In this document: positions 1-40,640 of the stretch, piece by piece | Layout: every line of letters starts with the position of its first letter | Position numbering within the stretch: the stretch's first letter is position 1 | Source of the DNA: Methanosphaera stadtmanae | GTDB lineage: Archaea; Methanobacteriota; Methanobacteria; Methanobacteriales; Methanobacteriaceae | Direction: 5' to 3' | DNA: 40,640 nt | Assembly: GCA_015062825.1 (NCBI GenBank) | Contig: SUTR01000018.1 | Span: 1-40,640 of the forward strand | Made by a program: the position numbers and the translations under genes | The notes under the pieces: generated by a model | Databases searched by the model: none | Told to the model about the DNA's origin: nothing | What the model saw: the letters and a program-made list of their open reading frames with translations, nothing else

Positions 1-3000
1 TGACCTACTAAACCTTTAACAGAAGTAACAGTAGTCTTAGTACTAATCTGTGCAACATTCAATGTAGCTGTCTTATTAACTGTGAATTTATCTGCTGTTG
101 TATAGGTTGCTGTAATATTTAGCTTATTTGTATTTTGTGGAGTGTAGCTGACCGTTGCAACACCATTCTTAAATGAAACACTCTGTGCAACATTATTAAC
201 ATTCACAGCAACACTACCAGTAGTTACTGCCTTATTGTTTTCATCAGTCACTTTAACAGTTATATTACTTTTAGTTAATGCAACAGGATTACCAGATATG
301 GATAAATTAACTTTACCTATTGTGATAGTTGATGTGTTCATGGAATTTTTGTATGTGGAACTATTATAATATGTTACAGTCATATTATAAACACCCATAG
401 TATTATAATTTCTAGTTATATTAGCAACACCATTAGATAAAGTTACATCAATATCTTTACCATCATCTCCCATAAATGTGACAATACCTTCTTTTACATT
501 ATTGTTTAGTGCATCTTTTACTGTAACGGTGATAGTAACAGTCTGACCAACAAGTCCTTTGATGGATGGTACAATTGTGTTAGTACTTATTTTATTCACA
601 GTTAATGTTTCTGTGGTTGTTACGGTTATTTTATCAGGAGAAGTATAAGTGGCCCCTACATTTAATCCATTAGCATTTTGTGGAGTGTAACTGACCGTTG
701 CAACACCATTCTTAAATGAAACACTCTGTGCAACATTATTAACCTTCACAGCAACACTACCAGTAGTTATAGGTTTATTATTACTATCAGTTACTTTAAC
801 TGTTATATTTCCTTTAGTTAATGCAACCAGACTTCCAGTTATTGTAAGTTTAACATTGACAATTGTTGCAGTGAATTTAGCATTAGATGTTTTGTAATAC
901 CTGCTGTTAGAATATGTTGCAGTTATATTGTAAACTCCAACACTAGCATAAGTAGTATTAATTGATGCAACACCATCAGTTACATTTGCTGTACCTAATG
1001 TTTTACCTGTATTGTCTACAAATGTTACAATTCCTTCATTAACTTTATTATCTAATGCATCTTTAACTGTAGCATCAATAGTAATGCTGTGATTTGTTAG
1101 TCCGTTTACAGGAGTTACTGTTGTTGTTGTATTAATCCGATTTACTTTTAATGTTGTATTTGTTGTGTTTGCTATTTTGTTAGAACCTGCTTGAGTTATT
1201 GTTATATTCACATCATTGGTATTTGTTGGTGTGTATGAAATTGTTGTTGTTCCATTTGTAAATTTTGGAGTATATCTTTGGTTATTTATTGTTATATTAG
1301 CATCCACATATTCTAATGGGTTATTTAATATATCAGTTATTAGTATTTTTATGTCAGTTGGTGTGAATATAGTTAAGTTTCCAGTTATTGTTACGATGTT
1401 ATTGTTGATATTGTTGTTATCATGTACTGATGTTGTGGATTGTATTTTGTTTACTGATGCATCTCCTAATAGTCTTTTAGCATACAATGCATTGTTTGTA
1501 ACATTTGTATTATTTGAATTGATGATATTAACTGTATAATCTGATGTCACATTGATAAAGTTATTGTCTACCAGAACATTCGTTGATTTAGTAATATTTA
1601 TTCCATCACTATTATCTGATTCAAACTGAGAATTTGTAATGTTTAAATTACTTGCATTATTAACGGATGCTAATATGGAACCTTTAGGGGTTTGTCCTTT
1701 TATTATTAAGTTGTTAATTTTATTATTATTTTTTTCTACAGTTATTGCGTTTCCTGCTTTGGAAGATATTAATAGTATTTGTGTATCTATTATTTGATTA
1801 TCTGATGAGTTAATATTAATTACATTTTCTTTATTTGTATTATTGATTATTAATCCGTCAATTGTAACTTTGGAATTATTAGTTAAGCTGATTGTAGTAT
1901 TATATATTGTGTGATTGTATGGATTGGAAAATTTTATACTTGCATTGTTAAATATGAAATTCTTATTATGAATATCAGAAAAGACTTCAATCGTTTTATT
2001 ATCTGTTATTATATCTGAATTTTGTATTGCATTTGTGTCAAAAAAGTAATTATAATTATCATCAGTTAATAACAAATAATCATTTTTTACTATAAATTGA
2101 TTATTGATTGATTTAAAGTAAATGCTAGCATTACCTGTTGAATTCTTTGCTAATAAATGATTTTCAGATATGTTTAATCCAGTTACTGTTGTATTTACTA
2201 CTATAGTATATTCTTCATCAGTAGCAATTATATTGTCTGTAATGTTTAAATTTTTATTATAGTTTCTTGATCCCAAGATTACTTGTCCAGTTATGTTGTT
2301 GTTTGATAATGTTAATGGGTTTGATCCGTTAAGATATACATCCCCATTGATTTGATTGTTATTTATTGTGATGTTTATAGGTACATTTGTTCTTGAGGAG
2401 CCTTTTATTGTTATGTTATCGTTTATTGTACAGTTTTCTATTGTAATATTTTTTCTACCGTTTTCTAAAAAAACATAACCAATGGTTTGATTTGTTATTT
2501 TTACATTATCAGTAGCAAAAAGTATTTGTTTTACATTGTTGTTTTCTAGTGTACAATTTTTATTTACCCTTAAGTAACCTGTTACAGTATTGTTTATTAT
2601 TGTCAGTCCTTGTGGTGCATAGAAGTTACATCCGTTTAGTGTGTTGTTTACAACAGTTGTATTCATGTCATAGTCATGTATTTGATACATTGGATTTATT
2701 CCTTGTCCTGTATAATTTATTGTATTGTTTCTTATAGTGTTGTTTGTACCACTTAAACAAATACCATAACATATATCGGCAGGATTATCCGGTCCTATGA
2801 GTATGTTATTTTCAATTATGTTGTTTGCATTTACAATTCTGAAATCGGTTTTTCCATTTTCATCTGTTGGAAGATTTTCTACATTAAATGTGTTTAGGTA
2901 GAATATATTTCCGACAAAACCAATACCTATAATTTTATTGTTACGTATGATACAGTTATTTGCCCATGAAAGTGCTAGACTTGTACTTCCCTGATTATCT

Positions 3001-3689
3001 TTAGTGGATATAGTACTGTTTTCGAGTGTGATAAAACTTGAATTATCACGTATTGCTGTTTGACCAACACCACGTCCAACTATTCTATCTTCTACGATAG
3101 CTGATATATTGTTTATTATCATATGATTAGCATTCTTGATGAATATCTGTGAATTGTAGAAGTATATGTCAGATATATTTGTGTATGATCCACCACGTAC
3201 TACTGTAAATGCAGATACATCATCCCCTCCAAAGAAATCCCCGGAGGTAGTATTTAGACATATATATGCATCTTTTGTAGATGATATGATGTTTACGGGC
3301 TTATCAATAATCATAGAGTATTGTTCACCCAGAAACTGTCCCTGGAAATCCAAAGTATCGCCAGAGGATACTTTATCATTCAAGTATTTATTTGTAAAGT
3401 ATGTGTTAAATGTTTGATTGTTTATTACAATCGTATTTGCCTTTTTAATATTTTTTTCATTTTTTTGAATATTTGTATCATCTGTTGTTTTAATGGATTC
3501 TTGAGTTTTCTTCTCTTGTTGAAGAGTTGTTTGAGATTCTACATGAGTAGATTGACTTGTCTCTTGAATCACATCAGATGTATCAACACTTGTACTGTTG
3601 TCAGAGAGGTCCTCTGCAGTTACGGCTGATAATCCGATTATTAAAAATACAGACGTTATTACAAATAAAAATATTTTTTTATTTGTCAT
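1..3689 (-). CDS. adhesin-like surface protein, signal peptide + beta-helix + Ig-like repeats (3' end outside window)
   Basis: One uninterrupted frame runs from an ATG at 3689 off the left edge, giving at least 1229 residues with no stop. A GGAG site at 3697-3700 supports the start. Residues 1 to about 24 (MTNKKIFLFVITSVFLIIGL, then SAVTA) form a typical signal peptide. A low-complexity Ser/Thr/Gln/Lys linker follows to about residue 75. The section to about residue 700 is rich in NN, NNTI and IENN motifs with regularly spaced Ile and Asn, as in right-handed parallel beta-helix (NosD/pectate-lyase-like) domains. From about residue 780 there are Ig-like modules of about 182 residues, with KDALNNKVNEGIVTF-type and GVATVSYTPQN motifs. 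This is the architecture of Methanobacteriales adhesin-like proteins; I infer an exported, cell-surface location. The membrane or wall anchor is not seen because the C-terminus lies outside the window. The ligand is unknown. Confidence 0.9.
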   Translation of the reverse strand, partial: MTNKKIFLFVITSVFLIIGLSAVTAEDLSDNSTSVDTSDVIQETSQSTHVESQTTLQQEKKTQESIKTTDDTNIQKNEKNIKKANTIVINNQTFNTYFTNKYLNDKVSSGDTLDFQGQFLGEQYSMIIDKPVNIISSTKDAYICLNTTSGDFFGGDDVSAFTVVRGGSYTNISDIYFYNSQIFIKNANHMIINNISAIVEDRIVGRGVGQTAIRDNSSFITLENSTISTKDNQGSTSLALSWANNCIIRNNKIIGIGFVGNIFYLNTFNVENLPTDENGKTDFRIVNANNIIENNILIGPDNPADICYGICLSGTNNTIRNNTINYTGQGINPMYQIHDYDMNTTVVNNTLNGCNFYAPQGLTIINNTVTGYLRVNKNCTLENNNVKQILFATDNVKITNQTIGYVFLENGRKNITIENCTINDNITIKGSSRTNVPINITINNNQINGDVYLNGSNPLTLSNNNITGQVILGSRNYNKNLNITDNIIATDEEYTIVVNTTVTGLNISENHLLAKNSTGNASIYFKSINNQFIVKNDYLLLTDDNYNYFFDTNAIQNSDIITDNKTIEVFSDIHNKNFIFNNASIKFSNPYNHTIYNTTISLTNNSKVTIDGLIINNTNKENVININSSDNQIIDTQILLISSKAGNAITVEKNNNKINNLIIKGQTPKGSILASVNNASNLNITNSQFESDNSDGINITKSTNVLVDNNFINVTSDYTVNIINSNNTNVTNNALYAKRLLGDASVNKIQSTTSVHDNNNINNNIVTITGNLTIFTPTDIKILITDILNNPLEYVDANITINNQRYTPKFTNGTTTISYTPTNTNDVNITITQAGSNKIANTTNTTLKVNRINTTTTVTPVNGLTNHSITIDATVKDALDNKVNEGIVTFVDNTGKTLGTANVTDGVASINTTYASVGVYNITATYSNSRYYKTSNAKFTATIVNVKLTITGSLVALTKGNITVKVTDSNNKPITTGSVAVKVNNVAQSVSFKNGVATVSYTPQNANGLNVGATYTSPDKITVTTTETLTVNKISTNTIVPSIKGLVGQTVTITVTVKDALNNNVKEGIVTFMGDDGKDIDVTLSNGVANITRNYNTMGVYNMTVTYYNSSTYKNSMNTSTITIGKVNLSISGNPVALTKSNITVKVTDENNKAVTTGSVAVNVNNVAQSVSFKNGVATVSYTPQNTNKLNITATYTTADKFTVNKTATLNVAQISTKTTVTSVKGLVG
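10..1103 (-). repeat. tandem Ig-like coding repeats, period about 543-546 bp
   Basis: The same landmark (codons for GL in ...KGLVG / NGLTN) recurs at about 1099-1103, 553-557 and 10-14, so the unit is 181-182 codons. Within it, 132-226 and 675-769 agree at 93 of 95 bases by eye, far closer than the rest of the unit. This points to recent duplication or gene conversion. Confidence 0.85.
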
Positions 3690-3933
3690 CTCATTTCTCC
3701 ATTTTATATTAATTATAATTTTTTTATTTTGTTTAAAAATTTATGAATAATATATTATATATAAAATATATGATATAAATTTTAAAAAATTAAATTTAGA
3801 TTCAATGAGTTTAAGTAAATTTTAATATTATCCAGATTGGAAATAACACTGAAATTTCTATAGATAGGATAAACTAGATTAAAAATGATGGATATATATT
3901 TTATATATTAATCCTATAACTGGTGTAAGTAAT
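3690..3933. promoter_or_regulatory. divergent intergenic region with two promoters
   Basis: This 244-bp AT-rich gap separates the adhesin gene (-) from the AtwA paralogue (+). On the + strand a TATA-like TTTTATATATTAA lies near 3899-3911. A GGTG ribosome site at 3920-3923 precedes the ATG at 3934. On the - strand GGAG at 3697-3700 serves the adhesin. The near-palindromic stretch GGATATATATTTTATATATT beginning near 3889 covers the + strand TATA box. No ORF or RNA gene is visible. Confidence 0.5.
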
Positions 3934-5619
3934 ATGATAAAAGTAGAAAACTTGACGAAGATTTATAAATTACAAAACAATAATAAAATTAAAGCATTGG
4001 ATGATACCTCATTTGAAGTTGAAGATAATGAAATATTTGGAATAATGGGAATAAGTGGATCAGGTAAATCAACATTAATGAGAATTTTACGAGGAGTTGA
4101 GGAATTTGATGAGGGAAAAATTATCATAGATGATATGGAAATTACTCCAGAGAATTATTCCCAATATAAAAATGACTTGAAGGAAAAAACTGCAATTCAT
4201 CTACAGAGATCATTTGGATTATGGTCTAAAACAGCATTGGAGAATGTTATTCATAAACTTCATGGTATAAAAACGGGTGATGAAACAACCGCTAATATTG
4301 ATGATGTTAAGCAGGAGTATGAAGAAGAAGCATTGGATATATTAGAAACAGTAGGATTGAAGGATAAGGCAAATCATTTTGCACCAGTGTTAAGTGGTGG
4401 GGAAAAACAAAGGTTGGTTCTTGCAAGACAATTAGCTAAAAAGCCGGAAATATTATTGTTGGATGAACCTGCTACTATGAGTAGTCCTAAAAAGAAAAGA
4501 GAAGTACTTGATACTATAAAAAACATTAATGAAAAATATGGTACTACCGTTATTATAGTAAGTCATCAGCCAGAAATACAGGAATATCTTACTGATAGAA
4601 TTATGTTAATATATAATGGTAAAGTTGAAGCGATAGATTCATCTGATAAGATTATAAGTAAGTTTTTAGAAAATGAAGAAGAAATATATCCTATTGCAGA
4701 AAAGAAACGTGATGAACCTATTGTTAAAGTAGAAAATCTTACCCGTGACTTTTATCTTTACAGGGGCGGCCATGTACTTACCATAGATGATGTTTCCTTT
4801 GATGTTAAGAAAGGAGAAATATTGTCAATTATTGGGCCAACAGGTAGTGGTAAGACAGAGATGCTTCGTATGATAGCAGGATTTGAACAGGCTGATTCGG
4901 GCAATATTGAAATATTGATTGATGGACAATGGACCAATATGCAAGATTATGGTGAAAATCGTATGAAAATACGAAAAAATATGGGATTTATGCATCAGGA
5001 ATTTGCACTTACTCCACATACACCTATAATTGAACAAATAGCAACACATATTTCACCGAAGACTGATGAAACATATCAAAAGGCTTTAGATAAAGCAAAA
5101 GAAATAGGATTATCTGATGAAGCATTGGATGTGATTTATCAATTAACTGATTTGTCTAGAAATGAAGCAATATTGAAATTAGAAAAGATTAATTTAGGTC
5201 CTGAAGTACTTAATATATTATTCCCAGCAATCCCTGAGGATGAAGTAATCGAATATATCATACCAGTATTTGATGCATTAGATCTTCCACTTCCATTGCT
5301 TAATAGGCAGTTTATTGAATTGTCTGGTGGACAAAAGGTAAGGGTTGCCATTGCAACAGTACTGGCATCCAAACCAGATATATTAATACTTGATGAGCCA
5401 TTTGGAGACTTGGATCCTGTGACTTTAAGAATTGTTGCAAATTCATTGAAGAAAATTAATGAACAATTTGATACAACCATCATATTAGTTAGCCATACCA
5501 TGGACTTTGTAAAAGAGGTATCTACAAGAACATTATACATCAACAATGGAAAACTGGTTGATGAAGGAGATCCTGAAGAGATAACTGATGAATTTATTAA
5601 GGCAGAAAATGAAGAATAA
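3934..5619 (+). CDS. AtwA paralogue, tandem ABC ATPase (methyl-CoM reductase component A2 family)
   Basis: This 561-residue protein has two ABC ATPase domains and no membrane segments, the layout of component A2, the ATP-binding protein needed for reductive activation of methyl-coenzyme M reductase. Domain 1: Walker A GISGSGKS (39-46), signature LSGGEKQR, Walker B ILLLDEP, H-loop SHQ. Domain 2: Walker A GPTGSGKT, signature LSGGQKVR, Walker B ILILDEP, D-loop GDLDP, H-loop SHT. It differs from the canonical copy at 37179-38780. The D-loop of domain 1 is degenerate (ATMSSP where the other copy has TGTLDP), the four-cysteine insert of domain 1 is absent, and domain 2 carries about 55 extra residues before its signature. 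GGTG at 3920-3923 supports the start. The uspA-like gene follows within bases, so they are probably cotranscribed. The family is clear; the specific role of this paralogue is not known. Confidence 0.85.
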   Translation: MIKVENLTKIYKLQNNNKIKALDDTSFEVEDNEIFGIMGISGSGKSTLMRILRGVEEFDEGKIIIDDMEITPENYSQYKNDLKEKTAIHLQRSFGLWSKTALENVIHKLHGIKTGDETTANIDDVKQEYEEEALDILETVGLKDKANHFAPVLSGGEKQRLVLARQLAKKPEILLLDEPATMSSPKKKREVLDTIKNINEKYGTTVIIVSHQPEIQEYLTDRIMLIYNGKVEAIDSSDKIISKFLENEEEIYPIAEKKRDEPIVKVENLTRDFYLYRGGHVLTIDDVSFDVKKGEILSIIGPTGSGKTEMLRMIAGFEQADSGNIEILIDGQWTNMQDYGENRMKIRKNMGFMHQEFALTPHTPIIEQIATHISPKTDETYQKALDKAKEIGLSDEALDVIYQLTDLSRNEAILKLEKINLGPEVLNILFPAIPEDEVIEYIIPVFDALDLPLPLLNRQFIELSGGQKVRVAIATVLASKPDILILDEPFGDLDPVTLRIVANSLKKINEQFDTTIILVSHTMDFVKEVSTRTLYINNGKLVDEGDPEEITDEFIKAENEE

Positions 5620-5631
5620 ATGGTGAATATG

Positions 5632-6024
5632 ATGTATGATAGAATACTTGTTACAGTAGATGGATCTGAAGAATCAAAAAACGCTGGCTTTAAAGCTGTG
5701 GATTTGGCAAAACAATTAGATGCTACTGTTGTTGTAACACATATTATTGATCAGCGTTTATCATTTACAATAGATGACCTGGAGGATAAGGGCAAAGAAT
5801 ATATTAATATTGTACGTGAATATGCAACAGAACAAAATGTTAAATCAGAAGATCTTCTTATTTATGGAAGTCCTAAGAATGATATTATGATTATTGCAAG
5901 AAAAAGCGAAGCCGATATGATTGTTATGTCTGCACATGGAAATACTAAAGATAAAAGTTCACCAATGGGTGGCTTCACAGAATTTGTACTTAAAAATATA
6001 GATTTACCATTGTTATTATTTTAA
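5632..6024 (+). CDS. universal stress protein (UspA family)
   Basis: The 130-residue protein begins MYDRILVTVDGSEESKNAGF, the typical first strand and acidic nucleotide-site residue of UspA proteins. It ends with MIVMSAHG, a loop with GG, and the usual hydrophobic last strand. The phosphate-binding loop (GN..D...PMGGFTEF) resembles the G-x2-G-x9-G(S/T) motif of ATP-binding members only loosely, so ATP binding is uncertain. In-frame ATGs exist at 5620, 5629 and 5632. GGTGA at 5622-5626 sits five bases before 5632 and overlaps the region of the earlier ones, so I take 5632. The gene follows the AtwA paralogue directly and is probably cotranscribed. A run of T at about 6029-6048 may end the transcript. 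Confidence 0.9.
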   Translation: MYDRILVTVDGSEESKNAGFKAVDLAKQLDATVVVTHIIDQRLSFTIDDLEDKGKEYINIVREYATEQNVKSEDLLIYGSPKNDIMIIARKSEADMIVMSAHGNTKDKSSPMGGFTEFVLKNIDLPLLLF

Positions 6025-6038
6025 ACTACCTCTTTTTT

Positions 6039-7100
6039 TTATTTTTTTAAAATATAATTATTAATTGAAGTGATTAGAAAATCAAGCAATTGCTCTGTTG
6101 AATTAACATTACATGATAGTTTTGTACATAGAAAGTTTTCAACAAGTTCTATTGCAACATCTTTCATATCTCCAAAGTCAAGCAATCCTGATTGATACTC
6201 ATCTATTAAGTTTATAAATGATGATATCCATGATATATGATAAACATCCCGGTTAAAATCATAGAATTTACTTGAATAATCCAACAAATCCTGATTGTCT
6301 GTTTTCTTATAAAAATCTTCAAATGTTATGTTAAAACGGGATAATCTACTAAGTACTGTTTTTTGATAATCTGCATTCATGTTTGTTTGTAAATACAATG
6401 CATCCCTTGTTGCATTTTGCACTGTTTTAGCAATTAATTCCCCTAGCATTGAATGTTTTCCTGCATTTTCAAGATGATTTTTGCTTTCTTTATTTGATAT
6501 TATACATATCCCATCAGTTCCAGTTCCTGTTGCAATATTTGATGAAAATTGACTTTCTATTTTTAAATCCTGTAATATGCTGGTTTTTGCTTCAGTTGCT
6601 GTGATAATGGCTGTAGTCAATGCCCCTGGTTCTAAGTTTGCATCTATGATTGTGATGATATTAATAGTTCCTATTATTGTTTGATATTTATTATCATATT
6701 CATAGAATGATGAAGGATCACCTGCTTTAATTCCATTTTTATCTGCTCCTGCAGTTACAATACTTGTTACTGTTAAATCTTCATATGATAATGTGGATAT
6801 TGCATAATTATCCATTGATGCTGCAGTTATAAGGCCTGTTGCATTTTCCGGATTTATGTTTAATTCTTTCATTCTTTTTTGTTGAAAATAAGCCGAACCC
6901 TTCTTTTCAATTAGATTATAATCTTCTGTTATTAATGATTGATTCAGTACGTGTGTAATGTTTTCCTGATAACCAGCATTATGCCAGGAGGAGATAATTA
7001 ATGAATTTTTTTTAAGTAAATTTACTACTAATGCATTGTCTTGAATATATAAATCAAATAAATCATTATCATAAACTTTTTGAGAATAATAATTTTCCAT
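6039..7100 (-). CDS. cbiZ: adenosylcobinamide amidohydrolase CbiZ
   Basis: This 353-residue cytoplasmic protein carries the CbiZ hallmarks in its middle: ITAASMDNYA, TAGADKNGIKAGD, GTINIITIIDANLEPGAL, the ATGTGTDG loop and GKHSMLGELIAKTV. CbiZ cleaves the amide bond of adenosylcobinamide to adenosylcobyric acid, letting archaea salvage incomplete corrinoids. The C-terminal part after about residue 235 is helical and less conserved. GGTGA just upstream of the ATG at 7100 supports the start. It runs convergent to the uspA-like gene with only 14 bases between stops. The tRNA-Gln gene lies 56 bases upstream on the same strand. Together with the cobalt transporter at 30481-33171 it indicates active corrinoid scavenging, consistent with corrinoid-dependent methyl transfer in methanogens. 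Confidence 0.9.
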   Translation of the reverse strand: MENYYSQKVYDNDLFDLYIQDNALVVNLLKKNSLIISSWHNAGYQENITHVLNQSLITEDYNLIEKKGSAYFQQKRMKELNINPENATGLITAASMDNYAISTLSYEDLTVTSIVTAGADKNGIKAGDPSSFYEYDNKYQTIIGTINIITIIDANLEPGALTTAIITATEAKTSILQDLKIESQFSSNIATGTGTDGICIISNKESKNHLENAGKHSMLGELIAKTVQNATRDALYLQTNMNADYQKTVLSRLSRFNITFEDFYKKTDNQDLLDYSSKFYDFNRDVYHISWISSFINLIDEYQSGLLDFGDMKDVAIELVENFLCTKLSCNVNSTEQLLDFLITSINNYILKK

Positions 7101-7156
7101 ATAAATTTCACCTTATGGAATTGATAATATAAAAAGAAAAAAAATAGTTATAAATA

Positions 7157-7228
7157 TAGTCCTTAGCGGAGTCGAACCGCTGTCACAAGATCCAGAGTCT
7201 CGTAGGATTGCCACTACCCTAAAGGACT
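7157..7228 (-). tRNA. tRNA-Gln (CUG anticodon)
   Basis: Read on the minus strand from 7228, a full cloverleaf forms. The acceptor stem AGTCCTT pairs with AAGGACT. The anticodon stem CGAGA/TCTTG encloses the loop CTCTGGA, giving anticodon CTG. The variable loop is four bases (TGAC), and the T arm AGCGG-TTCGACT-CCGCT is perfect. The discriminator is A and CCA is not encoded. The D stem has a G-T pair and a T-T mismatch at its base-13/22 step. No intron is seen. A T-rich tract at 7135-7150 probably terminates transcription. Confidence 0.93.
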
Positions 7229-9257
<2,029 letters not shown>

Positions 9258-9261
<4 letters not shown>

Positions 9262-9494
9262 AAAGAAGAATAAAGAAAGAAATGAATAAAAAGGAATATG
9301 AGAAATTTATTAAATACATACTGGATATTAACCAGAAAGATGGAAAACTACCCAAATATGTTGAATTTGATGGAAAAAAAATTTACAAAAATGAATACAT
9401 CAATACTATAGAAAATGTTAATAAATTTATATTAGAAAATGGAAGACATCCTGAAACTGCAACTATTTATCTACAGAAACATAACAGACCCTGA
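9258..9494 (+). CDS. small protein with two pseudomurein-binding-repeat-like motifs
   Basis: This is a 78-residue, Lys-rich protein with no signal peptide or membrane segment. It overlaps the stop of the HD gene by four bases (ATGA). GTGAT five bases before the ATG is a fair ribosome site. The segment DGKLPKYVEFDGKKIYKNEY and the later ENGRHPETATIY both match the core of the pseudomurein-binding repeat (NGRLPNYVTV-type). Such repeats normally occur in extracellular proteins that bind the pseudomurein wall of Methanobacteriales. Here they make up nearly the whole of a short, apparently cytoplasmic protein at the end of a nucleotide-metabolism operon. The repeat assignment is by eye; the function is unknown. 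A convergent guaB follows after 76 bases. Confidence 0.75.
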
Positions 9495-9570
9495 AAACAT
9501 TTTCTAATACCTACTATTTTTAAATATCCTCAGATTAAAAAGATAAAATTAGGAGGGGGACAATTACTAT

Positions 9571-11064
9571 TTAGTTTCTTGGATGGTAATTTGGACTTTC
9601 ATTAGTAATTGTAATATCATGAGGATGGCTTTCACTCATACCATTAGGAGTTATATGTACTAATTCAGCTTTTTGATGCATTTCATCAATAGATTTAGCT
9701 CCAACATAACCCATAGAAGATTTTAATCCACCCATCAATTGATATATAATCTGTTCTGCTTCACCTTTGTAGGGTACTACTCCTTCAATACCCTCTGGCA
9801 CTAATTTTGTAGAATTCATATTGCTTCCAGAAGTTTGGAAGTATCTGTCTTTACCAGCACCTACTCCTCCAGTCATAGCCCCTAATGAACCCATACCACG
9901 ATACTGTTTGTATTTACGTCCATTTCTAATAGTCATTTCACCTGGAGATTCAGTTGTTCCTGCAAGTAAACTTCCCACCATAACAGCGTTTGCTCCAACA
10001 GCCAATGCTTTTGCTACATCACCAGAATATCTTAATCCACCATCAGCTATTACCGGTACTCCATAATCTTCTGCCACATCAGCAACACATGAAACTGCAC
10101 TTAATTGAGGTACTCCAACTCCTGCTACAATTCTTGTAGTACATATTGATCCAGGACCAATACCAACTTTTATTCCATCAATTTCTGCTTTAAGAATATC
10201 TTCAGCAGCTTTACTAGTTGCTATATTACCAAGCAATAAGTCGGATTGAATGTTTTTATTCATCTCTCGTGCAGATTCAATAATGTCTGTTTTATGTCCA
10301 TGTGCACTATCTATTGCAATGATATCAGCACCTGCATCACTTAATGCCATTGCCCTATCCATATCAAATGGCCCACATGCTGCAGCTACAATATAACGTC
10401 CATCCTTATCACGTACTGCAGATGGATATTTTTTACGTTCAAGAATATCCTTCATCGTGACTATGCCCACTAGTTTATTTTCATCGGATACTACAGGTAA
10501 TCTTTCAACCTTATTTTCATATGCCAAATCTAGTGCTGTTTCAGTATCTATACTTTCAGATATTGTCACTACATTATGTGTCATTGCATCTTTGACTTTT
10601 CTATCAGAATATTTAACCCTTAATGGTTTAATATCCCTACGACTGATAATCCCTACAACAATGTCCTCTTCTGTTACTACAGGTAGTCCACTTACATTTT
10701 CAATATCCATTATTTCCTGAGCATCTGCTACTGTTGCATCGGGAGATATTGTAATAACCTCTTTTACAGTTAATTCATTAGCATACTTTACTTTACGTAC
10801 TTCTTGTACTTCTTGTTCTATTGTCATGTTTCTATGAATTACTCCGAGTCCACCTTGACGTGCCAATGATACTGCCATTTCTGCTTCTGTAACTGTATCC
10901 ATTGCAGAACTTACAACAGGTATATTTAAACGGTAATTTGTTGATACCTGTGTATCTAACCTTACATCTTTCGGTTCTATACTTGATAATCCTGGTTTAA
11001 TAAGAAAATCATCAAATGTATATGTATCTTCAGCCTTTGTTAATTTATCCAAATATTTACTCAT
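9571..11064 (-). CDS. guaB: inosine-5'-monophosphate dehydrogenase
   Basis: The 497-residue protein has the full IMPDH layout. The N-terminal TIM-barrel start [11 protein letters not shown] is followed by a pair of CBS domains at about residues 98-212 (VSGLPVV..., VERLPVV...). The catalytic loop [12 protein letters not shown] places the active Cys at 308. The IMP-binding DGGLRYSGD, the flap with [10 protein letters not shown] and a C-terminal KSSMGYVGA follow. It oxidises IMP to XMP with NAD+, the first committed step to GTP. AGGAGGGGC lies seven bases before the ATG. It is the last gene of the leftward run from hemB, 71 bases after mfnB, and ends convergent to the small protein at 9258. Confidence 0.97.
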
Positions 11065-11135
11065 ATTTGCCCCTCCTATTATAAAATATTTAAAGATAAT
11101 TAGTCTATTAGTAATATTTTTATCATACTTTGTAA

Positions 11136-11837
11136 TTAAATGTTATCCTTTAATTCTTGTATTAATTTACTGGAGACTACTCCATTATTCCTATCACCAT
11201 CACTACATACACAACCTCTTACTCCTACAATATCACAGGAAAGACTTTTAAGAAGAGGCATATCATCATTATTTACAGATCCTGCCAGTGCGACTTTTAA
11301 ATTGTAATTATGGGATTCTTCGACAAAACTTTCAAGCTGTGTCTTATCCAGATAATCGGTTAAACGTCTTCCATCTTTAACATAGGTGTCAAGCATTGCA
11401 ACATCACATCCAGATTCATATGCCACTTTTGGAATAAGATTTGATGCTACAGAACCTATATTATATGAATCTGCATACCCACATGCAACTACTGTGATAT
11501 TTTGATCATATTCCTTTATTGTCTTTACTACTGCATCCATAACATCTTTTGCCTGGCTATAATCTTTAGTTCCATAGAGACCTACCTTAACGTAATTTGA
11601 ACCAGAGACTGCACATCCCAGTGATGCTAATGAAACAGTTCCTGGTTTATATGGTACATCTCCCACTGTAGTACTTATTATCATGTCTTTAGAATATTCA
11701 CTTATTTGTTTGATTATCCATGGGAAATTAGCACCTAAAGAACCTTCCTTTGGATTTTTAATATCAAGAATATCTGCCTTACCTTTTATGGCTTCTTTTG
11801 CTTCTTCAAGATTTATTACACTAACAAGTAATTCCAT
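11136..11837 (-). CDS. mfnB: (5-formylfuran-3-yl)methyl phosphate synthase, methanofuran biosynthesis
   Basis: The 233-residue protein matches the MfnB (formerly DUF556) family. DILDIKNPKEGSLGAN places a Lys at residue 27, the position of the Schiff-base Lys in characterised MfnB. NYVKVGLYG carries the second conserved Lys (84), and VALAGSV and DIVGVRGCVC close the barrel. MfnB converts two glyceraldehyde-3-phosphate molecules into the furan precursor of methanofuran. A GTG at 11843 is also in frame. It lies inside the ribosome site GGGTG (11848-11844), six bases ahead of the ATG at 11837, so I use the ATG; this also restores the family numbering of Lys27. It lies between the 50-residue coiled-coil gene and guaB. 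Confidence 0.93.
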   Translation of the reverse strand: MELLVSVINLEEAKEAIKGKADILDIKNPKEGSLGANFPWIIKQISEYSKDMIISTTVGDVPYKPGTVSLASLGCAVSGSNYVKVGLYGTKDYSQAKDVMDAVVKTIKEYDQNITVVACGYADSYNIGSVASNLIPKVAYESGCDVAMLDTYVKDGRRLTDYLDKTQLESFVEESHNYNLKVALAGSVNNDDMPLLKSLSCDIVGVRGCVCSDGDRNNGVVSSKLIQELKDNI

Positions 11838-11923
11838 ATTCACACCCTAATAAAATTGTTTAAAAAATAATAAAAAAATAGATTTTAAAAAAAAATAAAG
11901 AAAAAATAATTTCATGAAAATAT

Positions 11924-12076
11924 TTATTCTAGAACTCTTAATTCTTTTAATAGTCTATCCCTTTCTTTTTTTAGACTTTCAATTTTTTCAATATTTTCAT
12001 CTTTGTTTTCTTTTTCCAAGACTGTTATTGTGTTTGTTATAGCTTGTAAATTTAATTCTAATGGACTGATTACCAT
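11924..12076 (-). CDS. 50-residue coiled-coil protein (short gene)
   Basis: An ATG at 12076 follows a near-perfect GGAGGT ribosome site with seven bases between. It opens a 50-codon frame ending in TAA at 11924. The product starts MVISPLELNLQAITNTITVL. Its second half (ENIEKIESLKKERDRLLKEL...) is a charged heptad pattern expected to form a coiled-coil helix. It fills most of the gap between pheS (ends 12112) and mfnB (starts 11837) on the same strand, so it is very probably cotranscribed. Strong ribosome site, operon position and normal composition argue it is real. I do not recognise the family. It could be a small interaction partner or simply an orphan helix. Confidence 0.72.
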   Translation of the reverse strand: MVISPLELNLQAITNTITVLEKENKDENIEKIESLKKERDRLLKELRVLE

Positions 12077-12111
12077 AATTACAACCTCCATTTTTTAACA
12101 ATGAAAAATAT

Positions 12112-13665
12112 TTAGAATGTTTTTATATTTTTTGTTACAGGCAATTGTCTTAACCATCCAATGTTACTTTGATATAACATTCTTATGTCTTCAATACCAT
12201 ATCTCATCATAGCTAATCTTTCTATTCCTAAACCAAATGCTGCTACTTGTGTTTGAATTCCCAATGGTTCAAGAACTTCTGGACGGAACATTCCAGATCC
12301 ACCCAATTCCATCCAACTTTTCTTCTCAGGTACGTAAATTTCTGATTCGATTGAAAGATATGTATATGGGAAGTATGCTGGTCTAAATCTTACCTTGAAA
12401 CCTAATTTTCTATAGAATTCCTTTAAGATTCCAAGTAAGTTTTTGAAACTCATATCTTCTCCTGCAACTATTCCTTCAACTTGATGGAATTCCGGCAAGT
12501 GTTTGTAATTTATTGTTTCTCTCCTGAATACTCTACCTACAGAAAACATCTTAAGTGGTGGTTGATTTTCTGATAAATATCTAACTGATAACCCAGTGGT
12601 ATGTGTTCTTAAGACAATTTGTTTTGCAACATCTTCATTCCATTTGTATTGCCATCCCTGTGAACCAGTGTTTCCACCATGTTCATGTTCTGCTCTTGTC
12701 ATATCAACTAATTTTTGATCTGGCAAATTGGCTTGACTTGGATTGGATACATAGAATGTATCCTGCATTTCTCTTGCTGCATGGTCTTGTGGCTGGAATA
12801 ACATGTCAAAATTCCAGAATGCTGATTCCAAGATATTTCCTTTTGCTTCGTCAAATCCCATGTCAATGAATATTTCACGTATTTCTTCTATTGTCTGCTG
12901 TAGTGGATGAATTTTTCCAGGGAAATTGTTTGGAACGGATGTGTTTATATCATATCCTTTATAATGTAAGTTTTTCCAGGAGCCTGTTTTTAATTGTTCA
13001 TGTGTTAATTGTGTTGCTTCATCCTGAATTGTAAATCCTTTTTCAAGTATTTGTTTTCCTTTATCATTTAAATGATATTTGAAGTCCTGTATAGTTTTAA
13101 TTTCAAAAAGTTCTTTTCTTTTCTTAAATTCTTTACGAACATCAGCAAACTCTTCAGGTATTTTATCTTCAGCAACTGTCTTTTTGTCATGAATATATTT
13201 AAGGAATTTTGATTGAGGTAATTGTGATATATCTACTTGTTTTCCATCATCAGTTAAGGATAATTTACCATTGTTCATTGTTGCCCATTTATGTCTCATC
13301 AATATTCCTATGGAAAAGTTCATTTGAGGTTTTGAAACTTCTGCTTTTTCAATGATTTCATCTAGACTTGCTTCCGTTTTTCCTTCACTATCAAAATCCT
13401 GTAAAGCTTTTAAGATTCTGTGTTCTGGCAATCCTTTAAATACATATTCTTCTCCCTCTTCAGAGAGATTAATATTATCTGTTGAATTTTTCTCTACAGT
13501 GATGATATCCTTACTTTCAAGCATTCCTGCAGCACTTGTAACTGCTTTAACAGGCATTTGTTCTGATTCTGCAATTTCTTCAGGAGTTGAATCAATATTT
13601 TTATCAATACTGTTGAGTAATTTTTTTTCATATAAATGTAATTCATTTATGACTTTATCTAGCAT
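12112..13665 (-). CDS. pheS: phenylalanyl-tRNA synthetase alpha subunit
   Basis: The 517-residue protein has the archaeal/eukaryal PheS layout. N-terminal winged-helix modules (about 1-200) bind tRNA, and the class II catalytic core follows. Motif 2 is visible as FSVGRVFRRETINYKHLPEF. Motif 3 is GLGIERLAMMRYGIEDIRML. The Phe pocket region FRPAYFPYTYLSIE and WMELGGSGMFRPEVL are intact. With PheT (not in this window) it forms the tetramer that charges tRNA-Phe. The ATG at 13665 has GGGGG at 13677-13681, a slightly long spacing of 11 bases. It is preceded 27 bases upstream by the CitG-like gene and followed by the 50-residue coiled-coil gene. Confidence 0.97.
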   Translation of the reverse strand: MLDKVINELHLYEKKLLNSIDKNIDSTPEEIAESEQMPVKAVTSAAGMLESKDIITVEKNSTDNINLSEEGEEYVFKGLPEHRILKALQDFDSEGKTEASLDEIIEKAEVSKPQMNFSIGILMRHKWATMNNGKLSLTDDGKQVDISQLPQSKFLKYIHDKKTVAEDKIPEEFADVRKEFKKRKELFEIKTIQDFKYHLNDKGKQILEKGFTIQDEATQLTHEQLKTGSWKNLHYKGYDINTSVPNNFPGKIHPLQQTIEEIREIFIDMGFDEAKGNILESAFWNFDMLFQPQDHAAREMQDTFYVSNPSQANLPDQKLVDMTRAEHEHGGNTGSQGWQYKWNEDVAKQIVLRTHTTGLSVRYLSENQPPLKMFSVGRVFRRETINYKHLPEFHQVEGIVAGEDMSFKNLLGILKEFYRKLGFKVRFRPAYFPYTYLSIESEIYVPEKKSWMELGGSGMFRPEVLEPLGIQTQVAAFGLGIERLAMMRYGIEDIRMLYQSNIGWLRQLPVTKNIKTF

Positions 13666-13692
13666 CTAATTCCATTCCCCCAATGTCTTAAT

Positions 13693-14622
13693 TTATAAAT
13701 TTTTTGTTGAATAATAATGAATTAAACTAATAAATATGGATGCTGCCGTAAAATCAGCAGTGGTTCCAGGATTATACTTTTTACTTCTTAAGTAATTATC
13801 AAATTCAATCAATGAATCTTTTCTTTCTTCTGTTGCAATATCTGTATCTTTTAGAATTGATTTTGCCTTATTAGATACATTTTTTGCTATCTTATCACCA
13901 TATTTACGTGATATTAATGTATCAGGAGTTGTTGATAATATTCTCAAGTATAGCTCCAATGTTGCATCATTTTTAGAATATTGATTTGTTAAGTCTGTAT
14001 ATGTACTGAAACCTATCTTTGTTAATACTGGTAATTTATGAGTTAATTCATAGGATAACTTATCATACTCAGATGACATTTCCAATAGATCAAATAAGTT
14101 TATATTATTTTGTATTATGTCATTGATTGTATTGTCATTATTTACATCATATTTTTCTATCTTCTTATCCATTCCACCAGCATTCGATAGGATGATTGCC
14201 TTAACAAATGCTATTGCATCATCAGGCTGAGAATATTTTAATATTAAATCCAATTTACCGGATAGTACATTGATACTTTCATCAGATGTAATTGTAGCAA
14301 CTGATGCTGCCAATGGTATTAAAAGCAATGCTATTCCAAGATTTGTATTAGTTTTAACTAAACGATTGGTATGTTCTACACATCCTAATATATCCTCACC
14401 TACATTTATTTGATCAATGAGATTTGGATAATAATGAAAGGTCTTCTCTGTTACATTTCGTAAAGGTTGACCTATGCATACACTACTTATTAGAAAATCT
14501 TCATATTTCATGTCTTCAAAGTCTTGTGTACGATGAACATTTCCTGGTTTTGGATAAGCGCTGACTTCTAATAATGTGGCTATTTCTCCCAGTTTACTAA
14601 TTTCATTACTTTCTAATAACAT
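13693..14622 (-). CDS. CitG/MdcB-family triphosphoribosyl-dephospho-CoA synthase-like protein
   Basis: The 309-residue helical protein begins with EVSAYPKPGNVHRTQDFEDM, matching the (T/Y)PKPGxVxR...DM signature of the CitG family. It ends with NPGTTADFTAASIFI, matching the PGGSADLLAA motif near the family C-terminus. In bacteria CitG makes the 2'-(5''-triphosphoribosyl)-3'-dephospho-CoA prosthetic group of citrate lyase. No citrate or malonate decarboxylase genes occur here, so that role should not be transferred; the methanogen homologues probably act in another phosphoribosyl-transfer reaction. GGAG upstream of the ATG at 14622 supports the start. It sits between hemB and pheS on the same strand. 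Family confidence is high, function confidence low. Confidence 0.82.
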   Translation of the reverse strand: MLLESNEISKLGEIATLLEVSAYPKPGNVHRTQDFEDMKYEDFLISSVCIGQPLRNVTEKTFHYYPNLIDQINVGEDILGCVEHTNRLVKTNTNLGIALLLIPLAASVATITSDESINVLSGKLDLILKYSQPDDAIAFVKAIILSNAGGMDKKIEKYDVNNDNTINDIIQNNINLFDLLEMSSEYDKLSYELTHKLPVLTKIGFSTYTDLTNQYSKNDATLELYLRILSTTPDTLISRKYGDKIAKNVSNKAKSILKDTDIATEERKDSLIEFDNYLRSKKYNPGTTADFTAASIFISLIHYYSTKNL

Positions 14623-14764
14623 ATTATTTTTTTACTCCTGATTACTCAAAATATTATGAATATTTTAGTAGTTAGTTAAAATAATTTATTATTAATTTAA
14701 TTTATGTTAAAAGTAGGTTATTAAGTTTATTATTATTATTTAAAAAAGAAGAATTATGGGAAGA

Positions 14765-15730
14765 TTATTCTATACCTAATAATTGAGGTACAAAATAACT
14801 TATTATCATATCTGCCCCTGCACGTTTAATTGATAGTAAGGTTTCATCAAGTAAATCCTCAGTTATATATCCCTTTTCAATACCTGCAGTTATCATGGAA
14901 TATTCACCACTTACCTGATATGCAATGGTAGGCATTTTGAATTGTTGTTTAACTTCCCGTAAAACATCCAAATATGCTAATGCTGGTTTGACAATTATTG
15001 CATCTGCTCCTTCATCAATATCTGACTTGACCTCCCTTAATGCTTCATCAAAGTTTGCAGGATCCATTTGATATGATTTTCTATCACCAAAGCTAGGTGC
15101 TGAGTCAGCTGCATCCCTAAATGGAGCATAGTATGTAGATGCATATTTTGCTGCATATGAAAATATTGGGGTGTTGACATAATCATTATCATCCAATGCA
15201 TCTCTTATTGCCATGACTCTTCCATCCATCATGTCACTAGGTGCTATTACATCCACGCCTGCATCAGCATAGCTTACTGCAATTTTTGAAAGGTACTTTA
15301 ATGTTTCATCATTTTGTACATACTGGTCTTCAATTATTCCGCAATGGCCATGGTCTGTATATTCACACATACAAACATCACCCATTACTACAAGGTTTGT
15401 TTGTTCTTTAAGTCCTTTTATTGTTTGTTGGATTATTCCATTCTCATCATATGCACTACTTCCAACAGCGTCCTTATGTTCAGGAATACCAAAGAGCAAT
15501 ACAGATGTTAATCCACTATCTTCAAGCAATCCTGCAAATTCTATTGCATCATCTACAGAATATCTGTATTGACCCGGCATGGTACTTATCTCTTCAGGTT
15601 TACCATCTTCTGCATCTTCTTTAATGTATAATGGATATATTAAATCATCAATGCCTACACTTGTTTGTCTAAACATTGCTCTTATACGTTCATCTGTTCT
15701 CATTCTTCTCATTCTTGTAACTGGAAACAT
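14765..15730 (-). CDS. hemB: porphobilinogen synthase (delta-aminolevulinate dehydratase)
   Basis: The 321-residue protein carries the zinc-type active site, Cys120, Cys122 and Cys130 in [13 protein letters not shown]. It also has the two active-site lysines, Lys195 in [11 protein letters not shown] and Lys248 in [12 protein letters not shown]. It condenses two 5-aminolevulinates to porphobilinogen. In methanogens this feeds coenzyme F430 (the nickel cofactor of methyl-CoM reductase), corrinoids and sirohaem. Length and motifs are normal. It lies 29 bases downstream of the agmatinase gene and leads, after a 142-base AT-rich gap, to the CitG-like gene. Confidence 0.97.
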
Positions 15731-15759
15731 CTTCTTTTCACCATGATATTTTTTTTAAA

Positions 15760-16641
15760 TTAATTTTGTAAACATAAATAGTCATATATTACTTTTGCTG
15801 CATTAATACTTGTTGAATCTCCTATAGTATCAGATGATACTTCAACCACATCCAAACCAATTGTATTTTTTTGTGATAATACCTGCATAAAATCCTCCAA
15901 GTCACGTGGTGTAATTCCACATGAGGCAGGAGTTCCTACAGAAGGAGCATATGCAGGATCTAGCACGTCAATATCAACTGTAATATATATTGGAGATTTG
16001 ATTTTTTTTATTTGTTTTAATATTTCTTCTTTATTATCTTGTATTTGATAGCTTGTGTAATATGTTATATTTTCTTGTTGTTTTACATATTCATGTTCTT
16101 CATATTCAGCAGAACGAATACCCAATTGAATAATTTCTTTTGGATTCAATTCATGTATTCTACGTAGGACTGATGCATGGGAATATTTTTCACCCAAGTA
16201 TTCATCCCTCATATCAAAATGTGCATCAAAATGTATAATGGTCATGTCTGAGAAAAGGTCTTCATCATAATCCCTTATTGCACCTACAACCCCATTGGTT
16301 ATAGTATGTTCTCCACCAATTGCTATTGGTGTAAGTCCCATTTCCAATACAGTACGTACTGTATCTTTTATCATAAGATTTGTCTGTTGATAATTACCAT
16401 AGTTTACCTGTACATCACCAATATCATAGTTAGGTGCTGTTAATTGCCTGTCAAATCTAAGATTATATACTTCGAAATTATATGATGCTTCTCTGACGGC
16501 ATTTGGACCATAACGTGCACCTGATTTATAACTGGTTGTACTGTCAAATGGTATTCCCATTATCGCATAGCCTTCATCTACATCATCTGTCAATTGAGAT
16601 GAAAATGCATATTTTGCCATATTGTCTGCATAAAAAAACAT
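15760..16641 (-). CDS. speB: agmatinase (ureohydrolase family)
   Basis: The 293-residue protein has all manganese ligands of ureohydrolases: His112 in AIGGEHTITNG, Asp139/His141/Asp143 in IIHFDAHFDMRD, and Asp223/Asp225 in TVDIDVLDPAYAPSVGTP. The last segment is typical of agmatinases. The reaction is agmatine to putrescine plus urea, a step of archaeal polyamine synthesis; arginase or guanidinobutyrase activity cannot be excluded. A GTG at 16653 is in frame but lies within the ribosome-site-like GTGGT (16653-16649), seven bases ahead of the ATG at 16641, so I take the ATG. It is followed 29 bases later by hemB. Deoxyhypusine synthase, which uses spermidine derived from putrescine, is encoded at 35002-35916. 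Confidence 0.92.
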   Translation of the reverse strand: MFFYADNMAKYAFSSQLTDDVDEGYAIMGIPFDSTTSYKSGARYGPNAVREASYNFEVYNLRFDRQLTAPNYDIGDVQVNYGNYQQTNLMIKDTVRTVLEMGLTPIAIGGEHTITNGVVGAIRDYDEDLFSDMTIIHFDAHFDMRDEYLGEKYSHASVLRRIHELNPKEIIQLGIRSAEYEEHEYVKQQENITYYTSYQIQDNKEEILKQIKKIKSPIYITVDIDVLDPAYAPSVGTPASCGITPRDLEDFMQVLSQKNTIGLDVVEVSSDTIGDSTSINAAKVIYDYLCLQN

Positions 16642-16745
16642 GAATATTACCACATTATAGTTTAATAATTAATTATTATTTATGTTCATCATTATAGATT
16701 AAAATTTCAATAATTTAACAAAAAATTATAAAAAAAATATGGTGG

Positions 16746-18362
16746 TTAGAAATCAAACAATGTTGTTTGTTTTGATTTTGGTTTATCTTTTTTAGATGAT
16801 TTTTCATCACCTTTTTCTTCTTTGGTTGTTTTTTCAGTACTTTCTGTAGAAGATACTTTTGTTGTTTTATTATTTTCACGAGATGACTCTTTATTAGAAG
16901 TTTTTTCATCAACCTCTTTTTGTTTTTTGGATTCTGTAACATCATCCAATTTTGGTTCACTATTAGTCTTGATGGGTTTATCCTCAAGATTATCTTCTTT
17001 AACAATACCTGTTGTTTTAGAAGATTGAGCTTTTTTAGTTGTTTTATCTTTAGCTTTTTTCTGTGCTTCTTTTTTAGCTTTTTGAATTGCTTTTTCTTCT
17101 TCTTTTTGTTTTTTCTGTAATTGTTTGATTCTATTCTTTTCTACTGAGGCAGGTATTTTACGTGAACGAAATAATTTGACTTCTTCATCTTCTAGTTTAA
17201 AGTATTCCTTCAAATCATATGCTTCTTCATTATCCTCAAATAATACTGTATAATATGGCAATTGTTTTTCTAATTCCTTTGGTGATGTATGGAGTTTTTT
17301 AGACATCTTTGTTGTTACTGCTTCTATTAAATTCTTTCTCTTTCTACTTTTTGATAGTCTTGCATAGACTGTGGAATTAGTGTATCTTGCAAATTTTTTG
17401 TAAGTTTGTCTTTTAGCTGCTGCTACTCCACGTCCCATGAATAAAAATGCATATTTCCAGTATGTGTAATTTTGTGTTCTGAATGCTCGTCCTAGGTTTA
17501 AATCAGCCAATGCTATCATTTCATATGCTTTTGCTATTTCATCCACCCGTTCATATTCTCGGGGAATATTTTCTGCAATTAGTTCTATGAGAAATTGTGG
17601 CTGTGCCTCTACTCGCATAGCATCTATTACATGTTCGGGTGTTTTACTTTTAAGTACTGTACGTACTGTGTCAAATACATTTTGTTCTCCATCTTTTTGA
17701 CTTATTACATTTAAACTATCGATTGTAACCTTTTTGGAATTGTCCACAATTGCCTCCAAGCTTGTTATTGCTGAACGCAGGTCTCCATTGGATTGTTTAC
17801 TTAATTGTTTTAATGCCTCTACATCATAATGTATATCTTCCTGCTGACATATTCTCTTAAGCTGTGCATTGATTGTATTAGTATGTATTTTAGTAAACTT
17901 TATTGTTTGACATTTATTTTTTATTGTTGTTAATCTTTTGCTGTATGGGTCATTTGCCATCATTATTAATGGTTGTTTTGTATCTTTTATTGTTTCATTT
18001 ATTGCCCTTACTCCTCCAGAGTCGTCACGACCATTAATTCCATCTACTTCATCCATTATTAAAAGTTTATATCCTGAATGAAATAAGCTTCTTGTTTTGG
18101 ATGCTTCTCCAATACTTCTTTTAAGTATATCATAGGATCTTTTATCACTTGCATTTACTTCAATTGTTTCAGAAAAATATTCCTTTCCAACAAGGTGTGC
18201 TATTGTGGTTTTACCTATACCTGGAGAACCAAGTAGTAATAATGGCTTTTGAGGCTGACCATCAGACCATTTTTTAGCCCATACTTCAATTTCTGCTTTT
18301 GGTTTAGCATTACCAAGTACTTCACCCAACGTTTTGGGTGCATATTTTTCTACCCATTTCAA
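16746..18362 (-). CDS. rfcL: replication factor C large subunit
   Basis: The 538-residue AAA+ protein begins MKWVEKYAPKTLGEVLGNAK. It has Walker A LLGSPGIGKTT, Walker B LLIMDEVDG and the archaeal RFC-L sensor and helical-lid regions. Residues from about 400 onward form a long Lys/Glu/Ser/Thr-rich tail, ending in KQTTLFDF, a consensus PCNA-interacting (PIP) box at the extreme C-terminus. With RfcS it loads the PCNA sliding clamp onto primed DNA. It lies 15 bases downstream of rfcS and is surely cotranscribed. The tail is low complexity and probably disordered, tethering the clamp. Confidence 0.97.
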   Translation of the reverse strand: MKWVEKYAPKTLGEVLGNAKPKAEIEVWAKKWSDGQPQKPLLLLGSPGIGKTTIAHLVGKEYFSETIEVNASDKRSYDILKRSIGEASKTRSLFHSGYKLLIMDEVDGINGRDDSGGVRAINETIKDTKQPLIMMANDPYSKRLTTIKNKCQTIKFTKIHTNTINAQLKRICQQEDIHYDVEALKQLSKQSNGDLRSAITSLEAIVDNSKKVTIDSLNVISQKDGEQNVFDTVRTVLKSKTPEHVIDAMRVEAQPQFLIELIAENIPREYERVDEIAKAYEMIALADLNLGRAFRTQNYTYWKYAFLFMGRGVAAAKRQTYKKFARYTNSTVYARLSKSRKRKNLIEAVTTKMSKKLHTSPKELEKQLPYYTVLFEDNEEAYDLKEYFKLEDEEVKLFRSRKIPASVEKNRIKQLQKKQKEEEKAIQKAKKEAQKKAKDKTTKKAQSSKTTGIVKEDNLEDKPIKTNSEPKLDDVTESKKQKEVDEKTSNKESSRENNKTTKVSSTESTEKTTKEEKGDEKSSKKDKPKSKQTTLFDF

Positions 18363-18377
18363 TTTGATGCATCCTGT

Positions 18378-19337
18378 TTAACTGTTTAGTATTAAAAATT
18401 TACTAATTAAAGCTTCTAGTTGAAGTCTAGGATTTGCTCCTTCTCTTATTCTATAATCACATTCACTCATATATTCCATTATTTTTATAAAGTTTTCTTC
18501 AGATATGATTCCATCCTTTGTCATTTCAGAGACTTCCTGATAGAATTGTGTAATTAAATCATCCCCACTGATTCCATCGACTATCATTATATCTCTTAAC
18601 AAATCCCTTGCTGTCATGAAGTCCCTATCTAATGCTTTGTTAATAATTTTACGCACATCTTTTGGTTTTGCTCTACTTATAACATCAAATACTGTTTCTT
18701 CTGTAACTTTATTGTCTGTGGTTGTTGATGCTTGTAGGATGTTTATTGATTTTCTCATGTCCCCCTGTGTAAAGTATACTATTGATTCTAGTGCTGATTG
18801 TTCTGCTTCTATTTCTTCACATTCTGTAATGTATTGTAAACGTTTTATGATTTGTGCTGATTTAATTGGTGAAAATCTAAATATTGCACAACGGGATTGT
18901 ATTGGATCTATGATTTTTGATGAATAATTACATGATAATATGAAGGAGGATGTTTTTGTGTACATTTCCATTTCTCTTCTTAATGCTTGCTGGGCATCTT
19001 TGGTCATGTTATCTACTTCATCCAAGAAGATTATCCTAAATGGTGCTCCTACAGCTTTGAGTTTACAGAAGTTTTTTATTTCATTTCTAACTGTGTCTAT
19101 TCCTCTTGCATCTGATGCATTTAATTCTAGGAAGTTTTGTTGCCAGTACTCTCCAAGTAAACTTTTTACTAATGCTAATGCACATGTTGTTTTTCCAACA
19201 CCTGCAGATCCTGTAAACATTATGTTAGGCATGGAATTTTCTTCAACATATCTTTTTAAACGTTCTACTATTTGTTCTTGTCCTACTACGTCATCAAGTG
19301 TTTGTGGTCTGTATTTTTCTACCCATGGAATGTTCAT
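18378..19337 (-). CDS. rfcS: replication factor C small subunit
   Basis: The 319-residue AAA+ protein starts [20 protein letters not shown]. It shows Walker [11 protein letters not shown], Walker [11 protein letters not shown], the arginine-finger SRC motif [12 protein letters not shown] and the family's C-terminal collar. Four copies with one RfcL form the clamp loader. AGGTGG upstream of the ATG at 19337 supports the start. No intein is present, although archaeal rfcS often carries them. The 167-base gap upstream to the SHOCT gene is AT-rich and presumably holds the promoter of the rfcSL pair. Confidence 0.97.
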
Positions 19338-19504
19338 TTTCTATTATCCACCTAAATAATGGTTTGTTTTATTTTTAATTTTTTATAAAAATTCTATATA
19401 CTTAATTTTATTATTCAATATTATTATTTTTTTTAATTAGAAAAGTTTCTTAAAAAAAAATATGAAAAAAAATGTTATTGATTCAGGAGATGAAAAAAAT
19501 TTAA

Positions 19505-20239
19505 TTATAATTCCAATAATTGTTTTTTCTTTTGATTAAATTCTTCTTCTGTTATAATTCCATCTTCTTTTAGTTGATAGTATTTTCTTATTTCATCTGC
19601 AGGATCTATTTGGATTGTTTGTGTTTCTTCTGTAATTTCTGAATTTTCATAGTCATTCAATGGATTTGTCTGATTAAATTCAGGACTTGAAGTTGTTTCA
19701 TAGTTCTTTGGTTGTGGTGGTAATTTGTTAGGATTTGTAATATGTGGATATGGCTGTGGCATAGGTCCCTTATCCTTAGGTGTTTGTGAATTTAATTTCT
19801 TATCTATTGGTGTTTGTAACTTGGAATTTTTGTCATTACTTTTATTGGAGGATGATTTTGTTTGTTGATTATTTGTTTGTCTTGACTGATTGATTCTAGG
19901 TTCATTATTCTTAATATTTAACAATGTGTCAAAAAATCTTTTAAATTCATCATCATTATTATCCACACCAGCTAATTCAAATTGTGCATCAGGCATTCCA
20001 ATCGTCATTTTAGGTTCGTTTATGAAATTTCCTTCTTTATAATCCAGGAATACTATTTGTTGTATTGGCAATACTATTGAATTGTTATTGGATTCATATG
20101 AATCCATGACTACCTGATTTTGTCTTATTATTGCAGAGCATTTACCTACTCCATTTACTTTTACTATTCCCACACCTTCTCCTTTTTGGATAAATGGTAT
20201 TACATTAGGATTTACTTGTATGTTATTAAATAAGGACAT
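19505..20239 (-). CDS. SHOCT-domain protein with N-terminal PH-like region
   Basis: The 244-residue protein has three parts. Residues 1 to about 110 look like a compact beta-rich domain (GVGIVKVNGVGKCSAIIRQN..., SIVLPIQQIVFLDYKEG), reminiscent of bacterial PH-like domains. Residues 115 to 205 are a Gln/Asn/Pro/Ser/Lys-rich disordered linker. The C-terminus DEIRKYYQLKEDGIITEEEF is a SHOCT helix pair, a short oligomerisation-type module. An upstream ATG at 20281 is in frame but lies inside the RNase Z gene. AGGAGAA at 20254-20248 points to the ATG at 20239, which starts four bases after the RNase Z stop. It is therefore coupled to RNase Z. Function unknown. Confidence 0.82.
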   Translation of the reverse strand: MSLFNNIQVNPNVIPFIQKGEGVGIVKVNGVGKCSAIIRQNQVVMDSYESNNNSIVLPIQQIVFLDYKEGNFINEPKMTIGMPDAQFELAGVDNNDDEFKRFFDTLLNIKNNEPRINQSRQTNNQQTKSSSNKSNDKNSKLQTPIDKKLNSQTPKDKGPMPQPYPHITNPNKLPPQPKNYETTSSPEFNQTNPLNDYENSEITEETQTIQIDPADEIRKYYQLKEDGIITEEEFNQKKKQLLEL

Positions 20240-20243
20240 TTTA

Positions 20244-21221
20244 TTACTTCTCCTGTTGTTTGGTTTGTTTTTCATTTGCATTAATAATTTTGACAGGTTT
20301 TTTATTTTCTATGATTACGGTCATAAAATCATCTGCATATACTACATTTTCAAAATATTTTTTGGCCTCTTGTGTTAGTTCATCAGAATTTGTATATCTA
20401 TTTGATAGATGCGTTAATACCAACTGTTCTACATTAGCTTCCTTGGCTATTAAAGCAGCATCTTCTGCTACACTATGACCATATTCATCTGCCTTATCCT
20501 TTGATTCATTAGCAAATGTTGCTTCATGTATTAGTAAATCAGCATCTTTTGAAAATTCAATCATTGATTCTTGAGGTATTGTATCTCCACTGAATACCAT
20601 TTTTATTCCTTTTCGTGGGGGTCCTAAAACTTGGCTTGCATTGATGATTTTTCCATTTAATTCAATAGATTCACCTCGCTGTAAATTTCCAAATAAAGGA
20701 CCTTCTGGTATTCCTAGTTTTAATGCTTTTGATTTTATGAATTTTGGTTTTCGTTTTTCTTCTATTTTATATGCATAATCTATGACAGTATGTTTCATTT
20801 GTTTTGCTTCAACCATAAAATGATCATCTTCATAGACTATCCCATCTTCGCTGATTGTATGGGTAATTATATTATTACCAATTAAAGAGTATCCTAATTG
20901 TCTTATATGATATATTAAATCATCAATCCCCCTAGGTCCATAAATATGTAAGGGTTCTGTTCTTCCCCTGAATGCTATTGATTGAAGGAGTCCTGGAAGT
21001 CCTAATATATGATCCCCATGAAGGTGTGTTATGAATATAATATCTATTTTCATCGGACTGATATTTGCATACATTAATTGTTTTTGAGTAGATTCGCCAC
21101 AATCCAATAATACTGTTTTATCCGAAATTTTCACTACTATTGAGGAATGATTTCTATTTTTAGTATGAATTGCTGATGCTGTTCCTAAAAATGTTAATTC
21201 TATAATAATATATCCTCCCAT
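20244..21221 (-). CDS. rnz: ribonuclease Z (tRNA 3'-processing endonuclease)
   Basis: The protein is about 320 residues. It has the metallo-beta-lactamase metal motif FITHLHGDHILGLPGL, the MVFSGDT aspartate, the HEATF segment and the final VLTHLSNRY histidine, all characteristic of RNase Z. It cuts pre-tRNA at the discriminator, generating the end to which CCA is added, consistent with the CCA-less tRNA-Gln here. The start is unusual. The only ATG (21221) overlaps a strong GGAGG (21218-21214), whereas family homology begins at IELTFLGTAS, whose codons at 21206-21201 are ATT/ATT/ATA-type with correct spacing from GGAGG. The coordinates given use the ATG. The SHOCT gene follows within five bases. 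Confidence 0.94.
   Translation of the reverse strand: MGGYIIIELTFLGTASAIHTKNRNHSSIVVKISDKTVLLDCGESTQKQLMYANISPMKIDIIFITHLHGDHILGLPGLLQSIAFRGRTEPLHIYGPRGIDDLIYHIRQLGYSLIGNNIITHTISEDGIVYEDDHFMVEAKQMKHTVIDYAYKIEEKRKPKFIKSKALKLGIPEGPLFGNLQRGESIELNGKIINASQVLGPPRKGIKMVFSGDTIPQESMIEFSKDADLLIHEATFANESKDKADEYGHSVAEDAALIAKEANVEQLVLTHLSNRYTNSDELTQEAKKYFENVVYADDFMTVIIENKKPVKIINANEKQTKQQEK
21214..21218 (-). promoter_or_regulatory. Shine-Dalgarno GGAGG inside the 5' end of rnz
   Basis: GGAGG here directly follows the only in-frame ATG of rnz. The next 7 to 10 bases lead to ATT (21206) or ATA (21203) codons, just where RNase Z homology starts. This suggests initiation at a non-ATG codon, or a longer protein with a non-SD start. 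Confidence 0.5.
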
Positions 21222-21346
21222 ACAATTTCTTAATATATATTTTTATTTTTATTTTTTACCTTATTTATTCTTTTAAAAAAACAAAAAATAATTACTTTTT
21301 TAAAGATAAATATTAATAGAAATAATTATTTGATGGGGATTGTTGT

Positions 21347-22189
21347 ATGACAATATTTAGTGACAATAGAATTATTGAAAATATTTTTGACGATATTGGA
21401 TTTGAAGACATTACAACCAATAGTTTAGTTAGTGAAGACAAATGGGCACAGGCCGAAATTATTGCAAAGGAAGATGGTATTCTTGCAGGTATGGATGTTG
21501 CTCATTATATTATTGAATCTTTTGGTTTAGATATATCTGCTAGTTTTCTTGATGGTGATAAAATTTCTAAGGGTGATATCATACTTGAATTTGAAGGAAA
21601 TGCCCGTGATATTTTAATGCTTGAGAGAAGTATTTTGAACTATTTAATGCATCTTAGTGGAATTGCTACGGTTGTTTATAATACTTGTAAAAAAGTTCAT
21701 GAAATTAATCCGGATATTCGTGTTGCATGTACTCGTAAGACTACTCCTGGTCTTCAAAAGCTTGAAAAGAAGGCTGTTGAAATTGGTGGAGGGGATACAC
21801 ATAGATTTAAATTAGATGACTGTGTGTTGATTAAGGACAATCATATACAAGTTGTTGGAAATGTTATTGATGCTATTGAACTAGCAAAGAAAAAGGTTAG
21901 CTTTACTAAGAAAATTGAAATTGAAGTTGAAGACTTGGATAATGCTATCCGTGCTGCAATGTTTGGTGCAGATATTGTAATGTTGGATAATATGAATCCT
22001 GATGAGATTAGAGCTGTTGTGGATGCTCTTGTAAAACGCAGACTTAGAGATGATGTTATTATTGAAGTTAGTGGTGGAATTACTCCGGATAATATAATGG
22101 ATTATGCAGGTCTTGGCATAGATGTTATCTCAAGTGGCTTTATTACAAACAGCACTAAATCTTTAGATCTCGGATTAGATATCATATAA
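21347..22189 (+). CDS. nadC: nicotinate-nucleotide pyrophosphorylase (quinolinate phosphoribosyltransferase)
   Basis: The 280-residue protein shows the family core. It has the N-terminal sandwich with EDITTNSL, the LMHLSGIAT helix, ACTRKTTPGLQKLEKKAVEI with the substrate-binding Arg/Lys residues, GGGDTHRF, and the barrel motifs IEVEVEDLD, MLDNM and IEVSGGI. It converts quinolinate and PRPP to nicotinate mononucleotide, the entry into NAD synthesis completed by adenylyl transfer (compare nadM at 7527). GGGGATTG upstream of the ATG is an acceptable ribosome site. Its promoter lies in the 125-base AT-rich gap divergent from rnz. A hairpin and T-run follow the stop. Confidence 0.97.
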   Translation: MTIFSDNRIIENIFDDIGFEDITTNSLVSEDKWAQAEIIAKEDGILAGMDVAHYIIESFGLDISASFLDGDKISKGDIILEFEGNARDILMLERSILNYLMHLSGIATVVYNTCKKVHEINPDIRVACTRKTTPGLQKLEKKAVEIGGGDTHRFKLDDCVLIKDNHIQVVGNVIDAIELAKKKVSFTKKIEIEVEDLDNAIRAAMFGADIVMLDNMNPDEIRAVVDALVKRRLRDDVIIEVSGGITPDNIMDYAGLGIDVISSGFITNSTKSLDLGLDII

Positions 22190-22205
22190 TAATATCATAA
22201 TTATC

Positions 22206-22253
22206 AAAATAATTAATTGAAAATTTAATTATTTTAATCACACCTTTCTTTTT
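22206..22253 (+). terminator. hairpin plus T-run after nadC
   Basis: AAAATAATTAA (22206-22216) and its exact complement TTAATTATTTT (22225-22235) enclose an eight-base loop. CTTTCTTTTTT follows by 22253. The 11-bp all-A/T stem is weak, but the T-run is typical of archaeal termination. Confidence 0.6.
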
Positions 22254-22529
22254 TAGCATTTTATTAATGGCCTATATGCATCTGTCATATTATTTATCAT
22301 TATAAAAATATAATATTCTAACTTACATAAAATACATATAAATATATTTCTATTTTCATTAAAACTAGTAATAATTATAGACAGAAAAAGAGATTATTTT
22401 ACATACATTTATTAATAATGTAAATCATAAATATTAATAAGAATTGGAAGTATATTCTTAATCATAAGTATTAAAAAATATACCCTAAGACAATTCGACT
22501 TTTATTACAATAAACGTGAGGTAAAAAAA
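22254..22529 (+). promoter_or_regulatory. AT-rich leader of the acidic protein gene
   Basis: This is the rest of the 340-bp gap between nadC and the gene at 22530. TTAAAAAATATA (22471-22482) is a probable TATA box about 50 bases before the start codon. GTGAGGT just before the ATG is the ribosome site. No ORF or RNA gene is visible. Confidence 0.45.
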
Positions 22530-22994
22530 ATGTCAGAATTCGAAGAAGAATTTAATGAAGAAACAGAAGTTGAAGAAAAAGAAATTGATACAATTTCAGA
22601 AGAAGAATATACAGAAGATGACGAATATACGGAAGATGAAGAAAAATTACCATTTGCTAAAGCAGAAGTAGTACGTCTTATGAAAGAACACTTAGATGAC
22701 GATAAGATGATAAGAGAACGAGTAAAAGTGGAAATGAACAAATTCTTAGGTGACGTATTAGCAAATGTATGTAAACAATTAAATGAATACCCCTATTCTA
22801 CAGTTGAATATGAAATGTTAAAAGAATCAACATACCCATACACAAACATTGAAAGAATCAATGAAGAAAAAATAAGAATACTAAAACATTTAGATGCAAT
22901 AAAAGCTGATTGTGATGCTTTAAGTATGGATGTCAAAGCAACACTTAAACTAAATGATAAACCAGATACACAAGACGAAGATGATTTATTCTAA
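22530..22994 (+). CDS. acidic protein with a possible histone-fold-like core
   Basis: This 154-residue protein has an extremely acidic N-terminus. About residues 1-39 are dominated by Glu and Asp, with a repeated EYTED. It then reads [16 protein letters not shown] at about 40-55, which resembles the (L)PxAxVxRIIK opening helix of archaeal histones. A long amphipathic helix with [20 protein letters not shown] and a second long helix from about 109 to 142 ([20 protein letters not shown]) follow. It ends in an acidic DEDDLF tail. I infer a histone-fold or coiled-coil DNA- or protein-binding protein; family membership is not certain. It has its own promoter and a GTGAGGT ribosome site, and a T-rich terminator follows near 23010-23030. 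Confidence 0.8.
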
Positions 22995-23099
22995 TATTGA
23001 ATAAATTATATTTTTAACTTTTTTTCACCACCACAGTTACAAAAATTATTTTTTAATTGCCTTATATATCTTATACTAAATAATATAGGAAATTTTTAT

Positions 23100-24038
23100 A
23101 TGAAGGAAAATTATGAACGAATACCTATCTCCATTGGAGGTATAATATTAGGTATAGCGGCTATGGGTAACTTACTACATGATTATCTTACACATAGTCG
23201 AGATATTTGTGCTGCAATAGCAATAATCCTGATTCTGTTTGTTGTATTAAAGTTAATATACTATCCAAAATATTTTAAGGAAGATTTGAATAATCCAATA
23301 CTTGCAAGCATTATAGCAACATTTTCCATGGCATTGATGTTAATAGCAAATCATATAGAACCATATATTGGAATGAATGCCTCATTCTACCTATGGATTT
23401 TTGCTATTCTTCTACATGTATTCTTCCTGATTAATTATGTTTGGAAGTTTGTACTACATTTTAAACTAGAAAATTTCACTGCAGGATCATTTGTTGTCTT
23501 TGCAGGCATACAGATGATTGCAATTACCGCACCATTATACAATAAGCAATCATGGGGTACAATAGCATTTTGGTTTAGTTTTGCATGTGTAGCCATAGTG
23601 TTATTGATTGTCAGTTACCGGTACTTGAAAATACCCGTCAATGAACCTGTAAAACCAATAATTGGTGTTTATGCAGCACCAGTAAGTCTTTGTGCAGTTG
23701 GTTATCTATCCAGTGTAACTCCCATCAATGTCAATTTTGCCATAGGAATGTATGTCTTGACAAAGATCTTCTATATTTTTGTCTTATACAAATTCATCAC
23801 ATATTTCAAATATCCTGTTTATCCAACATATGCAGCATATACATTTCCCGTAGTGATAAATGCAATTACAACATTGAAACTTATGAATTATTTAACTAGC
23901 ATCAATATTTACTTAAGTTATATGGATTATGAGCTATTTATAGAAACAACAATTGGAATAATATTAATTGTATATGTATTAAGATATTATTTAATAGGTA
24001 TTTTTGAAATTAACCGAAGAAATATGATTATTAAATAA
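23100..24038 (+). CDS. TDT-family (TehA/SLAC1-like) membrane transporter
   Basis: The 312-residue protein has about ten hydrophobic segments separated by short loops and no signal peptide, the topology of the tellurite-resistance/dicarboxylate transporter family. PISIGGIILGIAAMGNLL at the N-terminus corresponds to the family's first helix with its small-residue pattern. Later helices contain conserved-looking aromatic positions. Members transport anions such as malate, sulfite or chloride; the substrate here cannot be told. AGGA upstream of the ATG is a modest ribosome site. It ends 21 bases from the stop of the convergent nitroreductase gene. Confidence 0.82.
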   Translation: MKENYERIPISIGGIILGIAAMGNLLHDYLTHSRDICAAIAIILILFVVLKLIYYPKYFKEDLNNPILASIIATFSMALMLIANHIEPYIGMNASFYLWIFAILLHVFFLINYVWKFVLHFKLENFTAGSFVVFAGIQMIAITAPLYNKQSWGTIAFWFSFACVAIVLLIVSYRYLKIPVNEPVKPIIGVYAAPVSLCAVGYLSSVTPINVNFAIGMYVLTKIFYIFVLYKFITYFKYPVYPTYAAYTFPVVINAITTLKLMNYLTSINIYLSYMDYELFIETTIGIILIVYVLRYYLIGIFEINRRNMIIK

Positions 24039-24059
24039 AAAAAGAAATAAGAGAAATAT

Positions 24060-24566
24060 TTAGATGTATTTTACCAATTCATCTAAACTTTTTCTATCGG
24101 TGCCACGAGGTTCGGCATTAGGATAACCTAATGGCGTTAATAAAACAGGTTTTTGATTATCAGGCAAATCCAATAAGTCTATTAATGGTTCTTCATGGAA
24201 TGCTGCAATATAACAAGTTCCTAATCCTAATTCTGTTGCTTCCAAAATTATATGATCCATAACAATTGTCGCATCTATATCAGCTATATTTTTTCCATCC
24301 CATTTTCTTGTCCATGCTTTATCATAATCTGCAACAACTGCAATGATTATTGGTGCTTCAAAAAACCAATCCCAACCTGCAACATCATGCAAGACTTCCT
24401 CATTTTTCTTAGTGTCTATGACATATATTGTAAATGCCTGTGCATTTACTCCTGTTGGAGCAATTTGAGCTGCCTTTAATATTTTTTGTAATTTTTCATC
24501 TTCTACTTGTTGATCTGTAAATCCTCTTACACTGTATCTTTTTTCCATAACATCCAAAACTGACAT
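24060..24566 (-). CDS. nitroreductase-family FMN protein
   Basis: The 168-residue protein begins MSVLDVMEKRYSVRGFTDQQ, the standard nitroreductase start with the FMN-phosphate-binding RxSxRxF motif. It continues with AAQIAPTGVNAQAFTIYVID and a C-terminal glycine-rich segment LLTPLGYPNAEPRG. Members are dimeric NAD(P)H- or F420-linked flavin reductases; the substrate is unknown. At 168 residues it is one of the shorter forms. GGTGAATAG before the ATG is a good ribosome site. It is the third gene of a unit with the ZPR1 and kinase genes upstream; the spacing of 16 bases indicates cotranscription. Confidence 0.9.
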   Translation of the reverse strand: MSVLDVMEKRYSVRGFTDQQVEDEKLQKILKAAQIAPTGVNAQAFTIYVIDTKKNEEVLHDVAGWDWFFEAPIIIAVVADYDKAWTRKWDGKNIADIDATIVMDHIILEATELGLGTCYIAAFHEEPLIDLLDLPDNQKPVLLTPLGYPNAEPRGTDRKSLDELVKYI

Positions 24567-24582
24567 ATCTATTCACCATCCA

Positions 24583-25176
24583 TTATTGATCTATCATTGT
24601 AAATCCTGTTTGAAGAGCATCTGCTTCTTCTTGTGTTAATACTTCATATTCTGCATCATCATCATCAATTATACTATTACCAAATGGATCTTCCAATATT
24701 AATATCGTTTCCAATTCACCCATTTTTATATGAGTTATGCATTCTAATATATTAACTGCATTATCTTCAACTTCAGAAGAAATATTCTCACCTTCAAGTG
24801 TAAGTGCCCTTGCAACTGCTTGTTCAAATCTGTTTAGTATACCTTCCACATTTGATACGAAACCTTGTGATTTTGGTCCTGGTTCAACCTTAAGTCCAAG
24901 TTCAGGTATGGTTATTGTAGCAGTTTGTGACTTTGCAACTCTCGAATCTAATTTAGTATCATTAATTGTTAAAGTATATCTTGAAGGTTCATTATGTTCT
25001 AATGATATACTATCTGATGATTGGTATCCACATTCATTACAGTAAACAGATGTTTCCAGTATATCACCAAAGTAGGGAATATTATCTGTACTGGTCTTTA
25101 CTTCTAATGTTTTACTTTTTCCACATACCGGACAGTCAGACATCATAACTTCCTTTTTCATATTATTTTCATCCAT
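24583..25176 (-). CDS. ZPR1-type zinc-finger protein
   Basis: The 197-residue protein has one ZPR1 unit. The zinc finger uses Cys15, Cys18, Cys46 and Cys49 (CPVC...CNEC), with the following GYQSSD. A beta-rich domain contains ATITIPELGLKVEPGPKSQG and VEGIL. In eukaryotes ZPR1 works with translation elongation factor eEF1A; archaeal single-unit homologues are less studied. The ending is acidic. The ATG at 25176 abuts the stop of the kinase gene, with GGTGA (25185-25181) inside that gene's last codons. The two are therefore coupled. Confidence 0.92.
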   Translation of the reverse strand: MDENNMKKEVMMSDCPVCGKSKTLEVKTSTDNIPYFGDILETSVYCNECGYQSSDSISLEHNEPSRYTLTINDTKLDSRVAKSQTATITIPELGLKVEPGPKSQGFVSNVEGILNRFEQAVARALTLEGENISSEVEDNAVNILECITHIKMGELETILILEDPFGNSIIDDDDAEYEVLTQEEADALQTGFTMIDQ

Positions 25177-26160
25177 TCAATCACCTTTATTTTCTTTTAA
25201 TTTACTTTTAATTAAGTTTTCATTATATAAGAATCCATGATTATCCAATTCGCTTATTATATTCTTTAAACTTTCTTCATCTGGAGCACATATTGTATGG
25301 CTATGAATATTATCAGATAGTTTATATAATGTTTCAAGAGATGATTTATCTTTCATATTTGATTCTATATTATTTATAAATCTTGAAGAACTATTGTCAT
25401 CATCATAGTTTGTTACAATTCTCTTCAATGGCTCCTTAAAATCAGATATATAATAGGAGATATCTGTTATTCGGCCACCATATTTTGTTATTATTTCTCG
25501 CTCTGTATTTATATTGTTAATATCATGTCGAAGAAAGATCTCTTGTTGAACTTCATTAATGTAACCTAATATTTTCTTTACAGCTTTTTCAAGATTACTA
25601 TTATCAATAACTGGAATATTTAAATGATTTGCTTTTTTTATCAAGTCATCATTTATTATTCTATTTTCTTCAAAGTAATCTAATTGTTGTCCTCCACGTT
25701 TTATTGCTATTGCTCTTTTAATAAAACGTTTCTGATGTTCTTCCTTATCTACTGTTAAAATAAAGAAATGTACATTTGCATCATTCATGAATTGTTGTAC
25801 ATTTATTAGTCCGGGGATTAGATGTACTCCCTCTATTACTATTGATTCCTTATCTTTTACTGAACGTTTGATTACATTTTCTATTGCAGGTATAACAAAG
25901 GATGCATGTTCTTCAAAGCCTGCCTCTATGAGTTTCTCATGAGTATCATAATTTGACACATCCCTTAATGTAGAGTATGCATTGTATGATGAACTATGTA
26001 ATGCTGGTGCATAATCTGCACCGATTACTCCACGTACTACTTCTCTTATAAAGTCACTTTCAAGTAAATATTTTATTCCAAGTTTATTTGAAATTTCAGA
26101 TGCAATAGTTGACTTACCTATTCCAGAAGCGGATCCTATTAATATCACATATGGTTTCAT
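25177..26160 (-). CDS. 2-phosphoglycerate kinase-like P-loop protein
   Basis: The 327-residue protein has its P-loop at residues 9-17 (GSASGIGKS). It continues with LLESDFIREVVRGVIGADYAP, HSSSYNAYSTL and SIVIEGVHLIPG, the pattern of archaeal 2-phosphoglycerate kinases that make 2,3-bisphosphoglycerate for cyclic 2,3-diphosphoglycerate. It lacks the N-terminal ATP-cone-like domain found in some homologues, because the P-loop is at the very start. Instead it has a C-terminal stretch of about 120 residues, including REIITKYGGRITDISYYIS, that I do not recognise. It heads the unit with the ZPR1 and nitroreductase genes. 2-Phosphoglycerate as substrate is inferred from the family only. Confidence 0.75.
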   Translation of the reverse strand: MKPYVILIGSASGIGKSTIASEISNKLGIKYLLESDFIREVVRGVIGADYAPALHSSSYNAYSTLRDVSNYDTHEKLIEAGFEEHASFVIPAIENVIKRSVKDKESIVIEGVHLIPGLINVQQFMNDANVHFFILTVDKEEHQKRFIKRAIAIKRGGQQLDYFEENRIINDDLIKKANHLNIPVIDNSNLEKAVKKILGYINEVQQEIFLRHDINNINTEREIITKYGGRITDISYYISDFKEPLKRIVTNYDDDNSSSRFINNIESNMKDKSSLETLYKLSDNIHSHTICAPDEESLKNIISELDNHGFLYNENLIKSKLKENKGD

Positions 26161-26260
26161 TTTATCACTGCTAATTATATTAATATAAATTATGGAAAAA
26201 CTAGAATTAATAATTTAAGATTGGAGCTGAAAGAAAAAAAAATAAAATGTTGATTGAAAT

Positions 26261-26905
26261 TTATACTATTTCAACATCAACTTTTTTACCGTGTATTTTT
26301 GGTAATGTAATTGTTAATACATAATCTTCAAAGGATGCTTTAACATCTTTGATATCTACTTCTACAGGTAAGTAAACTATTGTTTTAGTTTTACCAGAAC
26401 ATCTTTCTCTTCTTAATATTTTAACATCAGATTCATCTTCTAAATCATCAGGGAATTCTGCTTCAATTTCTACAGATTCTGTTGACATTTTAATATCAAT
26501 ATTTTCTTTTTCAACTCTTGGTAAATCCACTTTGATTATTAATTCATCTTCATATTCATAAAGATCTGCTGATGGTTTGTTTGATGTGTAATCTGCTATT
26601 GTTTTATTCCATTCTGTTTGTTTTGACTTAAGCGTATTTACTACGTCATTAAAGAAGTTTTCTGCCATATTTTTTGTTTCTTCTACTGTTTCTTTACCGT
26701 ATACTCTGTAGTCGAATTTTTCTTCAGCTTCTTCATCAGCTTCAGTTTCTTCATCAGTTTCAGTTTCTTCATCAGCTTCAGCTTCTACTTCTTCATCAGC
26801 TTCAGCTTCATCCTGACAGTCACATTTTGTTTCTTCAACTTCTGATTCAACATCAATTACTTCTTCTTCTTTTTTATCTTTTGAATCTACATATCTGTTT
26901 ACCAT
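26261..26905 (-). CDS. small heat-shock protein (Hsp20/alpha-crystallin) with acidic repeat tail
   Basis: The 214-residue protein ends in an alpha-crystallin domain (about 115-205), with LYEYEDELIIKVDLPRVEKE, the DVKILRRERCSGK segment, the DVKASFEDYVLTITLPK strand and a final V-E-I-V. The N-terminal 70 residues are unusual for the family. They are Glu/Asp/Ala/Thr-rich, built from hexapeptide repeats such as ETDEET and EADEEA, and preceded by a CDC pair. Small heat-shock proteins hold unfolded proteins as oligomers. The ribosome site is weak (AGGTCGGA). An AT-rich upstream region includes TTTATAATAAC as a candidate TATA box near 26990. Confidence 0.92.
   Translation of the reverse strand: MVNRYVDSKDKKEEEVIDVESEVEETKCDCQDEAEADEEVEAEADEETETDEETEADEEAEEKFDYRVYGKETVEETKNMAENFFNDVVNTLKSKQTEWNKTIADYTSNKPSADLYEYEDELIIKVDLPRVEKENIDIKMSTESVEIEAEFPDDLEDESDVKILRRERCSGKTKTIVYLPVEVDIKDVKASFEDYVLTITLPKIHGKKVDVEIV
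26730..26807 (-). repeat. 18-bp tandem coding repeat in hsp20
   Basis: Four copies of the unit TCTTCATCAGCTTCAGTT (plus-strand view) lie at 26730-26747, 26748-26765, 26766-26783 and, after a six-base insert, 26790-26807. They differ by one to three bases. They encode the acidic hexapeptides of the Hsp20 N-terminus. Confidence 0.85.
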
Positions 26906-27047
26906 TTTTATCCGACCTGTGAATTTAATTTTTTAGAAAATTTTTGATATAATTTTAATTATATAATAATAATTAGGGCGTAAGTTATTATAAAGCTTTG
27001 CTATTTTAGTAAACAAAAGTAAATTAAAAAAAGTTAAATGAAGGAGG

Positions 27048-28085
27048 TTATTTTTTTTCTAATTGTTCAAGATATCTTGTAAATTCATCTTCTTGTGAAC
27101 ATGATTTTCCAATATCTTCTATTACTTTTTTAATATTATCCATTTGACTATAATCATGAATACTTGTCTTGAAGATTGGATCTTCAATTCTTTGAGAATA
27201 TTCATTTATCACATCATCATTTTCCAATAGGTCCGTTTTATTAAAAAGACATATCATTGGAGTTTCAAAATATTTTTTGATTTCTTCATACAACATGAAT
27301 TGATTTTCCATTAAAAATCCTGATGTTTCTGAAGGATCAAATATGAATATTATCATATTTCCCAGATGTTCTAATGCGGCTATAGCATTTAATTCTATTT
27401 CATTCATATCTTCAATTGATCTGTCCAGCAATCCAGGCGTATCTATGATTTGATATTTTCTCCAATTCATTTCATAATTACCTATTTGCAATCCTTGTGT
27501 TGTGAATGGATAATTTGCAACTTTTGGACTTGCATCTGTAATATTATTTAATAATGTTGACTTTCCCACATTTGGAAATCCTGCAATCACTACCCTAATT
27601 GCATCAAAATTAATATTTGGCATGTTTTTTAATTCTCGTTTTGCATAATCTAAGAAGTCCAATTCATCTTCTATTCTATTGACTACTGATGCTATCCTAC
27701 CAAATGCTTCTTTTCGTATAGGTATTGCACTGAGTGAATCTGATTTTCTAATTTTAGATGTGTATTGTGATTCTATTTGTTTTAATACACCTAATGCCCA
27801 GTAAACTGCACCTAATGAATGTTTATATCTATCTACTCCAACAACTATATCTATGTAATCCTGATAGAATTCCGGTAATTCTTCTATTATAGGTGTTTCT
27901 GTAATTATTCTATTTAAAGTACTGTTAATTGTTTCACATGCTGTTTGTACACGTACTTCTTCTATTCTCATACCCTTTACTCTTGGATGTAATTTAGAGC
28001 TTCTTACTTTAGAAGCTGCTTTACTTGCACGGTTAAATCCCTTATCTATTAATTCATCCGGAGTAGGAATTTGTGGTAATTTCAT
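27048..28085 (-). CDS. NOG1-type GTPase
   Basis: The 345-residue protein has the NOG1 layout. A helical N-terminal domain (about 1-160) has [14 protein letters not shown] and [14 protein letters not shown]. The G domain follows, with G1 [11 protein letters not shown], a threonine-containing switch (YPFTTQGLQ), G3 IDTPGLLDR and G4 LFNKTDL. Eukaryal NOG1 matures the 60S ribosomal subunit; the archaeal protein probably acts in large-subunit assembly. AGGAGGATAAAATT precedes the ATG. It follows the AMMECR1 gene by 21 bases, giving a tldD-AMMECR1-NOG1 unit. Confidence 0.92.
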
Positions 28086-28106
28086 AATTTTATCCTCCTA
28101 TCTATT

Positions 28107-28676
28107 TTATTCTTCAAATACATGTGCTTGGAATTTGTATATCTTGGTTGATTCTTTTTTCCATAAATTTGCTGATGCTCCAGCCTTATAACCCAAATTT
28201 TCTAGATATTGAAGTATATTCCAATTTTGTTCTATTGGCACTTGCGGTAGAAATACTCCTCTATAATATCCATTTTCTATAATTAAGCCATCAACCCCAA
28301 CTTCTATCTGATTAAGATATTCATCATATTCATTTACTTTTATTAGTTGTGGTTTTGAAAGTAGACTAATTTCTATTGTTATATCATTAATTTCCTCTTT
28401 TGTCACTGGTGCAAATCGTGGATCATCAAATGCAGATGCTAATGATAAATCAAGAAGTGCATCTATTAATGGTTCATATGCTTCTATGTATCCAATACAT
28501 CCCCTTAATGAACCTTTTTTATTAAGTGTTACAAATACTCCCATTTCTTCATTAAATATTTCTGGAAACTCAGCATTAGGTACATATTCCTTATCATTTA
28601 AGTAAGATGTTATGTTTTCTCTTACAATTCTCAGTGCAAGTTCTTCATCATCTCTGGTAATATTTATATTATTCAT
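28107..28676 (-). CDS. AMMECR1-domain protein
   Basis: The 189-residue protein shows the universal AMMECR1 signature KKGSLRGCIGYIEAYEPL (about residue 55). DPRFAPVTKEEINDITIEIS, VGVDGLIIENGYYRGVFLPQ and a C-terminal lysine/tryptophan segment follow. The family is present in archaea and eukaryotes and its biochemistry is unsettled; it is often found beside Mho1/MEMO genes, which are not seen here. The ATG overlaps the tldD stop by one base (TAATG), so translation is coupled. Full length. Confidence 0.93.
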   Translation of the reverse strand: MNNINITRDDEELALRIVRENITSYLNDKEYVPNAEFPEIFNEEMGVFVTLNKKGSLRGCIGYIEAYEPLIDALLDLSLASAFDDPRFAPVTKEEINDITIEISLLSKPQLIKVNEYDEYLNQIEVGVDGLIIENGYYRGVFLPQVPIEQNWNILQYLENLGYKAGASANLWKKESTKIYKFQAHVFEE

Positions 28677-30052
28677 TATAGGGCTCCACCTACGATTGCA
28701 TTACTAATACTTATATGAGGACCACCATCACCTACAGGAACTGTTTGACCATCTTTACCACAGTATCCAACACTTAATTTGAAATCAGATCCTACTCCCG
28801 TTACATTCTGCAGTATGTCCAAAGTATTTCCAGATAATGATACATCTTTTAGATGATCAGTTAACTGACCCTTTTCGACTTTGTATGCTTCTACTGCATT
28901 AAATTGGAACTGTCCTTTACCAGTATCGACTTGTCCTCCACGAGAACCTTTTAGATATATTCCATCTTTTAGGTTTTCTAGTAATTCATCAAATGATGAA
29001 TCCCCTGGTTTTATGTAAGTGTTACTCATTCTTACTAATGGTTTATCAGTTATATTACTTCTTGCGTTTCCACTGTTTTCAACATTTAGTTTTTGTGCAG
29101 TTTCTCTAGAGCTTAATACTGATTTAAAAACTCCATTTTCCAGGAGAGTAGTTTTATTTGAGTTTGAACCTTCCACATCATATGCAAAATATCCGAATCC
29201 ATCTTCCCTTGTTGCATCATCTACAACTGTTACAAGGTCCGATGCTATTTTTTGTCCAAGTTTATTCTTTAATATTGAATCATTTCTTAGAATAATATCT
29301 GCTTCTGATGCATGTCCTAATGCTTCATGTATAAATACTCCTGTTAGTACTGGATCAAATATTACCGGAAATTGTCCTGATGGAGCGGATTTTGCGTCAA
29401 GCAAACTTATTGATTTTTCTGATATTTTTCTTCCAAATTTTTCAAGGTCTGCATTTTCTATTAATTCTAATCCTTGTACGCCACCCAGGCTTTCATGTGC
29501 AAATTGTAAATCTTGACCATTACTTGCCACAGTATTCATTGACAATACCACCCTACTATTTTTTGACTTGATATCAGTACCATCAGTACTTAATAGTAGC
29601 GATGTGGATTCTGCCTCTGAAAGGGTAATGTTTGAACTTACAATACCATCCAAGTTAGCTGCTTGGTCTGCCTCTTTTACCAGTTGAATTTTATCTTCAA
29701 CATCAACATCTTCTATGTTGATTTTGGCTTTAGTCTTTACTATATCTTCATTAGGTTCCATTTCACATAACTTAACATCACTGGATAACTGATTAGCAAG
29801 TAGTGTTGCACGTTGTGCAATATCATTGACTTTATTAATGTCATTGGTATATGAAAATCCCCATGCACCATTTTGCAGTACTCTTATTCCTATTGAATAA
29901 TTACTTCCAGAATCTATATTGTCAATATTATGATCTTTCATTACAATACTATTGTTTATTGATTCGCCCACTCGTATATCAGCATAGTCTACTGAATTTC
30001 CCAGTTTTTTTATAACATTATAAAATATATCTTCATCGAATTTATTTGACAT
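28676..30052 (-). CDS. tldD: TldD-family metalloprotease
   Basis: The 458-residue protein carries the TldD zinc site GVFIHEALGHASEADIIL (HExxxH). Its C-terminal beta-rich body includes SRGGQVDTGKGQFQFNAVEAY and a closing VGDGGPHISISNAIVGG. TldD works with TldE/PmbA to cleave unfolded peptides; no tldE lies in this window. AAAGGAGG (about 30057-30064) precedes the ATG at 30052. It is first in the unit tldD-AMMECR1-NOG1. A TATA-like TTTAAAAATAATATA lies about 50 to 65 bases upstream on the minus strand. Confidence 0.94.
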   Translation of the reverse strand: MSNKFDEDIFYNVIKKLGNSVDYADIRVGESINNSIVMKDHNIDNIDSGSNYSIGIRVLQNGAWGFSYTNDINKVNDIAQRATLLANQLSSDVKLCEMEPNEDIVKTKAKINIEDVDVEDKIQLVKEADQAANLDGIVSSNITLSEAESTSLLLSTDGTDIKSKNSRVVLSMNTVASNGQDLQFAHESLGGVQGLELIENADLEKFGRKISEKSISLLDAKSAPSGQFPVIFDPVLTGVFIHEALGHASEADIILRNDSILKNKLGQKIASDLVTVVDDATREDGFGYFAYDVEGSNSNKTTLLENGVFKSVLSSRETAQKLNVENSGNARSNITDKPLVRMSNTYIKPGDSSFDELLENLKDGIYLKGSRGGQVDTGKGQFQFNAVEAYKVEKGQLTDHLKDVSLSGNTLDILQNVTGVGSDFKLSVGYCGKDGQTVPVGDGGPHISISNAIVGGAL

Positions 30053-30480
30053 ACTCTTCCTCCTTTAGTTTATTTTTACATTAATGATTGATAAGAATTA
30101 GTTATATATTATTTTTAAATTATTATACTGTATGTAATATTTAATTTTTATAGTATATTATGTTTTGTAAAGTAAAACAACATCAATTAATACCAATAAA
30201 AATTATTTTTTTAGATAAGATTTTAATCTTTGAAATATTCATCAAAAATCTAAAAAAAATAAGATTGCATTTTAATAAAATAATAAATTAAAAAATAAGA
30301 CATGCATATAATATTATAAAATCTGATTTTAAAAATAAAAATTGTATTAAATTTAGGATAATTGAGTAATAAATTAATAAAATAATACTAATAATACCTC
30401 AAAATAATAAATTAATAAGAGTGGTGAAGAAAATGATAATTCGAAAATTATCATTGTTAAAAAAAATAGATTAGAAAAAA
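30053..30480. other. 428-bp non-coding AT-rich spacer
   Basis: The right-hand third serves tldD (- strand ribosome site and TATA region). The left-hand end holds the hairpin that follows cbiO. Between about 30060 and 30420 I see only A/T-rich sequence and no long ORF. GGTGA at 30423-30427 followed by ATG 30433 opens a 13-codon frame on the + strand, discussed as a finding. Confidence 0.5.
30432..30455 (-). terminator. UUCG-loop hairpin after cbiO
   Basis: On the minus strand AATGATAATT, the loop TTCG and AATTATCATT form a perfect 10-bp stem closed by a UUCG tetraloop. It lies 25 bases after the cbiO stop and is followed by TTCTTC. UUCG loops are unusually stable in RNA. I read it as the 3' end of the cbiMNQO transcript. 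Confidence 0.6.
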
Positions 30481-31320
30481 TTATAATTTTTCTAGTAATG
30501 TTTTACGTGCATCAGCAACTGTCAAAGGATAATTACTCTCTGAGAAAGTAATATTATCTTTTTCTTCAAGCATTTCAAATATTTGACCTACCCATGGTAA
30601 TCTCAAATCAGCTTGTTCAATTACTTCTTTGTCACCGAATACTTCACGACAGTTTCCTTGTTTTAATATTTTACCTTTTCTTAAAACATTAATATTATCT
30701 GAATACATTGGAACTAAATCTACATCGTGTGTAGAAACTATGATAGTCATACCATCAGCATTCAAATCATATAATAGTTGCATTATAGCAGATGCTCCAT
30801 TTGGATCTAGCCCACTAGTTGGTTCATCTAAAACCATTACTTTTGGCCTCATGGATAATATACCTGCAATAGCTACACGTTTTTTCTGTCCACCACTTAA
30901 GTGATGTGGTGCTTTATGAGCATATTCAGACATTCCCACAACTTCAAGTGCTTCCTCAACACGTTGTTTTACTTCTTCTTCATCAAGTCCCATATTCATT
31001 GGTCCAAAAGCCACATCTTCAAATACTGTTGGTGCAAATAATTGATCATCAGGATTTTGGAATACAACCCCTACTTTAGCCCTAGCTTCCAGTAAGCTTT
31101 TTTTATCATATTTTAATGTTTTTCCTTCAATAATTATTTCACCAGAAGTTGGTTCGATAATACCATTAAAGTGCAAGAAAAAAGTACTTTTACCAGCACC
31201 ATTAGGACCTAAAATTGAAATCATCTGCCCTTCTTCTACTTTAAAATTAATACCTTTGATTGCTTCAGTACCATCAGGATAATTATAATATAAATCTTTA
31301 ACTTCTAATATTGCTACCAT
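30481..31320 (-). CDS. cbiO: cobalt ABC transporter ATP-binding protein CbiO
   Basis: The 279-residue ABC ATPase has Walker A LGPNGAGKST, the ECF-specific VVFQNPDDQLFAPTVFEDVAFGPMN Q-loop region, signature LSGGQKKRVAIAG, Walker B VMVLDEPTSGLDP and H-loop STHD. It powers metal uptake by the CbiMNQ membrane complex on the cytoplasmic side. GGAGATTAAGTT before the ATG is a good ribosome site. It is last in the cbiM-N-Q-O order, 19 bases after cbiQ. A nickel transporter would look very similar; cobalt is favoured by the separate CbiN and the overall gene order. Confidence 0.93.
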   Translation of the reverse strand: MVAILEVKDLYYNYPDGTEAIKGINFKVEEGQMISILGPNGAGKSTFFLHFNGIIEPTSGEIIIEGKTLKYDKKSLLEARAKVGVVFQNPDDQLFAPTVFEDVAFGPMNMGLDEEEVKQRVEEALEVVGMSEYAHKAPHHLSGGQKKRVAIAGILSMRPKVMVLDEPTSGLDPNGASAIMQLLYDLNADGMTIIVSTHDVDLVPMYSDNINVLRKGKILKQGNCREVFGDKEVIEQADLRLPWVGQIFEMLEEKDNITFSESNYPLTVADARKTLLEKL

Positions 31321-31339
31321 AACTTAATCTCCTTTATGT

Positions 31340-32137
31340 TTAAATTGCATATAAATTCATTGAACCAAAGTAAAGGATTCCCAGTACAACTATTACTATA
31401 AATATTATTATTAATATCCAATGTAATATAGGTATGTCTTTAATTGAATCCCCATCACGAATCATGTTTAATTGTCCATTGTATCCTCTGGAAGCAAGAG
31501 CTTTATAAGAAATTTCCCCTTGTTCCCAAGTTCTTATAAATACCATTCCAGCTAATGAAGCTAGACAATTCATCCAGCTCATATAACTATGATATCCCAA
31601 CCTAGTTTTCTGAGAGTTATACATTGTACTTGTTACATCTAAGAACAAGAAAATGTATCTGTACATTAATATAGCCAAATCAGTTAATATTGATGGTACA
31701 TGTAAGTCATGGAACACAGCAAATATACGATTCATAGGAGTAGTTAAAATTAAAAATCCTAATGCTGCTACACCCCCAAGTACTCTAAAGAATACTAATA
31801 ATGCTTGGTTAATTCCACCTTTAGTTAATCCTATACCAAATAATCCTAAATCCCAAATATGAGGACCAGTACCCAAAAATGCTAAAAATATTCCTGATAA
31901 AACTGCAAAACCTATAGGTATAGCCATGAAAGTTGCATAAAAAGTTGCTGGAATCTTAGCTTTAAATATGATTAAAAACGAACATAGCAAAAATATTAAA
32001 AAAGGCATAATTGGAGACCCAGAAACTAAATTTAAAAGTATTGCTGTAATAGCAAAGATTACTTTAGAATAAATATTAGTATTAGTTAGTTCATTATGCA
32101 TAGTATGATGATCTAACGTATCTTCAAAAATCGACAT
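31340..32137 (-). CDS. cbiQ: cobalt transporter transmembrane component CbiQ (ECF T component)
   Basis: The 265-residue protein has about five to six membrane helices. Its cytoplasmic region contains YKALASRGYNG, the ARG-type coupling helix that docks on CbiO. VTSTMYNSQKTRLGYHS carries the other conserved coupling segment. The N-terminus SIFEDTLDHHTMHNE is a typical CbiQ start with His residues. GGTGA (32145-32141) precedes the ATG. It is separated from cbiN by 58 bases that hold a hairpin and T-runs, so its expression may be set apart from cbiMN. Confidence 0.93.
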   Translation of the reverse strand: MSIFEDTLDHHTMHNELTNTNIYSKVIFAITAILLNLVSGSPIMPFLIFLLCSFLIIFKAKIPATFYATFMAIPIGFAVLSGIFLAFLGTGPHIWDLGLFGIGLTKGGINQALLVFFRVLGGVAALGFLILTTPMNRIFAVFHDLHVPSILTDLAILMYRYIFLFLDVTSTMYNSQKTRLGYHSYMSWMNCLASLAGMVFIRTWEQGEISYKALASRGYNGQLNMIRDGDSIKDIPILHWILIIIFIVIVVLGILYFGSMNLYAI

Positions 32138-32149
32138 TTTTCACCACTC

Positions 32150-32195
32150 AAAAAAAAAATTTTAAAAAAAATATTATGTTAAAATAATAACATAA
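32150..32195 (-). terminator. hairpin and T-runs between cbiN and cbiQ (possible internal attenuator)
   Basis: Starting directly after the cbiN stop, the minus strand reads TTATGTTA, the loop TTATTT and TAACATAA. This is a perfect 8-bp stem extendable by one pair. Runs of eight and ten T follow. The cbiQ ribosome site GGTGA begins at 32145. A terminator in this place would lower cbiQO relative to cbiMN. Confidence 0.6.
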
Positions 32196-32495
32196 TTATT
32201 GTTGTTTTTTTGCTTTTTTTCCGCCATACCAATAGCCAAATATAAATCCAATAATGATAGCTCCAATAGCTGCTTGTAGACAGAATAAAAGGCTTTCTAT
32301 TTCACCACTAGGTGGTTCCCATATAGGTGTTGCCCATACTTTATAGTTAGGGTTATTTTTTTCAATATATTGTCCACCTTGATCGTCGGATCCACCAAAG
32401 TAACCATCATCTTCACCGTGACCGTTGAAGATAATTAATGGAGCAACTATTAAGATTGCTACTATTATTAATATACCGATATTTTTCCAATCCAT
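32196..32495 (-). CDS. cbiN: cobalt transporter accessory protein CbiN
   Basis: The 99-residue protein has the CbiN form: an N-terminal membrane helix (IGILIIVAILIVAPLIIF), an extracytoplasmic loop of about 45 residues with GYFGGSDDQGGQYIEK, and a second helix near the C-terminus (LLFCLQAAIGAIIIGFIFGY) followed by a basic KKAKKQQ tail. CbiN helps CbiM load Co2+. An upstream in-frame start at 32522 would lie inside cbiM. AGGAG at 32509-32505 (in the last cbiM codons) and the spacing favour the ATG at 32495, one base after the cbiM stop. Confidence 0.92.
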   Translation of the reverse strand: MDWKNIGILIIVAILIVAPLIIFNGHGEDDGYFGGSDDQGGQYIEKNNPNYKVWATPIWEPPSGEIESLLFCLQAAIGAIIIGFIFGYWYGGKKAKKQQ

Positions 32496-32496
32496 T

Positions 32497-33171
32497 TTAA
32501 TTAGCTCCTGCTTCTTGTTCACTAATTACACCTAATTTTACAAGAATATCTGGTCTTGCATCTTGGATGTAGTTGTAAATAACCATTGTTAATAGACCTT
32601 CTGCTATAGCTAAAGGTATTTGAGTTAATGCAAATATACCTAAGAATGCTACGAAAGTAGCTCCCATATCTGCTCCTGGGAATGCTAAAGCTAATTCAAC
32701 AGAAGTTGCTACGTAGGTCATTAAATCTGCTACAAATGCTGTAAAGAATATTGAAATTGGTGCAGATAAATTCATTTTTCTAAGTGCTATCCAAACTACG
32801 TAACCACATACTGGACCTACAATACCCATTGAGAAAATGTTTGCTCCGAGTGTTGTTAATCCACCGTGTGCTAATAATATAGCTTGGAATAATAATACTA
32901 TTACTGATAATACTGCGGTTACTGCTGGACCAAAGAATACTGTACCTAAACCATTTCCACAAGGGTGGGAACAACTTCCACTTACAGATGGCATTTTTAA
33001 TGATGATAAAATAAACATGAATGCTCCTGAAAGTGCAAGTAATGGTAATGCATCATCATTCTCAGCAGTTGCTTTTTTTATTTGCATTATACCATAAATT
33101 ACAACTATTGCAGAGATAACGAACCATACAGCACACCAAAATGGTGGCAAGTAACCTTCCATAATGTGCAT
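32497..33171 (-). CDS. cbiM: cobalt transporter substrate-binding component CbiM
   Basis: The 224-residue membrane protein starts MHIMEGYLPPFWCAVWF. The N-terminal Met-His pair is the metal-coordinating end of CbiM/NikM proteins, which fixes the start. PSVSGSCSHPCGNGLGTVFFG is the conserved metal-site loop with His. About six to seven helices follow. It binds the metal ion and with CbiN, Q and O forms the uptake system. GGAGG lies 10 bases upstream of the ATG. It is first in the operon; a TTTAAATATATTAT promoter element lies about 100 bases upstream. Confidence 0.94.
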   Translation of the reverse strand: MHIMEGYLPPFWCAVWFVISAIVVIYGIMQIKKATAENDDALPLLALSGAFMFILSSLKMPSVSGSCSHPCGNGLGTVFFGPAVTAVLSVIVLLFQAILLAHGGLTTLGANIFSMGIVGPVCGYVVWIALRKMNLSAPISIFFTAFVADLMTYVATSVELALAFPGADMGATFVAFLGIFALTQIPLAIAEGLLTMVIYNYIQDARPDILVKLGVISEQEAGAN

Positions 33172-33267
33172 GTTAAATTTTCCTCCATTTTAAAATAATA
33201 TAAAAATATTCTACTCATTCAAAGAAATTCTATTTGATAAATAAAATATTAATTATATCTATATTAA

Positions 33268-33281
33268 ATAATATATTTAAA
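33268..33281 (-). promoter_or_regulatory. probable TATA box of the cbiMNQO operon
   Basis: TTTAAATATATTAT on the minus strand lies about 97 bases before the cbiM ATG. It is identical over 14 bases to the two elements flanking the atwA/CBS-regulator gap. I infer a start site near 33245. Confidence 0.55.
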
Positions 33282-33781
33282 CTTTATTTTTTCAAAATAA
33301 AGTAAATTTTAAAATTTATGCAATTTTAAGCCATGAAAAACAAAGTTTAGTCTTATAAAAATTTAAGCAATTATTATATTAAAAATACAATATCAAAGAA
33401 AAAGTAATTTTAAAAAAATAAAATCTATTAATTTTATATTAAAATAATTAAGAAATTAAAAAATGTTCAAATATTATGAAATGAAATAACAAAAAGAGCT
33501 ATTTTTAATTAAAACAAATAAATATGTTTAAAATTCTTAGTTTTATAAAAATAAAAACATAAAAATAATCCAAAGAGACATATGAACTAAAAAATTTTTT
33601 TAATTTAAATAATAAAATTTTATAATAAAATAAAAAATACTTGAATAATAAATTAAAAAAAATATAATAAAAATAATAAAAATAAGAATATAAGTAATAA
33701 AGATATTGCTATAAATAAAATTAATTAATAAGTTAAATTAATGAAAATAAATTTATTAAAAAAAATATAAAAAAAATAAAT
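33282..33781. other. 500-bp extremely AT-rich non-coding region
   Basis: Counting 33301-33780 by hand gives about 48 G or C in 480 bases, or 10%. The last 180 bases have only about nine (5%), with A strongly preferred on the plus strand. I see no ORF, RNA fold or repeat of note. It must contain the pyrF promoter; GCTATAAATAAA near 33709 is one candidate TATA box. Confidence 0.6.
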
Positions 33782-34432
33782 ATGAAATTCAAAAACAATA
33801 TCATCCTAGCATTAGATGTAGAAAAAAAAGAGGAAGCATTCAAAATTATAGACGATGTAACTGATTACTTGGATACAATAAAAATTGGATATCCCCTTAC
33901 ACTAGCTGAAGGACCTTCAATAATCAGAGATATTAAGGAAAAATACGATGTCCAAATCATTGCAGATTTTAAAGTTGCAGACATCGATGCAACAAATGAA
34001 AAAATAGTAACAACAACATTAAACTGGGGAGCAGATGCAATAATTGTACATGGATTTACAGGTGAAGATAGTGTTGAAGCATGTATAAATGCTGCAGAAA
34101 AACTGGATAAAGAAATATTTTTACTTACAGAAATGTCACATCCAGGAGCTGACAAATTCATAAAGGCAGTATCATTAGATATTGCAGCTATGGGCGTAGA
34201 ATTAGGCATAAAGAATTATGTAGCACCTGCAACAAAAATAGATAGACTTAAAAAAATAAGAGAAATAGTGGGAGCAGATGCGACAATCATCTCACCAGGT
34301 GTAGGATTCCAGGGAGGAACTGCCAAGGAAACACTCCAATATGCTGATGGTGCAATAATTGGAAGAAGCATCTATAACTCAGACAATCCTAGAAAAACAT
34401 TAGAAGAAATCATAGATACGATCAAAGATTAA
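33782..34432 (+). CDS. pyrF: orotidine-5'-phosphate decarboxylase
   Basis: The 216-residue TIM-barrel protein contains IILALDVEKKEEAF, the catalytic tetrad segment IIADFKVADIDATN (Asp-Lys-Asp), VHGFTGEDSVEAC, TEMSHPGADKF, IISPGVGFQGG and GAIIGRSIY. It makes UMP from OMP, the last step of pyrimidine synthesis. No Shine-Dalgarno sequence precedes the ATG; the upstream bases are A/T only, so initiation is leaderless or SD-independent. Its last 33 bases overlap, antisense, the end of the membrane-protein gene at 34400. Confidence 0.96.
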   Translation: MKFKNNIILALDVEKKEEAFKIIDDVTDYLDTIKIGYPLTLAEGPSIIRDIKEKYDVQIIADFKVADIDATNEKIVTTTLNWGADAIIVHGFTGEDSVEACINAAEKLDKEIFLLTEMSHPGADKFIKAVSLDIAAMGVELGIKNYVAPATKIDRLKKIREIVGADATIISPGVGFQGGTAKETLQYADGAIIGRSIYNSDNPRKTLEEIIDTIKD

Positions 34433-34948
34433 GTTTACAGATTCATAACTTAAATCAAATGCATACAAGTAAATAATTGTTACTGGTGCAAATACCATTA
34501 ATCCTCCCAATATTGAATTTGGATATAATAATTTAAACAGTCCTAGTAATGATAATATCAATACCACAACTTTGAGAGTATAACGATACTTGAAAAATTT
34601 ATAAAATAATCCTTTTTTCCCATTTTCTTTTTCATCAATTTCATCAGACATATCATTTCCTTTCTCATCAATATAATTAGCTATTATACAAAATAAAAGA
34701 CAATACCAACTAAATGATGGAACTCCTAAAAATAATAATAGAGCAATTAGCAATATTGAAGATATTAGATGATTTACTGTATCAATTTTACCTGCAATAA
34801 ATGTTCCAAAGAGAATACTTAAAAATATACACGTTGCATCCCCATTATTAACTGAAACCAATATAGTAAATAATACACAAAGTATGCCTGTAATTATAGC
34901 TATTACCTTATTTTCTTTAGTATCCATAAATTCATCTGATAATTTCAT
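34400..34948 (-). CDS. membrane protein of unknown function
   Basis: The 182-residue protein starts MKLSDEFMDTKENKVIAIIT. It has about five or six hydrophobic helices in two clusters: roughly residues 13-75, and from about 120 after a charged loop (DEKGNDMSDEIDEKENGKKG). There is no cleavable signal. An in-frame TTG at 34963 exists, but AGGAT six bases before the ATG at 34948 favours the latter. It follows deoxyhypusine synthase after 53 bases on the same strand. I do not recognise the family. Its 3' end runs 33 bases into pyrF on the opposite strand. Confidence 0.82.
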   Translation of the reverse strand: MKLSDEFMDTKENKVIAIITGILCVLFTILVSVNNGDATCIFLSILFGTFIAGKIDTVNHLISSILLIALLLFLGVPSFSWYCLLFCIIANYIDEKGNDMSDEIDEKENGKKGLFYKFFKYRYTLKVVVLILSLLGLFKLLYPNSILGGLMVFAPVTIIYLYAFDLSYESVNLIFDRIYDFF

Positions 34949-35001
34949 GAAAAATCCTGACAATGCAAAACAAATTAATTCAAAAATTATTGAAAAACCT
35001 C

Positions 35002-35916
35002 CTATATCTTATCTAATGTACCTGCTACAATCAATGGAAACAATACGGTAGCATCACCCACAACGGTTACAAGATTTGAACCTGCTTTTGCTTTTGCCCA
35101 GGATTTTGCCTCTTCAAGTGGTGCACCACTGAGACTTCCACCTTCACTTCTATCAAGTGTTATTTGTATTCCTGCATCAATACCCCCGGTTAGAATATTG
35201 GAAGCCAATGTATAATGTTTAGGAAGACCTCCACCTAACATACATGCCGTGACTTTTTTAGAATCATATACAAAATCAGACAAATCAGCCATATCACCTA
35301 CAGAACTTAATGTAAAATCATTATCTTGACAATAAATCCATAATTGAAGTCCAATCATGCAGTCAATAATTCCTGGTGCAAATATAGGTACATTTTTTAA
35401 TGCTGCAGTACGTATTATTGATTCATCATCATCTATTAATAATCCAATCTCATATATAAAATCTTTAATTGATATTACTGTATATTTTTCATTGATTTTC
35501 GCAAATATTTTCTGTATTTGCTCTTCAAAAACTTCAAAATCATCGGATTTTGTAAATATATCACCTATACGTCCAATACCACTTTCAAATAATTGTTCAT
35601 CATCAGCTTGAATTCCACCATAATGTCTTCCACCAAATGATTCAACCAAATCATGTGTAAGATTAGCACCACTAGATACGATTAGGTCAATATATCCCAT
35701 GTCAATAAGATCTCTTATTACTTTTCTTAAGCCTCCCGGAACCATAGGTCCCGCTATACTTAAAAATACTTTAGTATCTTCATCTTTGAAAGATTCTGCT
35801 AATAATTCTGTTGCATGAGATATTCTTCGAGAACCTAAAACTCCTGATGATTCTAATTGATCCATGAACTCAGAAATCTTCATATCCTTTTTGATTTCTA
35901 AATGTTTGACTTTCAT
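35002..35916 (-). CDS. deoxyhypusine synthase
   Basis: The 304-residue protein contains FLSIAGPMVPGGLRKVIRDL, VSSGANLTHDLVESFG (NAD-binding region), ESIIRTAALKNVPIFAPGI, and GGGLPKHYTLAS with the active-site Lys. GGIDAGIQIT and TVVGDATVLFPLI close it. The enzyme transfers the aminobutyl group of spermidine to a lysine of aIF5A, the first step of hypusine formation. A TTG at 35934 is in frame but lies in the ribosome site. GGAGGT upstream of ATG 35916 decides the start. It is followed by the membrane-protein gene and preceded after 71 bases by the CBS regulator. Confidence 0.95.
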   Translation of the reverse strand: MKVKHLEIKKDMKISEFMDQLESSGVLGSRRISHATELLAESFKDEDTKVFLSIAGPMVPGGLRKVIRDLIDMGYIDLIVSSGANLTHDLVESFGGRHYGGIQADDEQLFESGIGRIGDIFTKSDDFEVFEEQIQKIFAKINEKYTVISIKDFIYEIGLLIDDDESIIRTAALKNVPIFAPGIIDCMIGLQLWIYCQDNDFTLSSVGDMADLSDFVYDSKKVTACMLGGGLPKHYTLASNILTGGIDAGIQITLDRSEGGSLSGAPLEEAKSWAKAKAGSNLVTVVGDATVLFPLIVAGTLDKI

Positions 35917-35987
35917 AAAAAAAATAACCTCCAAATAAAATTTTTGTAAAAAAAAGTATGTGTAAAAAAATAAAAAAATAATTTAAT

Positions 35988-36866
35988 TTATGCTATAACC
36001 AAGCGTTCTAGAATATCTGTAAATGAAACAACACCTGAAATTTCATCATTTTCATCAAGCAATACCATTAAGGAAAGATTATTCTGATACATCATATCCA
36101 TTGCCCTCATTAATGATATATTATCGGAAGCTGTTATTACATGCGAATCCATAAAACTTTTTGCCCTTATTTCAAATACCTTTTCAGAAATCATCTTAAC
36201 AATTTCCTTAAACATGACAATTCCCATTATTTTTCCATTATTAACAACAGGAGCACCTTTGATTTCATTAGATATGAGAAGTTCTGCTACATCAGCTATA
36301 TTATCCTCAGGATTAATTGTTATGACATCAGTTGTTGCAATATCTTTAATTTTTATATTAGGTACGCTTTGTATACTGTCTGTTTTAAGAAGTAATACAT
36401 TGTCAACATCATCTCTTCCCACAATAGTCCCAGTTACAGTTAAGTTATTTACAGGAGTTGGACCAATTTTTATTTCATCATCCAAATCCAGTTGTTTAAT
36501 ATCCCCTAAGACGGAAATTGTTGCTTCACAATCACCAGGTTTTAATATACTATTGAATTCAATTTTATTAACAGAGATATCAGGTATTGATGTTCCATTG
36601 ACATATATAGGTACATGTATTTCACAAGGATCATCCTGTATGTTTAATGTGTGATAGGCTTCAAGTGTTGGTTTATATCCACCACGAGGGCCTGGAACAC
36701 CTTTTACCAATCCTAAACTACGCAAGGACTGCATTTGGTTTCGGATAGTTCCAGAGTTTCTACCCATTAACTGTGCAATATTTTCACATTTAACCGAAGT
36801 ACATTTAGATTTTCTGTATAAATTAATTAAACTTTGTAATATTTCCTTCTGTACTGATGTAAGCAT
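35988..36866 (-). CDS. winged-helix transcriptional regulator with paired CBS domains
   Basis: This is a 292-residue protein. Residues 1 to about 70 form a winged helix-turn-helix (KCENIAQLMGRNSGTIRNQM as helix-turn-helix, GVPGPRGGYKPT as wing). Residues about 75-150 are a beta-rich linker domain (PIYVNGTSIPDISVNKIEF). From about 165, two CBS motifs follow (IADVAELLISNEIKGAPVV, then LMRAMDMMYQNNLSLMVLLD). CBS pairs usually bind adenine nucleotides or SAM, so it may tie transcription to energy or cofactor state. GGGAGG lies six bases before the ATG. It is divergent from atwA, and both promoters share a 16-base element, so atwA and its own gene are likely targets. Confidence 0.88.
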   Translation of the reverse strand: MLTSVQKEILQSLINLYRKSKCTSVKCENIAQLMGRNSGTIRNQMQSLRSLGLVKGVPGPRGGYKPTLEAYHTLNIQDDPCEIHVPIYVNGTSIPDISVNKIEFNSILKPGDCEATISVLGDIKQLDLDDEIKIGPTPVNNLTVTGTIVGRDDVDNVLLLKTDSIQSVPNIKIKDIATTDVITINPEDNIADVAELLISNEIKGAPVVNNGKIMGIVMFKEIVKMISEKVFEIRAKSFMDSHVITASDNISLMRAMDMMYQNNLSLMVLLDENDEISGVVSFTDILERLVIA

Positions 36867-36939
36867 ATAATACCTCCCATTTTAGAATTTTATTGCAAGA
36901 ATTATAATTCAACTCTAATGATAATAAAAAATATCTTTG

Positions 36940-36955
36940 CTATAATATATTTAAA
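36940..36955 (-). promoter_or_regulatory. TATA-type promoter element of the CBS regulator gene
   Basis: The minus strand reads TTTAAATATATTATAG, 74 bases before the regulator ATG. It is an exact inverted copy of the element at 37061-37076. The distance suits a start site near 36920. Confidence 0.55.
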
Positions 36956-37034
36956 TAATCTAATAAAAATGTTATGATAAATAGTTACAGATTATGTTAT
37001 CAATAGATATAATTACTTCATACAATTCATACTA

Positions 37035-37046
37035 AATAGTACTATT
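37035..37046. promoter_or_regulatory. 12-bp perfect palindrome, candidate operator
   Basis: AATAGTACTATT is a perfect palindrome placed 15 bases before the atwA TATA element, between the two divergent promoters. A dimeric winged-helix protein, such as the neighbouring CBS regulator, could bind it. This is inference from symmetry and position only. Confidence 0.4.
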
Positions 37047-37060
37047 GTGGGTAAAACATC

Positions 37061-37076
37061 TTTAAATATATTATAG
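37061..37076 (+). promoter_or_regulatory. TATA-type promoter element of atwA
   Basis: TTTAAATATATTATAG lies 103 bases before the atwA ATG, implying a leader of roughly 80 bases. It matches the element at 36940-36955 in all 16 bases, in inverted orientation. Confidence 0.55.
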
Positions 37077-37178
37077 ATAAATTACAAAATATTAATTAAT
37101 AAAGTTTGGATAACATAGAACTAAATTTTTTAATTATAAATTAAGATAATATATCTAAAAAACATTAGGTGCTAAATA

Positions 37179-38780
37179 ATGAGTTTTATAGAAGTAAAAA
37201 ATGTTACAAAAATCTTCGATAATGAAGCAGTACTTGATAACATCAGCATTAATATTGAAGAAGGAGAAGTATTAGGTATTCTAGGAAGAAGTGGATCTGG
37301 AAAATCAGTTCTACTAAACATGTTAAGAGGAATACCAGAATATGAACCAGATTCTGGAGAAATCATATATAATGTAGGTATGTGTCCTGAATGTGATAGG
37401 ATAGATGTTCCATCAAAAGCTGGTGAAACCTGTAAATGTAAACATGGAAAATATGAAGCAAAGACAATCAACTTATGGAAAAGTACAAGAACAGAATTTG
37501 CATCAGTTAAAAAACGAGTTTCTATCATGCTACAAAGAACTTTCGCATTATACGAAGAGGAAAGTGTGATAGAGAACATCATGAAATCCTTTGAAAATCA
37601 AAGAGATGAGGATAACATAAATAAAGCAATAAATCTACTTAAAATGACACGTATGGAACATAGAATAACACATATTGCACGTGATTTAAGTGGTGGAGAA
37701 AAACAAAGAATCGTACTTGCAAGACAGCTAGCAAAAAATCCAATGTTATTCTTAGCAGATGAACCTACAGGTACCTTAGACCCTAAAACAGCAAAATTAT
37801 TACACAATGCACTGTTAAATGGTGTTAAAGAAAAAAATATCACAATGATTATCAATTCACACTGGCCAGAAGTAATAGAAGATTTATCAGACCGTGTAAT
37901 ATGGCTTGAAAAAGGACAAATCAGAAGAGAAGGAGATCCTAAAGGAATTGTCGAAGAATTCGTTGCTGAAATTCCATTGCCTAAAAAACATGAAGAAGTT
38001 ACAATAGGTAATCCTTTAATTGAAATGAATGACCTAAAAAAATATTACTTCTCAGTATCACGTGGTGTAGTAAAATCAGTTGATGGTGTAACATTAACCA
38101 TTAATGAAGGTCAAATAGCAAGTATAGTTGGATTAAGTGGAGCTGGAAAAACAACACTATCCAAACTTATCGCAGGACTTGTAGAACCTAGTGATGGTGA
38201 AATAAAGATTAGACTCGGAGAAGAATGGATAGATATGGCTAAAAAAGGACCTGCGCATAGAGGTCGTGTAACTCCACACATAGGTTTATTACACCAGGAC
38301 TTTAGTTTATATCCATATAAAACAATTCTTGGAAATCTTACTGATGCTATAAGTTTAGATTTACCTTCAGAATTTGCAAAAATGAAATCATTACACGTAT
38401 TAACCGCGGTAGGATTTAAGGAAGAAGAAGCATCAAAACTCTTAACAAAATATCCAGATCAGATGAGTGGAGGAGAAAGACATAGAGTTGCAATTGCACA
38501 AGTTCTGATAAAAGAACCACATATTGTAATTTTAGATGAACCTACTGGAACAATGGATCCAATAACAAGAAGAAATGTAGCAGAATCCATACTTAACGCA
38601 CGTGAAGAACTAGATCAAACATTTATAATAATTTCACACGATATGGACTTCGTATTAGAATGCTGTGATACTGCAGCATTAATGCGTGATGGAAAATTAT
38701 TAGACAATGGAAAACCAGAAGATATCGTTGATCAATTAACTTCACAAGAAAGAACAAAAATGTTAAATAAAGAGTTATAA
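37179..38780 (+). CDS. atwA: methyl-coenzyme M reductase activation component A2
   Basis: The 533-residue protein has tandem ABC ATPase domains and no membrane helices. Domain 1: Walker A GRSGSGKS (36-43), signature LSGGEKQR, Walker [15 protein letters not shown]-loop residue in NSHWPE. Inserted in domain 1 is a cysteine pair set, Cys69/Cys72 (CPEC) and Cys85/Cys87 (CKC), a likely metal-binding knuckle. Domain 2: Walker A GLSGAGKT, signature MSGGERHR, Walker [15 protein letters not shown]-loop SHD. Component A2 supplies ATP to the complex that reductively activates the nickel of F430 in methyl-CoM reductase, so it is essential for methanogenesis. The ribosome site is weak (TAGGTGCTAAATA). It is divergent from the CBS regulator and convergent with cofH. 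A shorter-motif paralogue lies at 3934. Confidence 0.92.
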
Positions 38781-38850
38781 TAACTCTTATCCATCCTATT
38801 TTTATAAAAATCAGTCATACTTAAAAAAAGATTAAAATAAAGAATATGAA

Positions 38851-39900
38851 TTAAATATATTCATATTTAGTGTTACGCTGTTGTGGCTGTCTACCTATAT
38901 CTTTTATTAATTGTTCAATTTTTTCAACAGATAAAAATCCTCCAAATCCTCCACCAGCAGCAGTTGATATTTTATCTTCAAACATTGTTCCACCAATATC
39001 ATTAGCCCCACAATCCAATGCTACCTGTGTCATTCTCAACCCCAGTTTTACCCATGAAACTTGAATATTAGGAATCGTCCTTCCAAATATAATTCGTGAG
39101 ATGGCATGCATTTTTAAATCTTCAATTCCTGTTGCACCGTTGGATTGTTTACCCAATTCATTATTTTCTCCAAGAAATGTCATTGGTACAAATTCTGTAA
39201 ACCCATTAGTCTGTTCTTGAATCTGTTTTAAAATAAATAAATGTTCAATTCTGTCTTCCCATGATTCAATACTACCATACATGATTGTTGATGTTGTAGG
39301 AATACCTATCTTGTGAGCTTGCTTAATAATACTTACCCAATCAGATGTGGATAATTTATTAGGACATATCTGTTGTCTGATAGCATCCACCAATATCTCT
39401 GCAGATGCTCCTGTCATAGTATCCATACCCGCATTTTTAAGCCGTGTCAATGATTCATAAGTAGTTATATTTGAATTTAATGATACCTGATAAATTTCGG
39501 CAGGAGATAATGCATGTAGACATATGTCAAACTTATTTTTAATATTTTTAATTAAGTCACAATAATAATCAATATCCATATCTTTAGTTATTCCACCAAA
39601 TAAGCAGATTTCTGTTGCACCATTCAGTTTAGCATCATTGATACTGTCATAGATTTCGTCATTTGTCATGACATAATTTTCATGATTTCTAAATGAACAG
39701 AATTTACAACCTATCATACATTGATCAGTAATGTCTATAGCCTTATTTACTACATAAGTAACTTTATTACCTACAATTTCTTCCCTTAATTTATTAGCAG
39801 TGTCAAATAATTCAAATGGATTAGCATTTATTACCAAATCTAATGCATCATCAGGAGTGATTTTATTATTTAATGATTTTTCATATATTTCCTCTAACAT
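38851..39900 (-). CDS. cofH: CofH-type radical SAM enzyme (FO synthase subunit 2)
   Basis: The 349-residue protein has the radical SAM cluster motif at Cys61, Cys65 and Cys68 (CMIGCKFCSF). The family-specific FGGITKDMDIDYYCDLI, LHALSPAEI, TMTGASAEILVDAIRQQICP, STIMYGSIESWEDRIEH and the C-terminal CGANDIGGTMFEDKISTAAG are all present. With CofG it builds the deazaflavin FO from tyrosine and a ribityl-uracil, the chromophore of coenzyme F420. No cofG is in the window. Related menaquinone-pathway enzymes (MqnE/MqnC) share the fold but make no sense in a methanogen. A paralogue of CofH cannot be fully excluded. It ends 70 bases from the atwA stop, convergent. Confidence 0.88.
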   Translation of the reverse strand: MLEEIYEKSLNNKITPDDALDLVINANPFELFDTANKLREEIVGNKVTYVVNKAIDITDQCMIGCKFCSFRNHENYVMTNDEIYDSINDAKLNGATEICLFGGITKDMDIDYYCDLIKNIKNKFDICLHALSPAEIYQVSLNSNITTYESLTRLKNAGMDTMTGASAEILVDAIRQQICPNKLSTSDWVSIIKQAHKIGIPTTSTIMYGSIESWEDRIEHLFILKQIQEQTNGFTEFVPMTFLGENNELGKQSNGATGIEDLKMHAISRIIFGRTIPNIQVSWVKLGLRMTQVALDCGANDIGGTMFEDKISTAAGGGFGGFLSVEKIEQLIKDIGRQPQQRNTKYEYI

Positions 39901-40212
39901 GAAACCACATATTACGTTAAATATTCTATAAGTTATACATTATTTTGTATCATTCTAATAAGATATTTAACTAAAGATATATTAATATTTTTCAATTAAA
40001 AACAGATATATAGAGAAAATTTTAATAAAAAAAGAATTTAATCAAATATAGAATATATGAATCATTTATAAATAACTAGAGTAAAATTTAAAAATAGTTA
40101 TGATAATTAAGATTAATTAACCAAAAAATGAGTATAGTTATAACATGACAAGAAAAAACATATTCAAAAAAATTAGTATATATGATGAAAAAATAATAGA
40201 AAAGGTTGATAA
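39901..40212. other. 312-bp AT-rich spacer upstream of cofH
   Basis: It contains the cofH promoter side. GTTAAATAT (39916-39924) and its complement ATATTTAAC (39963-39971) form a 9-bp inverted repeat around the expected TATA position on the minus strand. A 32-codon frame on the plus strand at 40145-40243 lacks a ribosome site and is not called. Nothing else is recognisable. Confidence 0.4.
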
Positions 40213-40485
40213 TTATTCAGGTAATGTAATCTTCCATAAATAATATAGTTCTTCTATTTTATCTTGTTTTTTAGATCGTTTTTTGGATTTCTTTTTTAAG
40301 GTAGATTCTTCGCCAAACCATTCATCAACTGTATCATCCAGATATTTAGCAATGTCTTCATCGTAATATCTTGTACCAATTGTATAACAATCAGGTTCAT
40401 TACGTATGTAGATGATACCTCCACCTTTTTCTTCCATTACATCAGTAATTTTTAATAAAACATCATAATATTTTTTATCTACCAT
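40213..40485 (-). CDS. small protein of unknown function, 90 residues
   Basis: It starts MVDKKYYDVLLKITDVMEEK after a strong GGGAGG ribosome site, about nine bases upstream. The N-terminal half (KGGGIIYIRNEPDCYTIGTR) looks like a small alpha/beta domain. A lysine-rich run (LKKKSKKRSKKQDK, about residues 63-76) could be a nucleic-acid-binding or linker segment. The end ELYYLWKITLPE is compact. No membrane helix or signal. I do not recognise a family. It appears monocistronic and AT-rich gaps flank it. Confidence 0.75.
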   Translation of the reverse strand: MVDKKYYDVLLKITDVMEEKGGGIIYIRNEPDCYTIGTRYYDEDIAKYLDDTVDEWFGEESTLKKKSKKRSKKQDKIEELYYLWKITLPE

Positions 40486-40571
40486 AATTATTAACCTCCC
40501 TTAAATTAATCAAAAAATATCTATTAATATATGTTATGTTATAAGTAATATATTAAATTTTACAAAAAAAT

Positions 40572-40640
40572 CTAAAATAATGTAGTATCACAATCATCAA
40601 AAACTTCATCCGAAAAATGTGTATGTTTAATCTTTCGTAT
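40572..40640 (-). CDS. C-terminal end of a gene entering from the right edge
   Basis: On the minus strand a frame open at the window edge encodes IRKIKHTHFSDEVFDDCDTT then LF and stops at TAG (40574-40572). The Asp/Glu-rich ending looks like a natural C-terminus and lies 86 bases upstream of the 90-residue gene. Only 22 residues are visible, so no family can be named. A second frame is also open here, so the call is tentative. Confidence 0.4.
   Translation of the reverse strand: MRKIKHTHFSDEVFDDCDTTLF

Follow-up and report, generated by a model that had tools for sequence, protein, structure and literature searches.

The window analysed here, 40,640 nucleotides of a Methanosphaera stadtmanae contig, carries two genes of the component A2 (AtwA) type, component A2 being the activation ATPase of methyl-coenzyme M reductase (MCR). 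One of them adjoins a gene for a universal stress protein (Usp), which raises the question of whether this copy is a degenerate A2, a second interchangeable A2 or an ATPase with a task of its own.

The locus and the family of its ATPase

The features to which we refer are the following.

3934..5619, + strand: second A2-type twin-domain ABC ATPase, 561 aa (family score, clade, model, fold match)
4048..4071, + strand: Walker A, domain 1 (GISGSGKS, residues 39-46; motif)
4390..4413, + strand: ABC signature, domain 1 (LSGGEKQR, residues 153-160; motif)
4456..4494, + strand: Walker B and non-canonical D-loop, domain 1 (LLDEPATMSSPKK, residues 175-187; motif, alignment)
4834..4857, + strand: Walker A, domain 2 (GPTGSGKT, residues 301-308; motif)
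5050..5319, + strand: predicted helical insert within domain 2 (residues 373-462, some 52 of them additional; alignment, model)
5320..5343, + strand: ABC signature, domain 2 (LSGGQKVR, residues 463-470; motif)
5380..5424, + strand: Walker B and canonical D-loop, domain 2 (ILILDEPFGDLDPVT, residues 483-497; motif, alignment)
5620..6024, + strand: linked universal stress protein (PF00582), starting immediately 3' of the ATPase stop codon
37179..38780, + strand: canonical component A2 (AtwA), comparator outside the operon (TIGR03269, 832.8 bits)

The two adjoining genes, whose coordinates and adjacency the sequence-only reading had given correctly, are separated by 0 bases; because of this zero gap and the conserved gene order, they are presumably cotranscribed. 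A promoter and terminator scan, using a sigma-70 type model not meant for archaea, gave chance level only. The product of 5620-6024 reaches 80.3 bits against PF00582 (gathering cut-off 24; E 2.7e-22), and a convergent CbiZ-domain gene lies downstream of it. On the other side, a large repetitive adhesin-like ORF (3-3689, minus strand) runs off the window start, upstream of and divergent from the ATPase gene. In the window, about 32 kb separate the two A2 paralogues (3934 and 37179); in several genus-mates (G003, G008, G014) the distance is 30-60 kb. A Methanosphaera sp. contig encodes a match with 82% identity to the ATPase along its full length; the search of contigs with a single protein mostly matched unrelated ABC genes.

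Against the component A2 model TIGR03269, the ATPase scores 344.8 bits, below the equivalog cut-off of 517.1. A maximum-likelihood tree built from 72 proteins puts the 40 orthologues and the 32 canonical A2 proteins into separate clades with 100/100 support; two bacterial outgroup reads, in which there were stops, had been left out. These results uphold the proposal of a distinct A2-type branch rather than a second canonical A2; for the accompanying claim that the branch derives from the activation factor, the tree, being unrooted, gives no direction. Canonical A2 and the paralogue are two old sisters without an order of age in this tree. The paralogue clade spans Methanobacteria, Methanopyrus-like genomes and five further families, where lineages are given as family codes and names such as Methanopyrus-like are guesses. 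Because Methanobacteria, Methanopyrus-like, f17, f25 and f44 genomes occur on both sides of the split, the pair is most likely older than the separation of these lineages. The window ATPase is thus firmly placed in a conserved single-copy family separate from canonical A2.

The predicted model of the whole ATPase (mean pLDDT 89.9) finds its best PDB match in component A2 of the activation complex (8s7v_K; E 4.5e-40, TM 0.74/0.80), and shares with A2 (TIGR03269; PDB 8s7v, 9h1l) two fused soluble ABC domains, the catalytic residues and the overall fold. The next-best folds are the twin ATPases DppD/OppD (8wdb, 8j5q), which have similarly folded, fused tandem ABC domains. These last matches, and a score of 289.2 bits against the NCBIfam model of the phosphonate transporter ATPase PhnC (cut-off 266.1), speak for an ABC importer subunit, as automatic annotation may say. 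However, DppD and OppD pair with membrane permeases, of which we recognised none next to the ATPase in the window and none in the neighbourhoods listed, and the protein groups with soluble A2. The PhnC cut-off is passed because two domains are summed, so that such a call for 3934-5619 is a likely misannotation, and an importer role is extremely improbable.

ATP sites, zinc loop and helical insert

The window ATPase has all Walker, Q-loop, signature and H motifs, of which the Walker and signature motifs had been noted from the sequence. At both ATP sites, the catalytic residues (Lys, Gln, signature Ser, Glu, His) are invariant in 40/40 orthologues. The likewise confirmed deviation of D-loop 1, DEPATMSSP as opposed to DEPTGTLDP in the A2 at 37179, is a family trait: all 40 orthologues read DEP-x-x-M-x-C/G/S-P and all 32 canonical A2 proteins DEPTGTLDP. 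Most orthologues have DEPATM-A/S-C/S-P, f30 has DEPVTM-T/A-G-P, f17 DEPVTMTCP and the Methanopyrus-like genomes DEPAAMACP. The altered position is mostly Cys outside the window's genus, Gly in f30, and Ser only in the window's genus. D-loop 2 keeps its canonical Asp in both families, and this one-sided change makes unequal ATP sites plausible. The term "degenerate", which the sequence-only reading had applied, has to be dropped: all 40 orthologues, which come from different phyla, share the altered D-loop and the insert described below, so that these reflect neither chance nor erosion and constitute a conserved family signature. A pseudogene was rejected because of the invariant catalytic residues.

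Most orthologues (L029, L035, L059 and others) carry one Cys in D-loop 1 (around residue 184), and many have another near the C-terminus (around 551). In the window's genus the D-loop Cys is lost and the C-terminal one mostly so; the window protein has zero cysteines. A strict rule by which loss of the D-loop Cys goes with loss of the flavoredoxin gene described below fits this genus and was rejected, as L064-L067 are without flavoredoxin and keep the Cys.

Two elements of A2 that are visible in the 2025 structure of MCR activation are absent from the paralogue. The first is the four-cysteine loop of A2, which binds Zn in that structure (PMC12176620). It is formed by residues 69, 72, 85 and 87 of the A2 at 37179 and occurs in 32/32 canonical A2 proteins and 0/40 orthologues of the paralogue family. 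The sequence-only reading rightly found it missing and described it as lost, a polarity that is probably reversed. The K1-Q1 spacing of the window ATPase (46) matches that of generic ABC domains (32-53), with canonical A2 longer (76); the loop was therefore probably gained by canonical A2 and most likely never present in the paralogue family.

The second is the P-x-x-F motif (P396/F399), which clamps McrA, the A2-McrG contact being electrostatic (PMC12176620). We mapped P396/F399 via the printed alignment onto the P-x-x-F of the motif LPSEFAKMK. The stretch around it, 51 aa in canonical A2, is swapped in 40/40 orthologues for a region of 100-103 residues that is predicted to form helices. Extra residues before signature 2 had been noticed earlier, at about 55; the distance from Q-loop 2 to signature 2 is 109 in the window ATPase and 57 in canonical A2, which corrects the size to +52. 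Since the A2 value falls within the range of generic domains (49-67) and 109 does not, the insert was probably gained in the paralogue family. No relative of the insert turned up in Pfam or, by sequence or by fold, in the PDB, the insert model being a single-sequence one (pLDDT 75.8).

The best family match and the best fold match would fit a second component A2, interchangeable with the first and activating MCR or an isoenzyme by the known route, and Kaster et al. 2011 (PMC3087415) counts several CDS as AtwA. Such a role is nevertheless improbable for a protein below the equivalog cut-off, in a separate clade, without Zn loop or P-x-x-F clamp, with a helical insert of about 52 residues and with DEPATM-x-C/S-P in place of DEPTGTLDP. 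In addition, the window's genome has one mcrA, so that the number of isoenzymes does not explain the paralogue.

Distribution and gene neighbours

Full-length orthologues, one per genome, are present in 142/152 sampled Methanobacteria and in 29/244 other archaeal genomes, counts that were tallied by hand from tables. Outside the class, 28/33 mcrA genomes have the paralogue and 28/29 carriers have mcrA, the sole carrier without a match being G208, whose close relative G168 has mcrA. Sampled Methanococci-like genomes carry it. Families f36 and f93 comprise five mcrA genomes with canonical A2 only, which means that the paralogue is not needed for every MCR. Three genomes of 97-99% estimated completeness (G002, G090, G112) have the paralogue and no mcrA or MtrE match, probably because of missing contigs. 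The genus-mates G010 and G016 (L025, L026) have the most divergent paralogues and an MtrE match of E about 1e-20, compared with 1e-107, possibly a decaying Mtr.

The joint absence of MtrE and the paralogue from f36 and f93, and the presence of MtrE in carriers outside the class and f17, drew attention to ATP-dependent reductive activation of the Mtr methyltransferase corrinoid. We mostly rejected this role, which is very improbable in view of f17: its three genomes all have the paralogue and no MtrE, and one of them lacks any MtrA match.

The Usp linkage in Methanobacteria is firm. A Usp gene lies 3' on the same strand at 46/49 loci, and within 30 bases of the ATPase at 20/20 loci of the window's genus. 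Genomes checked have 2-7 Usp genes, and 19 linked Usps form one clade apart from 22 unlinked ones (98/98 support). This linkage, put forward earlier as a point to check, therefore holds. The idea of a nucleotide-sensing partner fares unevenly: the ATP motif G-2x-G-9x-G-S/T reads S-2x-G-9x-G-G in the window Usp, two positions being altered, which weakens it in the window genome, and is intact in several linked Usps. At 18/49 Methanobacteria loci, a gene for a flavin-reductase-like FMN flavoredoxin (PF01613), which most closely resembles the FMN-binding protein 1eje, stands between ATPase and uspA; it is absent from the operon in the window's genus. Neither linkage was seen in Methanopyrus-like and other lineages outside Methanobacteria, so that the Usp link cannot be the core function of the ATPase.

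The f17 genomes, three from two genera, have both A2 paralogues, and in two of them the ATPase gene is linked to MCR genes. In divergent orientation it adjoins mgmA-mmp3-mmp5-mmp15-mmp17 in G168 and mgmA-mmp3-mmp6 in G227, mgmA encoding the MCR glutamine C-methyltransferase; canonical A2 lies about 10 kb from the paralogue in G168 and G208. In other lineages the neighbours are unrelated. Three f30 genomes (L156, L158, L160) have a small phasin-like gene (PF05597) 3' of the orthologue, and further f30 neighbours, named by eye, resemble a GGGP synthase and a Glu-tRNA amidotransferase subunit.

The family has very probably been listed before. A "paralog of AtwA" is among the proteins that the ProPhylo marker list (PMC3226654) gives as present in all of 28 methanogens and confined to them, paralogues are mentioned for atwA in PMC4153887, and Kaster et al. 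2011 (PMC3087415) lists MTH151, MTH454 and MTH1015 as AtwA, with MTH151 / MTBMA_c06010 as an AtwA CDS. Our paralogue shows the same restriction to, and near-universality in, mcrA genomes, with f36 and f93 as exceptions. Orthologues of the order precede a 1eje-type FMN gene, which we take to be MTH152; the link to MTH151 / GI 294496608 goes by way of this neighbour. By distribution and this neighbour, the ProPhylo entry and MTH151 / MTBMA_c06010 are very probably this family. Although it was thus very probably listed already in 2011, we found no function assigned to it in the literature, and the consulted parts of PMC3226654 and PMC3087415 give nothing on function, D-loop, insert, Usp or flavoredoxin context.

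A candidate step for the A2 sister

We infer clamp action, site asymmetry, an MCR client and redox control from these patterns, in a reading whose chances we put just short of even: a cytosolic twin-ABC sister of A2 would apply an A2-like ATP clamp to another client surface or at another step. Two ATPs would close both domains, and the closed dimer would grip and remodel a protein client, as in A2. The helical domain at the place of the McrA clamp would serve as client reader, and the one-sided D-loop change might render the ATP sites unequal and thereby time release. The likeliest client would be MCR (or alkyl-CoM reductase) during biogenesis or repair, at a step other than that of A2. In Methanobacteria, the ATPase may be wired to the redox or stress state through its dedicated Usp and, in many genera, the FMN flavoredoxin.

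The strongest support for an MCR client comes from the restriction to mcrA genomes and the mgmA/mmp neighbourhood in f17; the strongest doubt comes from the absence from f36 and f93 and from McrC complexes. Both McrC pull-downs from M. maripaludis reported a single A2 protein and no second A2 (PMC9584954; PMC12176620), given in one of the two as Mmp_0620. The absence from these complexes, the f30 neighbours and, in Methanobacteria, the conserved partnership with Usp and flavoredoxin would also fit a stress- or redox-linked ATPase that takes no MCR step, acts on another client (the ribosome, another metallocofactor enzyme, cofactor traffic) and is kept for other methanogen metabolism. With both known MCR contacts missing, the ATPase might just as well have left the MCR system. 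This serious rival is unlikely, as it leaves aside the near-restriction to mcrA genomes and the f17 neighbourhood. For M. marburgensis, PMC4930933 gives a 2.06-fold change of a "component A2-like protein" in its CO comparison and a higher abundance of a universal stress protein in the presence of CO; the two are candidates for counterparts of the window operon genes.

Returning to the A2 sister with an MCR-related step, it is possible, and we suggest it with reserve, that MCR is served by two ATP-driven machines. A2 would perform reductive activation; its sister would take another step, be it assembly, cofactor loading, modification or repair. The sister would recognise its client through a domain without a known fold, and in Methanobacteria it would be controlled by a dedicated Usp and a flavoprotein. 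For annotation, a protein that could be called A2 or a phosphonate importer ATPase is probably neither. MCR activated in vitro falls far short of the mature enzyme in activity, and additional factors may be needed (PMC12176620); a conserved sister of A2 that is near-universal in mcrA genomes, and that has not been reported from the published complex, offers a concrete candidate for such a factor. Genetically tractable organisms probably carry the paralogue, and its absence from f36 and f93 provides a natural control.

Follow-up and report, generated by a model that had tools for sequence, protein, structure and literature searches.

To our knowledge, the operators and target sets of methanogen transcription regulators have been established in few cases. 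In bacteria, the redox regulator Rex acts on dehydrogenase and hydrogenase genes, sensing NADH/NAD+ through a Rossmann domain. Closer to the subject of this article is MTH126 (IMPDH-related protein VII) of Methanothermobacter thermautotrophicus, for which Shinzato et al. reportedly published the original study in 2008. We take its site to overlap the BRE and TATA elements of mcr, and its neighbors MTH127 and MTH129 are presumably dhs and pyrF, in the gene order also found in the DNA described here. As summarized in the part of PMC3087415 that deals with it, MTH126 binds the mcr promoter and is suspected of being an energy sensor (PMC3087415). A protein of the same domain plan, with a winged helix-turn-helix (HTH) and two CBS domains, is encoded by Methanosphaera stadtmanae, a methanogen of the same order. 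From the comparison of genomes, we estimate a probability of roughly 0.57 that the gap in front of its gene holds a conserved operator through which this wHTH-CBS regulator controls its own gene and a redox regulon.

The window, the whole stretch of 40,640 nucleotides analyzed here, corresponds to contig C118 in a genome of 2.61 Mb. The regulator gene (35988..36866, minus strand) diverges from atwA, which encodes component A2 of the methyl-CoM reductase system (37179..38780, plus strand; TIGR03269, 832.8 bits for a cut-off of 517.1), across a gap of 312 bp with 83% A+T. Downstream of the regulator and on its strand lies dhs, the gene for deoxyhypusine synthase (35002..35934, minus; PF01916, 305.6 bits). 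The names that an earlier reading of the bare sequence (the original prediction) had given to the divergent pair agree with Pfam (HrcA_DNA-bdg plus two CBS domains) and with TIGR03269. An Rfam scan of the window returned tRNA only, with no known RNA element in the gap. A regulator orthologue is clear in 18 of the 19 other genomes of the genus, at 52–85% identity. It is divergent from atwA in all 19 genus loci, the window's own counted, and is followed by dhs in 18 of them, the stretch of L023 ending too soon; these loci include two pairs from near-identical genomes (L011/L012 and L014/L016). The exception, G001, is 97% complete and has neither the regulator nor atwA, which makes a probable assembly gap likelier than a knock-out, and it was dropped as a natural mutant. 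In the single-contig genome G008 (L017/L027, L044), the gene is split into two frames, the HTH part (92% identity in this first frame) and the remainder, as the result of either a frameshift or a sequencing error; this genome keeps an operator copy and many motif sites despite the split.

The regulator consists of a winged HTH (residues 1–78; PF03444, 126.8 bits), a middle domain and two CBS domains (83.2 bits over two stretches, the best at 173–227), and this order in the Pfam matches, the winged HTH at the N-terminus and two CBS domains after it, is that of the IMPDH VII/MTH126 type. Across 39 family sequences, the HTH (residues 1–75) and the middle-domain motifs GPTPVN and GRDDxDN are nearly invariant, and the CBS pair is the least conserved part. 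A structure model built from four sequences (pLDDT 73.4) resembles adenylate- and SAM-binding CBS pairs, and the 50 matches listed in a structure search aimed at the middle domain look, from their titles, like CBS proteins. MJ0922, MJ0100, and MJ1225 of Methanocaldococcus jannaschii (PDB 2p9m, 3kpc, and 3kh5) are alike in CBS-pair fold and sequence, with matches that span the CBS part of the regulator only; the ligands of MJ0100, by PDB title, are methylthioadenosine and S-adenosylmethionine. An adenylate or a related nucleotide is the putative ligand of the CBS pair. Among named genomes, three relatives of the regulator were found, all in Methanosphaera, and literature searches on COG2524, PF03444, MTH126/IMPDH VII, and TK0271 gave nothing further on the regulator beyond PMC3087415.

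In the original prediction, an autoregulated switch for atwA was made of an inverted pair of 16-mers and a palindrome. All of these elements exist. The 16-mer TTTAAATATATTATAG stands in exact inverted copy at 36940..36955 (minus) and 37061..37076 (plus), its first 14 bases recur in TTTAAATATATTATTT about 95 bp before cbiM (33266-33281, minus), and the perfect 12-bp palindrome AATAGTACTATT lies at 37035..37046. The two gap copies are the sole exact ones in the 2.61-Mb genome, and at up to one mismatch there are six places, against two for the reversed control; this rarity refutes the idea that the 16-mer is the common TATA context of most promoters. Of 10,000 dinucleotide shuffles of the 312-bp gap, 21 contained an exact inverted 16-bp pair, which is unusual for one gap and less so across all gaps of the window. 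Perfect 12-bp palindromes number three in the gap and 35 in the window, and at least one occurred in 2,440 of 5,000 gap shuffles. Phylogenetic footprinting, for which the original prediction had called, was run on 18 Methanosphaera relatives with the same divergent pair, and there both elements failed. The mean best mismatch of the palindrome was 3.28, against 3.11 in shuffles, and that of the 16-mer was 4.33 against 4.19 on the plus strand and 3.94 against 4.01 on the minus strand, all at chance level; only L009 and L017 carry the second copy with two to three mismatches. A non-conserved palindrome is moreover one half of what the original prediction had itself named as its refutation. The palindrome is a chance feature, and both it and the 16-mer pair were rejected as operators. 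The 16-mers may be TATA-type elements of this strain, the first copy possibly an alternative one for the regulator and the second possibly that of atwA.

The conserved part of the gap lies elsewhere, and the predicted place of the switch is accordingly moved from the 16-mers and the palindrome to 36959..36995. This block, TATAATAAAAA.GTTATGATAAATAATTACAAATT, begins with a TATA-like run on the regulator strand (TTTTTATTAGA, 36959..36969, minus) whose columns are kept in 10–15 of 15 loci. The run abuts GTTATGATAAATAGTTACAGATT, an imperfect copy of the dyad TNATGAT-NN-ATCATNA; the proposed operator TTATGATAAATAGTTA occupies 36972..36987, and an AYAAATT extension completes the block. In a gap-free register of 15 of the 19 loci (L012 and L016 were left out as near-duplicates, L021 and L025 for want of an anchor), columns −12 to +24 are mostly kept in 11–15 loci, with weaker conservation of an AT run also on the columns of the first 16-mer. 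The 23-base consensus of the block has on average 3.5 mismatches in the 18 relatives, against 7.8 in shuffles (lowest 7.3), a contrast that is inflated because the consensus was drawn from the very sequences scored; four of the 18 show at least six mismatches. Counting against the preferred reading, the window's own dyad copy is among the weaker ones, with two mismatches to a near-identical pattern, and is absent from the 11 best sites of its genome. The run at 36959..36969, a candidate TATA of the regulator, corresponds in its relative position to the TTTATAAA of Methanobrevibacter-like loci. Separately, a partly conserved 27-base element (AAGTTTGAATNNNATNGAACTAAATTT, 37102-37128 in the window) is found 23–50 bp before atwA in nine of the 19 loci, with one to six mismatches.

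Is the conserved site then tied to atwA or to the regulator? The regulator is present in 119 of 138 family genomes and in 15 of 17 genera (E 1e-30 or better). In 32 loci of other genera, atwA is never beside it (for two of them the upstream stretch is not long enough to judge), and dhs lies downstream in 26, a gene order by which dhs appears to be its ancestral neighbor. In the same 32 regulator promoters, the dyad TNATGATNNATCATNA has a mean best mismatch of 1.75, against 3.35 in shuffles (lowest 3.12), and is exact in seven; in Methanobrevibacter-like loci it abuts the TATA-like TTTATAAA. A candidate operator in the regulator's own promoter is thus a feature met across genera and, since it stands there where atwA is not adjacent, the dyad would ancestrally be part of that promoter. 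The longer motif points toward atwA in the window and mostly toward the regulator in other genera. The 20 atwA upstream regions taken from such genera do not carry the dyad (3.40 against 3.56 in shuffles), and these promoters were dropped as dyad targets; the longer pattern leaves a weak signal there (3.95 against 4.48, lowest 4.15). From these comparisons, the atwA link appears to be a Methanosphaera feature, and control of atwA by the regulator would be non-ancestral and possible within that genus. Of the original idea of an autoregulated atwA switch, what survives is a gap with a conserved predicted regulatory site and a regulator that is probably autoregulated, but not the elements named for it. 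The claim that the CBS protein controls atwA has the precedent of MTH126 on its side, but atwA is adjacent only in Methanosphaera and the dyad is not at other atwA promoters.

Across whole genomes, the longer pattern ATGATWAATNATKAYAAAT, allowing one mismatch, has 233 matches in 20 genus genomes against 29 for the reversed pattern, about eightfold, and 11 against 2 in the window's genome. Nearly all unique sites (121 of 126) fall outside ORFs of 80 aa or more; this set under-represents G014 (one site excepted) to G019, and covers G002, G006, G009, G010, and G012 only by loci from the initial motif search. In 109 sites, the columns left free by the pattern complete the dyad: column −2 is T in 84, column −1 is A or C in 86, column 9 is C in 54, and a G stands in each of these two columns just once. 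Sites face either way with respect to the genes. At genes other than that of the regulator, they lie roughly 1 to 330 bp ahead of the start codon and most commonly within 150 bp. The genes behind them are found repeatedly from genome to genome and include short-chain dehydrogenases (SDR, 14 loci), Zn-alcohol dehydrogenases (7, with up to three sites each), the NADPH:F420 reductase gene npdG (4), ADP-forming acetyl-CoA synthetase (4), 3-hydroxyacyl-CoA dehydrogenase (3), the F420-hydrogenase gene frhA (3), Fe-alcohol dehydrogenase (2), porC (2), GAPDH (1), and cofH (1). In the window's genome, six of the 11 sites precede SDR, Zn-alcohol dehydrogenase, or acetyl-CoA synthetase genes. A Pfam scan covered 97 genes of each kind, out of 116 targets and 173 neighbors; the regulator/atwA loci were set aside, as were some ORFs that were short or near-identical. 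Among the 25 commonest families, short-chain dehydrogenases made up 13 of 97 targets against none of the neighbors, and oxidoreductase families about 33 of 97 against at least 6 of 97 (Fisher p about 1e-6 when 6 is used, with orthologues that are not independent).

The target set is not constant, as the patchy npdG site indicates. In 11 Methanosphaera loci of npdG, the dyad is found with at most two mismatches in seven (mean 1.73, against 3.3 in shuffles); npdG had been found via four genomes, and of these G007 and G011 are outside this test. The window genome's own npdG has no site, which counts against the preferred reading, and npdG was rejected as a family-wide target, with no signal in 14 loci of other regulator-bearing genera or in five of regulator-free genera. 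Adhesin-like genes, which also count against the preferred reading, are preceded by sites in nine loci, mostly in G008, where near-identical sites (L209, L212-L214, L217) probably reflect genes duplicated with their promoters. A Molybdop_Fe4S4-type protein recurs behind the motif in six loci (L140, L141, L144, L148, L156, L224); Methanosphaera is described, in the portion of PMC6120340 concerned, as being without molybdenum cofactor synthesis (PMC6120340). Regulator genes are also found behind sites, an Lrp-like gene in L237 and an HTH gene in L053, and these could form a subordinate layer of the network or encode competitors for the site.

The enrichment was also compared with the presence of the regulator. 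In 24 regulator-bearing genomes there are 232 matches against 54 for the reversed control, and 23 of the 24 are above control. Six regulator-free genomes (genera g11 and g13) have 22 against 44, two of the six being above control. In g13, the regulator is missing from all six genomes (G126-G131), and the five searched have no enrichment as a group (15 against 30). Since the regulator-free genomes come from two genera only, lineage could account for the difference. Also against the preferred reading stand G031 (5 against 12), the regulator-bearing genus g8 as a whole (16 against 20), and the mutual dependence of orthologous targets.

We trained a weight matrix on 110 sites that lie away from the regulator gene; in the window it exceeds 12 bits at one place only, with 15.0 bits at 36971-36994. 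In 15 of the 19 genus gaps, no more than one shuffle in 200 scores as high as the real sequence, and in 26 of the 32 upstream stretches of other genera no more than five in 100 do so. Scores are weaker in L018, L019, L021, and L025, the best place in L011/L012 is another site of the gap, and the scan found no clear copy in L021 and L025, which counts against the preferred reading. As the pattern behind the training sites came from regulator promoters, the matrix is a consistency check and not an independent proof.

These observations have to be weighed against other explanations. The dyad might be bound by another global regulator, the CBS protein being merely one of its targets, and the Lrp-like (L237) and HTH (L053) genes with sites of their own would suit such a scheme. 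We regard it as unlikely, if deserving of some weight, in view of a site that is kept at the CBS regulator gene across genera and of an enrichment that is missing where this gene is missing. That the block is simply a core promoter, a TATA/BRE with an AT-rich spacer and no operator, is improbable: the TATA-like run does abut the dyad, the gap is 83% A+T, and the sites are intergenic, but such a promoter would explain neither the symmetry in the columns left free by the search pattern, nor the two orientations relative to genes, nor the oxidoreductase bias, nor the lack of enrichment in regulator-free genomes. As for the inverted 16-mers and the palindrome being the CBS protein's atwA switch, their rarity in shuffles (the pair) and in the genome (the 16-mer) can be set on its side, but with no element conserved in 18 relatives having the same gene pair, and with palindromes of this kind so common, we give it very little credence. 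The conserved site is thus probably the binding site of the neighboring CBS-domain regulator, as judged from sequence comparison, and the regulator is probably autoregulated.

On this preferred reading, the regulator would bind the dyad at 36972-36987, next to the TATA region from which it is itself transcribed, and would most likely repress its own gene by sitting beside or over the BRE/TATA, presumably blocking TBP/TFB. The dhs gene behind it would probably be under the same control. Through the same site, the SDR, the Zn- and Fe-alcohol dehydrogenases, npdG, frhA, ADP-forming acetyl-CoA synthetase, and 3-hydroxyacyl-CoA dehydrogenase would be controlled. Because the dyad stands before genes of hydride and alcohol metabolism, the protein would act on many targets as a redox/energy regulator. 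In Methanosphaera, atwA would have come to sit divergently behind the same operator, and co-regulation may follow. Should this widespread wHTH-CBS protein have the dyad as its operator, gut methanogens are predicted to possess a redox regulon that comprises alcohol dehydrogenases and the NADP/F420 link, which is expected to be important whenever ethanol donates the electrons, and there is a direct route to testing the ligand of the CBS pair. Such a regulon is made plausible by Methanosphaera sp. WGK6, which, in the section of PMC6120340 on this strain, uses ethanol through alcohol and aldehyde dehydrogenases (PMC6120340).

How, then, does this system compare with those already described? With MTH126 it shares a domain plan, by which the two are likened, and the redox regulon and autoregulation proposed here lie outside the description of MTH126 in the relevant part of PMC3087415. 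Unlike the MTH126 precedent, the mcr/mrt promoters here have no consistent dyad (30 loci upstream of mcrB/mrtB, sequence serving as a proxy for binding), which speaks against the preferred reading, and they were rejected as conserved targets; in three of 12 Methanosphaera loci (L352, L354, L358), the motif exceeds 10 bits 554–605 bp before the methyl-CoM reductase beta gene. With Rex, the likeness is one of working, the targets in both cases being dehydrogenases and hydrogenases. The regulator differs from Rex in its sensor: in place of a winged HTH joined to a Rossmann NAD(H)-binding domain, its Pfam matches give HTH and CBS domains only. It is tempting, if still tentative and somewhat against the odds, to see in it a general redox/energy regulator of the Methanobacteriaceae and a CBS-sensor counterpart of Rex, in which one autoregulated operator would tie together alcohol dehydrogenases, NADP/F420 hydride exchange, F420-hydrogenase and, in Methanosphaera, also atwA and with it the activation of methyl-CoM reductase.
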